Position numbers and translations under genes: made by a program
NCBI RefSeq assembly: GCF_000328765.2
Contig: NC_019954.2
Coordinates: 438,501 to 502,500 of the forward strand
Length of the DNA: 64,000 bases
Direction of reading: 5' to 3'
Source: Tepidanaerobacter acetatoxydans Re1
GTDB taxonomy: Bacteria; Bacillota; Thermosediminibacteria; Thermosediminibacterales; Tepidanaerobacteraceae
Notes under the pieces: generated by a model
What the model was told of the DNA's origin: nothing
Seen by the model: only the letters and a program-made list of their open reading frames with translations
Database searches by the model: none
In this document: positions 1 through 64,000 of the stretch, piece after piece
Numbering within the stretch: position 1 is the first letter of the stretch
How the letters are laid out: the number at the start of each line of letters is the position of its first letter

Positions 1-1
1 C

Positions 2-769
2 TCTATTCTAATAGAGCAGGTCCAAGTGGTAAACGGAAAAGCAAAAGTGCTCGGAGACTATAAAATAGATGGAGTACCTGGAACAGGAGCAGAAATTTCC
101 ATTGATTTTTCTCAAACTGCCGGTGCCAAGACCGGTAAACTATTACCAACGGGAAATGTGAAAGATAAAATCCAAATAACTAATTTAGGAGAATTGGAAG
201 TTTCCATAGTGGATGCAGCCAATCCCATGGTTTTTGTTAGGGCTGTAGACTTAGGACTAACAGGCACTGAGACACCTGAAGAAATCGACGGCAATCAAAA
301 GATACTGGATATACTCGAGGAAATCCGATCGAAAACTGCACAAACCATTGGAATGGTTAAGGATTGGAGAGAAGCTAAGACGAAATCTCCAGCCTTTCCT
401 ATGGTGGCCTTTGTATCTCCGGCTTCAGATTATAAAGATTTTACCACAGGACAGCAGATCAGGGAAGAAGATATAGATTTTGTATCCAGATTGATGTTTA
501 TGCAAATAATGCACAAAACTTATGCCGGAACGGGGACTATTTGTACAGGTGCTGCTGCAAGAATTGATGGAACTGTAGTAAATGAAGTGATGAAAGAAAA
601 ACATCGGGGCAAAGATCCAATTCTAAGAATAGGGCATCCTGCAGGAATAATTACTATTGATGTATGTGCAAATCATGAAGAGGGAAAGTGGAATCTTAAA
701 AAGGCTGCCATAAGTAGAACTGCAAGAAGAATCATGGAGGGATACTGCTATATACCTAAAGAAAGGTGA
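2..769 (+). CDS. mii: PrpF-family isomerase, probable 3-methylitaconate delta-isomerase (5' truncated by window edge)
   Basis: This is the C-terminal two thirds of a PrpF-family (AcnD-accessory/methylaconitate isomerase) protein. The reading frame is open to the left edge, so the start lies outside the window; the family is usually about 370-390 residues and about 255 are visible. The family signature GVPGTGA followed by TGKLLPTGN is clear near the visible N-terminus. In Eubacterium barkeri a PrpF homologue, Mii, converts (R)-3-methylitaconate to 2,3-dimethylmaleate in nicotinate fermentation. The neighbouring mutase-activator-like gene, dimethylmalate lyase and enamidase favour that role over methylaconitate isomerisation. 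The stop overlaps the ribosome binding site of the next gene, so the two are translationally coupled. Family assignment is firm; the substrate is inferred from context. Confidence 0.8.
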   Translation, partial: SILIEQVQVVNGKAKVLGDYKIDGVPGTGAEISIDFSQTAGAKTGKLLPTGNVKDKIQITNLGELEVSIVDAANPMVFVRAVDLGLTGTETPEEIDGNQKILDILEEIRSKTAQTIGMVKDWREAKTKSPAFPMVAFVSPASDYKDFTTGQQIREEDIDFVSRLMFMQIMHKTYAGTGTICTGAAARIDGTVVNEVMKEKHRGKDPILRIGHPAGIITIDVCANHEEGKWNLKKAAISRTARRIMEGYCYIPKER

Positions 770-774
770 TATTC

Positions 775-2190
775 GTGGCCAAATACGATTATTTTGTTAT
801 CGATATAGGCAGCACCTATACAAAACTAAGATTGTTTAAAGATTGTCGATTGGTAGCTACAGCTCAGGCACCTACTACTATTGAAAATGTATACAAGGGA
901 ATAACTCTGGGAAAGACAAAAATATGTGCAGCTACCGGAGATACATCTATCGATGCTTGTCATGTGCTTGCTACCAGCAGTGCCGCCGGCGGCCTTAGAA
1001 TGGTAGCTATGGGTTATATGGCCAGAGTTACAGCAAAAGCTGCTAAAGAAGTAGCTATGAATGCGGGAGCCCGAGTATTGGAAATAGTATCACAAGAAGA
1101 TCCCCCAGAATACCGAGTAGAAATTTTAAAAGAGATAAATCCAGATATAATTTTGTTGGCTGGGGGAACTGACGGCGGTGACGAATCTTCCATCATTGAA
1201 AATGCAAAATTGATACTGGAAAGCGGGATAAAGGCTGTTGTAATAATAGCAGGAAACATCAACTCTCAATCAGAAGTAGCTGGGATCTTACATGATGGCG
1301 GAGTTGCCTACGAAAGAGTACCAAATATAATGCCTACAATTCATGAACTTAGAGTTAGGGAAGCTCGGGAAGCCATTCATCAGGAGTTCATACGACAGAT
1401 AACAAAGGCTCCAGGCCTTGCTCCCCTGAAACAAGAGATAACCACTGACAAGATAATACCTACCCCTGGAGCGGTACTTATGGGAGCCGAACTTCTCGCA
1501 AAGGGCGTATATGATGAAAAAGGCTTGGGCGACTTAGTGCTGGTTGATTTAGGAGGTGCAACTACAGATGTACACTCGGTGCTTCCTAGCTTAGAAAAAC
1601 TAGCTGATGAAGAGAAAGGATTAATAGTGGCCAATGAAAAGCAGGTCGCCTATAGAACCGTAGAAGGAAATTTAGGTATGCGTGTCAGTGCTCAAGGTAT
1701 TCTCGATGTGGTGGGGAGTAAAGGTTTATTAAAGAAAAGAAATATTGATGATAAATCCGTTGAAAGGGAAGTTACTCAATATGTACGCTTTTTAGAAAAG
1801 AATCCGGGGCATCTGCCTAAGAATGAAAGAGAAAAACTATTCGATGAACTTTTGGCAGAAACCGCTATAGAAGTTGCCTTAAAACGTCATGCGGGATTCA
1901 TAACCCAAGAGTTTGATCCAATTATGGGTACAGTACCTGGGATGCCTATTGGCAGAGACCTTAGAAAGGTAAAGTACATAATAGGGGTAGGCGGATTTTT
2001 TGTTCACAACAAATTAAGTGATGCGCAGAAAAGAATAGAAAATGCTATCAAAAAACCCGAATTTTCCCTGCTCCCGGAGAATCCTGAAATCCTTATCGAC
2101 CAAAACTATCTTTTGTATGCAGCAGGTGCTATATCACAAATCGATCGAGAATATGCGTTTACATTACTTAAAAATTATTTTGGAATATGA
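775..2190 (+). CDS. GlmL/MutL-family protein (ASKHA-fold partner of a B12-dependent mutase)
   Basis: This 471-residue protein has the GlmL signature at its N-terminus (VIDIGSTYTKL, an actin/hexokinase-type phosphate-1 loop). Further ATPase-fold motifs are LLAGGTDGG around residue 130 and LVDLGGATTDVHS around 260. GlmL-type proteins accompany carbon-skeleton mutases such as glutamate mutase. Here the likely partner is 2-methyleneglutarate mutase of the nicotinate pathway, whose gene would lie left of the window. A GTG at 766 is possible, but it sits inside the AAAGGTG ribosome binding site, so the GTG at 775 is preferred. It gives the N-terminus M-A-K-Y-D-Y, as is usual. The exact biochemical role (reactivation or assembly) is not established by sequence. 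Confidence 0.82.
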   Translation: MAKYDYFVIDIGSTYTKLRLFKDCRLVATAQAPTTIENVYKGITLGKTKICAATGDTSIDACHVLATSSAAGGLRMVAMGYMARVTAKAAKEVAMNAGARVLEIVSQEDPPEYRVEILKEINPDIILLAGGTDGGDESSIIENAKLILESGIKAVVIIAGNINSQSEVAGILHDGGVAYERVPNIMPTIHELRVREAREAIHQEFIRQITKAPGLAPLKQEITTDKIIPTPGAVLMGAELLAKGVYDEKGLGDLVLVDLGGATTDVHSVLPSLEKLADEEKGLIVANEKQVAYRTVEGNLGMRVSAQGILDVVGSKGLLKKRNIDDKSVEREVTQYVRFLEKNPGHLPKNEREKLFDELLAETAIEVALKRHAGFITQEFDPIMGTVPGMPIGRDLRKVKYIIGVGGFFVHNKLSDAQKRIENAIKKPEFSLLPENPEILIDQNYLLYAAGAISQIDREYAFTLLKNYFGI

Positions 2191-2210
2191 GCTTTAAGGA
2201 GGAACTGAAG

Positions 2211-3083
2211 TTGAAGAAAACAACTTTACTAAGAAAACTAATCGAAGATGAACAAATTCTTGTAGCACCCGGTGCTCATGATGTATTAACAGCTAAAGTC
2301 ATCGAAAAAGTAGGTTTCAATGCAGTGTACATGACAGGATATGGCCGGGCTGCCAGTTATCTCGGCAAGCCCGATGTAGGACTGATAACCATGACGGAGA
2401 TGCAGGATCAAGTCAGTAAACTTGCTGCAGCAGTGGATATACCAGTTATAGCGGATGGAGATACAGGCTTTGGCAATGCAATAAATGTTATGAGAACCGT
2501 TAAAGAGTATGAAAAAGCAGGAGCAGCTGCTATACAATTGGAAGATCAGGTTGCTCCAAAAAAATGTGGACACATGATAGGTCGTCAAGTAGTTTCAATG
2601 GATGAGATGTTAGGGAAAATTGAGGCAGCAATAAGTGCTAGACAGGACCCAGACTTTGTGATTATAGCACGTACCGATGCTAGGACATCTATGGGTTTTG
2701 AAGAGGCATTAAAGCGGGCAAAAGCCTATGCTGAAGCTGGAGCAGATGTTATATTTTTTGAATCCCCGGAGAGCAAAGAAGAGATGATAAGGCTCAACAA
2801 AGAGCTTAACGTTCCTACACTGGCAAATATGGTGGAAGGCGGGAGAACCCCCCTGTTTAGCGCCAAAGAGCTGGAGGAAATGGGATATGCGCTAGTTATA
2901 TTTCCTACAGCATCAGTTTATACCACTGCCAAATCAATGATGGAGCTAATGCAGGAATTGAAAAGTAAAGGTACTACACGGGATTCTATTGAAAAGATGA
3001 TCCCCTTTCAGGAGTTTAATGATTTAATTGGATTGCCTGAGATAAGAGAATTAGAAAACAAGTATGTAAGAGGAGGGGTGTAG
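2211..3083 (+). CDS. dml: Isocitrate lyase/PEP mutase family enzyme, probable 2,3-dimethylmalate lyase
   Basis: This 290-residue TIM-barrel lyase belongs to the ICL/PEP mutase superfamily. Metal- and substrate-site motifs are visible: DGDTGFGN near residue 80, QLEDQ near 108 and the lyase signature KKCGH near 118, with the catalytic cysteine present. 2,3-Dimethylmalate lyase, the last step of E. barkeri nicotinate fermentation, splits (2R,3S)-2,3-dimethylmalate into propionate and pyruvate and has about the same length. Methylisocitrate lyase is the main alternative, but the island context favours Dml. An ATG at 2187 is in frame, but the AAGGAGG at 2196-2202 lies downstream of it, so TTG at 2211 (spacing 8) is the better start. 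Confidence 0.8.
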   Translation: MKKTTLLRKLIEDEQILVAPGAHDVLTAKVIEKVGFNAVYMTGYGRAASYLGKPDVGLITMTEMQDQVSKLAAAVDIPVIADGDTGFGNAINVMRTVKEYEKAGAAAIQLEDQVAPKKCGHMIGRQVVSMDEMLGKIEAAISARQDPDFVIIARTDARTSMGFEEALKRAKAYAEAGADVIFFESPESKEEMIRLNKELNVPTLANMVEGGRTPLFSAKELEEMGYALVIFPTASVYTTAKSMMELMQELKSKGTTRDSIEKMIPFQEFNDLIGLPEIRELENKYVRGGV

Positions 3084-3324
3084 ATATAAAAAATAATTAA
3101 ACAGTTGGATAAATACTAAACCAGATCAATAATTTTGTCAGCAGAGTTTATTTTACTTTTTTAAAAAGCTAATAGGAATGTATGTGTTGTTTGTATTAAG
3201 AACTAGCAGTAACCCATGAGTGACTTTCATTGTGAAAAGGTGTATTGGCAGCTAAAATAGTATTTGTGAAAGTGCACTCCAACTCAGCTCCCAATATTAA
3301 GTATTTTAATGAGGAGGAAAGTTA

Positions 3325-4596
3325 ATGCAAACAGAGACAAAAAAAGTTGAGCAAAATACCGATATTTATGAAAGCGCATTTGCACCAGTTCCGGAATCTC
3401 AAAGAAAAACTTTATTAAGCCTGACCGCTGTTTTAGCAGGATATCCTATAGCCTTATCCAATTTCGTTATCGGAGGAGCGGCTGGAGTTGGATTGACCTT
3501 TGACAAAGCACTATTAGCGTTATTTATTGGGAACGGGATATTGATTGCGATAGTTATAATTACGGGTTTAATGGCTTACGAGACAGGATTGTCCACTGCA
3601 TTTCTATCAAGAAGAGCTTTTGGCAAAAATGGTTCTAGCATATTTTCTTTATTGTTGGCAATGTCTTCAGTTACATGGATATCATTGAATGGTGACATAT
3701 TTTCAAGGCTTATAAAAACTACATTCCCTTGGTGGCCGATTAGCATTCCTATTACCGCTGTAATTGTAATATTAATATGGATGCAATCCGCAATTAGAGG
3801 CTATAAAGGGTTAGAAGTTGTAAGCTTTATTGGTGTTCCTGCCGCACTTATCATGTCTTTAGTTGGTGTTATTGCTGCATTCAATGCAACGAATGGTTTT
3901 GCTGGGCTAACAAGTTATATACCTGAGAAACCAATGTCTTTTACAGCTGCTACAGCTTCAATAGTTGGTGGCTGGGTATTTGGTGCAACAATTACACCGG
4001 ATATCTGTCGTTTTGCAAAAAGCAAAAGAGATGTAGTAATAGCCGGTTTAGTAGCATTTATAGTTGGTTGTTTTGGTTTACAGCTTGCAGGTGCGCTGGT
4101 AGCCCTTGCTACAGGACAAGGTGATTTTACTTTAGCAATGGCTGAGCTAGGTCTTACAGGTGTTGCTTTTGTGGCAGCTATATTCTGCCTTTGGACTACC
4201 CAAGACAATAACATATACGGGGCAAGCCTTGCAATACAAAATGTTTTAAGAGAAACTTCAGCAAAAGGAAAAGTAAGTCACATGCAAATAGCAATTGCAG
4301 TAGCAGGTGTTTCAGCTGTATTTGCTGCCTTGGGAATTTATAAATATATACTGCCTATAATACAATTCTTATCAGTTCTAATACCACCTGTACCAGGGTT
4401 ACTTACAGCCGAATATTATTTTGTAAAAAATTCAAAAGAAAATATTACAACAAATTGGTTAGCAATGTTAGCGTGGGTTTTAGGTGGAACTACAGGATAT
4501 ATTTCACTTAAAACGAACTTCTTCATTCCCCCTGTTGTAGGCATGGTTGCCGCAGGTGTAATTTATACAGTCTTAAGTAAACTGTTTGATAAATAA
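3325..4596 (+). CDS. NCS1 (CodB-like) permease, candidate nicotinate/N-heterocycle transporter
   Basis: This 423-residue polytopic membrane protein resembles the cytosine/purine/allantoin permease family (NCS1, CodB branch). It has about 12 hydrophobic segments and a hydrophilic N-terminus rich in E, K and Q. The stretches APVPESQRKT at residues 17-26 and FGATITPDICRFAKS around 218-232 are typical of CodB-type proteins. NCS1 proteins move nucleobases, hydantoins and related nitrogen heterocycles. Its position between dimethylmalate lyase and enamidase makes nicotinate or 6-hydroxynicotinate a reasonable substrate, but that is inference from position only. A 240-base gap precedes it, so it may have its own promoter. 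GAGGAGG lies just before the ATG. Confidence 0.8.
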   Translation: MQTETKKVEQNTDIYESAFAPVPESQRKTLLSLTAVLAGYPIALSNFVIGGAAGVGLTFDKALLALFIGNGILIAIVIITGLMAYETGLSTAFLSRRAFGKNGSSIFSLLLAMSSVTWISLNGDIFSRLIKTTFPWWPISIPITAVIVILIWMQSAIRGYKGLEVVSFIGVPAALIMSLVGVIAAFNATNGFAGLTSYIPEKPMSFTAATASIVGGWVFGATITPDICRFAKSKRDVVIAGLVAFIVGCFGLQLAGALVALATGQGDFTLAMAELGLTGVAFVAAIFCLWTTQDNNIYGASLAIQNVLRETSAKGKVSHMQIAIAVAGVSAVFAALGIYKYILPIIQFLSVLIPPVPGLLTAEYYFVKNSKENITTNWLAMLAWVLGGTTGYISLKTNFFIPPVVGMVAAGVIYTVLSKLFDK

Positions 4597-4771
4597 ACAA
4601 GTTGAAAAAGAAGTTCAACAAAGCAATAGTGAAATGAATATATAGTTTTTCAAAGCATTAAAATTCAAACCTGTGTAGGGAACTGCAAAAGGTTGTCCAC
4701 AGGCAGTAGTAAGTGACTAATTATAAAGTAACTTTTCAAAATTAACAATTAATAAGGAGGCAGAAGAGATC

Positions 4772-5932
4772 ATGTCAGTTTTAGCCATTAAAAACATAGG
4801 GATCTTGGTTACCGGAGATATTAATAATCCTATATCAGAGGCAAATACCGTTGTTGTAGAAGATGGAAAAATCAAGAGGATTGGCGATGAGAAACTACTA
4901 GAAAAGTTTCAGTGCGATAAAGTTATAGATGCTCAAGGAACAACTGTAACACCGGGGCTTATAGACTCTCACGTACACCCTGTTATAGGTGATTTCACAC
5001 CAAGACAAAACATGTTAGGGTTTATTAACAGTTCACTTCACGGTGGAGTAACAACCATGATATCCGCAGGTGAATGCCATACCCCGGGAAGACCAAAAGA
5101 CGTTGAAGGAACAAAGGCCCTTGCTCTACTTGCCTATAAGTCTTCTAAAAATGCTAGACCCGGTGGTGTTAAACTTCACGGTGGTGGATTAATATTAGAA
5201 AAGGGATTGACGGAAAAAGATTTCGAGGAATTAGCAAAGCAGGGCGTTTGGATAGTTGGCGAGATAGGCCTTGGTACAGTTAACAATCCAAAGGAAGCAG
5301 CACCAATGGTAGAGTGGGCTAAAAAATACGGTTTTAAAGTCATGATGCATACGGGAGGAACCTCGATTCCGGGTAGCACTACTATAACAGCGGAAGATGT
5401 TATGACAGTGAATCCAGATGTTGTATCACATTTAAACGGTGGTCCCACAGCGATTTCTTTAAACGAAGTTAAAAAACTTATAGACGAAACATCCTATGCC
5501 TTAGAACTTGTCCAGTGTGGAAATTTCAAAGTATTAAAGCAAGCAGTAGAATGGCTTAATGAAAAAGGGCAACTTGATAGAATAATACTCGGTAACGATT
5601 CACCATCAGGCACAGGAATAATAACACTTGGAATATTGAGATCAATTGCCTATATAGCTTCTATGGCGGGGATTCCTGCTGAAAAGGCCATATGTATGGC
5701 TACAGGTAATACGGCAAGGATATATGGGTTAAATGTTGGAATTATCGAAGAAGGCCGTGAAGCTGATTTTGTAATCATGGATGCACCTATGGGGTCCGTA
5801 GGAGAAGATTGCCTAAAGGCACTCGAAGCGGGTGATTTACCTGGAATTTCAATGGTTATAATCGATGGAAATATTGCTGTTTCTAAAAGTAGGAATACGC
5901 CACCACCTGTAACCAAAGCGGCAATATGCTAA
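4772..5932 (+). CDS. ena: Enamidase, copy 1 (amidohydrolase of nicotinate fermentation)
   Basis: This 386-residue amidohydrolase matches E. barkeri enamidase closely in length and sequence, as far as I recall it. Enamidase hydrolyses 1,4,5,6-tetrahydro-6-oxonicotinate to ammonia and 2-formylglutarate. Metal-site features of the family are all present: HVH in GLIDSHVHP (about residue 67), the E of GEIGLG, H of MMHTGGTS, H of VVSHLNGGPT and D of GNDSPSG. The C-terminus SRNTPP is also shared with the known enzyme. A second copy of identical length lies at 14176. The two align without gaps and are roughly three quarters identical by eye. GGAGG precedes the ATG. Confidence 0.9.
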   Translation: MSVLAIKNIGILVTGDINNPISEANTVVVEDGKIKRIGDEKLLEKFQCDKVIDAQGTTVTPGLIDSHVHPVIGDFTPRQNMLGFINSSLHGGVTTMISAGECHTPGRPKDVEGTKALALLAYKSSKNARPGGVKLHGGGLILEKGLTEKDFEELAKQGVWIVGEIGLGTVNNPKEAAPMVEWAKKYGFKVMMHTGGTSIPGSTTITAEDVMTVNPDVVSHLNGGPTAISLNEVKKLIDETSYALELVQCGNFKVLKQAVEWLNEKGQLDRIILGNDSPSGTGIITLGILRSIAYIASMAGIPAEKAICMATGNTARIYGLNVGIIEEGREADFVIMDAPMGSVGEDCLKALEAGDLPGISMVIIDGNIAVSKSRNTPPPVTKAAIC

Positions 5933-6216
5933 GAAAACAATATATGTTTATATGAGTGTTTAAAAGGGAGCAAATAGATTATCACATGATTCTAATTAAT
6001 AATGATAAATGCAAGCGATGCTACACTGAAATAAGCCATAGAATTGGGTGCAACTAGAGTTTATAGTAAGCAATGGAGGTGATAGCACTTTTACATTTAA
6101 ACAGACGCGTTTATTAATGTTGGAATTATCAAAGAATTGGTCATTTGCCTTGGGAATGAAATTATAGTCATCCCCAAGGTATAGCTTAAAAAATAATGAA
6201 GGGAGTAATTTGGATT

Positions 6217-6804
6217 ATGGATGTAAAAATAAGAAAGTTTTACACCATTGTTGAAGAGATCAAGAGCGATGGCGGAAAAGAAATTGAAGGTAAACCCCAC
6301 AAACGGGCTGCTGCTGCAGTAGTAATTGAAAATCCATTTGCAGGTAAATATGTAGAGGATTTATCGCCATTGACAGAGTGGAGCGTAGAAATCGCACCAA
6401 TACTGACCCAAAAAGCCCTTGCTGCCGCTGGCATGAATAAAACAGAAGTGGAAAGCTATGGAAAAGCAGCTATAGTCGGCGGAAATGGAGAGTTAGAACA
6501 CGCAGCGGCACTTCTTCACCCAAAACTGGGCAAACCCTTTAGAGACGAAGTTAATGGAGGCAAGGCAATAATACCATCAGCTAAAAAGATGGGATATCCA
6601 GGGTGCGCCATAGATGTACCACTGCATTTCAAGGATGCGGCTTTTGTCAGATCGCATTTTGATGCTATGGAAGTAAGAGTACCTGACGCACCTAGAGACA
6701 ATGAGATAGTTTTAATACTTTCTGTTACTAACTGTGGCAGGCCTCACCCGAGAGTTGGCGGACTTACAAAAGAAGAAGCCAAATGCGAAGATGGTTTATG
6801 GTAA
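6217..6804 (+). CDS. AA_synth family protein (DUF1185/PF06684-like), function unknown
   Basis: This 195-residue soluble protein resembles the family labelled amino acid synthesis (PF06684), for which I know no firm biochemical role. Conserved-looking features are RAAAAVVIENPFAGKY near residue 32, GGNGELEHAAALLHPKLG, PLHFKDAAFVRSHFD and a C-terminal SVTNCGRPHPR. Members occur near hydantoinase- and heterocycle-type catabolic genes, so a helper or hydrolytic step in nicotinate breakdown is possible but unproven. An in-frame ATG at 6196 precedes the AAGGGAG, so the ATG at 6217 is preferred. A stable hairpin follows the stop codon. Confidence 0.7.
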   Translation: MDVKIRKFYTIVEEIKSDGGKEIEGKPHKRAAAAVVIENPFAGKYVEDLSPLTEWSVEIAPILTQKALAAAGMNKTEVESYGKAAIVGGNGELEHAAALLHPKLGKPFRDEVNGGKAIIPSAKKMGYPGCAIDVPLHFKDAAFVRSHFDAMEVRVPDAPRDNEIVLILSVTNCGRPHPRVGGLTKEEAKCEDGLW

Positions 6805-6809
6805 TACCA

Positions 6810-6840
6810 TTGCCAGGCGGGGGATTTCCCTACCTGGCAA
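6810..6840 (+). terminator. Hairpin after the AA_synth gene, possible terminator or attenuator
   Basis: Arms TTGCCAGG and CCTGGCAA are perfectly complementary, and part of the intervening GGGGA/TCCC can also pair. No strong T run follows (AAAACAACATTTC), so termination may be partial. The next gene begins 30 bases on with its own ribosome binding site. Confidence 0.5.
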
Positions 6841-6870
6841 AACAACATTTCTTATTTAAGGAGCAAAAGC

Positions 6871-8379
6871 ATGCTTCAAATAATGAATATAGGAATTACA
6901 GATGTAGCAGTAATAGGTGGTGGGCTTGCAGCCATGTATGCAGCTTTGGAAGCAAGCAACTATGATAAATCCGTAGTCATTATATCAAAAAAACCTGTGG
7001 GTAGATCCGGTGCTTCTGTTATTTCTAAATCGGTTCATAGGTTTCCCCCTGACCATTTAAAGGAGAAGCTTTCATATAAAAATAAGATTATTGAGGCTGG
7101 CAGATATATTAATAATAGGGATTTAGTAGATACTTTCGTAGAGCATGCCTCACAAAAAATGGATAATATTGAAAAGTTAAAAGTCGGATTGAACTTTAAA
7201 GAAAAACTTATAGATGGCAAGAATCATAAATATTTTGCTGCATGCAAGCCTAAGATGGGCAAACATCTTACTATACCGCTTTCGAACATTATAAAAACTA
7301 AAGACAACATAAATATAATGGAAGGATACATGGCAGTTCAGATAGTAATAGAAAGAGATACTGTCTGCGGAATTTTAATAGAAAATAAGAATCGCCTATA
7401 TTTTCTCGGTGCAAAAGCTGTGGTAATTGCGACAGGTGGAGGAGGATATAATTACATCCAAACTAGCAATACCAATGACTTAACCGGGGACGGGTATGCT
7501 ATGGCCTTAAGAGCTGGCTTGCCTTTGATAGATATGGAGTTTATTCAGTTCTACCCATATAGAACAGTATATCCCTTTCAACACGATATTTTCCCAGATA
7601 TTTTTAGCCATGGGGCTAAATACTTAAACGAAAAAGGCGAAAGATTTATGGATAAGTATCCCAAAAAGGAGCTGGAGAACAGAGATATTTTATCTCGTGA
7701 AATGTTTTTTCAAAAGGAAATATATCTTAATATAGAGGATTGCGACAAGGATTTTATGAAAGAAGAATGTGATGACTTATACGACAATTATTTAAAATAT
7801 AAAGGTGAGCAAATCAAAGTTTCACCTGTTGCTCATTTTATGATGGGCGGCGTTAAAATAAATGCAGATACATCTACAGATGTAAGAGGATTATTCTGTT
7901 GCGGAGAAGTAGCCGGAGGTTTACATGGAGCAAATCGGTTAGCGGGGCATGCCCTTACTGAAACTGTAGTATTTGGTCATATTGCAGGAGAGGAATCCGC
8001 TCATTATGCTGGAAGCAAAACAAAGATTTCTGTAAACTTTGTTAAAGAAGAAACTGCTAATTGGGTTCCTAATATAGGCGAGGAGAGTCCAACGAATATA
8101 AAAAATATATTAAGAAGAAATATGTGGGAATCAGCAGGAATTGTTAGGAATGAAGATGATCTGCAACGAGCAAAAGATAAAGTAGAAGAACTAGAACAAC
8201 AAATAAAAAACTTAAAACCTCTAAAATTGAGAGATTGGATTGAATGCCAAAATATGATCCAGACCTCAAAAATGATAATAGATTCTTGTATTTTAAGAAA
8301 AGAGAGTAGAGGAGCACACTATAGATCTGACTTTCCTGAAGAAGATATTAATTGGCAGCGGAATATAATAATAAACTAA
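6871..8379 (+). CDS. FAD-dependent reductase/oxidase of the fumarate reductase/L-aspartate oxidase flavoprotein family
   Basis: This 502-residue flavoprotein starts with a Rossmann FAD motif (VIGGGLAAMYAALEAS). It carries the family FAD-contact motifs RSGAS, TGGGG, TGDGYAMALRAG, a HFMMGG active-site segment near residue 319 and GLHGANRLAGHALTE near 350. This is the domain order of succinate dehydrogenase, fumarate reductase and L-aspartate oxidase flavoproteins. No signal peptide, flavocytochrome haem motif or FMN-binding domain is seen, so it is probably cytoplasmic. It lies inside the nicotinate island, but the known E. barkeri route has no obvious step for it. Reduction of an unsaturated dicarboxylate is possible, as is an NadB-like activity. 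AAGGAG supports the ATG at 6871. Confidence 0.75.
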   Translation: MLQIMNIGITDVAVIGGGLAAMYAALEASNYDKSVVIISKKPVGRSGASVISKSVHRFPPDHLKEKLSYKNKIIEAGRYINNRDLVDTFVEHASQKMDNIEKLKVGLNFKEKLIDGKNHKYFAACKPKMGKHLTIPLSNIIKTKDNINIMEGYMAVQIVIERDTVCGILIENKNRLYFLGAKAVVIATGGGGYNYIQTSNTNDLTGDGYAMALRAGLPLIDMEFIQFYPYRTVYPFQHDIFPDIFSHGAKYLNEKGERFMDKYPKKELENRDILSREMFFQKEIYLNIEDCDKDFMKEECDDLYDNYLKYKGEQIKVSPVAHFMMGGVKINADTSTDVRGLFCCGEVAGGLHGANRLAGHALTETVVFGHIAGEESAHYAGSKTKISVNFVKEETANWVPNIGEESPTNIKNILRRNMWESAGIVRNEDDLQRAKDKVEELEQQIKNLKPLKLRDWIECQNMIQTSKMIIDSCILRKESRGAHYRSDFPEEDINWQRNIIIN

Positions 8380-8448
8380 ATAAATACTTCAAACCACATA
8401 TAAAAATGCTCATTTTCAGCCTTAGCAACATTACAATTCATAGTAGAA

Positions 8449-8518
8449 AAATTTAAAAAGAATTACCCATTCATGCTTATTAACCTACATCTATCAATCT
8501 CATAATCATTCTTAACGC
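8449..8518. repeat. Imperfect direct repeat, copy A
   Basis: Read on the minus strand, this copy and copy B at 8869-8940 share ATGAGATTGA, then TAATAAGC, then GAAT-GG and an A/T-rich TTCTTTTT tail at matching spacing, with small indels. About 350 bases separate the copies. No terminal inverted repeat or coding function is visible. Confidence 0.4.
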
Positions 8519-8868
8519 TATTAAACGATTGTTCTGAAGCAAAATCCCATAACTTAGTTATACCTAAATTCAGATAAAGGACCCCAAACTCGGTCAAACC
8601 TATAATAATAGTTACAAAAAATATTTTAGCAATTTAAAAATATCAAGTTTGTTTTGGAACGTATATTCAAAATAATATCTTAGATTTAAATAATATCTCA
8701 CAAATTATGCGAATACAATCAATTTAATAACAGCTACGAGTAAGTTCGGAAACAGGAAAAAATGCCTGTAAAAAACCAATAAAAGCACTAAAAATAACAA
8801 AACAAAAACTTTTAAGCTGTGAAAGCAAAAAAAAACAAAATGAGAGTAAGGAAACAAATATCAGGCTA

Positions 8869-8940
8869 AAAAAATGCAAAAAGAAATACCAATTCTTGCG
8901 GCTTATTACCCGAGAACATTCAATCTCATAACTCTTAGAG
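8869..8940. repeat. Imperfect direct repeat, copy B
   Basis: This is the partner of the repeat at 8449-8518, aligned by eye on the minus strand over shared blocks TTATGAGATTGA, GTAATAAGC and TTCTTTTT. It ends shortly before the AGGAGGTGG at 8989. Its origin is unknown. Confidence 0.4.
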
Positions 8941-9049
8941 CAAATAGGAACACATACCCATTAACACTTGCTGCTGCCGTTAAAACATAAGGAGGTGGTA
9001 CACTCAAAAAAAGAAGTTACCAAAAGGTGTAACAAGGAGAGGCTGTTTT

Positions 9050-9080
9050 TTCCATAATAATACTAAGTATTATTATGGAA
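9050..9080. promoter_or_regulatory. Near-perfect 31-base palindrome upstream of the PTS-EIIC-like gene
   Basis: The left arm TTCCATAATAATACT and right arm AGTATTATTATGGAA are exact inverted repeats around one central base. Nearby, AAGACC (9079-9084) can pair with GGTCTT (9101-9106), and TAAACCT (9147-9153) with AGGTTTA (9164-9170). The cluster of potential hairpins lies 50-170 bases before the start codon at 9219. That fits an operator, a structured leader RNA, or a terminator of unknown upstream transcription. It lacks a T tract directly after the palindrome. Confidence 0.5.
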
Positions 9081-9218
9081 GACCCCTGATTTGTGTAAAC
9101 GGTCTTTAGTTATAAAGAGAAAAAATGAAACTTTTTTAAGAGGCTCTAAACCTTGCGGTTATTAGGTTTAATTACTCTGGATTTAAACTAATTTTATTTT
9201 ATACAAGGAGGGTATAAA

Positions 9219-10310
9219 ATGTCCGAACAGAAAGAAAAGGGTTTTTCTGCTTATCTAAAAGAGCAAAACATCGAACTCACTTTTGACAGAATTGGTATCA
9301 AAGCTCTTGGTGCTATGGCTCACGGTCTATTTGCGTCATTATTAATCGGTACAATTATTAACACCCTGGGCAATCTACTTAAATTCCCGTTTCTTAACGA
9401 AATTGGTGCCTATGCCACGGCAGGTACCGGCGCAGCCATGGCAGTATCCATCGGTTACGCTTTACAAGCACCTCCCTTCGTTCTTTATTCTTTGGTGGCT
9501 GTAGGTCAGGCTGCTAACAAATTAGGCGGCGCTGGCGGCCCTTTGGCCGTATTCTTCATTGCCCTTATTGCTGCCTTTTGCGGTATGCTGGTTTCCAAAA
9601 GAACGCGTATTGACTTAATTGTTACACCTTTTGTTACGATTGTTGTAGGCGTCACAGCTGCCTATTTTTTGGCTCCGCCCATCGGTGCCTTTGCTTCTTG
9701 GATTGGCAACATCATTATCTGGGCAACAGAAATGAGGCCATTCATAATGGGAATTCTGGTTTCCGCTATTATGGGTATCGTTCTTACACTACCAATTAGC
9801 TCTGCGGCACTGGCTGCCGCTTTAGGGCTGGTTGGTCTGGCCGGCGGCGCTGCCCATGCTGGCTGCTGCGCTCACATGATTGGCTTTGCAGTCGCCTCTT
9901 ACAGAGAAAATAAAATCGGCGGTTTAGCAGCCCAAGGTCTTGGTACATCCATGCTGCAAATACCTAATCTGTTGAAAAAACCGGTTCTATGGATACCAGC
10001 AGTGGTTGCTTCTATCATCAATGGCCCTGTTGCTACTGTTGTTTTTAGGCTTAAACAAAACGGACCTCCTATCTCCTCAGGTATGGGCACCTCCGGTCTC
10101 GTCGGTCCCATCGGCGTTATCACCGGTTGGTATACGCCTTCGGAGCAAGCTCTTGCCCACGGCGAGGTAGCCATGATCCCCACCGCCATGGATTGGATTG
10201 GCTTAATTATGGTCAGTGTCGTGATCCCGGCGGTAGTAGCTTGGATTGTCTCTGAAATTATGCGCAAGAAGGAAATAATCGAGCCCGGCGATTTAAAAAT
10301 CGAGGTCTAA
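9219..10310 (+). CDS. PTS_EIIC_2-type membrane protein, candidate transporter
   Basis: This 363-residue, strongly hydrophobic protein with roughly 9-10 membrane segments resembles the PTS EIIC type 2 family of stand-alone IIC-like proteins. No EIIA or EIIB domain or gene is adjacent, so it may work as a solute carrier or sensor rather than a phosphotransferase. Its codon use is richer in GCC, GGC and CTG than the neighbouring genes, and it sits as a monocistronic unit between a palindromic leader and a perfect terminator hairpin. That suggests later acquisition. Its place between pathway genes makes a nicotinate-pathway metabolite a candidate substrate. AAGGAGGG precedes the ATG. Confidence 0.65.
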   Translation: MSEQKEKGFSAYLKEQNIELTFDRIGIKALGAMAHGLFASLLIGTIINTLGNLLKFPFLNEIGAYATAGTGAAMAVSIGYALQAPPFVLYSLVAVGQAANKLGGAGGPLAVFFIALIAAFCGMLVSKRTRIDLIVTPFVTIVVGVTAAYFLAPPIGAFASWIGNIIIWATEMRPFIMGILVSAIMGIVLTLPISSAALAAALGLVGLAGGAAHAGCCAHMIGFAVASYRENKIGGLAAQGLGTSMLQIPNLLKKPVLWIPAVVASIINGPVATVVFRLKQNGPPISSGMGTSGLVGPIGVITGWYTPSEQALAHGEVAMIPTAMDWIGLIMVSVVIPAVVAWIVSEIMRKKEIIEPGDLKIEV

Positions 10311-10331
10311 AGTTAAAGACTCAACCAAAAC

Positions 10332-10370
10332 CCAGAGTAAAGGTAAATAGCCTTTACTCTGGTAAAAAAA
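10332..10370 (+). terminator. Terminator hairpin after the PTS-EIIC-like gene
   Basis: Perfect 12-base arms CCAGAGTAAAGG and CCTTTACTCTGG flank a 7-base loop, directly after the stop at 10310. An A-rich then T-rich stretch follows. It isolates the membrane protein gene from nicotinate dehydrogenase. Confidence 0.7.
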
Positions 10371-10411
10371 TACTTTTTATAATATTGTAATAAACAAAGG
10401 GGGTAGGGTTA

Positions 10412-11283
10412 GTGCAGGAATTCAAATACTTTGCGCCTTCAGATATAAATCAAGCCTTAAAAATTCTTGACAGTGTAAAAGGTGATAAAAGAATCTTAGC
10501 TGGAGGAACTGATCTAGTCATAGCTATTAGAGAAAGGAAAATAAACCCTGAAGTAGTAATTGATCTAAAGAATACCCAAAATTTGAATTATATAAAACAG
10601 GAAAACGGATACATCAAGATAGGTTCCATGAGCACCTTTACCGATGTTATTGAATCAGAACTCATCAAAAGAAAGGCAAGAGTACTTCATGAATCTTGTT
10701 ATTCAATGGGTTCCCCCCAGATTAGAAACTGGGCTACAATTGGGGGTAACATTATCAATGCTTCACCGGCTACAGATTCTGTACCAGCCTTATGGTTCTT
10801 GATGCTACAGTTAAGCTTGAGAGTGTTTCGGGGATTAGAGAATTCAAGGTTCAAGATATTTTAAAAGGTATAAATAAGACCAATTTAAATGAAAATGAGA
10901 TACTGACAGAAATATCATTTAAGATACCGTCAGAAAACACTGTAACAGGTTTTAGAAAACTTGGTCGGCGTGCCGCTTTATCCATTGCCAGAATAAGCAT
11001 AGCATGTCTTATTGAAGTTGAAGAAAACACTATGAGATGTCGAGACGCTAGAATAGCCTTGGGAGCAGTAGCTAAAAATCCTATAAGGGCGACTTCAGCC
11101 GAAGAAGTGCTAATCGGAAAAGATATCTCACAGAAGCTTATTGATGATTGCGTTGAAGTAATATCAGAAATAGCGGTGAAAAATATAGGAAACAGGCCAT
11201 CGTTACCTTTCAAGCGACAGAGCATAAAGGGCATTTCAAGGGAATTACTGAATCGACTTTACATGGAATTATGGTCAAACTGA
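10412..11283 (+). pseudogene. ndhF: Nicotinate dehydrogenase FAD subunit, frameshifted
   Basis: Two overlapping frames together encode one FAD-binding subunit of the xanthine dehydrogenase medium-chain (CoxM/NdhF) family. The first frame (10412-10864, GTG start with AAAGGGGG) carries the FAD motifs LAGGTDL near residue 31 and TIGGNIINASPATDSVPAL near 109-127. The second frame (from 10792) continues with MVLDATVKLES and the C-terminal domain, ending at 11283. Joined at about 10786-10792 the product is about 290 residues, the normal size. A single missing base explains the break. It could be a sequencing or assembly error, a real disabling mutation, or recoding. The second frame has no ribosome binding site of its own. 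In an intact enzyme this subunit passes electrons from the Fe-S clusters to NADP+. Confidence 0.85.
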
Positions 11284-11297
11284 TGGAGGTGACAGGT

Positions 11298-13115
11298 TTG
11301 GAAGAAGTAAAAATATCTTTTATTTTAAATGATGAAAGTGTATCGGTGGAGGTAGATCCGAGAAAAAGACTCTTGGATATGTTGAGAGAGGACTTTTTGC
11401 TCACAGGAGTAAAAGAGGGTTGTTCTGTGGGAGAATGTGGTGCTTGCACAGTTTTGATAGATGGGAGAGCGGTAACATCATGCCTTGTTTTGGCACCACA
11501 GGTCAATGGACATAGAGTTACAACTATCGAGGGTCTACAAAAAAATGGAGAGTTACACCCACTTCAACAGGCTTTTATTGATTCCGGAGCAGTGCAGTGT
11601 GGATTTTGCACACCGGGGATGATACTTGCTGCTAAGGCTCTTCTGGACAGAAATCCACATCCAACTCGTGAGGACATAAAAACTGCAATTTCAGGAAATC
11701 TCTGTCGGTGTACCGGTTATGAAAAGATTATAAAGGCAGTCGAAACAGCTGTAAAATATCTTGAAGGGAAAGATGAAAATAACAGGACAAATGATAGAAA
11801 AAAGACTGAAACTTTAAAAAAGCTAACTGAAGAAGCTATTTCTGATGATATAAGAGTGATAGGGAAAAGTATTATTCGAAAAGACGCCTTAAAAAAGACA
11901 ACCGGAGAAGCTCTTTTTGCTGGCGATATGCGCTTTGAAAATATGCTTTACGGAAAAGTCCTTAGAAGTCAGGTTCCTCATGCAATTCTGAAGAATATAG
12001 ATACAACAGATGCTAAAAGTTTGCCCGGTGTAAAAGCGGTTCTGACTTACAAAGATATTCCCGGAGCTAATCGTGTAGGAATCATACTAAAAGATGAGCC
12101 TGTTTTAGTGGATCATAAAATTGCCCATATCGGAGATCCCATAGCTTTAGTAGCGGCAGAAACTCAAGAGATAGCCGAGGAGGCTCTAGAACGGATTAAA
12201 GTTGAGTTGGAAGAATTACCGCCCGTAGTCGATGTTAAAGAAGCTATAAAAGAAGATTCTGTAAAAGTTCACGGAGATACAAACATAATAGCAATAAAAA
12301 ACCTTATTAAGGGCGATGTTGAAGAAGGGTTTAGAAAAAGTGACATCATTGTAGAAAACCATTATAAAACTAATTTTGTTTCACATATGTTTATTGAACC
12401 AGAGTGTGGTATAGGTAGTTATGAAAATGGAGTTATAACTGTGTGGTGCTCTTCACAAAATGTTCACTTTGATCGAGCTGAAGTAGCTCGTGTTCTAAAT
12501 ATGCCAAGAAGCAAGGTTCGAGTAATCCAGGCAGAAACCGGAGGGGGATTTGGTGGAAAACTAGACATATCCACTCAGTGTTATGCGGCTTTATTAGCTT
12601 ATTATACAAAGAGACCAGTAAAAATCATTTACTCTCGAGTAGAGTCTACTATGGCTTCATCTAAACGACACCCAGCTATAATCAGATGCAAAACAGGTGC
12701 TACCAAGGAAGGAAAGCTGATGGCCTTGGATGCTGATATGATTCTGGATACAGGAGCTTATGCATCTTATGGGCCTGGAGTAATCACTAGGACTGTGGTT
12801 CATATTACAGGCCCTTATGATATTCCAAATGTAAAAGTTAAAGGTCATTTAGTTTATACAAATAATCCTATGGCTGGCGCTATGAGAGGTTTCGGTGTCC
12901 CTCAAGCAGCGATAGTTCACGAAAGTCAAATGGATATACTGGCAAAAGAGCTAGGGATAAGTCCCTATGAAATAAGAAAAAGAAATGTTCTAAAACCTGG
13001 ATCTTACACTGCTACAAACCAACTGCTTACCTCAAGTGTTGGAATAGAAAAGACCTTAGATGCAGCAGTCGAAAAGGCAAAAGAAATGTTAAAAGGATGG
13101 GAGGGGATTCTGTGA
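11298..13115 (+). CDS. Nicotinate dehydrogenase: [2Fe-2S] subunit fused to the first half of the molybdopterin subunit (NdhS-NdhL)
   Basis: This 605-residue polypeptide joins two proteins that are separate in E. barkeri. Residues about 1-155 are the two-cluster ferredoxin domain: plant-type ligands in CSVGECGACTVL, then CGFCTPG and CRCTGY for the second cluster. A charged linker of roughly 40 residues follows. The rest is the N-terminal half of a xanthine-dehydrogenase-type Mo subunit, with GGGFGGK and AMRGFG cofactor-binding motifs. The enzyme hydroxylates nicotinate to 6-hydroxynicotinate and in E. barkeri carries labile selenium. An upstream in-frame ATG at 11271 lies inside ndhF. GGAGGTG at 11285-11291 points to TTG at 11298. 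The stop overlaps the next start (GTGA), so ndhM is translationally coupled. Confidence 0.88.
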   Translation: MEEVKISFILNDESVSVEVDPRKRLLDMLREDFLLTGVKEGCSVGECGACTVLIDGRAVTSCLVLAPQVNGHRVTTIEGLQKNGELHPLQQAFIDSGAVQCGFCTPGMILAAKALLDRNPHPTREDIKTAISGNLCRCTGYEKIIKAVETAVKYLEGKDENNRTNDRKKTETLKKLTEEAISDDIRVIGKSIIRKDALKKTTGEALFAGDMRFENMLYGKVLRSQVPHAILKNIDTTDAKSLPGVKAVLTYKDIPGANRVGIILKDEPVLVDHKIAHIGDPIALVAAETQEIAEEALERIKVELEELPPVVDVKEAIKEDSVKVHGDTNIIAIKNLIKGDVEEGFRKSDIIVENHYKTNFVSHMFIEPECGIGSYENGVITVWCSSQNVHFDRAEVARVLNMPRSKVRVIQAETGGGFGGKLDISTQCYAALLAYYTKRPVKIIYSRVESTMASSKRHPAIIRCKTGATKEGKLMALDADMILDTGAYASYGPGVITRTVVHITGPYDIPNVKVKGHLVYTNNPMAGAMRGFGVPQAAIVHESQMDILAKELGISPYEIRKRNVLKPGSYTATNQLLTSSVGIEKTLDAAVEKAKEMLKGWEGIL

Positions 13116-14098
13116 TAAAAACTGGAATAGGTATCGGATGTATGTGGTACGGTATAGGGAACACCGGCCTACCCAATCCTGCTGCAGCTTTTGTCGAGGT
13201 GCATAGTGACTGTTCAGCGACTTTACTCACCGGATGCGCAGATATTGGTCAGGGTTCCAATACTGTTCTTGCCCAGATCGTAGCTGAGACTTTAGGTATA
13301 GATTTTGAAGATGTATTCGTAACTTCTGCTGATACTGGGGTAACACCCGAAGCCGGTGCTACATCGGCCAGTCGACAAACCTACATTTCCGGCAATGCGT
13401 GCAAGCGGGCTGCAGAAATGGCTCGGCAAACCCTTGTAGATCTAGCTGCAGATCTGCTACAGGATGATAAAGATAAAATCCTTTTAAAAGATAAAATGGC
13501 TTTTGTAAAAGATACAGATAAATCCATCAGCATGGCAAAACTCTTAGAGGAATGCGACCGGCGTGGGATACTAGTAATAGGCAGCGGTTCCTTTAACCCG
13601 GATACAACTTATTTGGATGCTCAAACAATGGCTGGCATACCATATGCTACATATGCATTTGCTACTCACATAGCGGAAGTGGAAGTTAATACAGAGACTG
13701 GAGAAATTAAAGTTAAAAAAATTATAGCTGCTCATGACGTAGGAAAAGCTGTAAACCCGTCGCTGATTGAAGGACAAATTGAAGGGGGGTGTTTAATGGG
13801 TGCAGGTTATGCCCTTTTAGAGGAGGTTTTGTTGTCGAATGGTCGAATAACCAACCCGAATTTATCTAATTATCTATTATTCACAGCAAAGGATGTACCT
13901 GAAGTATACCCAATCATTGTGGAAGAGAAAGAAGAAACGGGTCCTTATGGAGCAAAGGGTGTCGGTGAACCGTCACTAATTCCTACAGCCCCTGCTATAC
14001 TAAATGCCATTTATAATGCTACAGGTGAACGGTTTACGGATATTCCGGTGACACAGGAAAGATTTATCGAACAGACCTATTATAAATTTGACAAATAA
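13112..14098 (+). CDS. ndhM: Nicotinate dehydrogenase, second molybdopterin subunit (NdhM)
   Basis: This 328-residue protein is the C-terminal half of a molybdenum hydroxylase large subunit. Motifs are GCADIGQGSNT near residue 44 (molybdopterin contact) and GAKGVGEPSLIPTAP near 285, which contains the active-site glutamate of the family. The E. barkeri enzyme is unusual in splitting its Mo subunit into NdhL and NdhM, and the split here falls at the equivalent place. The GTG at 13112 overlaps the upstream stop by four bases and follows GGGAGGGG, so it is preferred over an ATG at 13097. It needs the NdhS-L polypeptide to form a complete Mo site. Confidence 0.88.
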   Translation: MIKTGIGIGCMWYGIGNTGLPNPAAAFVEVHSDCSATLLTGCADIGQGSNTVLAQIVAETLGIDFEDVFVTSADTGVTPEAGATSASRQTYISGNACKRAAEMARQTLVDLAADLLQDDKDKILLKDKMAFVKDTDKSISMAKLLEECDRRGILVIGSGSFNPDTTYLDAQTMAGIPYATYAFATHIAEVEVNTETGEIKVKKIIAAHDVGKAVNPSLIEGQIEGGCLMGAGYALLEEVLLSNGRITNPNLSNYLLFTAKDVPEVYPIIVEEKEETGPYGAKGVGEPSLIPTAPAILNAIYNATGERFTDIPVTQERFIEQTYYKFDK

Positions 14099-14175
14099 AT
14101 TGATTGAAGACAATTTTACTTTATATAAATCACCTAATTACTTATCAAAAATATAAATAAAAAGGAGTCTTAAAT

Positions 14176-15336
14176 ATGACTATTATAGCTATTAAAAACA
14201 TAGGAACTTTGGTAAGTGGTGATATTAAAAAACCAATTTCTTCGTCTAACACAATTATCATTGAAGACGGGAAAATTGCAAAGCTAGGGAATGAGGAATT
14301 ATTAAAGCAATACCAATGTGACAAGGTAATTGATGCAAAAGGCATAACCGTTACTCCAGGCCTTATAGACTCACATGTGCATCCGGTTATAGGAGATTTT
14401 ACACCACGCCAAAACACATTAGGGTTTATTGATAGTTCCCTTCATGGAGGAGTAACCACAATGATATCCGCAGGGGAATGTCATACTCCTGGCAGACCGA
14501 AAGATGTAGCAGGAACTAAGGCATTAGCTATATTGGCACACAAAAGTTTCCAAAATATGAGACCTGGCGGTGTCAAACTTCACGGTGGTGCCCTCATATT
14601 GGAAAAAGGCCTTACAGAAAAGGATTTTGAGGAACTAGCCCGGGAGGGAGTATGGTTAGTAGGGGAGATAGGCCTAGGTAGTATTAACAAACCTGAAGAC
14701 GCAGCCCCTATGGTAGAGTGGGCGAAAAAACATGGATTTAAGACAATGATGCATACCGGAGGCACATCGATTCCCGGTAGCACTACCGTTACAGCTGCTG
14801 ATGTAATGCAAGTCAATCCTCATGTGGTATCTCATCTGAATGGAGGTCCTACTGCTATACCGATAGAAGAAGTAAAAAAGTTGATCGATGAAACATCAAT
14901 AACCCTGGAAATGGTTCAATGCGGTAATTTCAAAGTATTTAAACAAGCTATTGAATGGTTGAAAGAGAAAAATCAATTAGACCGGGTCATCCTTGGTAAT
15001 GATTCGCCGTCAGGAACTGGGATTATACCCTTGGGAATCTTAAGATCCGTATGTTTTATAGCTTCTATGACAGGTGTATCAGCTGAAGAAGCCCTATGTA
15101 TGGCTACTGGCAATACTGCTCGTGTTTATGGCCTTAATGTAGGGATAATAGAAGAAGGTCGGGAAGCAGATCTTGTATTGATGGATGCTCCTATGGGTTC
15201 TGTAGGCAAAAATTGCATTCAAGCACTGGAAGCCGGAGATCTCCCCGGGATTTCCATGGTAATAATTGATGGAAAGCTAGTGGCAACAAAGAGTAGAAAT
15301 ACTCCTCCTCCCGCAATAAAAGCGGTTGTTTGCTAA
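14176..15336 (+). CDS. ena: Enamidase, copy 2
   Basis: This second 386-residue enamidase aligns end to end with the one at 4772. All metal-site motifs are kept: DSHVHP, GEIGLG, MMHTGGTS, VSHLNGGPT and GNDSPSG. It lies between nicotinate dehydrogenase and 6-hydroxynicotinate reductase, which produce its expected substrate, so this copy is the likelier pathway enzyme. Differences from copy 1 are mostly conservative and scattered. AAAGGAG precedes the ATG. Both copies look functional; whether they differ in substrate cannot be told from sequence. Confidence 0.9.
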   Translation: MTIIAIKNIGTLVSGDIKKPISSSNTIIIEDGKIAKLGNEELLKQYQCDKVIDAKGITVTPGLIDSHVHPVIGDFTPRQNTLGFIDSSLHGGVTTMISAGECHTPGRPKDVAGTKALAILAHKSFQNMRPGGVKLHGGALILEKGLTEKDFEELAREGVWLVGEIGLGSINKPEDAAPMVEWAKKHGFKTMMHTGGTSIPGSTTVTAADVMQVNPHVVSHLNGGPTAIPIEEVKKLIDETSITLEMVQCGNFKVFKQAIEWLKEKNQLDRVILGNDSPSGTGIIPLGILRSVCFIASMTGVSAEEALCMATGNTARVYGLNVGIIEEGREADLVLMDAPMGSVGKNCIQALEAGDLPGISMVIIDGKLVATKSRNTPPPAIKAVVC

Positions 15337-15360
15337 AATATATACGGAGGTAAAGTGATT

Positions 15361-16875
15361 ATGATTGTGATTGATTTGGAAAAATGCAGGGGCTGTAGTT
15401 TATGCGTTAAAAATTGCCCCCTTGAAGCAATCAAAGTTATTAACAAAAAGGCAAAAATAAATGATAATTGCGTTAATTGCGGAATTTGTTTCAGAGTCTG
15501 CACATTTGAAGCTATTAAAAGGACTGAAGAAAGGGCACCGGAGAATATTACATGTACCCACTGCCCTGTAAACTGTTCAATTCCACCGGAAAAAACCGGT
15601 GCGTGCAAGCGATATACTCATGTAAACGGAGAACTAATGAGAAATAGAAAGCTGGTAGTGGAAGCCATAACAGCCGAAACGGAGACAGCCAAGCTGCCTT
15701 ATAAGCCGCTCATTACTGCTGTAGGCAGTGGTACCAACTACCCTTGTTCCTATCCAGCACCATATATTGTCAGTGAGTCTATTGATGGAGTTGATGTGAT
15801 TACCGTAGTCACTGAAGCACCTCTTAGTTACAGTGGTGTCAAGGTTAAAATCGATACAAATCTTCACATTGGGGAAGAGGGGGCAAAAGTTCGACGGGAT
15901 GGGAAGATTGTAGGAATGGTTACAACGGAGGAATATGGTTCTAAGATGCTGACTATTGGTGGTGCAAATCTCTTAAGCGGTAGCAATGATGGCTTTATAG
16001 TAGCCAGGACCATAGTAGACTTAGTTAATGGCCGCAGGGTTACATTAAAAGTGGATAAGGGAAGTACTATGGAAATTCAACATGGTTTTCCTCCAGTAAT
16101 TGACGGTCAGGAAGAAAAACTGATGCGGGTAGGTTGTGGCAGTGCTACTGTAGGTATGTTTGCCAGGCAATTATCTAAGGTAGTAGACGAGGCGATAATT
16201 CTTGACTATCACATAATAGGGCTTTTATCGGAGCATATGGCTGGTAAGGCGGTAGGCATGGCTTATAGCGGTGTGGTTCCATACGGCCGCAAGAGTACCA
16301 ACGGTAGATATTTTGGAAAACCGGGACACGGCTGGGGAGGAACGGAAATTACCGATCCAAGGGATGCCATAAAGTCCATAGATATGGGTATCGCCCGTCC
16401 TGGTATGAAAATATTGGTGACCGAAACTACAGGTCAGCAAGCTGCCCTTTTTGAGATACAAGAGGATGGTACTGTAAAATCTATAGAAATGCTCCCATCG
16501 GTGAGGGATGCAGTAAAGATCATTGCAGATACATGTGAGCGGTCAATGGTTTCGGTTATATATACCGGTGGTACTGGAGGAAGTGCCAGAGCCGGGGTGA
16601 CTAATTTGCCCAAAGCACTTACCGATGCTATACATAGGGAAGAAATAAAATTAACTATCGCAGGAGCTCCAACTTTTGTGCTTCCCGGTGGTGGCATAAA
16701 CTTTATGGTGGATGTTTCAAAAATGGTTCCCGAACCGTTAACTTGGGTGCCGACGCCAGCTACCGTTGCACCGGTGGAATACACTATGACTCGTGAAAAA
16801 TACGAAGAAATCGGTGGCCATGTAAACCATGTTATGTCAAAACAAGAACTTCTCAAGAAACTGAAAGAGTCATAA
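15361..16875 (+). CDS. hnr: 6-Hydroxynicotinate reductase
   Basis: This 504-residue protein opens with two ferredoxin [4Fe-4S] motifs (CRGCSLCVKNCP and CVNCGICFRVC, about residues 10-55). A further four-cysteine cluster (CTHCPVNC with a Cys after GA, about residues 65-82) suits a [2Fe-2S] site. The E. barkeri enzyme was reported to hold two [4Fe-4S], one [2Fe-2S] and a covalently bound flavin, which matches these motifs. It reduces 6-hydroxynicotinate to 1,4,5,6-tetrahydro-6-oxonicotinate using reduced ferredoxin. The large C-terminal part is glycine-rich and has a GSAT at about residue 260 and GGTGGSARAG further on; which residue holds flavin is not evident. GTG at 15355 is an alternative start. 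The next gene follows after three bases. Confidence 0.87.
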   Translation: MIVIDLEKCRGCSLCVKNCPLEAIKVINKKAKINDNCVNCGICFRVCTFEAIKRTEERAPENITCTHCPVNCSIPPEKTGACKRYTHVNGELMRNRKLVVEAITAETETAKLPYKPLITAVGSGTNYPCSYPAPYIVSESIDGVDVITVVTEAPLSYSGVKVKIDTNLHIGEEGAKVRRDGKIVGMVTTEEYGSKMLTIGGANLLSGSNDGFIVARTIVDLVNGRRVTLKVDKGSTMEIQHGFPPVIDGQEEKLMRVGCGSATVGMFARQLSKVVDEAIILDYHIIGLLSEHMAGKAVGMAYSGVVPYGRKSTNGRYFGKPGHGWGGTEITDPRDAIKSIDMGIARPGMKILVTETTGQQAALFEIQEDGTVKSIEMLPSVRDAVKIIADTCERSMVSVIYTGGTGGSARAGVTNLPKALTDAIHREEIKLTIAGAPTFVLPGGGINFMVDVSKMVPEPLTWVPTPATVAPVEYTMTREKYEEIGGHVNHVMSKQELLKKLKES

Positions 16876-16878
16876 AAA

Positions 16879-17709
16879 ATGATGAACCAATTGGAGGACG
16901 GTCGAGTATTTCTTGAATATGGACCCATACGCATGTTAATGGATGTTTCAATTAAAGTACAAAGACAACCAGAACTGGCGTTTATGGTAGGCTTAGATGT
17001 TATTGAAGAGTTCAAAAGAGCTTGTGAATACATGTCTCTTATTAAAGGTCAAGATCGTGTAAGGGAGTCTGTACAAAACTATCCCATATCAGTACAAAAG
17101 ATGCTAGCTGCAGTCAAGAGAGTAGGGGATGAAACCCTTACTCCTCTGGCGGCAGTAGCAGGTGCTTTTTCCGATATTGCCCTTGAAAAGGCACTTGCAC
17201 TTGGAGCCGAAAGAGTCATTATAAACAACGGCGGAGATATTGCATTTAAAGATATAAGGGGAAATCCTATAAAGATAGGTATTCCTGTGTCAAAAAATTC
17301 TCCTACCCCCTTTTTAACCCTGATGATTTCCGATAAGAATGTGACTGGAATTTGTACCAGTGGGATAGGAGGTAGGAGTTTTACTAAAGGCATAGCTACT
17401 GCAGCGGTAGCTATAGCTGAAAATGCTACCTTGGCAGATGCTTGCGCTACATATCTTGGTAATGAGACTAATGTGGAAGACCCTGAAATAATTCGATGTT
17501 ATGCAGAGGAGATAGATTCAGAGACTGACATACCCGGCCATCAAATCACACTGAAAGTAGGATGCCTAAGCAAGAAAAAGATATATAGTGCTTTGTTAAA
17601 TGGTATGAAGGCTGCGGAGGATATATATGAACGACACATAATATGGGGTTCTATATTATGCATAGATAAAGAGATAGTAACTGTGCCATCGGAAATTAAT
17701 ATCTCTTGA
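16879..17709 (+). CDS. UPF0280-family, ApbE-like protein; possible flavin-attachment partner of Hnr
   Basis: This 276-residue protein resembles UPF0280, a family related in fold to ApbE flavin transferases. Typical segments are AAVAGAFSDIALEKAL near residue 90, INNGGDIA near 113 and CTSGIGGRSFTKG near 155, a set resembling the ApbE metal/FAD site. It starts three bases after hnr and is surely co-transcribed. ApbE-type enzymes attach FMN covalently to target proteins, and E. barkeri Hnr carries covalent flavin. Maturation of Hnr is therefore an attractive role, but it is inference and UPF0280 has no established activity that I know of. The gene ends the nicotinate island. Confidence 0.78.
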   Translation: MMNQLEDGRVFLEYGPIRMLMDVSIKVQRQPELAFMVGLDVIEEFKRACEYMSLIKGQDRVRESVQNYPISVQKMLAAVKRVGDETLTPLAAVAGAFSDIALEKALALGAERVIINNGGDIAFKDIRGNPIKIGIPVSKNSPTPFLTLMISDKNVTGICTSGIGGRSFTKGIATAAVAIAENATLADACATYLGNETNVEDPEIIRCYAEEIDSETDIPGHQITLKVGCLSKKKIYSALLNGMKAAEDIYERHIIWGSILCIDKEIVTVPSEINIS

Positions 17710-17744
17710 AATACTGCATACTATTCATAATATAATGATTATTT

Positions 17745-17801
17745 ACCGTATAACCTATTTTTATAATTGTACGGTCAACATCTAGTGCGTTTGATTATAA
17801 T
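17745..17801 (+). promoter_or_regulatory. Candidate promoter with inverted repeat ahead of the Mo/Se cofactor operon
   Basis: Arms ACCGTA (17745-17750) and TACGGT (17770-17775) flank an AT-rich spacer. A perfect TATAAT lies at 17796-17801, so the repeat would cover its -35 region. The first gene, yqeC, starts at 17931. No good -35 hexamer was seen, which fits an activated or repressed promoter. The regulator is unknown; the ModE-like protein at 20954 is one candidate. Confidence 0.35.
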
Positions 17802-17930
17802 TAGAATAATGTAGAAATAATTGACTTTTGATAGTAGAATAAACAATAAGCGTAGAGTATGCTTTCTAATGATATAATTTACAAACGTGTCTTGTTCTTT
17901 TTATATAATCAAAAAATGTGGGGTAGCAAT

Positions 17931-18698
17931 ATGCTGCTTAATGCTTTAAACATAATTGAGAATAATGAAGTAATATCTCTAGTAGGGGCAGGAGGTAAAA
18001 CCTCTTTCATGTATGCCTTAGCCCGTGAACTATCCTCATTGCAGAGGAGAGTCCTTATAACAACTACAACTCATCTCAAAAAACCTACGGGAAAAGCTTA
18101 TGAACTAATGATTCTAGAAAATTGCCCCAAAAGAGCCGCCAATAAAATAAACCAAATATTTGATGCATCGAACGTGGCTTTTTGGGCAGATAACGAAGTG
18201 TCTGATGGAAAAATACGTGGGTTATCCATGGAAAGTATTGATATTATCGCCGATATGGGCATTGCCGATAATATACTAATAGAAGCTGACGGATCCAAAG
18301 GCTTGCCTATAAAAGCGCCTGCATATAATGAACCTGTTATCCCAAAGAAAACAACCATATTGATAGGTGTAATTGGGATTGATGCTCTAGGTCGCACTAT
18401 AGATGACAAGACTGTACACCGGCCTGAATTTTTAAGCATGATATCAGGGAAACCTTTAGGTGGGATTATCGATGAGGCGGTGATACAAAACCTAATATTT
18501 TCTCCATATGGTCTGTTTAAAGGTGCTACAGAGCAAATGAAGAAAGTTGTTGTGATAAATAAAGTTGATAATAATCAAATATTAGACCTTGCAATAAAGT
18601 TGGCGGAATCCATAAAAAACGTAAGCAATATAGAGATTTTTCGCATTTTACTCACATCTTTTAATTGTGAAACTTCTAGAATCAAGGTGATTTTATAA
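17931..18698 (+). CDS. yqeC: YqeC-family protein, selenium-dependent molybdenum hydroxylase maturation
   Basis: This 255-residue P-loop protein has the N-terminal nucleotide motif SLVGAGGKTS and the conserved ITTTTH and EADGSKGLPIKAP segments of the YqeC family. YqeC and YqeB travel with molybdenum hydroxylases that carry a labile selenium. The proposed role is making or inserting the selenium-containing Mo cofactor. It heads a run of five genes with overlaps or gaps under 20 bases. An in-frame ATG at 17859 is possible, but the extra residues are not family-like and have no ribosome binding site, so 17931 is used. The following start overlaps the stop by one base. Confidence 0.85.
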   Translation: MLLNALNIIENNEVISLVGAGGKTSFMYALARELSSLQRRVLITTTTHLKKPTGKAYELMILENCPKRAANKINQIFDASNVAFWADNEVSDGKIRGLSMESIDIIADMGIADNILIEADGSKGLPIKAPAYNEPVIPKKTTILIGVIGIDALGRTIDDKTVHRPEFLSMISGKPLGGIIDEAVIQNLIFSPYGLFKGATEQMKKVVVINKVDNNQILDLAIKLAESIKNVSNIEIFRILLTSFNCETSRIKVIL

Positions 18699-19276
18699 TG
18701 GGAGAATCATCAAAAGATAGTATAAAAATATGCGGTATTATTTTAGCGGCAGGGGAAGGGAAAAGGGCCGGTGGAGGCAAGTTGAGTAGGGATATTCAGG
18801 GAAAGCCCATGCTACAGTGCGTTGTTGAGATGGCAGTACAATCTAGTCTAGATGATGTCCTATTGGTCACTGGATATGAAAGAAATTTAGGTGAAAAAAT
18901 AGCAAAGCGTGCTGGTATTAGATCCTACTATAATGCCGACTATCCATTGGGTATGAGCACATCGCTCAAGCTGGGGATATCTAAGGTGCCCCAAGGGATT
19001 TCTGCTGTTGTAATAATATTAGGAGATATGCCGTATATTCAAAGGGAAACCTTAGATTCTATTATTGATTTACATAAAACAACTAGGAGTAAGATAATCA
19101 TCCCTGTCTACAATGGAAAGAAAGGCCATCCGGTTTTAATGGCTTGCACTTACAATGATGAAATATACAATATCTCAGGTGATAGGGGAGCACGGGAAAT
19201 TATAAAAAAGCATATAGATGAAGTTATGTACTGGCAGGCCGATGATCCAGGTATATTAAAAGACATTGATTATTAA
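18698..19276 (+). CDS. mocA: MocA-like molybdenum cofactor nucleotidyltransferase
   Basis: This 192-residue protein belongs to the NTP-transferase-3 family. It has the nucleotide-binding signature ILAAGEGKRAGGGK at residues 15-28 and the metal-binding GDMPYI near 111. MocA transfers CMP to molybdopterin to give the dinucleotide cofactor used by xanthine dehydrogenase-type enzymes. E. barkeri nicotinate dehydrogenase uses molybdopterin cytosine dinucleotide, which fits. Its neighbours XdhC and YqeB/YqeC point to the same target enzyme. A GTP-specific MobA role is less likely given the MocA-type motif and context. Confidence 0.82.
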   Translation: MGESSKDSIKICGIILAAGEGKRAGGGKLSRDIQGKPMLQCVVEMAVQSSLDDVLLVTGYERNLGEKIAKRAGIRSYYNADYPLGMSTSLKLGISKVPQGISAVVIILGDMPYIQRETLDSIIDLHKTTRSKIIIPVYNGKKGHPVLMACTYNDEIYNISGDRGAREIIKKHIDEVMYWQADDPGILKDIDY

Positions 19277-19301
19277 TGATGATTATTATGAGGTGATGGT
19301 A

Positions 19302-20132
19302 TTGGAAGGTTCTAAAGTAATAGAGAAGCTTGCTTGCATGATAGCTCAAAATGAACCTGCGGCACTAGTAACGGTAGTGGAATCTTCTGGTTCTACTCCC
19401 CGAGGGCCAGGAAGTATGATGTTAGTTGATAAAAAGGGTGTGCTTTTGGAAGGGACTATTGGCGGAGGAATTCTCGAAGAAAGGGCTAAAAGCGATGCGG
19501 CCGAATGTCTCAGGGTAAAGGAATCGAAACTTTTTTTCTATGAACTGGGTGCGGAAAATGAAAAATCATTGCCTATGATTTGTGGTGGAAATATTAGGTA
19601 TTTTGTTAAAGTATTTCCCAAAAAAAAACGGCTTATAATTATAGGAGCCGGACATGTAGGGGAAAAACTATGTAAAATGGCTAATATTTTAGGATATACG
19701 ATTATCGTTGTTGATGATCGGGAAAACCGTGCTACGAAGGAGAACTTTCCGGAAGCAAGTCAGCTTCTTGTGGGTGATATTCTGGAGAACTTGAGGAAAG
19801 TTTCTATCGATGAGAATACCTGCATAGTAATAGTAACACATGCTCATAAATATGATCAAGCTGTCCTGGAGGCTGTAATTGATTCAAATGCATTATATAT
19901 AGGTATGATAGGGAGTGTTTCTAAAGTTAGGACATGTTTTGAGAATTTACGGGAAAAGGGTATATCCAATGAACTCATTGGTAAAGTTTACTCTCCTATA
20001 GGTTTAGATATAGGAGGTGAATCCCCTGAAGAAATAGCCCTTTCCATTATGGCTCAAATTCAGGCTATTACTTATAACAAGAGCGTGCCGCACATGAAGT
20101 ATATTATGAAACAAAAAAATCAGGAGGGCTGA
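19302..20132 (+). CDS. xdhC: XdhC/CoxI-family molybdenum cofactor insertion chaperone
   Basis: This 276-residue protein has an N-terminal XdhC_CoxI domain (VESSGSTPRGPGSMM, then GTIGGGILE) and a C-terminal Rossmann-like domain starting at IIGAGHVGEKL, followed by GMIGSVSKVR. XdhC proteins bind the matured Mo cofactor, often in its sulfurated or selenated form, and deliver it to a hydroxylase. The open frame extends up to TTG 19266. GAGGTG at 19290-19295 favours TTG at 19302, with ATG 19296 as an alternative. It ends with AGGAGG just before yqeB. Confidence 0.85.
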   Translation: MEGSKVIEKLACMIAQNEPAALVTVVESSGSTPRGPGSMMLVDKKGVLLEGTIGGGILEERAKSDAAECLRVKESKLFFYELGAENEKSLPMICGGNIRYFVKVFPKKKRLIIIGAGHVGEKLCKMANILGYTIIVVDDRENRATKENFPEASQLLVGDILENLRKVSIDENTCIVIVTHAHKYDQAVLEAVIDSNALYIGMIGSVSKVRTCFENLREKGISNELIGKVYSPIGLDIGGESPEEIALSIMAQIQAITYNKSVPHMKYIMKQKNQEG

Positions 20133-20134
20133 GC

Positions 20135-20938
20135 TTGCAAGATTTGGTGGTTTTAATAAAGGGTGCCGGCGAAATGGCGTCTGCTGTAGCGCACAGACTA
20201 TACCGATCGGGATTTCAAATTATTATGACCGAAGTGGAAAAACCCTTGATGGTACGAAGGCATGTATCTTTCGGAAATTGCATATTTGAAGGCAATTGGC
20301 AGGTAGAAGGTGTGGAATCAAAGCAGGTCAGAGATTTAAAAGAAATCCGGGATGCTTTAGCAGGAAGAAAAATACCAGTATTAATCGATGAAAAATGTGA
20401 AATTTCTCGAGCTTTAAGTCCAAATGTAATAGTCGATGCAATCCTAGCCAAAAAAAACACTGGTACAACTATAAAAGATGCACAGGTGGTAATTGGATTA
20501 GGGCCGGGTTTTGAAGCAGGCAAAGATGTCCATGCAGTGATTGAGACCATGCGGGGACACGATCTGGGACGAGTGATTCTAAAGGGAGCCGCACAGAAAA
20601 ATACAGGTACTCCGGGCCCAATTCAGGGTATTACAGATGATCGAGTATTGCGGGCACCTAGAGCGGGAGTGGTTAAAAATATTCTAGATATAGGGAGCCT
20701 TGTAAAAAAAGGTGACATCATAGGTAGTGTAGCAGATCGACCGGTTTTTGCAAAAATTGATGGGGTGTTGAGAGGATTAATTTATGATGGTTTAACCGTT
20801 ATAGCAGGGCAAAAAATTGGGGATATAGATCCACGGGGACAGATAGATTACTGTAATACCATAAGTGATAAAGGCAGAACTATTTCCGGAGGAGTATTGG
20901 AAGCTATACTGTTTCTTTTAAATGATGTAAATCCGTAA
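20135..20938 (+). CDS. yqeB: YqeB-family protein (EF2563-type), selenium-dependent molybdenum hydroxylase maturation
   Basis: This 267-residue protein has a Rossmann-like N-terminus (VLIKGAGEMASAVAHRL) and the family segments VIGLGPGFEAG, HAVIETMRGHDLGR and IQGITDDRVLRAP. YqeB is a marker of molybdenum hydroxylases with labile selenium and occurs together with YqeC and SelD. The start is TTG with AGGAGG nine bases upstream. Its presence next to nicotinate dehydrogenase genes supports a selenium cofactor in that enzyme. The molecular step is not known from sequence. Confidence 0.87.
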   Translation: MQDLVVLIKGAGEMASAVAHRLYRSGFQIIMTEVEKPLMVRRHVSFGNCIFEGNWQVEGVESKQVRDLKEIRDALAGRKIPVLIDEKCEISRALSPNVIVDAILAKKNTGTTIKDAQVVIGLGPGFEAGKDVHAVIETMRGHDLGRVILKGAAQKNTGTPGPIQGITDDRVLRAPRAGVVKNILDIGSLVKKGDIIGSVADRPVFAKIDGVLRGLIYDGLTVIAGQKIGDIDPRGQIDYCNTISDKGRTISGGVLEAILFLLNDVNP

Positions 20939-20953
20939 GAGGTGGAGAAAAAG

Positions 20954-21289
20954 TTGAAACTGGTTTATAAGATATGGATCGAGGGGAAGACCAAGGCCTT
21001 TGGTGAAGGGCCCCATATGCTTTTAAAGAAAGTTGAACAACTAGGTTCTTTAAATAAAGCGGCCCAAGATATGAATATGTCTTATAGTAAAGCTTGGTCT
21101 ATAATAAAAAGAGCTGAAAGGGAATTAGGTATTAAGCTTATCGAAAGCAATACAGGGGGTGCTGGTGGTGGCGGTTCATGCCTTACATCTCAAGCCAAGA
21201 CCCTGTTAAACCAATATGACGAATTTTGCAGTGAAGCTGGGGAAATACTTACAAAACTATATAATAAATATTTTAGTGAGTTGCTTTAG
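20954..21289 (+). CDS. ModE-like winged-helix regulator (N-terminal domain only)
   Basis: This 111-residue protein matches the LysR-type winged-helix domain of ModE molybdate regulators, with GSLNKAAQDMNMSYSKAWS as the helix-turn-helix and the GGGGSCLT wing typical of this group. It has no C-terminal molybdate-binding (TOBE) domain, so effector sensing is unclear. AGGTGG overlaps an upstream GTG (20942), so TTG at 20954, giving M-K-L-V-Y-K-I-W, is the better start. A ModE-box-like palindrome occurs just downstream, before the transporter operon. Confidence 0.82.
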   Translation: MKLVYKIWIEGKTKAFGEGPHMLLKKVEQLGSLNKAAQDMNMSYSKAWSIIKRAERELGIKLIESNTGGAGGGGSCLTSQAKTLLNQYDEFCSEAGEILTKLYNKYFSELL

Positions 21290-21307
21290 AGCATTTTTTA
21301 ATGAAAG

Positions 21308-21331
21308 CGTTATTCGAACATAAATACAACG
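21308..21331. promoter_or_regulatory. ModE-box-like operator upstream of the transporter operon
   Basis: Half-sites CGTTAT and ACAACG are separated by 12 bases. The Escherichia coli modA operator has CGTTAT and ATAACG with the same 12-base spacing, so this differs at one half-site base. It sits 15 bases before the next start codon and immediately after the ModE-like gene. Binding is inferred from this resemblance, recalled from literature and not searched. Confidence 0.5.
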
Positions 21332-21346
21332 CTAAGGAGACTTGCT

Positions 21347-21973
21347 ATGGGATACAAGAATTTGCTACTGCAAGGCGATATCGGCATAGGTAAATCTATA
21401 ATTATAATGGATTCAATAATACCTTATATCGACTTTGTCGGAGGTTATTATACTCAAAGGATATTGAAAAATAAACAAAAGGTAGGTTTCTTGATAAATC
21501 CCATAGAGAGTGTAAAAACCTATGGTTTGAATCGGGATATCAAAGACATAAAGCCGGAAGGAAGACAGCGGCTATTTATATATAAAAACCCCAATGGGAC
21601 TTGGTCTTTTGATAACGAAGTCTTTACATACTTTAGCATAAAATATTTATCAAAGGGTCTGCAGCAGCGTAAAAAACTGCTTATAGCTGATGAACTTGGA
21701 GGTATGGAGTTTCAAAGGGATGATTTCCTTCAGGAGGTAGTAAAAATTTTCCTAAGCGATGTGCCTGTTTTAGGTGTATTAAAATCCCATAGCAATTTTC
21801 AAAAACTAAAAAAGACCACTCTTTTAAAAACAACCTATAAAAACGTGGAGCAATTCAAAAGCTTGGTAAGCCAAAAGACTCAAATAATTCTGTTAACTCC
21901 AGGGGCGAATAACAATGAAGTTGTGTCACAGGTGCAGGCATTTGTGAAAAAATCTATCACAGCAGTAAATTAA
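21347..21973 (+). CDS. THEP1-type nucleoside-triphosphatase (NTPase_1 family)
   Basis: This 208-residue P-loop protein has Walker A GDIGIGKS at residues 10-17 and Walker B-like LLIADELGGMEF near 121. That layout matches small THEP1/NTPase_1 proteins, which hydrolyse NTPs in vitro and have no clear physiological role. Relatives often sit with molybdenum or tungsten cofactor genes. Here it heads the transporter operon right after the ModE-like box, so a link to metal or cofactor handling is likely. Confidence 0.7.
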   Translation: MGYKNLLLQGDIGIGKSIIIMDSIIPYIDFVGGYYTQRILKNKQKVGFLINPIESVKTYGLNRDIKDIKPEGRQRLFIYKNPNGTWSFDNEVFTYFSIKYLSKGLQQRKKLLIADELGGMEFQRDDFLQEVVKIFLSDVPVLGVLKSHSNFQKLKKTTLLKTTYKNVEQFKSLVSQKTQIILLTPGANNNEVVSQVQAFVKKSITAVN

Positions 21974-21995
21974 TTAAACGGAAGGAAAGACATCT

Positions 21996-23048
21996 ATGGA
22001 TATAAAAATCAATGAAGTCAATAATAAAAACCTCATCTCAATAAGGCATACACATATCAAAAATAAATTTACATTTCTCACCATAATATTTGCTGTAGTC
22101 TTTATAATATCTTTTACAGTAGGTCGGTATCCTTTGACAATAAAACAGCTTTTGGATTTTCTTATACTTAGATTTTTCCATGTTTCCAAAGAAGTACCTG
22201 ATGTAGTCGAGACCGTTATAATGAATCTGAGGCTTCCTCGAATTTTAGCAGCAGTTTTGGTAGGGTCATCTCTGGCAGCTTCAGGCGCAGCTTATCAAGG
22301 TATTTTTAAAAATCCTCTGGCTTCGCCGGATGTTTTAGGGGCTTCAGCCGGTTCGGCCTTTGGGGCAAGTCTTGCCATTTATTTTTCATTTAGCCATTAC
22401 GGAATACAGCTTTCAGCTTTTATCTTTGGAATAATTTCGGTGTTGTTGGCCTTTATCATAAGCCAAAGGATTCGCACCGATTCGGCGGTGGCATTGGTTC
22501 TAACCGGCATGCTTGTAAGCACACTCTTTTCATCGGCAATATCCCTTATAAAATATGTGGCTGATCCTTTTGATAAGCTTCCCACCATAACCTTTTGGCT
22601 AATGGGAAGCCTATCAGGTATGAGCATGCGTAGTGTAAAATTTGCGTGTATTCCCATATTCATAAGTTTAACGGTGCTTTGCCTATTGCGTTGGCAAATA
22701 AGTGTGCTGTCACTGGGAGATGAAGAGGCTAAAGCCCTTGGAGTCAATACACAACGTCTGCGGCTGATTGTTATCATTTGCTCCACTGTTCTTACGGCAA
22801 CATCCGTATGTATAAGCGGTGTTATCGGTTGGATAGGGCTGGTGATACCAAATTTAGCGCGATTACTTGTTGGCTCTAATTATATGCATCTTCTTCCTGC
22901 AACCATAGTCATGGGCGGTACTTTTTTGCTGGGAGTGGATTGTGTTTCTCGGGGCCTTTTTCCTGTGGAAGTGCCATTGGGAATACTTACGGCCTTTATA
23001 GGTGCTCCCTTCTTTTTAATACTATTATACAAGGGTTGGAGGGAATAA
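21996..23048 (+). CDS. FecCD-family ABC transporter permease (probable molybdate/tungstate, MolB-like)
   Basis: This 350-residue membrane protein has about 10 hydrophobic segments and the FecCD signatures LRLPRILAAVLVGSSLAASG (about residues 79-98), NPLASPDVLGASAGS and GVIGWIGLVIPNLAR. The family imports iron-siderophores, cobalamin, haem and, in the MolBCA system of Haemophilus influenzae, molybdate or tungstate. Its place between a ModE-like regulator and Mo/Se cofactor genes makes molybdate or tungstate the best guess. Cobalamin or siderophore remain possible. The ATPase gene follows after two bases. Confidence 0.85.
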   Translation: MDIKINEVNNKNLISIRHTHIKNKFTFLTIIFAVVFIISFTVGRYPLTIKQLLDFLILRFFHVSKEVPDVVETVIMNLRLPRILAAVLVGSSLAASGAAYQGIFKNPLASPDVLGASAGSAFGASLAIYFSFSHYGIQLSAFIFGIISVLLAFIISQRIRTDSAVALVLTGMLVSTLFSSAISLIKYVADPFDKLPTITFWLMGSLSGMSMRSVKFACIPIFISLTVLCLLRWQISVLSLGDEEAKALGVNTQRLRLIVIICSTVLTATSVCISGVIGWIGLVIPNLARLLVGSNYMHLLPATIVMGGTFLLGVDCVSRGLFPVEVPLGILTAFIGAPFFLILLYKGWRE

Positions 23049-23050
23049 AA

Positions 23051-23833
23051 GTGAAGTTGGACCTAAACGAAGTTGCAGTTGGGTATAAGGGTATAGCGGT
23101 TTTAAAGGATGTATCCTTTACCTTAAACACCGGAGAAGTTTTATGTATATTGGGTCCTAACGGCTCGGGCAAGACCACGCTTTTTAAGACAATCATGAAA
23201 CTTAAACCGCCTTTGTCCGGTGTTATTTCCATTGACGGCTGTGATATCTCAAAATGGCCTTATGACAAAATCGCCACTTATATCGGATATATTCCTCAAA
23301 ACTATAGTACAGTTTTTCCATATACAGCCTTAGAAATGGTACTTATGGGAAGAACTCCCGGACTTAGCATATGGTCAGTACCTAAAGCGGAGGATATACA
23401 AATTGCATTGGACTCTATGAAAGCATTAAGCATACTTCATTTAAAGGATAAAATCTTTACAAAAATAAGCGGTGGAGAAAGACAACTGGTTTTAATAGCG
23501 CGGGCAATAGCTCAACAGACAAAACTTCTGATTATGGATGAGCCAACTAATAACTTAGACTTTGGAAATCAAGTTTTAATACTAAACCAAATAAAAAAGC
23601 TTTCCCAAAAAGGCATAGCGGTCATTATGGCTACTCATGTTCCGGAACACGCCTTTTTGTATGCTGATAAAGTACTTATGGTCAAAGACGGGTATGTTTT
23701 AGCATATGGCAAAAGCAAAGAAATCCTATCCGAAGAGAATCTCAAAAAACTATATGGTGTAAATTTAAAACTAATGCCGGTTGCAAGTGAATGTTATCCT
23801 AGTTTTAAAGTGTGTATTCCAGGAGTTGTTTAG
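23051..23833 (+). CDS. ABC transporter ATP-binding protein of the FecE/MolC type
   Basis: This 260-residue ATPase has Walker A GPNGSGKTT near residue 36, signature SGGERQ near 138, Walker B LLIMDEPTNNLD near 158 and H-loop ATHVPEH. The open frame extends upstream inside the permease gene, but GAGGGAA at 23039-23045 fixes GTG at 23051 as the start. It forms the usual permease-ATPase pair with the preceding gene, and the binding protein follows 50 bases later. Confidence 0.88.
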   Translation: MKLDLNEVAVGYKGIAVLKDVSFTLNTGEVLCILGPNGSGKTTLFKTIMKLKPPLSGVISIDGCDISKWPYDKIATYIGYIPQNYSTVFPYTALEMVLMGRTPGLSIWSVPKAEDIQIALDSMKALSILHLKDKIFTKISGGERQLVLIARAIAQQTKLLIMDEPTNNLDFGNQVLILNQIKKLSQKGIAVIMATHVPEHAFLYADKVLMVKDGYVLAYGKSKEILSEENLKKLYGVNLKLMPVASECYPSFKVCIPGVV

Positions 23834-23883
23834 GTTAGTGGTAAGCAAATTGAGATTATAATAAAAAAAGGAGAGATGAATAA

Positions 23884-25005
23884 ATGATTTTAAGAAAAAG
23901 AACAACTGTTAAAATACTCAGTATTACTTTATTAGCGGTGATTTTATTATCATTAGCTACAGGGTGTACCAATAATCCTCAAGGGACAGCCGAGATACCT
24001 CAACAACCAGAGCCAGAAGTAAATGAAAATGTGATTACAGATATGGCCGGCAGAGAAGTAATCCTACCCGAGAAAACAGAAAAGATATTTTCCTTAAGCC
24101 CCGTAGGGACCATCATGCTATACACCTTGTGTCCGGAAAAACTTTTGGGTTGGAACTACGAATTAAGCGAAATGGAGAAATATTATATACTTCCACAGTA
24201 TAAAGATTTGCCAAATCTGGGCGGAGCCGGTAAAAACCCCCCAAATGCTGAAGAAATATTAAAGCTAAAACCTGACATAATTGTTTATGTTACCGATATA
24301 AATGAAACAAACATATCTACGGCGGAGCAGTTTCAAAATGAGCTGAATATTCCTGTGGTAGTCCTTGATGGAGATATAGAAAAAACTGCAGATACATATG
24401 CCTTGTTGGGGAAAATTATCGGAGATGAAGCCACAGCGGAAAATTTATGTGCTTATATAAAAGAAACGATACAAGAGATTCAGGACAAAGCAAAATCAAT
24501 ATCTGAAGATAAAAAGGTAAGGGTTTATTATGCTGAAGGGAATGATGGCCTGGAGACTGATCCCAGGGGTTCGGGGCATGTGCAAGTCTTAGATATGGTA
24601 GGTGGGATAAATGTTGCGGAGGTTTCAAAAATAGAAGGCTCCGGCCGACTTAAGGTCTCTTTGGAACAGCTTTTGAACTGGAATCCGGATTTGATAATTG
24701 CATGGGCTGATGATCGAGGAGGGTATTACTCAAACATTTTTAAAGATGAAAATTGGAGCGGACTTAATGCGGTGAAAAATGGTGAAGTTTATGAAATACC
24801 CAATTTTCCTTTTAGCTGGTTTGACCGCCCGCCATCTGTAAATCGAATTTTAGGTCTAAAATGGCTAGGCAATCTTTTGTATCCTGAGGTATTTGATTAT
24901 GATATAAAGAAAGAAGTGAAGTATTTTTACGAACAATTTTACCATTATCAACTGACGGAGGAAGAGCTGGCAAAACTGGTTGATACTTCTACAAGAAGGC
25001 AATAA
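23884..25005 (+). CDS. ABC transporter substrate-binding lipoprotein (TroA/FepB-like fold, MolA-like)
   Basis: This 373-residue exported protein has a positively charged N-terminus, a hydrophobic stretch and the lipobox LATGC (Cys about residue 28), so it is a membrane-anchored lipoprotein. The mature part follows the periplasmic-binding-protein-2 (COG0614) pattern: DMAGREVILPEKTEKIFSL, then LNPDIIV- and WNPDLIIAW-type segments. It completes the FecCD-type importer. No residue pattern settles the ligand; molybdate or tungstate is inferred from the ModE-like context. AAGGAGAG lies before the ATG. Confidence 0.85.
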   Translation: MILRKRTTVKILSITLLAVILLSLATGCTNNPQGTAEIPQQPEPEVNENVITDMAGREVILPEKTEKIFSLSPVGTIMLYTLCPEKLLGWNYELSEMEKYYILPQYKDLPNLGGAGKNPPNAEEILKLKPDIIVYVTDINETNISTAEQFQNELNIPVVVLDGDIEKTADTYALLGKIIGDEATAENLCAYIKETIQEIQDKAKSISEDKKVRVYYAEGNDGLETDPRGSGHVQVLDMVGGINVAEVSKIEGSGRLKVSLEQLLNWNPDLIIAWADDRGGYYSNIFKDENWSGLNAVKNGEVYEIPNFPFSWFDRPPSVNRILGLKWLGNLLYPEVFDYDIKKEVKYFYEQFYHYQLTEEELAKLVDTSTRRQ

Positions 25006-25193
25006 ATCAAAAAATACCAAATTTATCGTTTTATTTATGACAGATGAATAATTTAAACTTATAAGATAGAGAGAAACATAAAGGGATAGTAGTGGATTAT
25101 AGAAAGTTTCAAGAATATATGTGAAATAGATCTTATTGAGTGTTGACGTTCCATATATAAATAAGTCTAAGCTGGGAAAAGGTGGTGTGCAGT

Positions 25194-26219
25194 GTGCATG
25201 ATGAAATTGTGTTTTGCAAAGGTGGAGGTTGCACAGCTAAACTGGGGCCGGGAATTTTAGCTTCAGTGCTTGAGAAGTTGCCTAAGGCTACTACAGATTC
25301 TAATTTGCTGGTGGGTTTTGACAGCTCTGACGATGCAGCAGTATACCAATTGACACCTGATTTAGCAGTTGTTCAGACTCTGGATTTTTTTCCACCAATG
25401 GTAGATGACCCTTATACTTTTGGACAAATTGCAGCAACTAATGCACTTTCTGATATCTATGCAATGGGCGGAGAAGTTAAGACGGCTCTAAATATTGTCT
25501 GTTTCCCTGAAAATATGGATCTGAATGTTTTAGGGGAAATTATGCTTGGGGGCAATGAAAAAGTTCAAGAGGCTGGAGGAGTCTTGGTGGGGGGACATTC
25601 CATTGCAGACATTGACGTGAAATATGGCCTTTCTGTAATGGGTATTATTCACCCAGATAAGATTTATAGGAACAATTCTTGTCAAGAGGGTGATCAGCTA
25701 CTCTTGACAAAGCCTCTGGGTGTAGGCATTGTATGTACTGCCCAGCGAGTAGGTAAAAGTTCTAATGAAGCTATGGATATTGCAATTCGCTCCATGATAA
25801 CACTTAATAAATATGCAGCAGAAATAATCAAAAGGTATCAAGTACATGCGTGTACAGATGTGACAGGTTTTGGCTTTTTAGGTCATCTTCAGGAGATGTT
25901 AGGATATGATTTTGGAGCAGAGATTGATAGTTTACAAGTACCACATATTCCGGAATCATTACACTATGCAAATGAGTTTTTCCTCACAGCAGCAGCTCAG
26001 AGGAATCGCAATCACGTAGGAAATAGGGTAGATTTTAGGCATATTCCGTTTGCAATGGAAGAGGTACTTTTTGATCCACAGACATCTGGTGGACTACTAG
26101 TAAGTCTGCCGCCTGAAGATGCAAAACTTGCTTTAAAAGAGATTCAATCGTTGGGATTGCCTTGTGGATTGGTCGGAGAAGTTACACGAAAAGATGATAA
26201 GCGAATCATTGTAAGATAA
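25194..26219 (+). CDS. selD: Selenophosphate synthase
   Basis: This 341-residue SelD makes selenophosphate from selenide and ATP. The glycine-rich catalytic loop GGGCTAK keeps the cysteine and lysine equivalent to E. coli Cys17 and Lys20, so no selenocysteine codon is needed. TDFF-like [24 protein letters not shown] and DPQTSGGLL are all present. Two GTG codons at 25182-25187 overlap the AAAAGGTGG ribosome binding site. GTG at 25194 is therefore preferred. Neighbours YedF, a selenocysteine-lyase-like enzyme and DUF3343 indicate that the selenium goes to the labile-selenium hydroxylase cofactor. No selA or selB is in the window. Confidence 0.92.
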
Positions 26220-26327
26220 GCAATATGGAAGTGTAATGGGTTTGCCGGGCATGCCTAGCATAGGAAATAAAACCATTTTTACATTACTGTTTGTGCTGCT
26301 AGTAGTTGCGGCGGAATGGAGGTTAAT

Positions 26328-26948
26328 ATGAAACAAATTATTGATGCTAGAGGGAAAGCTTGTCCAATACCTGTTGTAGAGACAAAGAAAGTATTGGAAA
26401 CACTTCATGAGGGTGATACCATGGAGGTGATTGTAGATAATTTTATTGCTGTACAGAATCTAAGCAAGATGGCTGAGCAAAAGAAGTTACCTATTGCTTC
26501 AAAAAAAATCAATGAAAATAACTACCTTGTGACGATAACAGTGATTGGCGCTTCAAAAAATGAAACGGTAGAAACTGCAGAAAAAACTGTTTGTTTACTA
26601 GATAATAGATTAGCTGAGACAGTTATAGTAATTTCGTCAGATAAAATGGGAGAAGGAGATGAAAAATTAGGCCATATACTCATGAAAGGGTTTATCTACG
26701 CATTGACCGAACAGGATAAGCTGCCTGAGACAATTCTATTATATAATCGTGGAGCATACTTGTCTGTAGAGGGATCAGATTCTCTGGCAGACTTGAAACT
26801 TTTAGAATCCCAAGGCGTAGAGATCTTAACTTGCGGAACATGTCTAAATCATTATAGTTTGACTGAAAAATTAGGAGTAGGTTCTGCCACAAATATGTAT
26901 GCTATAGTGGAAAAACAGTTGCAGGCAAGGAAGGTTGTGAAAGTATGA
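26328..26948 (+). CDS. yedF: YedF-type selenium metabolism protein (TusA-like plus DsrE-like domain)
   Basis: In this 206-residue protein the first 75 residues are a TusA-like sulfur/selenium carrier domain with ARGKACPIPVVETKK, the Cys being the usual carrier thiol. The remainder is a DsrE-like domain with VISSDKMGEGD and LTCGTCLNHY near the C-terminus. This fused form, often called YedF, co-occurs with SelD. It probably hands reduced selenium to downstream steps. An in-frame ATG at 26316 precedes the GGAGG, so 26328 is the start. The stop overlaps the next start by four bases. Confidence 0.88.
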   Translation: MKQIIDARGKACPIPVVETKKVLETLHEGDTMEVIVDNFIAVQNLSKMAEQKKLPIASKKINENNYLVTITVIGASKNETVETAEKTVCLLDNRLAETVIVISSDKMGEGDEKLGHILMKGFIYALTEQDKLPETILLYNRGAYLSVEGSDSLADLKLLESQGVEILTCGTCLNHYSLTEKLGVGSATNMYAIVEKQLQARKVVKV

Positions 26949-28087
26949 TTTACTTAGATCATGCAGCAACTTCTTTTCACAAGCCGCCAGAGGTTGCAGA
27001 AGCAGTTTATCGTGCTCTGCAAGGAACCGGTAACAGCGGACGCGGTGCACATGGCGCTTCATTGGATGCAAGCCGAGTGATTTATCGCGCCAGAGAGGCT
27101 ATATCTGGTATGTTTAATTTAGGGGATCCTTCTCGGGTGGTGTTTACTAGTAATGCTACCGAGAGTCTAAATATTGCTATTCAAGGTCTTCTCAGACCGG
27201 GAGACCACTGCATAACCACGGCTATTGAGCATAACAGCGTGTTAAGGCCACTTTATCTGATGGAGGAGCGTGGCGTTAAACTGACAATTATTCCTGCAGA
27301 TAAAAAGGGGAATATTGATGTATCTCAGATAGAATCAGCAGTTCAGGCAGAAACGAAAGCAGTAGTTTTAACTCACGCTTCAAATGTAACAGGGAATGTC
27401 CTGGACATTGAAGCGATAGGTAAGATATGTAGCAAGCATGGTATTTTATTTATATTAGATGCTTCTCAAAGTGCAGGCTTAATTCCTATAGATATGCAAA
27501 ACATTAACATATCAGCACTTTGTTGTTCAGGACATAAAAACCTTCTTGGACCTCAAGGCACTGGAGTGCTGTGCCTTGCCAAGGAAGTTTTTCCTACACC
27601 TCTTAAACTTGGCGGAACAGGGATTGACAGTTTTTCACATACAATGCCAAAATTCCTGCCAGAAACCCTTGAAGCAGGTACATTAAACATTCATGGATTA
27701 GCGGGACTTTTAGCGGCCTGTGATTACTTGAACAAATATGGGCAGTTAAGGATTTTTAAAGAATCCATTGGATATGCAAAGCTGTTTATAGAGGGTGTCA
27801 AAGATATACCCGGAGTCACCTTGTATGGTGATTTTGAGTCTGAGTTAAGGACTCCGGTTGTTGCACTTAATATAAGAGACATTGATTCAAAAGAAATAGC
27901 AGATGAACTTTTCCAGCGTTTTAGAATTGCAACCAGGGCAGGTGTACATTGTGCCCCGGGCGTCCACAGAACCTTTGGAACTGAAGACCAAGGCATGGTG
28001 CGTTTTAGTTTTTCACATTTCAACACCAGAAATGAGGTAAATGAAGCAATAGATGCCTTGAAGATTCTGGAGGAGGAAAGCCGATGA
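26945..28087 (+). CDS. Cysteine desulfurase/selenocysteine lyase-like PLP enzyme
   Basis: This 380-residue class V aminotransferase-fold enzyme has the PLP lysine in CSGHKNLLGPQGTG (about residue 198) and the catalytic cysteine in RAGVHCAPG (about residue 335), as in SufS/CsdB-type desulfurases. The N-terminus IYLDHAATSFHKPPEV is typical. Wedged between YedF and the DUF3343 carrier, it most likely releases selenium or sulfur for selenophosphate or cofactor making rather than serving general Fe-S assembly. No suf or isc genes are nearby. Confidence 0.88.
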   Translation: MIYLDHAATSFHKPPEVAEAVYRALQGTGNSGRGAHGASLDASRVIYRAREAISGMFNLGDPSRVVFTSNATESLNIAIQGLLRPGDHCITTAIEHNSVLRPLYLMEERGVKLTIIPADKKGNIDVSQIESAVQAETKAVVLTHASNVTGNVLDIEAIGKICSKHGILFILDASQSAGLIPIDMQNINISALCCSGHKNLLGPQGTGVLCLAKEVFPTPLKLGGTGIDSFSHTMPKFLPETLEAGTLNIHGLAGLLAACDYLNKYGQLRIFKESIGYAKLFIEGVKDIPGVTLYGDFESELRTPVVALNIRDIDSKEIADELFQRFRIATRAGVHCAPGVHRTFGTEDQGMVRFSFSHFNTRNEVNEAIDALKILEEESR

Positions 28088-28320
28088 GACCAAAGAAATT
28101 GCAATGTGTTGTGACATTTCAAACAACCACGGAAGCCATGACATTTGAGAAAGTTGCCAAAGCGGCAGGTCTTAGCGGTCGTATTATTCCATTACCAAGA
28201 GCTATTGCAGCTGGATGTGGTCTGGCGTGGAAAGAAGATCCAAAATACAGAGTCTTACTTGAAAGGCTTATTAATGAACATAATCTTGTATATAATAAAA
28301 TCTATGAGCTAGTGATTTAA
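28084..28320 (+). CDS. DUF3343 putative Se/S carrier-like protein
   Basis: This small 78-residue protein overlaps the preceding gene by four bases. It has TFQTTTEAMTFEKVAKAAGL, then IPLPRAIAAGCGLAW with a conserved-type cysteine near residue 46. DUF3343 proteins are described as putative selenium/sulfur carriers, partly from their linkage to SelD and YedF, as here. It ends the selenium operon. Function is inferred from genome context. Confidence 0.82.
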   Translation: MRPKKLQCVVTFQTTTEAMTFEKVAKAAGLSGRIIPLPRAIAAGCGLAWKEDPKYRVLLERLINEHNLVYNKIYELVI

Positions 28321-28351
28321 GTTAAAGTGTGTTAGGGTCAAATTTTGACTT

Positions 28352-28558
28352 TTGAACCAAAAATCAGATAAAAATGGCCTGAACCCCAACAAATTGGACA
28401 TACCTTATAAACCAATTCGTACTCTTCGTGAATACACTCGTTATCATTCAAAACTTGTTTCTTGTAAAAGTAGTGGAAAAAATAGATTCCAAATATATCC
28501 GTGGCATAGGTTAAGCTTAAATAAAGTAAAATTTTTTGAGACCTATGTAGGCCTTTAG
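28352..28558 (+). pseudogene. IS110-family transposase remnant
   Basis: A 68-codon frame contains IPYKPIRTLREYTRYHSKLV followed by KNRFQ. This closely resembles the mid region of IS110-type transposases (pattern PPKPIRELRELTRYR-KLV and KNRLQ). Neither the N-terminal DEDD catalytic part nor the C-terminal transposase_20 domain is visible. The flanks show no clear element ends, so this is a fossil fragment. It marks the boundary between the selenium operon and the next region. Confidence 0.6.
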
Positions 28559-28668
28559 TAAGTGTACCCTTTTTTACTATATTCCAGATTGTTTTTTACG
28601 CTAATATCCTCTGTCAATATGAAAAATCGGATTGGCATTAGGTGCTACAGATGAGCAATACCGAGAGT

Positions 28669-28706
28669 AAGAAAAGACACTGATTGTTTGTTCAGTGTCT
28701 TTTCTT
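28669..28706. terminator. Strong bidirectional-type terminator hairpin
   Basis: Exact 15-base arms AAGAAAAGACACTGA and TCAGTGTCTTTTCTT surround an 8-base loop. The right arm supplies a T-rich end on the plus strand and the left arm does so on the minus strand. It would end transcription from the selenium operon. Confidence 0.75.
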
Positions 28707-28737
28707 GCATTAAAAACCATTATCAAAATTTACAATT

Positions 28738-28980
28738 ACTTTTTAAAATCCGGTTCAAATTCATCAATTGAAACCTTGAGCAATGATACGCTATAGGCCA
28801 TTGAAGGGCCGCCGCCAAAAGCCACGGCTACCATTGCAGTTTCCGCGAGTAGCACTTGCTACAAGTGCTTTATAAACATGGCAAGTGATGCAATATTTAC
28901 AGCGGTTTTATTAGTAATAAAGGCTACGCATTCATCTAAGTCAAACAATCTATTATCAGCCCCTTCTGGTTTAAGAACCT
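28738..28980 (-). pseudogene. Decayed minus-strand coding remnant, unidentified
   Basis: Read on the minus strand from about 28978, one frame runs for roughly 80 codons with a single internal TAG. It includes RLFDLDECVAFITNKTAVN and, after the stop, [18 protein letters not shown], ending in a normal stop near 28738. The composition looks like real protein, not chance, but I do not recognise the family. It may be the end of a gene disrupted when the IS110-type element inserted. About 270 bases on its right (28981-29152) hold nothing else I can support. Confidence 0.35.
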
Positions 28981-29152
28981 TCAAAGCACAATCATATTAT
29001 TGTTTTAAGTGGAAAGAAATGCTCCCATATAAGCCTTAGATATGATTATCTATTTTTATGTAAGATTATGATAATGGGAGGAAACCTTAACTTTAGAGTA
29101 TATATTTAATCGGGATAGGCTTAGAGCTCTATATAAATCTTATATATTAAAA

Positions 29153-29181
29153 TTGACAGTAGTTATTTTGAATGATATTAT
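29153..29181 (+). promoter_or_regulatory. Strong sigma-A-type promoter for the ATC-hydrolase-like gene
   Basis: A consensus TTGACA (29153-29158) and TATTAT (29176-29181) are separated by exactly 17 bases. Transcription would begin near 29188, at the edge of the palindrome described next. Confidence 0.65.
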
Positions 29182-29190
29182 TAAAATAAG

Positions 29191-29225
29191 TTTTACAAAT
29201 GTAATGCTACGTTACATTTGTAAAA
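29191..29225. promoter_or_regulatory. Perfect 14-base-arm palindrome at the transcription start, likely operator
   Basis: Arms TTTTACAAATGTAA and TTACATTTGTAAAA are exact inverted repeats around a 7-base centre. They begin just after the predicted start point of the promoter at 29153-29181 and end 24 bases before the ATG at 29250. This is a typical place for a repressor site such as a TetR-type operator. A hairpin terminating the short leader is the alternative. No repressor gene was recognised beside it. Confidence 0.55.
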
Positions 29226-29249
29226 TTAACCAATTGAAGGAGGTTCTTC

Positions 29250-29762
29250 ATGTCTAAGATAAATAACATAGCAAAGAATGTAAACGATGACAAAATACAA
29301 GCTTTACGCGATGCTTTCGGTCATCGTGCAATGTGGTTGTATTACCTTTTGGACGAAGTAAAAAAAACCGGGTGTGAAAACTGGAAAGATATTGGGTATA
29401 AGGCAACATTTCGCTGTGGATGCTTTCATGGTGAACATTTTAAGACATTAATCAATGGAACCACTCTGAAAGATTTTGAAACTGAGTTTGCAGAGCCAAA
29501 CGGAAACGGAAGAAAAATCTTCGAAATGGAAGAGATTCTCAAAACAGATAACGAGTATTATTTGGATTTTCACTACTGTCCGCTTGTTGAAGCATGGCAG
29601 AAATTGGGTTGTACTGACGAAGAAATTGAAGTGTTATGCGATATAGCCATGAATGGTGATCGCGGGATTGCAAGCGTTTTCAACGATTTCGAATTTACCT
29701 TGGGGAAAACCATTGCACAGGGGCATAATTGTTGTGAAATAAGGTTTAACAAGAAAAAATAG
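29250..29762 (+). CDS. L-2-amino-thiazoline-4-carboxylate hydrolase-like protein
   Basis: This 170-residue protein resembles the ATC hydrolase family (PF14196). It has an aromatic N-terminal helix (HRAMWLYYLLDEV), a Cys-containing central part (FRCGCFHGEHF) and the C-terminal segment DFEFTLGKTIAQGHNCCEIRF that is typical of the family. The namesake enzyme opens a thiazoline ring on the way to L-cysteine, but most relatives are untested. It has its own strong promoter and palindrome, so it is likely a separately regulated monocistron. AAGGAGG precedes the ATG. It may share a sulfur-compound theme with the cluster downstream. Confidence 0.65.
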   Translation: MSKINNIAKNVNDDKIQALRDAFGHRAMWLYYLLDEVKKTGCENWKDIGYKATFRCGCFHGEHFKTLINGTTLKDFETEFAEPNGNGRKIFEMEEILKTDNEYYLDFHYCPLVEAWQKLGCTDEEIEVLCDIAMNGDRGIASVFNDFEFTLGKTIAQGHNCCEIRFNKKK

Positions 29763-30053
29763 TTCTTATTAAACCTGTCAATAAACGGTTAGGGCATCAG
29801 ACTGTTGCAAGTTTATATCCTAATGACTGAGGAAGGCTTGGCCGATAATTGTCGGTACAAACTTGACGAAGTACTAACATCCTTAATTCATCCTGACGCC
29901 TGTTTATATCTTTAATTTGTATAGCTTTAACCGATATGCTCAATACAGAATTTTTCTTCTTGTCGGCATTTTGCTAGGATTTATGTGAGTTTTTCTAACA
30001 AAATCAAAATATTGTTAATCTTGATTTAAGGGGGTATGAATGGGGTGGATGAA

Positions 30054-31016
30054 ATGGAGGATATCAATAAAAGGAATTTAATAAAGATTGCACACTGGTA
30101 TTATAACGAAGGAATGACACAGGAAGAAATTGCAATCAAGTTGAATTGTACACGTCAAAAGATTAATAAGATCATTAATTCACTGGTAGATATGGGTGTA
30201 GTAACAATTAGCATCAACGGCATGGACGATGATAAATATGTGAGATTGGAAAACGCATTAGAAAAGGAGTTTTCAGTCAGCCAGATTGTAATTGCAGATA
30301 TCGACCATTGTCCAAATCAAATGCTTAGACAGCTCGGGAAAAAGGCTGCTTATTGGTTAGATGAGTTCATAAAGAATAAACAGGTTGTTGGTATTTCGTG
30401 GGGTGAAGCCTTAAGTGCAACAGTTTCCAATATGCGTGTGCAAAACAAAAGTTCTTGCAATGTAGTGCAGTTGGTTGGCGGAATGGATATTGACCATAAT
30501 CTTCGAATGATTAAACCGGATGAGCTTACCCGCCTACTTGCGCATAAACTGTCATGCAACCATACACTGCTTTATGCACCGGCCGTAATGGAAAGTAATA
30601 CGGCTAGAGAGGTTATTATAAATGATATTACTGTTCGTAAAGTGTTTGAAATGATATCCAAATGTGATGTGGCCATTGTAGGTATAGGCCAACTCAGTGC
30701 TGAATCCACTGCTGCTAAATTGGGATATCTGTCTGAAGATGACCTTAAAACATATGAGGATGAAGGATATGTAGGGGAAATCGCATTTAATCCTTTTAAA
30801 CAGGATGGACAGTGGCAAAAATCTGCTCATCATAGTAAGGTGATAGGCATAGATGCAGTTATGCTGGAAAAAATTCCATATGTTGTTGCAGTAGCCGGTG
30901 GAATAGATAAAATCAATGCAGTTCTGGGAGCACTTAAAACAGGTTGTATCGATGTGCTGATAACTGACAGTATTTTAGCTAAGGGGCTTGCAGATCGAAT
31001 TGGACTATCTTATTAA
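30054..31016 (+). CDS. SorC/DeoR-family transcriptional regulator with sugar-binding domain
   Basis: This roughly 320-residue regulator has an N-terminal helix-turn-helix (MTQEEIAIKLNCTRQKINKI) and a SorC-type phosphosugar-binding domain. That domain is recognisable by VGISWGEALSA near residue 118, VVQLVGGMD and the C-terminal VAGGIDKINAVLGALKTG. Such proteins respond to a phosphorylated sugar and control the adjacent catabolic operon. It stands 5' of the whole cluster, 26 bases before the aldolase. ATG at 30036 is in frame but has GGGGG only one base away. ATG at 30054 after GGGGTGG is preferred. Confidence 0.87.
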   Translation: MEDINKRNLIKIAHWYYNEGMTQEEIAIKLNCTRQKINKIINSLVDMGVVTISINGMDDDKYVRLENALEKEFSVSQIVIADIDHCPNQMLRQLGKKAAYWLDEFIKNKQVVGISWGEALSATVSNMRVQNKSSCNVVQLVGGMDIDHNLRMIKPDELTRLLAHKLSCNHTLLYAPAVMESNTAREVIINDITVRKVFEMISKCDVAIVGIGQLSAESTAAKLGYLSEDDLKTYEDEGYVGEIAFNPFKQDGQWQKSAHHSKVIGIDAVMLEKIPYVVAVAGGIDKINAVLGALKTGCIDVLITDSILAKGLADRIGLSY

Positions 31017-31042
31017 GTGTATTTTGCGAGAGGGGCAATGAC

Positions 31043-31708
31043 ATGATTTTACAGAAAAAAAGAGAAGAATTAATTGAATACGGAATAAAGATGCTTGATA
31101 ACAATCTTACCGTAGGTACAGGTGGAAACTTAAGTATCTGTGATAGAGCATCAGGAATGATGGCAATTACTCCAAGCGGTATTGAATATCATGAAATTAA
31201 GCCGGAAAACATTGCCATAATTGAAGTTGAAACTGGGAAAATGGTGGATGGAGATAAAGTGCCGTCAAGCGAGCGTGATATGCACCGCATTTTTTATAAG
31301 TATAGAACGGACTTGGATGCCATTATCCATACACATACAACGTTTGCGGCTACGATATCCTGCTTGAATCAGCCACTACCAGCAGTTCATTATCTGGTTG
31401 CATTTGCCGGTGAAGATGTTCGCTGTGCCGAATATGCTACCTACGGAACAGTTCAACTTGCAAAAAATGCTTTTGAGGCAATGAAAGGCCGTAAAGCAGT
31501 ATTGCTAGCTAATCACGGTTTGTTAGCTGGAGGTGCAAGTTTGGCAGAAGCCTATGCAGTAACAGAACAAATAGAATTCTGCTGTGAGCTGTATTATCGT
31601 GCAAAATCAATTGGTGAGCCGGTTATTCTTCCATCGGAAGAAATGGTTAGGATGATTGAGCGATTTAAAGGCTATGGGAAAACAATAGAGGATCACCAGG
31701 AAATATAG
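31043..31708 (+). CDS. Class II aldolase (L-fuculose-phosphate aldolase/epimerase-like)
   Basis: This 221-residue zinc aldolase has GTGGNLS near residue 29, the catalytic glutamate segment SSERDMH near 75, the zinc ligands HTHTTF near 92 and ANHGLLA near 153. The family includes L-fuculose-1-phosphate aldolase, L-ribulose-5-phosphate 4-epimerase and related decarboxylases. With the FGGY kinase in the same cluster it most likely cleaves a ketose phosphate to a three-carbon phosphate and an aldehyde. The exact sugar cannot be read from sequence. Confidence 0.85.
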   Translation: MILQKKREELIEYGIKMLDNNLTVGTGGNLSICDRASGMMAITPSGIEYHEIKPENIAIIEVETGKMVDGDKVPSSERDMHRIFYKYRTDLDAIIHTHTTFAATISCLNQPLPAVHYLVAFAGEDVRCAEYATYGTVQLAKNAFEAMKGRKAVLLANHGLLAGGASLAEAYAVTEQIEFCCELYYRAKSIGEPVILPSEEMVRMIERFKGYGKTIEDHQEI

Positions 31709-31754
31709 ATAATAAAAATAAACAGAGTCGAATTCAACTTAGGAGAGGTAATGT

Positions 31755-32786
31755 ATGAAGGCTTTAGTTACAGCAGAGGTTAATTCTGACATCATAAAAG
31801 AGCTGGAAAATTTAATTGATATTACTTATGAGGGTTGGGAAAAGGAATACCGAGTTTTAACCGAAGAAGAAATGATTTCTTATTCAAGGGATAAAGATAT
31901 TATTATTACTAGCTATGATCCAATTACAAAAGAAGTCATAGGTCAGTGCCCCAATCTAAAACTGATTGTGTGCACCCGTTCAAATCCGGTGAACATAGAT
32001 ATTAAATATGCCAGAGAAAAAAATATTAAGATCAGCTACGCACCTGGACGAAACTCCGATTGCACAGCGGAATTTACCGTAGCATTAATGTTAGCTGTAA
32101 CTCGCAAGATTCCTATGGCCTATAAAGCACTGAAAGACGGTAAGCATGTCGGGTTAAAGGAAAAACAGCAGACAATTAAAGCGGGATTAAGAAGAGATGT
32201 GACATGGGATTTAAATGATAAATCTCCCTATGTTATGTTTAAAGGTACGCAATTGAAGGGAAAAACAGTAGGAATTATAGGTTATGGAAGTATTGGAAGA
32301 AGGGTGGCAAATATTTGCAGAGCATTTGGGATGAATGTTCTGATAAATGATCCGTTTTTCAAAAATACCGATGAAATCACTGGTGTCACATTTGTATCTT
32401 TCGATGAGTTGTTAAAACAAGCAGATATAGTTTCAGTCCACTGTAAGGATTGTGAGGAAACGCAAAATCTGATCAATGCTCGGGCGTTTGAATTAATGAA
32501 AAAAACAGCATTTTTAATTAACACTTCAAGAGGGGCATTGGTAGATGAGCAGGCTCTGATTGACGCGCTGGCCAGTAAAAGAATAGCCGGAGCAGCATTA
32601 GATGTATTTAGTAGTGAACCAATTGCAGCAGATCATCCTTTCATCACGGAACTTGATAATGTGGTAATTACGCCTCATCTGGCGGGTGCTACATATGATG
32701 CAATAGATAACCATACACATCAATTGGTGGAAGATGTGAAACTGTTTTTAGAAGGAAAGCCTTTAAAGTATGAATATAAATCGTAA
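31755..32786 (+). CDS. D-isomer-specific 2-hydroxyacid dehydrogenase
   Basis: This 343-residue NAD-dependent dehydrogenase has the Rossmann motif VGIIGYGSIGRRVA near residue 171, the catalytic Arg in NTSRGALVDEQAL, Glu in FSSEP and His in TPHLAGAT. The layout resembles 3-phosphoglycerate-dehydrogenase-like members without an ACT domain. In this cluster it probably oxidises or reduces a sugar-derived 2-hydroxy acid. AGGAGAGG precedes the ATG. Confidence 0.85.
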   Translation: MKALVTAEVNSDIIKELENLIDITYEGWEKEYRVLTEEEMISYSRDKDIIITSYDPITKEVIGQCPNLKLIVCTRSNPVNIDIKYAREKNIKISYAPGRNSDCTAEFTVALMLAVTRKIPMAYKALKDGKHVGLKEKQQTIKAGLRRDVTWDLNDKSPYVMFKGTQLKGKTVGIIGYGSIGRRVANICRAFGMNVLINDPFFKNTDEITGVTFVSFDELLKQADIVSVHCKDCEETQNLINARAFELMKKTAFLINTSRGALVDEQALIDALASKRIAGAALDVFSSEPIAADHPFITELDNVVITPHLAGATYDAIDNHTHQLVEDVKLFLEGKPLKYEYKS

Positions 32787-32818
32787 TAAAGTAAACATAG
32801 TTTAAAAGGAGAAATTAA

Positions 32819-33802
32819 ATGTTTGCAAATATTAGTGCAGGCGCATGGGTCTATGGAACATGCAGTGACCGATATGTAAGTGATGGATATAAAGATAAGA
32901 TGGACTTTGTTTCCCGAGTTGAACGTTTGTCAAATATTGAGGAAGTTAAAGGTATTGAGATTACCTATCCATTTGACATAAACGAAGAAAACTATGATCA
33001 TTATAAAACCTTGTTGGAAGAGAAAAGCTTAACCATTTCCTGTATTGGTGTTGAGCTTGTATGTGATAGAAAGTGGAAGACCGGTTCCTTCTGTTCTCCA
33101 CATAAGGAAGTTCGTGAGGAGACTATCAAGCTTGTAAAAAAAGCCATGGATTTTGCCAATCAAATTGGCGTAGAAATTGTAAATTTATGGCTTGGGCAGG
33201 ACGGGTTTGATTATTTAATGCAGACAAATTACGTGGATGCGTGGAAATTCCTGATAGAAGGCCTGAGGGAATGTGCCAATCATAATACAAAGGTTAAACT
33301 GGGTTTAGAGTATAAAGCCAGTGAACCCCGTCTTAACTGCTTTTTAAATTCCGGCGGTAAAGCTTTAGCTGTTGCCCAGGCAACAGGCTGCAGCAATGTA
33401 GGTGTAACTTTGGATATTGGGCATGCTCTAAATGCCAAAGAAAACCCGGCAGAAATTGCAAGCATTTTAATGGCCGAAAACAAGCTGTTTCATCTGCACT
33501 TTAATGATAACTACTTTATAGCTGATGATGATATGCCTGTAGGCAGTGTACACTTCTTACATTTTGTGGAATTAATCTATTGGCTGAAAAAACTAGGATA
33601 TTCAGGTTGGTATTCTCTTGACCTTTATCCATATAGGGATGATCCTGACGAAGCCTGTAAAACATCCATTCATTTTATTAGAATGATCGAAAAGATGGTG
33701 GAAAAGAAACTAAAGGATTTAGATTTTCATGAAATGGCAGAAACTGCAGCAAGCAAAAATATGTGTAATTTATTTACTAAAATGTTTGATATGGGGGAGT
33801 AA
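32819..33802 (+). CDS. Sugar phosphate isomerase/epimerase-like TIM barrel protein
   Basis: This 327-residue AP-endonuclease-2/xylose-isomerase-like TIM barrel shows likely metal ligands in LGLEYKASEPR (Glu near residue 162), TLDIGHALNAKEN (Asp and His near 199) and LFHLHFNDNY (His near 224). These proteins isomerise or epimerise keto-sugars or sugar acids, and some act on non-sugar compounds. It lies three bases upstream of the alcohol dehydrogenase gene, so the two are surely co-translated. Substrate unknown. Confidence 0.82.
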   Translation: MFANISAGAWVYGTCSDRYVSDGYKDKMDFVSRVERLSNIEEVKGIEITYPFDINEENYDHYKTLLEEKSLTISCIGVELVCDRKWKTGSFCSPHKEVREETIKLVKKAMDFANQIGVEIVNLWLGQDGFDYLMQTNYVDAWKFLIEGLRECANHNTKVKLGLEYKASEPRLNCFLNSGGKALAVAQATGCSNVGVTLDIGHALNAKENPAEIASILMAENKLFHLHFNDNYFIADDDMPVGSVHFLHFVELIYWLKKLGYSGWYSLDLYPYRDDPDEACKTSIHFIRMIEKMVEKKLKDLDFHEMAETAASKNMCNLFTKMFDMGE

Positions 33803-33805
33803 CGG

Positions 33806-34864
33806 ATGAAAGCTGCTGTTTGGCATGGCTACAAAGATGTAAGAATAGAAGACGTTCCTGAACCGAAACTGAGCCCAGATTGCGTGAAAATTAAGGTTTA
33901 CTGGGCAGGCATATGCGGTACAGATCGCCATGAGTATGTTGGCCCAAATTTTATTCCTACAGAAAAGCCCCATCGATTAACTCAGCGAACAGCTCCATTA
34001 ATAATTGGGCATGAGTTTACAGGAATCATCGTAGAGGTAGGGGGAAATGTTACTGGATGGAAAGTGGGAGACCGGGTTACTGCAAATGGAAGTTTAACCT
34101 GTAAAAGCTGTGAAATGTGCAAAACAGGACGGTACAACATTTGCTCAAAACTGGGATTTCTAGGTGTAGGCGATGATGGAGCATTTGCCGAATATGTCAC
34201 TGTAGAGGCTGATAGGCTGTTCCGTATTCCGGATAATGTTACACTTAGACAAGGCCTACTGGCTGAGCCCATCGCTTGTGGCATACATTCTACAAATCTT
34301 ATAAATGACGTTCAAGGTAAGGATGTCGTTGTCATTGGTCCCGGTATTATTGGATTAGGATGCTTTTTCGCGGCAACTCTCAAGGGCGCATCAAAAGTTT
34401 TGGTTGCGGGAATAGGTGATAATCGGGAGGCGTTAATTCGCCGTTATAATGGCGATTATGTTGATACCCAAAAGACAGATTTGGCTGAGTATGTTAAAAA
34501 CTGGTCTAATGGTAAAATGGCAGATATTGTTTACGAGTGTGTTGGAGTTCAACAAACATTAAACAATGCAATAAGCATCTCAAAACCTGGAGCAAAAATA
34601 ATGGTAATGGGTGTTTTTGGCCAGAAACCGCTGATTTCCATGAATGATTTACAGGAGGGCGAGCGGGTGCTGATGACATCACAAGCCCATTTAAATGAGA
34701 TAGAAACTGCATTGGAGTACTTTTCTAAAGGAAAAATTGATGCAGATGAACTAATTACAAGAGAAGTAACACTTGATACTCTTGTAGAGGACGGGTTTGA
34801 AGAGCTTTTGAAAAACGCTTCTAAACATATTAAGGTCGCTATTAAGATTGTAGATACAAAATAA
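33806..34864 (+). CDS. Zinc-dependent alcohol dehydrogenase (butanediol/sorbitol dehydrogenase-like)
   Basis: This 352-residue medium-chain dehydrogenase has the catalytic zinc site residues ICGTDRHEY (Cys near 36) and GHEFTG (His-Glu near 70). The structural zinc cysteines are in CKSCEMCKTGRYNIC and a VVIGPGIIGLGC Rossmann motif binds NAD(P). The closest named types by pattern are 2,3-butanediol and sorbitol dehydrogenases. It likely oxidises a hydroxyl of the cluster's polyol- or sugar-like substrate. Confidence 0.87.
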   Translation: MKAAVWHGYKDVRIEDVPEPKLSPDCVKIKVYWAGICGTDRHEYVGPNFIPTEKPHRLTQRTAPLIIGHEFTGIIVEVGGNVTGWKVGDRVTANGSLTCKSCEMCKTGRYNICSKLGFLGVGDDGAFAEYVTVEADRLFRIPDNVTLRQGLLAEPIACGIHSTNLINDVQGKDVVVIGPGIIGLGCFFAATLKGASKVLVAGIGDNREALIRRYNGDYVDTQKTDLAEYVKNWSNGKMADIVYECVGVQQTLNNAISISKPGAKIMVMGVFGQKPLISMNDLQEGERVLMTSQAHLNEIETALEYFSKGKIDADELITREVTLDTLVEDGFEELLKNASKHIKVAIKIVDTK

Positions 34865-34888
34865 AATTTATAATGGAGGCTAATCATA

Positions 34889-36079
34889 ATGAGTTCAAAT
34901 GAGCATAAATTTGCTACAAAAGCCGTTCATGCAGGTCAACATGGAGATCCTGTAACAGGCGCAGTAGTTTCACCCATGTTTATGACAAGCACATATGAGT
35001 ATACACCTGAGAAAATGGCACGCTATCTGGCGGGCGATAAAAAGGGCATCTTCACATATGGGCGTTCAAGGAACCCGACCCAAAATGAACTGCAGAATAA
35101 GATCTGTGCACTATCAGGTGGAGAGGCAGCGCTGGTTACTGCCTCTGGAATGTCGGCAATTTCACTGGCACTGCTTAGCTGTGTTCACTCCGGTGATCAT
35201 GTAATCAGCTGCAGTACGGTTTATAGTGGCACTTACAACTTGTTCACCAAAATATTTGAAGAGCTAAATATTGAGGTAACATTCCTTGAGGAAATGACAG
35301 AGGAAGCATTAGAGAAAGCTCTAAAGCCAAATACAAAAGTACTGTATGCAGAAAGTGTATATAACCCAACCCTAGTTGTATCTGATTTGAAGTTTATTGC
35401 AGAATGGGCAAAATCCAAAGGCGTTATTTCAATGATCGATAACACCTTTATGTCACCATATTTACTTAGACCGCTGGAGTATGGAATTGATGTTGTGGTA
35501 CACAGTACAACTAAATACTTGAACGGACATGGAGATTTAATCGGTGGTGTCATTATCAGTAACAAGGATTTTATTGAGAACATTAGAAGCTCTATCTATC
35601 AGGAGTTGGGGCCCACTCCCAGTCCATTTAGCTGTTGGCTGATGCTCAGAGGCATGAAAACCCTTCATATTAGGATGAGAGAGCATTGTAGTAATGCCAT
35701 GACGATTGCCAAGTGGCTTGAGAAACAGGATAAGATTGAGAAAGTCATATATCCCGGGCTGGAGAGCCACCCACAGCACGAACTGGCAAAAAAGCAGTTC
35801 GGAGCTAAAGGATACGGTGGGATGGTATCTTTTGTGGTCAAAGGCGGAATGGAAGGAGCTACACGTTTCATCAGTAATATTAAACTTGCAAAGTATTGTG
35901 TGAGCTTAGGAGATTTGGATACCATGATTCAACAGCCTGCCACCATGACCCATGGAAAGATATCGCCGACAGAAAGAGAACGCATGGGAATTCCCGATGG
36001 AATGATAAGACTTTCGGTGGGAATTGAAGATTCCGAAGATATCATTCATGATTTAGAACAAGCCCTGGAGAGTGTATAA
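34889..36079 (+). CDS. Cys/Met metabolism PLP-dependent enzyme (cystathionine gamma-synthase/lyase family)
   Basis: This 396-residue trans-sulfuration enzyme has TYGRSRNPTQNELQ near residue 55, ALVTASGMSAIS near 83, IDNTFMSPYLLRPL and the PLP lysine in HSTTKYLNGHGD near 210. In bona fide methionine gamma-lyase a cysteine follows the active-site tyrosine (YGCT); here the same place reads YSGT, so classic methionine gamma-lyase is less likely. Probable reactions are beta- or gamma-elimination at a sulfur or oxygen substituted amino acid, or cystathionine lyase/synthase activity. Sitting inside a sugar-type operon, it suggests a substrate with an amino acid moiety. Confidence 0.87.
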   Translation: MSSNEHKFATKAVHAGQHGDPVTGAVVSPMFMTSTYEYTPEKMARYLAGDKKGIFTYGRSRNPTQNELQNKICALSGGEAALVTASGMSAISLALLSCVHSGDHVISCSTVYSGTYNLFTKIFEELNIEVTFLEEMTEEALEKALKPNTKVLYAESVYNPTLVVSDLKFIAEWAKSKGVISMIDNTFMSPYLLRPLEYGIDVVVHSTTKYLNGHGDLIGGVIISNKDFIENIRSSIYQELGPTPSPFSCWLMLRGMKTLHIRMREHCSNAMTIAKWLEKQDKIEKVIYPGLESHPQHELAKKQFGAKGYGGMVSFVVKGGMEGATRFISNIKLAKYCVSLGDLDTMIQQPATMTHGKISPTERERMGIPDGMIRLSVGIEDSEDIIHDLEQALESV

Positions 36080-36083
36080 TCTC

Positions 36084-37559
36084 ATGAAAAAAGTGTTTTT
36101 GGTGATAGATTCCGGCACTACGAAGATTAAAGCTGCTTTAATTGCATCTAACGGTATGCAGGTCGATATGGTCAGTGAGTATATCACCACACACTCCCCG
36201 TTAACAGGTGCCAGCGAAATGGATATGAATGAGGTGTGGCAAACAGTTTGTAAAGCTGTTGGCCGTTTGCATCAAAACAATCAATCTGTCTGGAACAACA
36301 TAGTTGGAGTTGGGGTAACCGCTCAGGGCGATGGTGCATGGTTGGTTGATAAAGATGGAAATCCGGTTTGTAATGCCATTTTGTGGAATGATACCAGAGC
36401 GAAAGCCATGGTGGATTTGGACTATGATGCCATTAATAAAATGTGTTCCGGATACTGCACCACTCCACTTTTTGCTGGCGCGGCCCCGATAATTCTTAAA
36501 TGGATGAAAGCAAATCATCCTGATAAATATAAAAAAATACACATGGTGCTGCACTGTAAGGACTGGATTAATTTTAAGATGACCGGACAGTTGTCAACTG
36601 ATTGGACTGATGCATCTACATCGCTGACTGATATCTTTACTAATAAATATGTATACGAAATACTTGATGCACTGGATATAGCAGAAACCAAAGGTAAGTT
36701 TCCGCCGATATTATCTCCTGCTGATGTTGTTGGCCGGATTACTCCTCAAGCGATGAAACAGCTTTATGTGAAAGCCGGTACGCCGGTAATAGCCGGTGTC
36801 TTGGACGTAATTGCTGTTGCAGTAGGCTGTAATGTAACGGAATCCGGTGAAAAAGGAAGCATATTAGGCACAACTTTATGCAACTATGTTGCTCTTGACC
36901 GGCAGGATGTCAAAAATGATTATTCTGTTGGGAGTATTCTCTGTCATATAAAAAAAGGGAAATATATTCGATTAATGGCTGCATTGAGTGGGGCATCAAC
37001 GTTGGATTGGGTGCGAAAAGAGATATTAAATAAGGAAAACTATGCGGATATTGAACTGAAGGTTGGCAAAATCCCCATAGGAAGCCAAGGCGTTTTTTAT
37101 CATCCTTATATTTTTGGAGAGAGAGCTCCATTTCGCAATGATTTTGCCTGCGGCGGGTTTTATGGAATAACCGCATCACATACAAAATATCATTTGGCAC
37201 GAGCAGCTTATGAAGGGCTTGCCCTCTCTATGTACGATTGCTACAATCATTTACCTCAGGGCAAGAATGGTATCAATGTGGCGGGAGGTGCTTCTCAAAG
37301 CGATATGCTTTGCCAAATTATAAGTGACTGCTTAGGGCAACCTGTCATTCGAAAAAACAGTAAGGAACTAGGTATTACAGGTATAGGGGAAATGATGAGA
37401 ACAGCATGGGGATTTAGCGAAATCACAAATATAAGTGACGAGGATAATATTTGCTTCAAGCCCAACTATGCAAATCACAAAAAATACAAGCAGTTATACA
37501 GAACATTCACCAATCTCCAGCAATATATTGCTCCATTTTGGGAAGAGAGAATGATATGA
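36084..37559 (+). CDS. FGGY-family carbohydrate kinase
   Basis: This 491-residue kinase has both FGGY signatures: DSGTTKIKAALI near residue 8 and the C-terminal GINVAGGASQSDMLCQIISD near 400. The catalytic-base segment AGVLDVIAVAVG near 235 is present, as are WNDTRA and HCKDWINFKMTG. The overall look is closer to L-xylulose/erythritol-type kinases than to glycerol kinase. Phosphorylation here would give the ligand for the SorC regulator and the substrate for the class II aldolase. An upstream in-frame GTG (36072) is rejected because GGAGAG fits ATG 36084. Confidence 0.88.
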   Translation: MKKVFLVIDSGTTKIKAALIASNGMQVDMVSEYITTHSPLTGASEMDMNEVWQTVCKAVGRLHQNNQSVWNNIVGVGVTAQGDGAWLVDKDGNPVCNAILWNDTRAKAMVDLDYDAINKMCSGYCTTPLFAGAAPIILKWMKANHPDKYKKIHMVLHCKDWINFKMTGQLSTDWTDASTSLTDIFTNKYVYEILDALDIAETKGKFPPILSPADVVGRITPQAMKQLYVKAGTPVIAGVLDVIAVAVGCNVTESGEKGSILGTTLCNYVALDRQDVKNDYSVGSILCHIKKGKYIRLMAALSGASTLDWVRKEILNKENYADIELKVGKIPIGSQGVFYHPYIFGERAPFRNDFACGGFYGITASHTKYHLARAAYEGLALSMYDCYNHLPQGKNGINVAGGASQSDMLCQIISDCLGQPVIRKNSKELGITGIGEMMRTAWGFSEITNISDEDNICFKPNYANHKKYKQLYRTFTNLQQYIAPFWEERMI

Positions 37560-37611
37560 AGTTCTATCGGAGTAGGAAATTCTGTACAGGAATAGGAGGA
37601 AAAATGGGAAG

Positions 37612-38565
37612 ATGGGAAAATACGTCATAAAAAGATTGCTGATTGCAATCCCGACTTTCTTTGGAATAACAGTTTTGGTGTATATTGTTTCATCTCTTGC
37701 ACCTGGCAGCCCTTTGGATCTATTACTGCAGGATCCATTCATAACGGCAGCGGAAATTGAAAGAAAAAGAATCGAGTATGGTCTTGATCAGCATGTAATT
37801 ATCCAATATATCAGATGGCTCGGGGAACTGCTCCAGGGAAATTTGGGATTCTCATATAGAACACATTTACCTGTATGGGGGATGATTGTAGAGCGCTTAG
37901 GACCAACACTGGTTCTCACGTTTTCTGCCACCATTTTTTCCGTGCTGGTTGCGGTGCCTCTTGGTATTATGGCCGCATATAAGCCCTATTCGCTTTGGGA
38001 TTATGCTTCATCAGGCCTATCTTTTATAGGTTCTGCTACACCTAACTTTTTTGCCGGTTTAATTTTGATTTACTTTTTTGCAGTTCGGTTAAACATACTG
38101 CCTATCGGCGGTATGTATGATACATCCGGTATACGAACTTTGCCAATGCTTGTAAAGCATCTTATTCTTCCTGCGGCAGTGTTGTCCATTCAGCAGGTGG
38201 GCAGACTGATACGTCAAACCCGGGGCAGTATGCTGGAGGTTTTATCAGAGGATTATATAAGAACAGCGCGAGCAACAGGTCTGAGAGAAAATTTAGTTTT
38301 GGTTAGGCATGCACTGAGAAATGCTCTGATTCCAATTGTAACCGAGCTAGGTTTGATGATCCCCTTTTTAATCGGAGGAGCAGTTGTTACTGAACAAATC
38401 TTTGGATGGCCGGGTTTAGGAAGTTTGATGGTGCTGTCCATAACACAGCGTGATTATCCTGTTATTATGGGAATAACCGTCTTTGTTGCAGTGGCTGTAT
38501 TAATAGGAAACATTGTAACAGATTTGATATACAGTGCAATCGATCCAAGAATACGAAACAGATAA
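37612..38565 (+). CDS. Dpp/Opp-type ABC transporter permease 1
   Basis: This 317-residue inner-membrane permease has six hydrophobic segments. The DppB-type start RLLIAIPTFFGITVLVYIVS and the cytoplasmic EAA-like loop SEDYIRTARATGLRENLVLVRHALRNAL, near residue 210, are clear. With the next permease, a binding lipoprotein and two ATPases it forms a complete peptide/opine/glycoside-class importer. A short out-of-frame ATG (37603) lies just upstream after GGAGG; 37612 gives the family-typical N-terminus. Confidence 0.88.
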   Translation: MGKYVIKRLLIAIPTFFGITVLVYIVSSLAPGSPLDLLLQDPFITAAEIERKRIEYGLDQHVIIQYIRWLGELLQGNLGFSYRTHLPVWGMIVERLGPTLVLTFSATIFSVLVAVPLGIMAAYKPYSLWDYASSGLSFIGSATPNFFAGLILIYFFAVRLNILPIGGMYDTSGIRTLPMLVKHLILPAAVLSIQQVGRLIRQTRGSMLEVLSEDYIRTARATGLRENLVLVRHALRNALIPIVTELGLMIPFLIGGAVVTEQIFGWPGLGSLMVLSITQRDYPVIMGITVFVAVAVLIGNIVTDLIYSAIDPRIRNR

Positions 38566-38580
38566 TACTGAGGTGAAAAA

Positions 38581-39447
38581 GTGAAAAAGCAGGGAAAATC
38601 CAGTTCATATTTAGGAGATGTATTCAGACGATTTAAGGCACATAAACTGGCAATGGTTGGTCTGTGTGTGATTATATTAGAAGTTTTATTAGTTTTTTTG
38701 CTACCTATGATTTTTGACATTGACCCATATACTTCAGATATAAATGCATTCGGTGCCGCTCCAAGTGCTGAACACATTTTGGGAACTGATGATATTGGAA
38801 GAGATATCTTTGCAAGGCTGATATATGGTGGACAGGTTTCGCTGTTTGTAGGTCTTGTATCCACTCTCATCAGTGTAGCAATTGGTGTACCCCTTGGTGT
38901 TATTGCTGGATATTATGGAGGTACTTTCGAAACAATTGTTATGAGATCTGCTGATGTATTTATGTCTTTTCCATCAATTATTCTAATATTGGTATTGGTT
39001 TCAGTGGTGGGACCGTCTATTTTTACGGTGACACTTGTCATAGGAATAATGGGATGGACACAATTTGCACGGTTGATTTACGGAAATGTATTATCAGTTA
39101 GAGAAAAGGATTATGTTGAATCAGCAAGAGCAATTGGTGAAAAAAACTTTCGTATCATTACAAAATATATATTACCTAACACTTTTGCTCCAGTACTAAT
39201 AGCACTTACATTTTCCACTGCAAATGCTATTATCATGGAATCCTCTTTAAGCTTTTTGGGCATGGGTGTTCAACCTCCTCAAGCATCCTGGGGAAATATT
39301 TTGTATGATGCACAATCCATTACAGTTCTTTCACAAAAGCCGTGGTTGTGGGTACCTCCTGGAATTGCATTGGTACTTACTGTTCTTAGCATAAACTTTT
39401 TTGGAGACGGTGTAAGGGATGCTCTTGATACAAAAATGAAAATTTAA
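38581..39447 (+). CDS. Dpp/Opp-type ABC transporter permease 2
   Basis: This 288-residue DppC-type permease has the family N-terminal cytoplasmic segment and first helix. It also has HILGTDDIGRDIFARLIYG near residue 66 and the EAA loop VREKDYVESARAIGEKNFRI near 175, ending in GDGVRDALDTKMKI. It starts 15 bases after the partner permease stop (GTG start, GAGGTG). It partners permease 1 in the same importer. Confidence 0.88.
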   Translation: MKKQGKSSSYLGDVFRRFKAHKLAMVGLCVIILEVLLVFLLPMIFDIDPYTSDINAFGAAPSAEHILGTDDIGRDIFARLIYGGQVSLFVGLVSTLISVAIGVPLGVIAGYYGGTFETIVMRSADVFMSFPSIILILVLVSVVGPSIFTVTLVIGIMGWTQFARLIYGNVLSVREKDYVESARAIGEKNFRIITKYILPNTFAPVLIALTFSTANAIIMESSLSFLGMGVQPPQASWGNILYDAQSITVLSQKPWLWVPPGIALVLTVLSINFFGDGVRDALDTKMKI

Positions 39448-39619
39448 CAGCATATTTGACTTATTATTAAACCTTCTCAAACTTGTTAGATTTAATGTAT
39501 ATATAAATGAGTTTGGCTAGTGCAATGAATTATTTGTTATGGAGGTGACCAGCAAAAAACACATAATCTATATCATAAAAATCAAACCAAGAAAAGCACA
39601 AAAAGAGGAGGCAAATCAA

Positions 39620-41254
39620 ATGTTTAAATCCACAAGAAAAACAGCAACCATGCTCGTGTCATTACTATTGGTGCTACTTATTGCACTCACGGGTTGTGGA
39701 GGATCAGGTGCAAATCCGGATTCTGAGGTAACATCGCAAAATGCTGACAAACAGGGCCCTAAAGTAGTAACCATGGCAATTGTTTCAAATTGGGATTCTC
39801 TTATTCCTCATGATACCACCAGCAGCTACAGTGATGTTATAATAAACCAGATCTTTGATAAGCTGGCTATTATCAGAAGTGATGGCACTTTTGCACCAAG
39901 GCTGGCAGATAGCTGGGAGATGAACGAGGATAGCACAGTATTTACATTTAAGCTGAATGAAAACGCTAAGTGGCACGATGGCAAACCGGTTACAGCAAAT
40001 GATGTGGTATTTACTGCACAGGTGATGTCCAATGCCGACGTACCTGCAGCACGCAGAAGTACAAGATACTTTACAGGTACAGATGACAGTGGTATAGAGA
40101 CTTCCGCCGGTTCAATAGGAGTGGAAGCTGTAGATGAGAAAACAGTTGCCTTTCATTTGAAATCACCTATGGACCCATCTTACTTCCTCGCAATTTTTAA
40201 TAGAGACTTTTATATAATTCCGGAACATGTTTTTGAAGGTGTTGAAATGGCAGACATCAACAAAAATGAGTTTTGGCAGAAACCAATAGTTGGTTCCGGA
40301 CCATGTAAATTCGATAATGTTATAACAGGTGAAAGAGTTGAATTAACTGCTAATGAAAACTATTATCTAGGGAAACCGGATTTTGACAGGTTGGTAATTA
40401 AAGTGGTTGGGGCACAAAACCTTCTATCAGGTTTGATAAGCGGAGACATTGACATTATCGCAGAGGGTTCAATCTCACTGCAGGACTGGGATATGGCACA
40501 AGCACAGGAAAATCTTGTTACAGTATCAATACCTTCATTGGGCTATCAGTACATGACATGCAACACCTCTAAGCCATACATGACACAAAAGATTAGACAG
40601 GCTATTGATTTGGCTATTAACAGAGATGTCATTATCAACCAACTTCTTAAAGGTGAGGGAGTTCCTGCTACAGGTCCCCTACCCGAAACCCATCTTTATT
40701 TCAATAAAGAATTGCTTCCTATCGAATATGATGTGGAAAAAGCAAAGCAAATGGTTGAAGAAGAAGGTTGGGACGAGTCTAGAGAACTACTGCTGATAGT
40801 TCCTCAGGGTAATCAGGTTAGAGAGAAATCTGCTCCCTTGATTCAACAGGATCTTCAGAAGATCGGTATAAAAACAAGAATTCAAATAACAGATTTCCCA
40901 ACATTGTTAACCATGCTTCGTGACGGCGATTACGATCTAGGTCTAATCGGTTCAGCCGGTTCATTAGACCCCGGTGAAAGTGTATTTAATGTAACAGTTG
41001 GACATATGAATAATTTCGCACATCTGACAGATCCTACCCTTGGAAACTTAGGGCAAAAAGGCTCGAGGGGAACATCATTTGAAGAACGCAAGCCGATTTA
41101 TGATGAATACCAGATGGTCCTAAATGAGCAGATGCCATTTGTATGGCTGTATTTTCCCAATAAGCTTCAAGCATACAATAAGAGATTAAGCAACGTGCCT
41201 GTTGAAGATTTTGCTTTTATGAACTGGTGCGTATGGGAATGGAAAGTTGACTAA
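39620..41254 (+). CDS. Dpp/Opp-type ABC transporter substrate-binding lipoprotein
   Basis: This 544-residue extracytoplasmic binding protein has a signal peptide ending in LTGCGG, whose Cys is the lipid attachment site. It has the SBP_bac_5 pattern: TFKLNENAKWHDGKPVTAND near residue 108, then GSGPCKFD and KIRQAIDLAINRD. The open frame starts earlier (39539), but AGAGGAGGC just before 39620 and the signal peptide fix the start. The family binds peptides, glycosides, opines and nickel complexes. A hairpin after the gene may set a higher level for the binding protein than for the ATPases. Confidence 0.88.
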   Translation: MFKSTRKTATMLVSLLLVLLIALTGCGGSGANPDSEVTSQNADKQGPKVVTMAIVSNWDSLIPHDTTSSYSDVIINQIFDKLAIIRSDGTFAPRLADSWEMNEDSTVFTFKLNENAKWHDGKPVTANDVVFTAQVMSNADVPAARRSTRYFTGTDDSGIETSAGSIGVEAVDEKTVAFHLKSPMDPSYFLAIFNRDFYIIPEHVFEGVEMADINKNEFWQKPIVGSGPCKFDNVITGERVELTANENYYLGKPDFDRLVIKVVGAQNLLSGLISGDIDIIAEGSISLQDWDMAQAQENLVTVSIPSLGYQYMTCNTSKPYMTQKIRQAIDLAINRDVIINQLLKGEGVPATGPLPETHLYFNKELLPIEYDVEKAKQMVEEEGWDESRELLLIVPQGNQVREKSAPLIQQDLQKIGIKTRIQITDFPTLLTMLRDGDYDLGLIGSAGSLDPGESVFNVTVGHMNNFAHLTDPTLGNLGQKGSRGTSFEERKPIYDEYQMVLNEQMPFVWLYFPNKLQAYNKRLSNVPVEDFAFMNWCVWEWKVD

Positions 41255-41302
41255 TTGCTCCGATAAAAAAGAATAATAATAATATAATTTAATGGTAGTA
41301 TA

Positions 41303-41345
41303 AAGGGGCTGTGAAAATAAGTATATACAATCTTCCAGCCCTTTT
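41303..41345 (+). terminator. Terminator or attenuator between the binding protein and ATPase genes
   Basis: Left arm AAAGGGGCTG can pair with CAGCCCTTTT (one G-T pair) across a loop of about 24 bases, with T residues at the end. It divides the cluster into two transcript levels or units. The remaining bases to 41531 show nothing else I can support. Confidence 0.5.
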
Positions 41346-41531
41346 ATCTAAACTATGGAGCAGTTTAAACTTGACCAAAAAAACAGATGTTCTTTTATTC
41401 GCGTCCAAATTGAATCCCTATTTTTGTTAGCAAGTGTATAAATCCTGATGCTACATTGAATCAAGATTAAAAAAGTTTTTAACCATTACTTGATATACAC
41501 AGACAATGTGCATCTGACTGGGGGTCGAAAG

Positions 41532-42497
41532 ATGGCAAATACATTACTGGAAGTTAATAACTTACAAGTACAATTTAGTACAATAGACAGCACAGTGACT
41601 GCAGTTGACGGAGTAAGTTTTTCTGTCAATAAAGGTGAGACACTTGGAGTTGTTGGAGAATCGGGATGTGGGAAAAGTGTTACATCTATGGCAATCCTTC
41701 GACTTTTAGGTAAGACCGGGAAAATCACACAAGGTGAAATCCTCTTTGAAGGTCAGGATATTCTTAAAAAATCTGAATCTGATATGTGCCAAATTCGCGG
41801 GAAAGAAATTGCAATGATTTTCCAGGACTCAATGACAGGGTTAAACCCTGTAATGACAATTGGGAAACAGTTAATAGGAACCATCACTGTGCATGAAAAG
41901 ATGAATAAAAAGACGGCGGAGAAAAAAGCAATTGACATGCTTAAAAAGGTGGGGATTCCTTCTCCAGAACAGAGAATGAATGAATACCCCCATCAATTGA
42001 GCGGAGGGATGAGGCAGAGAGTGATGATAGCCATGGCATTGTCATGCAACCCATCTTTGTTAATTGCAGATGAACCGACTACTGCTTTAGACGTGACAAT
42101 ACAAGCACAAATTATAGAATTAATGAAAGATCTTAAAAAAACATCAGAAGCTGCTATTATAATTATTACACATGATTTGGGTGTCGTAGCCGAGATGGCA
42201 GATCGTATCATGGTTATGTATTCTGGTCAGGTGGTAGAATACGCTGATGCCAGAAGTATCTTTATAAACCCGCTCCATCCTTATACAAGAGGGCTATTGT
42301 CATCAATTCCCCGTTTGGATAAAGATGTAGACGTTTTATATGCGATTAAGGGTTCTGTGCCTAGTCTTCAAAACGTGCCAAAAGGATGCCGTTTCTGTGA
42401 AAGATGTCAAGATGCAATGGAAATATGCAAGAATAAACCACCTGTTCTATGTACCGTCGGAGATTGCAGTGTCAGGTGTTGGAAATATACTAAATGA
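41532..42497 (+). CDS. Dpp/Opp-type ABC transporter ATPase 1 (DppD-like)
   Basis: This 321-residue ATPase has Walker A GESGCGKS near residue 39, signature LSGGMRQR near 157 and Walker B LLIADEPTTALD near 175. A C-terminal oligopeptide/nickel-transporter extension has cysteines in CRFCERC. The frame is open further upstream, but GGGGGTCGAAAG precedes ATG 41532 and the product then has family length. It pairs with ATPase 2 directly downstream. Confidence 0.9.
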   Translation: MANTLLEVNNLQVQFSTIDSTVTAVDGVSFSVNKGETLGVVGESGCGKSVTSMAILRLLGKTGKITQGEILFEGQDILKKSESDMCQIRGKEIAMIFQDSMTGLNPVMTIGKQLIGTITVHEKMNKKTAEKKAIDMLKKVGIPSPEQRMNEYPHQLSGGMRQRVMIAMALSCNPSLLIADEPTTALDVTIQAQIIELMKDLKKTSEAAIIIITHDLGVVAEMADRIMVMYSGQVVEYADARSIFINPLHPYTRGLLSSIPRLDKDVDVLYAIKGSVPSLQNVPKGCRFCERCQDAMEICKNKPPVLCTVGDCSVRCWKYTK

Positions 42498-42513
42498 ACA
42501 GGAGAAGACGGAA

Positions 42514-43479
42514 ATGAAAGGTATCTTAGAGGTAAAAAATTTAAAAAAACATTTCGTAACTCCAAAAAGTTTTTTCAATAAAGAGGAAAAAAGAGTCAGG
42601 GCTGTAGATGACATCAGTTTGTTCATTAGCAAGGGTGAGACACTGGGGTTGGTTGGAGAAAGCGGATGCGGAAAGTCCACTTTTGGCCGTGCTGTACTGA
42701 GGCTGACGGAACCTACATCCGGTTCGGTTCACTATAATGGTGTTGATATTTTAAAATTGAACAAAAATGATATGCGAAATATGCGTCAAAAGATGCAGAT
42801 AATCTTTCAAGATCCATATGCATCCCTCAATCCAAGAATGACAGTGTTAGAATTAATCAGAGCACCACTTGACGCTTTTAATATTGGAACGGAAAAAGAA
42901 AGAGAAGAAAAAGTTATTGATATACTGGAGCTTGTGGGATTGGACAAACAAAATCTACGCAAGTATCCACATGAATTTTCAGGTGGTCAGAGACAGCGTA
43001 TTGTAATAGCGAGGGCATTGATTTTAAATCCTGAGTTTATTGTATGTGATGAACCTGTTTCTGCCTTAGATGTATCCATTCAATCACAGGTACTGAACCT
43101 GATGCAACAGCTGAAGCAGGAGTTGAACTTGACCTTTTTATTTATCTCACATAATCTCAGTGTGGTAAAACACATAAGTGACCGAGTGGCAGTTATGTAT
43201 TTAGGTAAAATCGTGGAAATTGCAGAGAAAAAAAGTCTGTATATTGATCCTCTGCACCCGTATACCAAAGCACTCATGTCCTCTATTCCTATACCTGATA
43301 TCGATGCACCTGAGAGAAAAATTATTTTGACAGGTGAAGTGCCAAGTCCCTTGAATCCGCCAACAGGATGCAGATTTCATACTAGGTGTTCTCATTGTAT
43401 GGAAAAGTGCAAAGTACAAGAACCGGCCCTTGTTAACGTTTCAGACAAAACAATGGTTGCCTGTCATTTGTATGAATAG
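42514..43479 (+). CDS. Dpp/Opp-type ABC transporter ATPase 2 (DppF-like)
   Basis: This 321-residue ATPase has Walker A GESGCGKST near residue 50, signature FSGGQRQR near 156, Walker B FIVCDEPVSALD near 174 and the C-terminal Cys-rich extension (CRFHTRCSHCMEKC). The start codon 16 bases after the preceding stop, with AGGAGAAG, is preferred over upstream in-frame codons inside ATPase 1. It completes the importer. Confidence 0.9.
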   Translation: MKGILEVKNLKKHFVTPKSFFNKEEKRVRAVDDISLFISKGETLGLVGESGCGKSTFGRAVLRLTEPTSGSVHYNGVDILKLNKNDMRNMRQKMQIIFQDPYASLNPRMTVLELIRAPLDAFNIGTEKEREEKVIDILELVGLDKQNLRKYPHEFSGGQRQRIVIARALILNPEFIVCDEPVSALDVSIQSQVLNLMQQLKQELNLTFLFISHNLSVVKHISDRVAVMYLGKIVEIAEKKSLYIDPLHPYTKALMSSIPIPDIDAPERKIILTGEVPSPLNPPTGCRFHTRCSHCMEKCKVQEPALVNVSDKTMVACHLYE

Positions 43480-43497
43480 CCTTTGGAGGAATGGAAA

Positions 43498-44904
43498 ATG
43501 TTAAAAAATCAAATTGATATATGGATTGAAAACAACAAATCTCATTTGATAGAAGATATAATTTCACTTATTAACATTAAAAGTGTTAAAGAACCTTCCT
43601 ACGGGAAATATCCCTTTGGAACAGGTTGCGGGAAGGTCTTGGATAAAGCACTTGCCATGAGTGAGAAATATGGATTTTCAACAAAAAATCATCAGTATTA
43701 TTGCGGTACAGCGGTGCTTGAAGGAAAAACAGATAAAGAAATCGGTATTTTTACTCACTTAGATGTTGTTCCGGAGGGTAATGGTTGGGAATATAGTCCC
43801 TATGATGCAGTTGTAGAAAAAGGGTATATTATCGGACGGGGTTCGGGGGACAACAAAGGGCCTGCTATGGCTGCGCTCTATGCCGTCCGATGCTTACATG
43901 AATTGGGTATTGAGCTGAATCACTCCATCAGAATATTTTACGGATGTGACGAAGAGACCGGTATGAGTGATGTGAAATATTATTTAGACCACCACCAGGC
44001 ACCAAGTTTTTCTATTGTACCTGATTGTGCCTTTTCAGTTTGCAATGGGGAAAAAGGTATTCTTCAAATGGAACTAGCAGGCAAAATATCTGATTCTAAT
44101 TTGAAAAATTTCTATGGTGGAACCGTATCAAACATGGTTCCTGATACCGCCTGTGCTGTTTTGAGTTGTGATGACAAAGAACAAATTATAAATATGATAG
44201 CAGAGCAAAAAACTGAAGGTATTTTCGCTTCCTGTGAGGGCGAATGTCTAAAGATTACCGCAAAAGGAGTTTCAGGTCATGCGGCTTTCCCGGAAGGAAC
44301 GATTAATGCCATTCAAAAACTTGCTGCATTTCTCAATAAATACTCACTGGTGGAAGAAAATGACAGTAAGGTTCTTTATTTCATTGAGGATGCTTTTCAC
44401 GATGCTTATGGCGGCGGGTTAGAAATTGCCTACAGTGATGATATATCAGGTAAGTTGACACATGTCGGTTCTGTTGCCGAGATGGAAAATGGAGAACTGA
44501 CTATTAAAATAAATATTAGATATCCGATTACAACTGATCAAGAAAATATGATTCGTAAAATACATGAAGTTGGTAATCGTTATGGTGTATATGTAAAAAG
44601 CTCAGATAACAATCCACCATCATATGTATCAGCAGATAGTGAAGCAATTCAAGCAATGAATGACATATGCAATGACGTTCTAAATACCGACTATGAACCT
44701 TATGTAATGGGCGGAGGAACCTATGCACGAAAATTGCCTAGGGCAGTTGGATACGGCCCCGGAATTTTAAATGACCCAAGTCCTTTTGGGACTAAGCGAG
44801 GCAACGGTCATCAGCCGGATGAATGTGTTAAGATTAGAGATTTGACAAATGCGATTAAGATTTATGTACTGGCTCTGATACAATTAGATGAAATTTTACC
44901 ATGA
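43498..44904 (+). CDS. M20-family dipeptidase (PepV/Sapep-like)
   Basis: This 468-residue metallopeptidase has the two-zinc site of M20 enzymes: THLDVVP (His, Asp) near residue 84, SGDNKGP (Asp) near 117, DEETG (Glu pair) near 152, VPDCAF (Asp) and a C-terminal His in GNGHQPDE. The length fits the PepV/Sapep group of dipeptidases. With the Dpp-type importer it suggests that the imported compound is a dipeptide or peptide-like conjugate. GGAGG at 43485 supports ATG 43498. Confidence 0.87.
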   Translation: MLKNQIDIWIENNKSHLIEDIISLINIKSVKEPSYGKYPFGTGCGKVLDKALAMSEKYGFSTKNHQYYCGTAVLEGKTDKEIGIFTHLDVVPEGNGWEYSPYDAVVEKGYIIGRGSGDNKGPAMAALYAVRCLHELGIELNHSIRIFYGCDEETGMSDVKYYLDHHQAPSFSIVPDCAFSVCNGEKGILQMELAGKISDSNLKNFYGGTVSNMVPDTACAVLSCDDKEQIINMIAEQKTEGIFASCEGECLKITAKGVSGHAAFPEGTINAIQKLAAFLNKYSLVEENDSKVLYFIEDAFHDAYGGGLEIAYSDDISGKLTHVGSVAEMENGELTIKINIRYPITTDQENMIRKIHEVGNRYGVYVKSSDNNPPSYVSADSEAIQAMNDICNDVLNTDYEPYVMGGGTYARKLPRAVGYGPGILNDPSPFGTKRGNGHQPDECVKIRDLTNAIKIYVLALIQLDEILP

Positions 44905-44982
44905 TATATAAACAACTCTTTATTTTGATGTAATAAAATTTAAAGAGGCTGCTTAACCTGTTAAAAAACGGAGGGGTTAGAG

Positions 44983-46263
44983 TTGGCTTTAGACAAAGAA
45001 AAATATCAAGCTTATATTTCTATTCTTAAAGAAGAACTGGTGCCGGCACTGGGATGCACTGAACCGATTGCAATTGCTTATGCTGCGGCTAGAGCCCGTG
45101 AGATGCTTGGAAGCTTTCCAGACAAGGTGATTGTAAGATGTAGCGGGAATATTATAAAAAATGCCAAGTCAGTAATTGTGCCCAACACCGGGAATTTAAA
45201 GGGCATTATAGCTAGTGCTTTGGCAGGTATTCTTGTAGGAGATAGCACAAAAGAAATGAGTCTGTTGGAGGAGCTCACAGAGTCAGATATTGCAAAGATA
45301 AAAGAATTAATGCAGACAGACATCTGCCGGGTTGAAATGCTCAAGTCCGATGCTAACCTGCATATTGTTATACAGGTTATGTATGCAGATAATGAAGCTT
45401 CAGTTGAAATCAAACATACCCATACCAACATCACTAGAATAGAGAAAGACGGAAAGCTAATTTTTCAAAAGAAATGCAAAGGGGAAAACCTTAATGGGTT
45501 TTCTACAGATAGAAGCACACTCAATGTAAGGGACATATTTGATTTTGCAAACACAGTGAAACTGGAAGATATAGTTGATCTTTTAAAGGGGCAGATTGAG
45601 TATAATCTGTCGATAGCACGGGAGGGGATTAACGGTAATTATGGATGCGGTGTAGGTAAAATGCTTATAGAATGTTACGGAGATAACACATTTACCAAAA
45701 TCCGCGCTTATGCTGCAGCCGGCTCAGATGCAAGGATGAATGGGTGTAATTTACCTGTTGTTACCAATTCCGGCAGTGGAAATCAGGGGATGACCACGTC
45801 ACTACCGGTAATTATCTATGCACAAGAAAAAAAGATTGATCAGGAAAAGATGTACCGTGGATTAGTGTTATCAAATCTTATTACTATCCACCTGAGAAGT
45901 GCGATGGGCAGGTTATCAGCCTATTGTGGAGCTGTCTGTGCAGCCTGTGGAAGTGGAGCCGGTATAACATATCTTGCCGGTGGTACCCTGAAACAGATTG
46001 AAAGAACTATAACGAACACTCTTGGCAATGTTTCGGGGATCGTTTGCGACGGAGCAAAAAGTTCCTGCGCAGCTAAGATTGCATCAGGACTTGACGCAGC
46101 AATTATGGCACATTTTCTGGCAATGAGGGGCACGGCCTTTGAAACCAATTCCGGTATCATAAAAGAAACTGTGGAAGATACCATAGCTGCTGTTGGAAGA
46201 TTAGGGCACGATGGAATGAAAGCAACTGATGTTGAAGTATTGAAAATTATGCTAGGCCAATAG
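44983..46263 (+). CDS. cyuA: CyuA/YhaM-type L-cysteine desulfidase (UPF0597)
   Basis: This 426-residue Fe-S enzyme of the UPF0597 family is now associated with anaerobic L-cysteine desulfidase. Features are PALGCTEPIAIAYAAA near residue 17, NGCNLPVV near 250 and CGAVCAACGSGAGI near 311, which contribute the likely cluster cysteines. The reaction is L-cysteine to pyruvate, ammonia and sulfide. Its place at the end of the cluster, after a PLP lyase and a peptidase, implies that cysteine or a thiol amino acid is released by the pathway. Start is TTG after GGAGGGG. Confidence 0.87.
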   Translation: MALDKEKYQAYISILKEELVPALGCTEPIAIAYAAARAREMLGSFPDKVIVRCSGNIIKNAKSVIVPNTGNLKGIIASALAGILVGDSTKEMSLLEELTESDIAKIKELMQTDICRVEMLKSDANLHIVIQVMYADNEASVEIKHTHTNITRIEKDGKLIFQKKCKGENLNGFSTDRSTLNVRDIFDFANTVKLEDIVDLLKGQIEYNLSIAREGINGNYGCGVGKMLIECYGDNTFTKIRAYAAAGSDARMNGCNLPVVTNSGSGNQGMTTSLPVIIYAQEKKIDQEKMYRGLVLSNLITIHLRSAMGRLSAYCGAVCAACGSGAGITYLAGGTLKQIERTITNTLGNVSGIVCDGAKSSCAAKIASGLDAAIMAHFLAMRGTAFETNSGIIKETVEDTIAAVGRLGHDGMKATDVEVLKIMLGQ

Positions 46264-46568
46264 CAATATTATAAAATTATTAAAAGGACGACAATGGGTC
46301 ATGAAAGATTTTAGCATACCTAAAAAAACCCTGTAGACACGATTTGATAATCGATTCTAAAGCCAAATACTTCACCGCTAATCATCAGTTAAATCATCAC
46401 GATATAAGTTGGAATATAATCTTCCCACTTAACTTGAAAAAACTCCATTTCTCTAAGCTTTGATAAAATTTGATATAAAAAACCCATTGGCTGCAAGGCT
46501 TTGAGTAGTGTTTAAAAAGTTGTAACTGTCAAAGACCCGTATTTATTGTATATTAAGAAAAAATCGTC
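46264..46568. other. 305-base intergenic stretch between the catabolic cluster and the cobalamin leader
   Basis: No gene, convincing hairpin or repeat was found here on either strand. The stretch is AT-rich and ends in the promoter of the riboswitch leader. Confidence 0.5.
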
Positions 46569-46597
46569 TTGTATTAAACGATGTTTATTGTTATAAT
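46569..46597 (+). promoter_or_regulatory. Promoter of the cobalamin operon
   Basis: TTGTAT (46569-46574) and a perfect TATAAT (46592-46597) are 17 bases apart. Transcription would start about 20 bases before the riboswitch. Confidence 0.65.
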
Positions 46598-46624
46598 GAA
46601 ATTACTTTAGAAAAACAAATATTT

Positions 46625-46800
46625 CAAAGGTGTAGGCGTCAACTTAAGATTGACTAAAAGGGAAGTCGGGTGAAAACCCCGCGCGGTCCCGCCACTGTAA
46701 AGGTGAGCTGCCTTATACTGAGCCACTGGGAAACTGGGAAGGCATAAGGAGCGATGAACCTGAGCCAGGAGACCTGCCTATGCTGATTTCACTATCCTAC
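46625..46800 (+). ncRNA. Cobalamin riboswitch
   Basis: The conserved core elements of the B12 aptamer occur in order: AAAGGGAAGTCGGGTGAAAA, then CCCGCCACTGT, then GAGCCACTGGGAA with GGGAAGGC, and the B12 box GCCAGGAGACCTGCC at 46764-46778. The terminator hairpin at 46841-46875 is in the right place to act as the expression platform. Binding of adenosylcobalamin should switch off the downstream cbi and hem genes. Confidence 0.95.
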
Positions 46801-46840
46801 GAGCGATAGGGAGGTGTAATCTTTGAACTGCTTAGGCGAT

Positions 46841-46875
46841 AAAGCCCCTTGATGTTGGTAGTCGAGGGGCTTTTA
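46841..46875 (+). terminator. Riboswitch-controlled intrinsic terminator
   Basis: Arms AAAGCCCCTTGA and TCGAGGGGCTTT (one G-T pair) flank a 9-base loop and end in TTTT. It lies about 60 bases past the B12 box and 130 bases before the first gene. Confidence 0.85.
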
Positions 46876-47004
46876 AAATGGTAAAAGATAGGATATTTAA
46901 TTTATGAGATATTTTATTAGAGCAAGGTTGGCAATCTGCTTATTTTAAATAGTAATGTTAAAAAAGAAGGCACGAAAATAAAAGTTAAATTTGGAGGTAT
47001 TTAA

Positions 47005-47460
47005 ATGACTAAAAAGATATGCTTAATTGCCGTTTTACTATGTATAATGCCTAGCACAGCTTTTGCCATGCACATAATGGAAGGATTTTTACCGCCTGTG
47101 TGGGCTGCCGTATGGTATTTATCTGCAATTCCCTTTGTAGTTGTCGGTCTTTCATCAATAAAGAAGTTAATCCGTGAAGATCCCAGCAATAAAATGCTAC
47201 TGGGATTTGTTGGAGCATTTGCCTTTGTGCTGTCGGCCTTGAAACTGCCTTCAGTGACAGGAAGTTGTTCTAACCCTACAGGTGTTGGGCTAGGAGCTAT
47301 CTTGTTTGGGCCTTGGGTTATGAGCGTGATAGCATATAAACTTGCAAAAAAGATGGGAGCATCAAGAAGCGTAGCTGTATTTTTGGCAGCAGCTTTAGGA
47401 GATCTTATGACATATGTTGTTACATCTTTTCAACTGGCAGCGGCCTTTCCAGAGGTCTGA
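47005..47460 (+). pseudogene. cbiM: CbiM cobalt transporter component with internal deletion and lost C-terminus
   Basis: The 151-residue product begins as a normal CbiM: signal sequence, then [34 protein letters not shown] and [14 protein letters not shown]. It then jumps directly to AYKLAKKMG, skipping the roughly 35 residues (LLFQALLLAHGGLTT region) that carry membrane segments in all CbiM proteins. It continues [18 protein letters not shown] and stops at AAAFPEV, losing the last 70 or so residues. The metal-binding His after the signal is present. The internal gap preserves the frame. A working cobalt importer is unlikely unless this is an assembly artefact. Confidence 0.8.
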
Positions 47461-47465
47461 TTATT

Positions 47466-47981
47466 TTGCTTATGGCATGCATTATAACCATCAAAGGTAA
47501 AATATCGCCAAAAACGTATTTGAACTTAATCTTCCTTCCCCTTGCTTTCCTTGGGATGAGCATTTTACCTATAGTGATAAATTTTGGGGCAAGCGCCGAG
47601 CAAAGTCTCATATATTTCCAGGTTTTTCAAACAACCATGTGTGTTATAATATTCAACGAACCTACAGCCTATCTAGATCCTAAGCACTGCCGGATTCTCC
47701 TTGAGACCCTTGATTTGCTACATCAAAGCGGAAAACAGATAATCCTTTCAACACATGATGTTAATTTGGCTTACAGCTGGGCGGATAACATATTAATTGT
47801 CAAGGATGGCAAACTCTTAGAATCGGGAGCACCGGAAGAGATTTTTGAAAATGATGAAATTCTAAATCGGGCTGACCTTCAAAAGCCTATGCTTTTAGAA
47901 GTATATCAAATACTTTTTGAAAAAGGACTTATAGGCAAAAGACAGGCAAAATCAATAGAGGAATTAAGGTGCATACTTTAA
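47466..47981 (+). pseudogene. Chimeric remnant: CbiQ membrane segment fused to the C-terminal half of CbiO
   Basis: The 171-residue frame starts with a CbiQ-like part (KISPKTYLNLIFLPLAFLGM, then INFGAS). At about residue 63 it changes into the second half of a CbiO ATPase: NEPTAYLDPKHCRILLETL, ILSTHDVNLAYSWAD and DGKLLESGAPEEIF. Walker A and the signature motif are absent, and the Walker B aspartate is Asn (NEPTA for DEPTA). cbiN is missing entirely. CbiQ-like coding can be followed in another frame a few codons into the end of cbiM, so the two genes meet at a deletion joint. The locus looks like a cbiMNQO operon after several deletions. Confidence 0.75.
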
Positions 47982-48000
47982 ATAAAAGGACTGGTTATTT

Positions 48001-49374
48001 ATGAACAGAGGTATAATGATAGCCGGGACCAACAGCGGTTCCGGCAAGACCACCATAAGTCTTGGAATAATGGGCGCTCTTTCCAAAAGGCTTAAAGTCG
48101 TGCCTTTTAAGGTCGGCCCTGACTATATCGATCCTGCTTATCATAAACTCGTAAGCGGGAGTCCATCCTACAATTTAGACCTTCATATGCTGGGTGAAGA
48201 AAGGCTTGTAAAATTATTTTATGAAAAAACCGCGCGGGGAGATATCTCTATAGTAGAAGGTGTGATGGGGCTTTTTGACGGCAAAGATTCTTCGGGATTT
48301 GCCAGTAGCGCTCATGTGGCTAAAATTTTAGGCATACCGGTGATATTGGTTGCGGATGCCGGCGGCATGTCTAGGAGCGCCTCGGCCATGGTTAAAGGCT
48401 ATAAAGATTTTGATCCTGAATTAAACTTAGCCGGAGTTATATTTAATCGTGTGGGGGGAGATAGTCATTTTGAACTTTTGAAGGAATGCGTAGAAAAGGA
48501 TACGGGGCTTTGTGTCCTGGGCTATCTTCCAAAGGATGAAAAACTTGTAATTCCAGAGCGGCCCATGGGTCTTATGCCCCCGGAAGAGATGAAAAACCTT
48601 GAAGCAGGTCTTGAAAGATTAAATTATTTAGTGGAAAAACATATAGATTTAGCCAGGATTTTTACAATTGCAGAGAGTGCTCATATACCTGCCCTGTCTA
48701 ATGAATATAGCAAATCCGCAGATACCGGCGACAAAAAGCCCAAGATTGCAGTTGCCATGGATGATGCCTTTTGTTTTTACTATAACGCTTCCTTAGAGCT
48801 TTTCGAAGAAAAAGGTGCCAAGCTTGTGCCGTTTAGTCCTTTAAAAGATGCCGAGCTTCCGGAAGGGATATCCGGCTTGTACATAGGAGGAGGTTTTCCC
48901 GAAAACTTCGGCCGGCAGCTTAGCCAAAACAATTCTATGAAGGATTCTGTATTTTGTGCCATCAATGCAGGCCTTCCCACATATGCAGAAGGCGGCGGTC
49001 TGATGTATCTTGCAAAGACTGTTTATGATAGATGTGGCAAGGCTTATCCGATGGTCGGTATATTTGATTGCGCAACAGTGATGACAGACAGGCTCCAGAA
49101 TTTTGGATATGTGACGGCAGAAGTGGTAAAGGACAATGTTATTGCATCTTCTGGCACTATAATAACAGGCCAGGAGTTTCACTATTCTAAGATAAATGGT
49201 AATTTGAACAGCGCAAGCTATATTATAAGAAAGCCGGAACAAAACCGTAAGTGGCAATGCGGCTACATTTATAAAAACTGTCTTGCCTCATATATGCATA
49301 TAGATTTTTATGCATATCCTAAGCTTTTGGATAATTTTCTAAGTAAATGCAGGCAAATGGATGATAAGGAGTAA
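48001..49374 (+). CDS. cbiA: Cobyrinate a,c-diamide synthase, lacking the glutaminase cysteine
   Basis: This 457-residue protein has the N-terminal P-loop synthetase domain (GTNSGSGKTTISLG, then KVGPDYIDP and VEGVMGLFDG) and a C-terminal class I glutamine amidotransferase domain (YIGGGFPENF near residue 295). In CbiA the nucleophile lies in AECGGLMYL; here codon 331 (48991-48993) is GGC, giving AEGGGLMYL. The partner His in GQEFHYSK is kept. The synthetase half looks intact, so it might run on free ammonia, or the base may be a sequencing error (TGC to GGC). It amidates the a and c side chains of cobyrinate. Confidence 0.9.
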   Translation: MNRGIMIAGTNSGSGKTTISLGIMGALSKRLKVVPFKVGPDYIDPAYHKLVSGSPSYNLDLHMLGEERLVKLFYEKTARGDISIVEGVMGLFDGKDSSGFASSAHVAKILGIPVILVADAGGMSRSASAMVKGYKDFDPELNLAGVIFNRVGGDSHFELLKECVEKDTGLCVLGYLPKDEKLVIPERPMGLMPPEEMKNLEAGLERLNYLVEKHIDLARIFTIAESAHIPALSNEYSKSADTGDKKPKIAVAMDDAFCFYYNASLELFEEKGAKLVPFSPLKDAELPEGISGLYIGGGFPENFGRQLSQNNSMKDSVFCAINAGLPTYAEGGGLMYLAKTVYDRCGKAYPMVGIFDCATVMTDRLQNFGYVTAEVVKDNVIASSGTIITGQEFHYSKINGNLNSASYIIRKPEQNRKWQCGYIYKNCLASYMHIDFYAYPKLLDNFLSKCRQMDDKE

Positions 49375-49378
49375 AACT

Positions 49379-49753
49379 ATGGATAAAACTTTACTTATTC
49401 TAGCTCACGGCAGTAAAGCCCAATCTACTACTGAAGTAATCTATCAAGTTCGCGAAGAAATTGCAAAAAGGAATTTATATAAGGATGTAAAAATGGCCTT
49501 TATGGAATTTAACCACCCGAATATTTGCGAAGCTTTTGATGAAATTTATAAAGAAGGCTCTAGACAGGTGGTAGCAGTACCCATGTTTTTATTTGAAGGA
49601 AACCACATACGGTATGATATTCCAGAGGAACTTATGAAGGTGAAAAATGCTTATCCAGATTTGGAAATTTCACTTGCAAAGCCAATAGGCTTTGATAAGC
49701 GCATTGCAGATATTTTAATCGAAAGGGCTGCAGAAAAACTATGGGAAATTTAA
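49379..49753 (+). CDS. cbiX: Short CbiX-type sirohydrochlorin cobaltochelatase
   Basis: This 124-residue small CbiX has the chelatase histidine in LILAHGSKAQST near residue 9 and the second in FLFEGNHIRYDIPEE near 75. Short CbiX proteins act as homodimers to insert cobalt into sirohydrochlorin, the committed step of the anaerobic cobalamin path. AAGGAG supports ATG 49379 over an upstream in-frame codon inside cbiA. It overlaps cbiC by 13 bases. Confidence 0.9.
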   Translation: MDKTLLILAHGSKAQSTTEVIYQVREEIAKRNLYKDVKMAFMEFNHPNICEAFDEIYKEGSRQVVAVPMFLFEGNHIRYDIPEELMKVKNAYPDLEISLAKPIGFDKRIADILIERAAEKLWEI

Positions 49754-50394
49754 GCTATGTGAAAACACCTGAAGGCATAGAGAAAAAGAGCTTTGAGATA
49801 ATAGAGGAAAATGTTGACAAATCAAATTTTGATTCTAAGGACTGGAATATTGTTCGAAGAGTTATCCACACTACGGCAGATTTTGAATTTGCTAATTTGC
49901 TAAAATTGTCACCCGGTGCAATCGAAGCAGGGATTTTGGCAATACAAAAAGGATGCCGTATCTATACAGATACCAGGATGGCCGAAGCAGGAATTAATAA
50001 AAAAGCGCTTAAACAGCTGGGATGTGAGGTTCTATGCATGGTAGACGACGTGCAGGTGCTAGAGATGGCAAATCGCGAGGGCATAACCCGTTCCATGGCC
50101 TCCATAATAATGGCCTCCAAATTTCCAGATATAAAGATTTATGTTTTAGGGAATGCCCCTACGGCATTGTTTAAGCTGATTGAACTTATAAGGGAAGGGA
50201 AAGCCTGCCCTGATTTAATAATCGGCGTTCCAGTAGGATTTGTGGGAGCGGCGGAATCAAAAGAGGAGCTTTCTAAGCTTTCGGTTCCACATATAATTAC
50301 AAAAGGACAAAAAGGAGGCAGCACTATAGCTGCTGCCATAGTTAATGCTCTAATGTATATGAGTCTTGAGGAGAAAACCATTAAAAATGGATAA
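49741..50394 (+). CDS. cbiC: Cobalt-precorrin-8 methylmutase
   Basis: This 217-residue CbiC has the catalytic histidine in RRVIHTTADFEF near residue 42, DTRMAEAGI near 80 and the C-terminal VGFVGAAESKEEL and KGGSTIAAAIVNAL. It moves the C-11 methyl group to C-12 to make cobyrinate. It overlaps cbiX at the 5' end and cbiD at the 3' end. Confidence 0.93.
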   Translation: MGNLSYVKTPEGIEKKSFEIIEENVDKSNFDSKDWNIVRRVIHTTADFEFANLLKLSPGAIEAGILAIQKGCRIYTDTRMAEAGINKKALKQLGCEVLCMVDDVQVLEMANREGITRSMASIIMASKFPDIKIYVLGNAPTALFKLIELIREGKACPDLIIGVPVGFVGAAESKEELSKLSVPHIITKGQKGGSTIAAAIVNALMYMSLEEKTIKNG

Positions 50395-51460
50395 GTACAT
50401 CGTAAAGAACGGAAAAAAACTTCGATACGGCTATACTACCGGCAGCTGCGCAGCCGCTGCCGCAAAAGCTGCAACCTTTGCGCTTTTTCACGACAACATC
50501 CCCCAGGAGATTGAAATTGACACCCCAAAAGGCTGGCCGCTTAAACTTCCGATAGCCTATTTTGAAAAAGGGGAAGATTGGTCAAGCTGCGGCATTAAAA
50601 AAGATGGCGGCGACGATCCTGATGTGACGGACGGCCTTATTATCTACTGCAAGGCAGAGCGCGCCGGAATAGGCATTGTCACAAAACCCGGACTTCAAAT
50701 AAAGCCGGGGGAACCTGCCATAAATCCGGTGCCGCGGGCTATGATAAAAAACGAAGTTTGCAAAGTACTTCCCGAGGGCTGTGGTGTAAGGCTTACCATA
50801 AGCATTCCCGGCGGTGAAGAAGTTGCCGAAAGGACTTTTAATCCGATGCTGGGAATTAAGGGAGGGCTTTCGATTATCGGCACTACAGGAATAGTTGAAC
50901 CTATGTCCACCGAGGCCCTAAAGGATACACTGGCAGTTCAATTGTCAATACTTGCAGCCCAAGGACATAAAAAAGTAATCTTGGTGCCGGGCAATTACGG
51001 CAAAAATTATGCACTAAAATCCGGTGAAAATCCGGAGCTTATCGTATCCTATGGCAACTACCTGGGGTTTGCCCTGGAAAAAGTAGTGGAATATGGTTTC
51101 AAAGATGTTTTGTTAATCGGAGATATCGGCAAACTCATTAAAGTAGCCGCAGGCATATTTGATACAACGGGGAAAGTTGCCGATGCCCGCAGTGAGATAA
51201 TGACAGCATATGCAGCATGTTTTGGAGTCACAAAGGATGTGGCGATAAATTTGCTAAATTCTGTTACAACTCGGGAAGCTCTAAATATTATCGAAAAAGC
51301 AGGCATAGATATGGAGAGTTTTAGTAAATTTATTGCTGAAAGAATTGTCGCACGTTGTATGTGGTATACAGGGAAAAGTTTGGATATAGGAGTTAAAATT
51401 TTTTCATTAAATCAAGGTTTTCTGGCAAAAGCCCATGGGAAAGGGGAAAATTCCAATTGA
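50387..51460 (+). CDS. cbiD: Cobalt-precorrin-5B C1-methyltransferase
   Basis: This 357-residue CbiD has the signature YGYTTGSCAAAAAKAA at the N-terminus, DGGDDPDVTDG near 65 and GNYGKNYAL near 205. It methylates C-1 in the anaerobic pathway. The ATG overlaps the cbiC stop region (ATGGATAA). A GAGGAG lies about 20 bases upstream, so coupling to cbiC translation is likely. The end overlaps cbiE by four bases. Confidence 0.93.
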   Translation: MDKYIVKNGKKLRYGYTTGSCAAAAAKAATFALFHDNIPQEIEIDTPKGWPLKLPIAYFEKGEDWSSCGIKKDGGDDPDVTDGLIIYCKAERAGIGIVTKPGLQIKPGEPAINPVPRAMIKNEVCKVLPEGCGVRLTISIPGGEEVAERTFNPMLGIKGGLSIIGTTGIVEPMSTEALKDTLAVQLSILAAQGHKKVILVPGNYGKNYALKSGENPELIVSYGNYLGFALEKVVEYGFKDVLLIGDIGKLIKVAAGIFDTTGKVADARSEIMTAYAACFGVTKDVAINLLNSVTTREALNIIEKAGIDMESFSKFIAERIVARCMWYTGKSLDIGVKIFSLNQGFLAKAHGKGENSN

Positions 51461-52098
51461 TAACTGTGGTAGGCATCGGTCCGGGACATCCTGACTATAT
51501 AACTCCAATTGCTCTAAAAAAGATACAATCTGCCGATGTTATCATAGGCGGCAGGCGGCAGCTTAAAATGTGTGAAGGGGTTTCGTGCGCAAAAATATTG
51601 TTCGATGGCAAATTGGATTTAGAAAAAGCCTTGGATAATCCCGGCAATGTGGTGGTCTTAGCTTCAGGCGATCCGGCGATATACGGCATCCTTGATAAAG
51701 TGCTCAGCTTGCGAAAGAAAGAGGAGATTGAAGTGATTCCCGGCATAAGTTGTATTCAATATATGCTGGGGAAACTTAAGATGCCTATGAAAAATGTTTG
51801 CGCGATAAGCCTTCACGGCCGAGAGCAGGAGCTTGCAGAAAAAGTCAAGCAATATAAATCGGTAGTAGTACTTACCGACAAAATACATACCCCTTGCTAC
51901 ATTGCTCAAAGTTTAAAACAGGCAGGTATTGTTGATGTAAATATATATGTGGGAGAAAATCTATCTTATGAAAATGAAAAAATAAGGGAATTTTCGGTTA
52001 AACAACTTGCCGAAAGTACTCAAAATTTTGACTTAAATGTGGTGGTGATAACAAGGTGTGGCAGTATGGATTCGGCATCCCTGACGAGCTTTTTATAA
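51457..52098 (+). CDS. cbiE: Cobalt-precorrin-7 C5-methyltransferase
   Basis: This 213-residue SAM-dependent tetrapyrrole methyltransferase has the N-terminal VVGIGPGHPDYIT motif, LASGDPAIYG near 67 and VIPGISCIQYML near 90. As in many Firmicutes, CbiE and CbiT are separate proteins, and the next gene encodes CbiT. The start is TTG. Its 3' end overlaps cbiT by about 40 bases. Confidence 0.9.
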   Translation: MITVVGIGPGHPDYITPIALKKIQSADVIIGGRRQLKMCEGVSCAKILFDGKLDLEKALDNPGNVVVLASGDPAIYGILDKVLSLRKKEEIEVIPGISCIQYMLGKLKMPMKNVCAISLHGREQELAEKVKQYKSVVVLTDKIHTPCYIAQSLKQAGIVDVNIYVGENLSYENEKIREFSVKQLAESTQNFDLNVVVITRCGSMDSASLTSFL

Positions 52099-52670
52099 GA
52101 GGCAATGTGCCCATGACAAAGCAAGAGATAAGGGTTTTATCTCTTTCAAAAATGCGGCTCAAAAACGACAGTATAGTTTGGGATATAGGCGCAGGCACAG
52201 GCTCGATTTCGGTAGAAGCAGCAGTGCATTGCAAAGAGGGAAGGGTCTTTGCGATTGAGAAAAATCCGGAGGCGGTAGAGCTGCTCAAAGAGAATCGAAA
52301 TACCTTTGGACTTAAAAATATGGAAATAGTTTGCGGACAAGCGCCTGATGCCCTTTTAAATCTTCCTTGCCCTGATCGCATATTCATAGGCGGGACCGGG
52401 GATTTTACCGAGGAAATTTTAAAAACAGCCGCCGAAAGACTTGCGCCCTGCGGCACTATAGTGGCAAATGCCATAGCCATAGATACCGTATGCAGCTTGC
52501 AGGGGTTTTTTAAGGTAAGATGCTGGGATGAGGATATTACCCTGGCAAATATTTCTACTTCAAAGCAAGTAAAGGGAAAAACAATGATGCTTGCCCACAA
52601 TCCCATTTATATATTTGCAGCAAGAAAACCCGAAGACAGCAAGAAAGCAGAGGAGCCTTTATATGAATAA
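52056..52670 (+). CDS. cbiT: Cobalt-precorrin-6B C15-methyltransferase (decarboxylating)
   Basis: This 204-residue protein opens with GIPDELFIRGNVPMTKQEIR, the usual CbiT N-terminus, followed by the class I SAM motif VWDIGAGTGSISVEAA near residue 42 and FIGGTGDFTEEIL near 109. It methylates C-15 and removes the C-12 acetate carboxyl. GTG at 52056 lies inside cbiE, with GGTGGTGA upstream. It overlaps cbiL by eight bases. Confidence 0.92.
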   Translation: MWQYGFGIPDELFIRGNVPMTKQEIRVLSLSKMRLKNDSIVWDIGAGTGSISVEAAVHCKEGRVFAIEKNPEAVELLKENRNTFGLKNMEIVCGQAPDALLNLPCPDRIFIGGTGDFTEEILKTAAERLAPCGTIVANAIAIDTVCSLQGFFKVRCWDEDITLANISTSKQVKGKTMMLAHNPIYIFAARKPEDSKKAEEPLYE

Positions 52671-53346
52671 ATCAGGTAAGTTTTATGGAATCGGAGTGGG
52701 ACCGGGAGATCCGGCGCTCATTACTATGAAAGCCGCACAGATTTTATCTAAAGTGGATATGGTCATAGCTCCTGCGGCAGACAAAGAAAGCTTGGCTTTA
52801 AAGATAGCCCAGCCCTACATCAATTGTAAAGTTATAGAGATGAATTTTCCCATGATTAGCAATAAAAATACACTAAATGACATTTGGGACAAAAACGTTA
52901 AGACCATTCAAGAAATTCTCCAAGAAGGCAACGACACTGCGTTTATAACATTGGGAGATCCCATGATATACAGCACTTATACATATATATTATCCCGCCT
53001 TTGCGGGTATGAAATTGAAACAATTCCGGGAATAACATCTTTTTGCGCCGCCGCATCTAAGGTCAATATCCCCATAGCAGAAGGAGATGCTCCCTTTGCC
53101 GTAATACCTGTTAAAGATAAAAAATTACTTGAAAAAACTCTAAAGGATTTTGACAATGTTATTTTGATGAAAATATCAAGAAATTACGATGAAGTAGTAA
53201 GAGCTCTAAAGGAAAACGGCTTTTGCGCAGTGCTCATAACCCACTGCGGTCAGGAAGATGAAAGGATAGAATTTGATTTAGATAAATATTTGGGCAGGGG
53301 CGTAAGCTACCTTTCCCTGATTATTGCTTGGAGGTATAGAAAGTGA
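52663..53346 (+). CDS. cbiL: Cobalt-precorrin-2 C20-methyltransferase
   Basis: This 227-residue methyltransferase has YGIGVGPGDPALITMKA at the N-terminus, TLGDPMIYSTY near 89 and TIPGITSFCAAASK near 113. It adds the C-20 methyl, later lost on ring contraction. The frame extends into cbiT, but GAGGAGCC before ATG 52663 gives the typical start. GTGA overlap joins it to cbiF. Confidence 0.92.
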   Translation: MNKSGKFYGIGVGPGDPALITMKAAQILSKVDMVIAPAADKESLALKIAQPYINCKVIEMNFPMISNKNTLNDIWDKNVKTIQEILQEGNDTAFITLGDPMIYSTYTYILSRLCGYEIETIPGITSFCAAASKVNIPIAEGDAPFAVIPVKDKKLLEKTLKDFDNVILMKISRNYDEVVRALKENGFCAVLITHCGQEDERIEFDLDKYLGRGVSYLSLIIAWRYRK

Positions 53347-54083
53347 TTTATTTTATCGGCGCCGGTCCCGGTGATGTAGAACTTATTACTATAAAGGGTA
53401 AAAAGCTTTTGGAAAATTGCGATGTAGTTATATATGCAGGCTCGCTTGTAAACCCTGAGCTGCTAAAATATGCGAAAGGCGAAGCAAAGATTTATAACAG
53501 TGCTACGATGAATCTTGAGGAAATCATCGATGCCATGAAAGATGCTTTTGAAAAAGGAGCAGATGTGGCAAGACTTCATACGGGAGATCCTTCTATTTAT
53601 GGGGCAATAAGGGAACAGATGGAAGCTCTTGATAAACTTGCGATACCCTATGAAGTAATTCCGGGTGTCAGCTCATTTAGCGCTGCCGGTGCAGTATTAA
53701 AGCGGGAACTTACCGTGCCCGGACAAAGCCAGACCATCATACTGACCAGAGCAGAAGGCAGAACACCGGTTCCCGAAGAGGAAAGCTTAGATGCTTTGGC
53801 AAAACATAAAGCAACTATGGCTATTTTCCTCAGTATAAATCAGATTGGAAAAATTGCAGGAGACTTGGCAAAGGTTTATGGTCCAGATGCCCCTGCCGCT
53901 GTTGTATATAAAGCCACCTGGGAGGACCAAAAGATTGTACAGGGCACTCTTTCAGATATTGCAGAAAAAGTAAAAGAAGCGGGAATTTGCAAGACAGCAC
54001 TGATATTGGTAGGAAATTTCTTAAGTGATGAATATGACTTCTCATGCCTCTATAACAAAACATTCAGCCATGAATACAGGTAA
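53343..54083 (+). CDS. cbiF: Cobalt-precorrin-4 C11-methyltransferase
   Basis: This 246-residue enzyme has IYFIGAGPGDVELITIKG at the N-terminus, LHTGDPSIYGAIREQ near 78, VIPGVSSFSAAGAVL near 103 and ELTVPGQSQTIILTR near 122, all typical of CbiF. It methylates C-11. The start GTG overlaps the cbiL stop. Confidence 0.93.
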   Translation: MIYFIGAGPGDVELITIKGKKLLENCDVVIYAGSLVNPELLKYAKGEAKIYNSATMNLEEIIDAMKDAFEKGADVARLHTGDPSIYGAIREQMEALDKLAIPYEVIPGVSSFSAAGAVLKRELTVPGQSQTIILTRAEGRTPVPEEESLDALAKHKATMAIFLSINQIGKIAGDLAKVYGPDAPAAVVYKATWEDQKIVQGTLSDIAEKVKEAGICKTALILVGNFLSDEYDFSCLYNKTFSHEYR

Positions 54084-54087
54084 GAAA

Positions 54088-55134
54088 ATGAAGACAGCCA
54101 TTATTGCTATAACAAAAAACGGAATAAATATTGCCGAGAAAATCAGAGCAGGCGTCGGCGGCGATGTTTATGTAAATAGTCGGTTTTTAAATGAGGCTAA
54201 TTTTAAAAACTATTTTCCGATAAAAACCTCATTTAAGGATTTTGTCCGCCAAATATTTTCAAGCTATGACGGCCTGATTTTTATAACAGCTGCCGGTATT
54301 GCGACTCGGGCGATTGCGCCGGTAATTTGCGACAAAAGAACGGATCCGGCGGTTGTAGTGGTGGACGAACAGGGGAGATTTTCTATAAGCTTGCTTTCCG
54401 GGCATCTTGGCGGGGCCAATGAACTTGCATCAAAAGTGGCTCAGGTTCTAAAATGTATGCCGGTAATTACTACTGCCAGCGACATTCAGGGTTTTGAGAG
54501 CATAGATGTTTTGGCCAAGAAACTTGGCCTTTATATTGACAATTTCTCGGATTTGCCGAAGGTGAGCGCCTGCCTTGTAAATGGTGAGAAGCTGGCATTA
54601 TCGGTGGAAAAAGGCTTCCCATATGAAAAGCTGGCACATCTTATAAAGCGGTCAGAAGTATTTTCACATGATTTGCCTAAAGATGCCAAAGCTGCTGTAT
54701 TTGTAACGGATGAAGAAATATTGCCTCCTCCCGTACCTTATGTAATCTTACGGCCTCAAAATACGGTGCTCGGTATAGGCACAAGAAAGGGCGCGCCTTA
54801 TGAGGCACTGCTGGCGCAAGTCAAAATGGCTTTAAAGGATTTTAACTTGAGCGAAAAAAGCGTGGGCTGTATTGCGTCAGTGGATATAAAAAGAGAAGAA
54901 AAATGTATACTGCAATTGTCTGAGTGCTTAAATGCGCCGCTTAAACTATATACCGGCGTACAGCTTGCAGAATACGAAAACCGTTTCCCTTGCTCCCCAT
55001 TTGTCAAAAAAACCGTAGGCGCAGGCTGTGTGGCAAGACCGGCAGCTTATATGGCAAGCCGAGGAGGAGATGAATTGGGGTATTATACATCGAAGGGCAT
55101 TACTTTGGCGGTATATAAAAGGAGGACATCATGA
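54088..55134 (+). CDS. cbiG: Cobalt-precorrin-5A hydrolase
   Basis: This 348-residue CbiG has an N-terminal domain (IIAITKNGINIAEKI, then GLIFITAAGIATRAIAP) and a conserved core (VVDEQGRFSISLLSGHLGGA near residue 92). The C-terminal domain has LGIGTRKGAPYEA and VASIDIK-like SVDIKREE. It opens the delta-lactone and releases acetaldehyde. Upstream in-frame ATGs at 54025 and 54070 exist, but 54088 gives the family N-terminus. Confidence 0.9.
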   Translation: MKTAIIAITKNGINIAEKIRAGVGGDVYVNSRFLNEANFKNYFPIKTSFKDFVRQIFSSYDGLIFITAAGIATRAIAPVICDKRTDPAVVVVDEQGRFSISLLSGHLGGANELASKVAQVLKCMPVITTASDIQGFESIDVLAKKLGLYIDNFSDLPKVSACLVNGEKLALSVEKGFPYEKLAHLIKRSEVFSHDLPKDAKAAVFVTDEEILPPPVPYVILRPQNTVLGIGTRKGAPYEALLAQVKMALKDFNLSEKSVGCIASVDIKREEKCILQLSECLNAPLKLYTGVQLAEYENRFPCSPFVKKTVGAGCVARPAAYMASRGGDELGYYTSKGITLAVYKRRTS

Positions 55135-55862
55135 GCTGGATAAAAGCGGTGGGTATAGGACCGGGTTCTTTGGAACACATGACTTTGCAAGCCATGGATG
55201 CTTTAAAGGAATGTGATGTGGTAATAGGATATAATACATACTTAGATTTAATAAGGCCGATTATTCAAGAGAAGCAAATCATAGGCTCAGGTATGCGCCA
55301 TGAAGTTTCAAGGTGCAAGAAGGCCATAGAGCTTGCAAATGAAGGGAAAAAAGTCTGTGTAATCAGCAGCGGCGATCCCGGAGTATATGGCATGGCAGGT
55401 CTTTTGCTGGAACTTTCAGCAAAGGAGGGCTTAGATATAAAAATTGAAGTGATACCAGGCATTAGCGCCGTAAATATGGCGGCGGCCCTTTTAGGGGCTC
55501 CTCTAATGCACGATTTTGCACTGATTAGCCTTTCAGACCATCTGACGCCATGGGAAGTTATAGAGAAAAGGCTGGATTCGGCAGCTCAGGCAGACTTTGT
55601 CATAGCCTTATACAACCCCAGAAGCCATGAGCGAGAATATCATTTGGATACTGCGCTTGAAATTATATCAAAATATAAGCCTAAGGGTACTCCTGTGGGC
55701 ATTGTGAAAAATGCATCCAGAGATAAAGAAAAGGTGATATTTGCAACACTGGAATCGGTGCCGATAGAGGATATTGATATGACGAGTATTGTAATTATCG
55801 GCAACAAGAACACATTTACGATAGGTGGCAAAATGATTACACCGCGAGGGTATAAGCTATGA
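55131..55862 (+). CDS. cbiH: Cobalt-precorrin-3B C17-methyltransferase
   Basis: This 243-residue methyltransferase has AVGIGPGSLEHMTLQA at the N-terminus, SSGDPGVYGMAG near 80, VIPGISAVNMAAALLGAPL near 107 and ALYNPRSHER near 155, as in CbiH/CobJ. It methylates C-17 and contracts the ring. The ATG overlaps the cbiG stop and its own end overlaps cbiJ. Confidence 0.93.
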   Translation: MSWIKAVGIGPGSLEHMTLQAMDALKECDVVIGYNTYLDLIRPIIQEKQIIGSGMRHEVSRCKKAIELANEGKKVCVISSGDPGVYGMAGLLLELSAKEGLDIKIEVIPGISAVNMAAALLGAPLMHDFALISLSDHLTPWEVIEKRLDSAAQADFVIALYNPRSHEREYHLDTALEIISKYKPKGTPVGIVKNASRDKEKVIFATLESVPIEDIDMTSIVIIGNKNTFTIGGKMITPRGYKL

Positions 55863-56614
55863 TAATGGTATTGGCAGGTACGAAGGATGGGCGGATTTTA
55901 TCTGAAAGGCTTTGCAAAAAAGGACTTAAAGTTTTAGCCACAACGGTTACTGAATATGGCAGCCGCCTGTTTGGTCACGGAATCGAGCTTAAGACAGGTC
56001 CTTTAAACGAGGATAGTCTGGAACAAATAATCAAGGAAAACAATATAAAACTCATCGTCGATGCAACACATCCTTATGCAAAAGACATAAGCGAAACAGC
56101 CATAGCCGTATCCTGCAAATGCAATATAGAGTATCTTCGCTATGAACGGGAAAGCAGCAAAACCGAATATTCTAATATGATATATGTAAAAGACATAGCT
56201 GAAGCCATAAAGGTTTTAGAAAAATATCAGCGAATTTTCCTGACCACAGGCAGCAAAAATCTGGACAAGTTTGCAAAGCTTATGAGCATGGGTAAATACC
56301 TTATTGCGCGAGTGCTGCCAAAGAGTGAAGTCCTAAAAAAATGCGAAGATTTGGGGTTTGCTCCGGAAAATATCATAGCAGCAAAAGGGCCTTTCAGTAT
56401 GGAAATGAACTGTCAAATGTTTAAGGAATACAGGGCGGATGTAGTAGTTACAAAAGACAGCGGAGTTATCGGCGGTGTGCCGGAAAAAATCACAGCCGCC
56501 TCAAAGCTTAATCTTCCAATCCTGCTGATTGAGCGGCCATCTGTAAATTACCCCAATGTAGCAAATGACATGGATAAAGTTATTTGCGAAATTTGCAACA
56601 GATTTCTTATGTGA
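55859..56614 (+). CDS. cbiJ: Cobalt-precorrin-6A reductase
   Basis: This 251-residue CbiJ has MVLAGTKDGRILSERL at the N-terminus, VDATHPYAKDISETA near 66, LTTGSKNLDKF near 119 and VVTKDSGVIGG near 197. It reduces the macrocycle with NADH or NADPH. ATG at 55865 is an alternative start. A 40-base gap follows before hemA, the longest within the operon. Confidence 0.92.
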   Translation: MIMVLAGTKDGRILSERLCKKGLKVLATTVTEYGSRLFGHGIELKTGPLNEDSLEQIIKENNIKLIVDATHPYAKDISETAIAVSCKCNIEYLRYERESSKTEYSNMIYVKDIAEAIKVLEKYQRIFLTTGSKNLDKFAKLMSMGKYLIARVLPKSEVLKKCEDLGFAPENIIAAKGPFSMEMNCQMFKEYRADVVVTKDSGVIGGVPEKITAASKLNLPILLIERPSVNYPNVANDMDKVICEICNRFLM

Positions 56615-56653
56615 AACTATTTTATTTCAAAAAAAAGGTTTGGTGTAACGGCA

Positions 56654-57964
56654 ATGGGAATTGAGCAACTTTTAATGGTAGGTATTAGCCAAGAAGCTCC
56701 AATTTGGCTTAGGGAAAAGGTATGTTTTGATAAAAGAACAAATGATGCCCTGGCAAAACTTAAAAAAATTGATGGCATACTTGAGGTAGTTATCTTGTCA
56801 ACCTGCCACCGAAGTGAGATTTATGCAATTACGTCCGAGCCTAAAACAGATGTGCTTACAAACTTCTTTGGCGATTTTTTTGCTTTGGATGATGCCAAGC
56901 TTGCCCCATATATTTATGCACTTGATGGAATTTGCGCAGTAAAGCATCTTTTTCGAGTCGCCTGTGGCCTTGAATCAATGGTGGTGGGGGAAGATCAGAT
57001 TTTATCTCAGGTGAAACAAGCTTGGGAAATTGCGAAAAAATGTAAATCGACCGGAAAATACACGAACAAACTCTTTAGAGAAGCGGTTACTCTGGGGAAA
57101 AATGCCCGAAGTAAAACCGGAATTACAAATCATTCGCTTTCTGTAAGCTATATTGCAGTTCTGTTTATACTAGATGTTTTCAAGGATTTGCATGACAAAA
57201 ATATTTTTGTAATAGGCGCCGGGGAGATGGGAAAGCTTGTCATAAAGCACCTTGTGGCAAAGGGAGCAAGATGCATTTATATCTCTAACAGAACCTATGA
57301 AAATGCGTTAAAACTCAAGGAAGAAATCCCGGAGGTAACGGTTGTGCCATATGAGCAAAAGTATGAATACATAAACCGAAGCCATGTGGTTATAAGTGCT
57401 ACAAATGCGCCGCACTATACGGTAAACCTTGAGAAATTTACGGCCTGTCATCATCCGGACGATAAAATCTGCATGGTAGATATAGCGCTTCCCAGAGATA
57501 TTGACCCGCGGATAGGCGAAATAGGTGGAGTGACACTGTTTACCATCGATGATTTAAAAAGAACCGCTATGGAAAATCAAAAGAAAAGGGAACATTTAGT
57601 TACTATAATTGAAAATATGATCGAGGAGAGTCTAAACGATATTATCAGATGGGATAATGCCATTTATGCCGAAAAGATGATACGGCATATGAATGAATAT
57701 GCTGATGAAGTCTGCCGCAGCGAATATGAGCGAGTTAAAAATAAGCTGCAGGATTTGGATGAAAAAGAAAAGGAAAAGATTAAGTATTCACTTGAAAGGG
57801 TTGCAGCAAAGATAGTGAACAGATATTTAATTGGACTAAAGACATTAGCTGAGGAAGAAAAGCTGGACGAATCAGTGGTCAATGTATTTGCAGGGGGCAT
57901 TTTTGATGAAAAAAATTGTAAAAGTCGGGAGTCGGCAAAGCCAGTTGGCATTAGTGCAAACTGA
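56654..57964 (+). CDS. hemA: Glutamyl-tRNA reductase
   Basis: This 436-residue enzyme has the catalytic cysteine in LSTCHRSEIYA near residue 48, GLESMVVGEDQILSQVK near 108, the NADPH motif VIGAGEMGKLVIKHL near 185 and DIALPRDIDP. It makes glutamate-1-semialdehyde, the first tetrapyrrole intermediate. The C-terminus overlaps hemC by 59 bases in a different frame, an unusually long overlap for this operon. Confidence 0.93.
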   Translation: MGIEQLLMVGISQEAPIWLREKVCFDKRTNDALAKLKKIDGILEVVILSTCHRSEIYAITSEPKTDVLTNFFGDFFALDDAKLAPYIYALDGICAVKHLFRVACGLESMVVGEDQILSQVKQAWEIAKKCKSTGKYTNKLFREAVTLGKNARSKTGITNHSLSVSYIAVLFILDVFKDLHDKNIFVIGAGEMGKLVIKHLVAKGARCIYISNRTYENALKLKEEIPEVTVVPYEQKYEYINRSHVVISATNAPHYTVNLEKFTACHHPDDKICMVDIALPRDIDPRIGEIGGVTLFTIDDLKRTAMENQKKREHLVTIIENMIEESLNDIIRWDNAIYAEKMIRHMNEYADEVCRSEYERVKNKLQDLDEKEKEKIKYSLERVAAKIVNRYLIGLKTLAEEEKLDESVVNVFAGGIFDEKNCKSRESAKPVGISAN

Positions 57965-58787
57965 GCTAGTTATCAGCCAATTAAAAGAACACTTTCCACA
58001 ATGGGATTTTAAGCTTATAACCGTAAAGACTACAGGAGATAAGTTTTTAAATTCCAATATGTATGAATTGGGCAAGGGCGCTTTTGTTAAAGAAATAGAG
58101 GAAGCACTGCTTTCCGGTGCTATTGATATGGCAGTGCACAGTTTAAAAGATGTGCCACATGAATTGCCTGAAGGGCTTGCAATTTCAGCGATTACTCGGC
58201 GGGAAGATCCCCGAGATGTGTTTATATCAGCAGATGACAGGAGATTTTCCGAGCTGGATACAGGGGCTAAAATAGGAACTTCCAGTATGCGGCGGATGTG
58301 TGAATTAAATAAGCTAAGGCAGGATATCGAGTGTGTTCCAATAAGAGGAAATATTAACACTCGCATAAAGAAAATAAAAACCTGCGGGCTGGATGGCATT
58401 GTGTTGGCTGCGGCAGGCGTAAAGCGGCTGGGTATGGAAAACCTCATAACCGATTATTTTTCGCCGGACGAAATAGTACCGGCGGTAGGGCAGGGTGCAT
58501 TGGCTGTGGAAACTCGAGCTGATGATGAAATGTCCTTGTTTGTTAAGTATATAAATGATGATGAGACCACTTGCGCAACAGGAGCCGAAAGGGCATTTAT
58601 GAAAGTTGTAGGCGGCAGCTGCAAGCAGCCTATGGGAGCATATGCCGAGATTTTTGATGATGCATTAAAGCTTATAGGTATGATAGAAAGGGATGGAGTA
58701 GTAAAGTGGGGAAAACTTGAAGGCAGAAAAAGCGAAGCAGAACAAATCGGCATCCGCCTTGCTGAGGAATTGGGAGGTAAACTATGA
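57906..58787 (+). CDS. hemC: Hydroxymethylbilane synthase (porphobilinogen deaminase)
   Basis: This 293-residue protein has VGSRQSQLALVQTE at the N-terminus and HSLKDVPHELPEGL near 78. GTSSMRR near 127 and VGGSCKQPMGAYAE near 238 follow, the Cys being the dipyrromethane cofactor attachment site. It joins four porphobilinogens. The start lies within the end of hemA. Confidence 0.94.
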   Translation: MKKIVKVGSRQSQLALVQTELVISQLKEHFPQWDFKLITVKTTGDKFLNSNMYELGKGAFVKEIEEALLSGAIDMAVHSLKDVPHELPEGLAISAITRREDPRDVFISADDRRFSELDTGAKIGTSSMRRMCELNKLRQDIECVPIRGNINTRIKKIKTCGLDGIVLAAAGVKRLGMENLITDYFSPDEIVPAVGQGALAVETRADDEMSLFVKYINDDETTCATGAERAFMKVVGGSCKQPMGAYAEIFDDALKLIGMIERDGVVKWGKLEGRKSEAEQIGIRLAEELGGKL

Positions 58788-60313
58788 AGGGCAAAGTATA
58801 CCTTATAGGTGCAGGACCCGGAGATTCGGGCTTGATTACTTTAAAAGCTGTAGAGGCTTTAAAACATGCCGATACGGTGGTTTTTGACCGCCTTATAAAT
58901 CCTGATATTCTCAAATGGGCATCTCCCAGTGCAGAATTTATTGATGTGGGTAAATTTCCGAAAGATCATCCGGTGCCTCAGTCCAAGATAAATCATATTC
59001 TTTATACAAAAGCACTGGAAGGCAAGAATGTAGCAAGGCTTAAGGGCGGCGATCCCTTTGTGTTCGGACGAGGCGGCGAGGAAGCCCTTTATCTTAGGCA
59101 AAATCAAATACCCTTTGAAATAATTTGCGGGGTTACATCAGCAGTGGCGGTGCCCGCTTATGCCGGAATTCCGATAACACACAGATATGCAGCTTCATCC
59201 GCCCATATTATAACAGGGCATGAGAAAGACGGAGGAAGCTCTATTGATTTTGAAGCATTGGCAAAGGTTGAAGGAACTTTGGTATTTTTGATGGGGATTT
59301 GCAACCTGGACAATATCACAAATAGTCTTATAAAGTATGGCAAATCAGCACAGACGCCCGCTGCAGTCATAATGAAAGGAACAACAGCCGGCCAGAAGAC
59401 GGTGGTAGGCACATTATCCGACATAGGCGATAAGGTAAGGCAAGCCGGTATAAAAAATCCCGCTGTCATAGTGATAGGCCAGGTTGTAAATTTGAGAGAT
59501 GAACTATCATGGTATGAAAAAGGCGAGCTTTTTGGCAAAAAGATTCTCTTTTTAGGGACGGGTTTTTCCGATGAGCCGATGCCGAGGCGAGACTCTCCGT
59601 TTTATAAGCTAAAGCAAGAGGGGGCAGAGGTTATTATGTGCCCCACACTTAAAATAACTTTTCAAATGGAAAATATGAAACAATTGATAAACGAAATTAA
59701 GGACTACGATATCCTGATATTTACAAGCAAAAATGGCGTCAATGCCTTTATTTCATTTATGAAAGAAAATAAAATAGATGCACGGCATTTGGCAGGCAAA
59801 CAGATATGGGCCATAGGTGCAAAGACAGGTGAAGAACTTTCAAAAGCACATATATATCCTGATGTGGTGCCGGAGGTTTATACATCAAAAGCATTGCTGG
59901 GCTGCATAGAAAAAGAGCATTTTGGAAAGAGTGCCGCAGTCATAACGTCGGATATAGGGGGAGTGGAACTGATAGCCGGTCTTGAAAACTGCGGAATTAA
60001 AGCAAAAAAAATTACGGCATATAAAAACGAACCAAATTTTGAGATTAAAGAAAAGCTGCTTGAGAAAGTCCAGGATGGCATCGATGTAGCAGTGTTTACC
60101 AGTCCATCGTCCTTTGACTTCATGCGCAAAATACTAAATGATGATATGGCAAGTTTTAAAAATATAAAGACAGCTGCAATCGGTCCTGTTACAAAAGCGG
60201 CCTTAGAAAAAGCAGGCCAGACCGTTGATATTATGCCTCAAGAGTATACTCTTGAAGGACTGTCAAGAGCTATATTAGCCTATTATATTGATGAGGAAGG
60301 TGATTTTAAATGA
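58784..60313 (+). CDS. cobA-hemD: Fused uroporphyrinogen-III C-methyltransferase/uroporphyrinogen-III synthase (CobA-HemD)
   Basis: This 509-residue bifunctional protein has an N-terminal SUMT domain (residues about 1-245), with [35 protein letters not shown] and [12 protein letters not shown]. The C-terminal HemD domain follows, with [14 protein letters not shown] near 318 and [14 protein letters not shown] near 443. The fusion turns hydroxymethylbilane into precorrin-2 in one polypeptide and is common in Clostridia. Four-base overlaps at both ends tie it to hemC and hemB. Confidence 0.94.
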
Positions 60314-61290
60314 AGGCAGAACTTGTGAAAAGACCGCGGCGGTTAAGACTTAATCAAAATATCAGAGATATGGTAAGAGAAACTTCACTTAATGTAAAGG
60401 ATCTCATATATCCTTACTTTGTCGTGGAAGGCGAGAATGTAAAAGAGGAAATCGAGGCTATGCCGAAGGTATTTCATTTTTCCATAGATAAACTGGTCAA
60501 GGATGTCAAAGAAACGTATGAGCTTGGAATACCGGCAATTTTACTTTTTGGCATACCCTCTTCGAAGGATGAGGTAGGAAGCCAGGCTTATGCAAGCTCA
60601 GGCATTGTGCAAAGGGCTGTAAGGGCCATAAAAGAGGCGATACCTTCCATGATTGTCATAACAGATGTATGCCTTTGCGAATATACCAGTCACGGGCACT
60701 GCGGAGTGGTGGAAAGCGGATATGTGGATAATGATAAAACCTTAGAACTTATAGCAAAAACCGCCTTATCTCATGCAAAAGCCGGAGCAGATATGGTAGC
60801 GCCTTCCGATATGATGGACGGAAGGGTAGGATGCATACGACAGATATTGGACAGCGAAGGCTATGTGACAGTGCCGATTATGGCTTACAGCGCAAAATAC
60901 GCCTCCGGGTTCTACGGGCCATTCAGGGAAGCGGCTCAGTCGGCTCCTCAGTTTGGAGATAGAAGAAGCTACCAAATGGACCCTGCAAATTCAGATGAAG
61001 CTTTAAGGGAGATAGCATTGGATATAGAAGAAGGTGCTGATATCGTGATGGTAAAGCCGGCGCTTGCATATCTTGACATAATAAGGCGCGCAAAAGACAG
61101 CTTTAAGGTTCCTCTTGCTACATATAATGTAAGCGGGGAATACTCAATGATAAAGGCTGCGGCGCTGAAAGGATGGCTTGATGAAAAAGTTGTGGTGCTA
61201 GAGTCGCTGACATCCATGAAGCGAGCAGGTGCCGATATGATAATAACCTATTTCGCAAAGGATGCGGCAAAATGGCTTACTACCCGGTAA
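60310..61290 (+). CDS. hemB: Delta-aminolevulinic acid dehydratase (porphobilinogen synthase)
   Basis: This 326-residue protein has the zinc-type cysteines in [14 protein letters not shown] near residue 120. The two catalytic lysines are in [16 protein letters not shown] near 195 and [11 protein letters not shown] near 247. It condenses two aminolevulinates. It overlaps the following gene by 19 bases. Confidence 0.95.
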
Positions 61291-61841
61291 TGCTCGATAT
61301 AGAGGGTAAGAGGTGCCTGGTGGTAGGCGGGGGAAAAGTCGCATGTAGGAAGATAAAGTCTTTGCTGGAATGTGGAGGGAAAGTAACCGTAATTTCAGAC
61401 AAAATATGTGATGAAGTGGGTGAGCTTTCCAAAGAAAATAAGATCGATGTAATACATAGAAGCTATATTTCAGGGGATGCTGCCGGCTATTTTTTAGTAG
61501 TTGCTGCATGTGATGATGCCCGTATAAATGAGCTGGTGGCAAATGAAGCTAAAGAGAGCGGCATCCTCGTAAATGTTGCAGATAATCTTAAGCTTTCTTC
61601 ATATATAGTTCCATCGGTGCTAAGGCGGCAAGACCTTACAATAGCGGTTGCAACGGGGGGTAAAAGCCCTCTTCTTGCCAGGAAAATACGCGAGGAACTT
61701 GAAAAAACAATAGGAGACAGGTACGAAAAACTGCTTGATGAGCTATCAAAGGCAAGAGGAGAGATAAAGCATCAGAATCTTACAATCGAAGAAAAGATAG
61801 AAATCTATGAGAACATAATTGAAAAAGGTGAGAAAATATGA
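61272..61841 (+). CDS. Precorrin-2 dehydrogenase (SirC/Met8-type)
   Basis: This 189-residue protein has the NAD-binding motif [18 protein letters not shown] near residue 15 and [18 protein letters not shown] near 125, as in the N-terminal half of CysG or in SirC. It oxidises precorrin-2 to sirohydrochlorin, the substrate of CbiX. It is too short for a full Met8 with a C-terminal chelatase region, so oxidation only is likely. Confidence 0.9.
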
Positions 61842-63115
61842 AATCCCAAGAGCTTTATACAAGAGCCTTGAAAGTTATGCCAGGCGGTGTAAATAGTCCC
61901 GTGAGAGCCTTTAAATCCGCAGGGCTTACGCCGCCGTTTATAAAAAAGGGAAGTAAAAGTCATATCTGGGATGAGGACGGCAAAGAGTACATTGATTATG
62001 TGCTTTCGTGGGGTCCCCTTATACTGGGACATGCCCATCCGGAAGTGGTATCGGCTATTAAAAAACAGGCTGAGCTGGGCACAAGCTTTGGCGCATGTAC
62101 AGAACTTGAAGTGCTTATGGCTGAAAAAATAAGAGAAGCCGTGCCGTCAATTGAAGTTGTGAGAATGGTAAATTCCGGCACTGAAGCCACTATGAGTGCA
62201 ATACGGCTTGCGCGCGGCTATACAGGTCGAAATATTATAGTTAAATTTGCAGGCTGTTACCATGGCCATTCTGACAGCCTCCTCATCAAAGCAGGTTCAG
62301 GAGCCCTTACCTTTGGCAATCCGGATTCTGCCGGAGTGACTCAAGATACTGCAAGAGATACCATCGTTTCTAACTATAATGATATAGATATGATAAGAGA
62401 TATTTTTGAAAAATATCCAAGCGATATAGCTGCCGTTATTGTGGAACCTGTAGCCGGCAATATGGGGACAGTGCCCCCAAAGCCCGAATTTTTACAGGAG
62501 CTGAGAAGTTTAACAAAAAGTCACGGAACGCTTTTGATTTTCGATGAAGTCATCACAGGATTTAGAGTTGGATATCGAGGTGCACAGGGATTGTATGATA
62601 TTGTGCCTGACATAACAACACTTGGAAAAATTATCGGAGGCGGTCTGCCGGTGGGAGCCTATGGAGGGAAAGAAGAAATCATGCGCAAGGTATCTCCAGA
62701 TGGTCCTGTATACCAGGCGGGAACCTTATCCGGCAATCCTTTGGCTATGGCTGCAGGGTATACAACTTTAAGTATACTTTCTAAAAATCGTGATATATAC
62801 AGTGAGCTTAACAAGAAAGCGGAAAAGCTTTGCTCAGGATTAAAGGACATTATGGATAAAGCAGCTATCCCGGTTACAATAAATCGCGTAGGAAGCATGA
62901 TGACGCTTTTCTTTACAGAGAGCAAAGTTTATGATTATAATTCAGCAGCCACATCTGATACAGCCCGTTATAATACCTTCTTTAAAAAAATGCTGCAAGC
63001 CGGTATCTATCTTCCCCCATCCCAATTCGAAACCTTCTTTGTGTCGACCGCACATACAGATGAAGATATAGAAAGAACTTTAAACATAGCGGAAGATGTG
63101 GTAAAAAAGATATGA
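61838..63115 (+). CDS. hemL: Glutamate-1-semialdehyde 2,1-aminomutase
   Basis: This 425-residue class III aminotransferase-fold protein has [16 protein letters not shown] near residue 9, [22 protein letters not shown] near 232, the PLP lysine in [14 protein letters not shown] near 263 and [11 protein letters not shown]. It forms aminolevulinate from glutamate-1-semialdehyde and ends the operon. Its ATG overlaps the preceding stop by four bases. Confidence 0.94.
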
Positions 63116-63248
63116 TAATATAAAATATAAGCTCAATAACTTGCCTAAAATAAACCTATCATGGGAATAGACGCAAAAGCTTCATTTTTGTTCTCTAATA
63201 TTGCCGTATAGTGTGCATATAAAGCTTTTGAATATTTTTGGATAAAAG

Positions 63249-63277
63249 TATACAATAAATCGCTTTGGTGGTATAAT
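63249..63277 (+). promoter_or_regulatory. Promoter of nagB
   Basis: TATACA (63249-63254) and a perfect TATAAT (63272-63277) are separated by 17 bases, 45 bases before the nagB start. No operator-like repeat was noticed. Confidence 0.5.
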
Positions 63278-63321
63278 CATTAGTGTGTTTAATTATGTAG
63301 AAATTTGGAGGGGATAGCTTT

Positions 63322-64000
63322 ATGCAGGTATTTATTGAGAAAGATTATTCAGCCATGAGTAAAAAGGCAGCTCAAATTTTTGCTAATGAAATACAACAAA
63401 AACCTGATTTAGTTCTTGGGCTTGCTACAGGAAGCACTCCTATAGGGACATACCAGGAGCTTATCCGGATGCATAAGGAAGAAGGATTGGATTTTTCCAA
63501 GGCAGTATCCTTTAATCTAGACGAATATTATGGCCTTGCTTCTGATAATCCCCAGAGCTATAATTATTTCATGTTCGAGAATCTTTTCAACCATGTAAAT
63601 ATAAAAAAAGAAAATGTCCACATACCAAACGGCTTGGTATCAGATGTCGAAACTTACTGCAAACAGTACGATGAAGAAATCGAAAAATATGGCGGCATAG
63701 ACTTACAACTACTGGGAATCGGTGTAAATGGTCATATAGGTTTTAATGAGCCTGCAGAGGAATTGGTTCTAGGAACACACCTAACCGACCTTACAGAAGA
63801 TACAATTAAAGCAAATTCCCGTTTTTTTGATTCGCCAGAAGAAGTTCCCACAAAAGCTATAACCATGGGTATTGGCTCCATAATGAAAGCCAAAAAAATT
63901 CTGCTGTTGGCAAGTGGTAAGAATAAAGCCGAAATCATGGCAAAACTTCTTAATAGCGATGTTGTAACTACAAAAGTTCCCGCGTCATTACTCATGCTTC
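63322..64000 (+). CDS. nagB: Glucosamine-6-phosphate deaminase (3' truncated by window edge)
   Basis: The 226 residues visible are most of a typical 240-residue NagB. Motifs are [16 protein letters not shown] near residue 34, FNLDEYYGL near 64, [14 protein letters not shown] near 132 (catalytic Asp/His region) and [12 protein letters not shown] near 190. It converts glucosamine-6-phosphate to fructose-6-phosphate and ammonia. GGAGGGG precedes the ATG. It begins a new unit unrelated to the tetrapyrrole operon. Confidence 0.93.

Follow-up and report, generated by a model that had tools for sequence, protein, structure and literature searches.

The window analysed here is a stretch of 64,000 nucleotides from Tepidanaerobacter acetatoxydans Re1 (contig NC_019954.2, positions 438,501 to 502,500). 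It holds cbiA, the gene for cobyrinic acid a,c-diamide synthase, between a damaged cobalt transporter and a run of corrin-ring genes. The features relevant to this analysis are given in window coordinates:

47005..47981, + strand: damaged cobalt transporter, a short CbiM and the remnant of a CbiQ/CbiO fusion (from the sequence)
48001..49374, + strand: cbiA, cobyrinic acid a,c-diamide synthase, an open reading frame of 457 aa with NCBIfam and Pfam matches
Same frame, + strand: CbiA domains by profile matches, synthetase at about residues 1-245 and GATase_3 at about residues 248-436
48562..48564, + strand: codon CCC, Pro188, a position that is nearly always His in Cys-type CbiA (alignment)
48991..48993, + strand: codon GGC, Gly331, where relatives have the GATase nucleophile Cys (sequence and alignment)
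49297..49299, + strand: codon of His433, a kept catalytic-type His (sequence and relatives)
49361..56614, + strand: corrin-ring genes cbiX, cbiC, cbiD, cbiE, cbiT, cbiL, cbiF, cbiG, cbiH and cbiJ (read from the sequence)
63322..64000, + strand: nagB, glucosamine-6-phosphate deaminase, cut by the window end (profile and sequence)

The product of cbiA matches the NCBIfam model PRK01077 (cobyrinic acid a,c-diamide synthase) with 506 bits over residues 4-435, the cut-off being 254, and a profile search also finds the Pfam GATase_3 domain. Its synthetase motifs are intact (GTNSGSGKTT of the P-loop domain, and DYIDPAYH), and cbi genes follow downstream, among which the identity of cbiD alone is backed by a profile. 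Profile, motifs and gene neighbourhood assign the protein to the CbiA/CobB cobyrinic acid a,c-diamide synthases. It is the single CbiA of the genome, which consists of one contig of 2,761,252 bases. A sequence search for a solved structure of a CbiA relative found none.

The nucleophile position of CbiA

The preliminary description of this locus reported that the amidotransferase motif AECGGLMYL reads AEGGGLMYL, and the sequence confirms it, with GGC at 48991-48993. The rest of the glutaminase domain is kept, as had also been claimed: His433 (in LASYMHIDF) is present, and among the 30 strongly conserved columns of the GATase domain a single one has changed. Compared with a functional class-I (triad) GATase, CbiA has the catalytic His and carries Gly331 in place of the catalytic Cys. 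Among 74 aligned Cys-type CbiA loci, residue 331 is Cys in every one; 72 columns are conserved at ≥90% across these loci, 30 of them in the GATase domain, and C331 and H188 are the only conserved columns that differ in all six Gly genomes described below. Position 188 is His in 96% of Cys-type CbiA and Pro in exactly these six genomes. The Cys-type sister L007 retains His188, as does L010, a further family protein with Gly at the nucleophile position, and two methanogen Gly-type loci that were checked (L054, L058) have Tyr. His188 may belong to glutamine coupling in CbiA. His433 is retained by all Gly-type family genomes read, and CbiA has lost one catalytic residue while holding the remainder of its GATase domain.

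A different form of the change is found in five archaeal loci named Methanimicrococcus or Methanosarcinales (L054, L055, L057, L058, L059), in which CbiA reads GEGAGL and also lacks the His, with Gln or Arg instead. It is an independent loss, in archaea.

A search of the family's genomes found a CbiA match in 10 of 13. Alignment with close relatives, which had been proposed as a check, places Gly in the only CbiA of six genomes from four genera (G000, the window's genome, and G011, G012, G010, G006 and G007), at 66-97% identity to the window protein and with full-length frames in all six. The separately assembled Tepidanaerobacter sp. EBM-38 (locus L014) has the same Gly in a 97% identical CbiA, and further genera have it at 66-73% identity. 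Three family genomes have Cys (G001, the nearest Cys relative at about 57% identity, G008 and G009), and G004 has two copies, L010 with Gly and L011, which starts near a contig end, with Cys.

This distribution bears on the simplest alternative, that Gly331 is a sequencing error or that Gly codons are read as Cys at these sites. The same Gly in L014 and in further genera shows that it is not a sequencing error. Codon reassignment is countered by the use of GGC, GGT, GGG and GGA at the nucleophile position across the clade, and by the TGT codons for the Cys of two other amidotransferase relatives of the window's genome, GatD and a C26-type protein. Both forms of this explanation are rejected as virtually impossible.

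Selection on the gene was estimated by the pairwise Nei-Gojobori method. Within the Gly clade, omega (dN/dS) is about 0.05-0.15 in both CbiA domains where it could be computed. The dN ratio of the GATase to the synthetase domain is 0.71-0.94, apart from the closest pair (2.97), in which dN is tiny; the Cys pair L008/L009 gives 1.65 for comparison. The GATase domain is therefore evolving no faster than the synthetase domain, the closest pair excepted. By these estimates, glycine is fixed in CbiA across four genera under purifying selection. Omega and the conserved columns both indicate a GATase fold that is kept and constrained without its nucleophile, the pattern of an ammonia-only synthetase.

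The preliminary description had also suggested early decay together with the transporter next door, CbiA drifting toward a pseudogene. The transporter is indeed damaged: CbiM is short, and the start of CbiQ is fused to the end of CbiO through a deletion. Parts of the cobalamin gene set are also reported missing (PMC4374699), and the window CbiD (50366-51460) lacks a 10-residue stretch that is present in the 98% identical CbiD of L014 (7366-8490), an in-frame deletion particular to the window strain. The transporter deletion is, however, common to the window (47005-47981) and L014 (4004-4980) only, whereas L003 (2891-4350) combines whole CbiQ and CbiO frames with Gly in CbiA, so the glycine is older than the deletion. 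Full-length frames in six genomes of four genera and the low omega run against decay, as does the same change in five other, partly essential enzymes of the genome. Because of the clade-wide conservation and omega, decay is rejected as very unlikely.

Amidotransferases and glutamine synthetase in the genome and family

The window's genome was searched with two class-I GATase families (including PF00117) and with GATase_6. Nine class-I GATase proteins were found. The six of them that supply a synthetase each carry Gly at the nucleophile position: CbiA (AEGGG), CbiP (LGMGSSYP), PurQ (GIGNGFQ), TrpG (GVGLGHQ), PyrG (GIGIGMQ) and GuaA (AIGYGMQ). Their identities were checked with NCBIfam, where TrpG exceeds the TrpG/PabA subfamily cut-off. 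The other three class-I relatives retain Cys; these are GatD (the MurT partner), a C26-type gamma-glutamyl hydrolase and a protein that we take from its sequence to be PfpI-like. The class-II enzyme PurF also retains its Cys (ACGVFG).

Some amidotransferases are missing altogether. CarA and HisH were not found by the PF00117 search, which finds both in sister genomes, where they were named by reading frames and motifs. GlmS is apparently absent as well, since the GATase_6 search matched PurF alone. The nagB enzyme, run backward with ammonia, could make glucosamine-6-phosphate in its place. A search for GatA by synteny with the genes of G012 found none in 120 kb near pyrG.

The breadth of the change bears on whether CbiA has acquired a substitute nucleophile and still hydrolyses glutamine. 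The sole candidate is Cys258 (in AFCFYY), which is present in all six Gly genomes and is Asn in the Cys sister L007. It also occurs in 10 of 74 CbiA proteins with a normal nucleophile, however, so that it is not tied to nucleophile loss, and it cannot account for the five other enzymes in which Cys has likewise become Gly. This explanation is rejected as scarcely credible.

The family divides along the same line. Every PyrG, GuaA, TrpG, CarA and HisH motif read in the sister genera g2 and g6 (G001, G002, G008, G009) has Cys. On the window's side, Gly is found in PyrG of G000, G011, G012, G010, G004 and G003, in GuaA of G000, G011, G012, G005 and G004, and in TrpG of G000 and G012; PurQ and CbiP were read there only in G000. 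The sweep of six enzymes is thus seen only in the window's genome, and the readable parts match in its relatives. There are two exceptions: PyrG of G007 keeps Cys, and the PyrG motif of G005 is broken by a gap and a stop.

Glutamine synthetase follows these lines. A search with PF00120 shows it to be absent from 7 of 9 Gly-side family genomes, the window's among them and several of the nine incomplete, and present twice in each of the four sisters that keep Cys. Published work on Re1 agrees, reporting that it lacks both glutamine synthetase and an ammonium transporter and that it grows at up to 1 M ammonium (PMC4374699). The ammonia-tolerant Syntrophaceticus schinkii and Clostridium ultunense are also reported to be without the enzyme, and two thermophilic species to have it (PMC5924567). 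Within the family, G012 and G004 have one glutamine synthetase gene each although their GATases have Gly. The G012 enzyme may not be a simple ortholog of the sister genes, because its identity to either sister paralogue is about 61-64% and the two paralogues share about 72-73% with each other; the G004 enzyme has about 43-45% identity to them. In G012 (L386, C8:206000-216000) the glutamine synthetase gene directly adjoins frames that read as gatA- and gatB-like, and the amidase motifs of GatA look intact by reading.

The enzymes that keep Cys allow another explanation, in which glutamine would remain the real donor and a separate glutaminase would free ammonia from it in trans, with GatD, the C26-type hydrolase and PurF as the proteins still equipped with the nucleophile. 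Against it, no glutamine synthetase is present to supply glutamine and ammonium is plentiful, so there would be no reason to hydrolyse glutamine for ammonia; nor is a partner glutaminase gene seen beside cbiA in the window. Supply in trans is considered very unlikely.

GuaA, PyrG and glutamine synthetase across the phylum

A DNA pattern for the Gly forms of GuaA and PyrG was matched against 398 phylum genomes, and tblastn was then applied. The pattern occurs at 51 places in 47 genomes. Of these places, 32 were read (30 loci and two more) and four belong to GuaA and PyrG of G000 and G011, described above; the other 15 make the Gly cases a lower bound. GuaA carries Gly in at least six further genomes from six families (G105, G122, G142, G195, G252, G365). 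In G142, a neighbouring CarA-like frame also reads GIGLGH. The C26-type hydrolase-like proteins of L180, L181 and L182 read GIGRGMQ, with Gly for Cys, and beside each lies a second C26-like frame that keeps Cys.

Widely across the phylum, the GuaA glutaminase and glutamine synthetase tend to be lost together. Glutamine synthetase is present in 345 of the 398 genomes and absent, by set difference, in 53. GuaA was looked for in all 53, comprising five whose GuaA had been read above (G000, G011, G105, G122, G195) and 48 others. There was no match in six. Of the 47 matched, 41 have lost the glutaminase site or domain: the nucleophile or its motif is gone in 12, and all or half of the domain in 29. 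GuaA is intact in four (G241, G401, G024, G269); G169 has the Cys and no His, and the G121 gene is cut by a contig end. In G209 a run of N lies upstream. As a comparison, every fifth genome with glutamine synthetase was taken (70 of 345), and GuaA was found in 66, intact in 59 and without site or domain in seven. The difference (41/47 against 7/66) gives a Fisher p of about 2e-18, or about 7e-17 with the two doubtful cases counted as intact, in a test that ignores kinship.

The pairing is repeated within families. Eleven (f3, f35, f25, f65, f52, f32, f29, f106, f45, f14, f11) show loss in genomes without the synthetase and an intact GuaA in genomes with it, and no family in the same list shows the reverse. 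Family membership was the basis for choosing a further 32 sister genomes that have glutamine synthetase; these stand outside the Fisher test as such, some overlapping the every-fifth sample. Their GuaA is intact in 23 (including G243), lost in eight (G150, G171, G115, G138, G075, G019, G021, G211) and without a match in one (G168); G150, G075 and G211 match glutamine synthetase weakly.

The idea that GuaA is split, with a second subunit standing in for the missing domain, is rejected: no Cys-bearing GATase frame lies nearby in the 22 shortened-GuaA loci examined, from 19 genomes without glutamine synthetase and three with it, one locus (G308) reaching a contig edge. For the remaining 10 among the 29 shortened GuaA, the class was assigned from match start and frame length only. 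Four genomes with glutamine synthetase (G054, G255, G325, G335) encode a full-length Cys-type GuaA together with a second GuaA that lacks the glutaminase domain.

PyrG behaves differently. Among 51 genomes searched, nine had no match, the G140 match lay at a contig end, and 41 were read, all outside the window's family and without glutamine synthetase. Cys is kept in 38 of them and replaced by Ser in three (G323, G187, G172). A rule by which absence of glutamine synthetase entails loss of all class-I nucleophiles is therefore rejected. PyrG with Ser for the nucleophile Cys was read at four loci, L360, L364, L366 and L377 (G323, G187, G172 and G150).

Where GuaA replacements were found outside the Gly pattern, 10 of 11 are Gly and one is Ser. 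A single base change leads from a Cys codon to Ser by two routes and to Gly by one. The backbone is strained at the nucleophile elbow, and glycine relieves the strain; on this general background, strain relief likely explains why Gly rather than Ser replaces Cys in GuaA.

Free ammonia as the probable nitrogen donor

Class-I glutaminases require Cys to form the glutamyl thioester, and many of the synthetases that they feed accept ammonia with a millimolar Km. With Gly for the nucleophilic Cys, the glutaminase half of CbiA would be chemically dead and the synthetase half still working: no glutamyl thioester could form, and the activated carboxylate would therefore be amidated by free ammonia. 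The GATase fold would be kept as a structural part, ammonia reaching the synthetases from outside it. In the proposed course of events, a lineage living in ammonium-rich digesters lost glutamine synthetase in most of its members; as the need for glutamine as nitrogen donor went, class-I nucleophiles became glycine in six enzymes, and CarA, HisH and probably GlmS would be missing as part of the same genome-wide change. The ammonium levels of digesters would suffice for synthetases with a millimolar Km. The relaxed need, perhaps together with better use of ammonia without Cys, would be the cause.

The preliminary description had proposed that CbiA is limited to free ammonia. This part of its reading stands, well supported by six altered enzymes, the missing glutamine synthetase and growth at up to 1 M ammonium, with the enzymology following by prediction; the part that invoked early decay with the transporter does not. 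It had further pointed to nicotinate and amino acids as sources of the ammonia. Nicotinate as a particular source is not needed because the habitat itself is rich in ammonium. Since the nucleophile is lost in six enzymes and there is no glutamine synthetase gene, free ammonia has probably taken the place of glutamine in making the products of these enzymes. Several observations weigh against this account: PurF and GatD of the window's genome keep Cys, so that either some glutamine must still be consumed or something else preserves these sites; G012 and G004 combine glutamine synthetase with Gly GATases; the PyrG of G007 keeps Cys; and beyond the family, PyrG mostly keeps Cys without the synthetase and GuaA is at times lost with it. 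On balance, it is very likely that CbiA and the five other enzymes are ammonia-only synthetases in a glutamine-poor, ammonium-rich cell, as part of a genome-wide change.

The usual teaching is that nucleotides, tryptophan and corrins universally receive their nitrogen from glutamine, and that such enzymes work at low ammonia because of their channelled glutaminase domains. The broader proposal, which we regard as reasonably likely, is that a free-living bacterium has nearly glutamine-independent biosynthesis with ammonia as its general nitrogen donor, and that a genome's loss of glutamine synthetase is, repeatedly across the phylum, a predictor that its GuaA glutaminase is lost too, whether through Gly substitution or through deletion of the domain. 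If so, GuaA glutaminase loss would be a sequence marker for ammonia-dependent lifestyles, making the question testable across metagenomes, and the lineage would offer a natural test of the need for channelling where ammonia abounds. It would also add to the few enzymes credited with free-ammonia use in vivo, and help to account for the dependence of such syntrophs on ammonium-rich digesters. Most targets of glutamine-analogue inhibitors such as DON and acivicin should be gone from these cells.

Elements of this arrangement are known from other systems. The syntrophic acetate oxidisers S. schinkii and C. ultunense resemble T. acetatoxydans in lacking glutamine synthetase, a published trait of all three, and the passages on these syntrophs do not mention amidotransferase nucleophiles (PMC4374699, PMC5924567). 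A search of the open-access literature found no report of genome-wide loss of class-I nucleophiles. In the C89A variant of Plasmodium GMP synthetase, glutamine is no longer used once the Cys is removed, the Km for NH4Cl drops from 19 mM to 8 mM and kcat does not suffer (PMC4673825, Table 2), so that ammonia use is kept or improved; the replacement there is a laboratory Ala, and here a natural Gly. Single-domain NadE, described as the second case of free-ammonia use in vivo after glutamine synthetase, is likewise an amidating synthetase working on free ammonia, as is proposed here. Unlike the present enzymes, it has no glutaminase domain and is regarded as ancestral (PMC3376133). Table 1 of the same work has all surveyed GuaA and PyrG fused to a glutaminase, in contrast to the shortened and Gly-type GuaA seen here. 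Tetrapod carbamoyl phosphate synthetase CPS I likewise keeps the GATase fold with its catalytic Cys replaced and uses free ammonia only, in a high-ammonia setting (PMC7657897, PMC4655335). CPS I is, however, one enzyme of animal mitochondria, with Ser in the human form (PMC4655335), whereas the present case involves six enzymes, always with Gly, in a bacterium without glutamine synthetase. By analogy, the mode of working would be the same as in CPS I and NadE, but spread over a genome.
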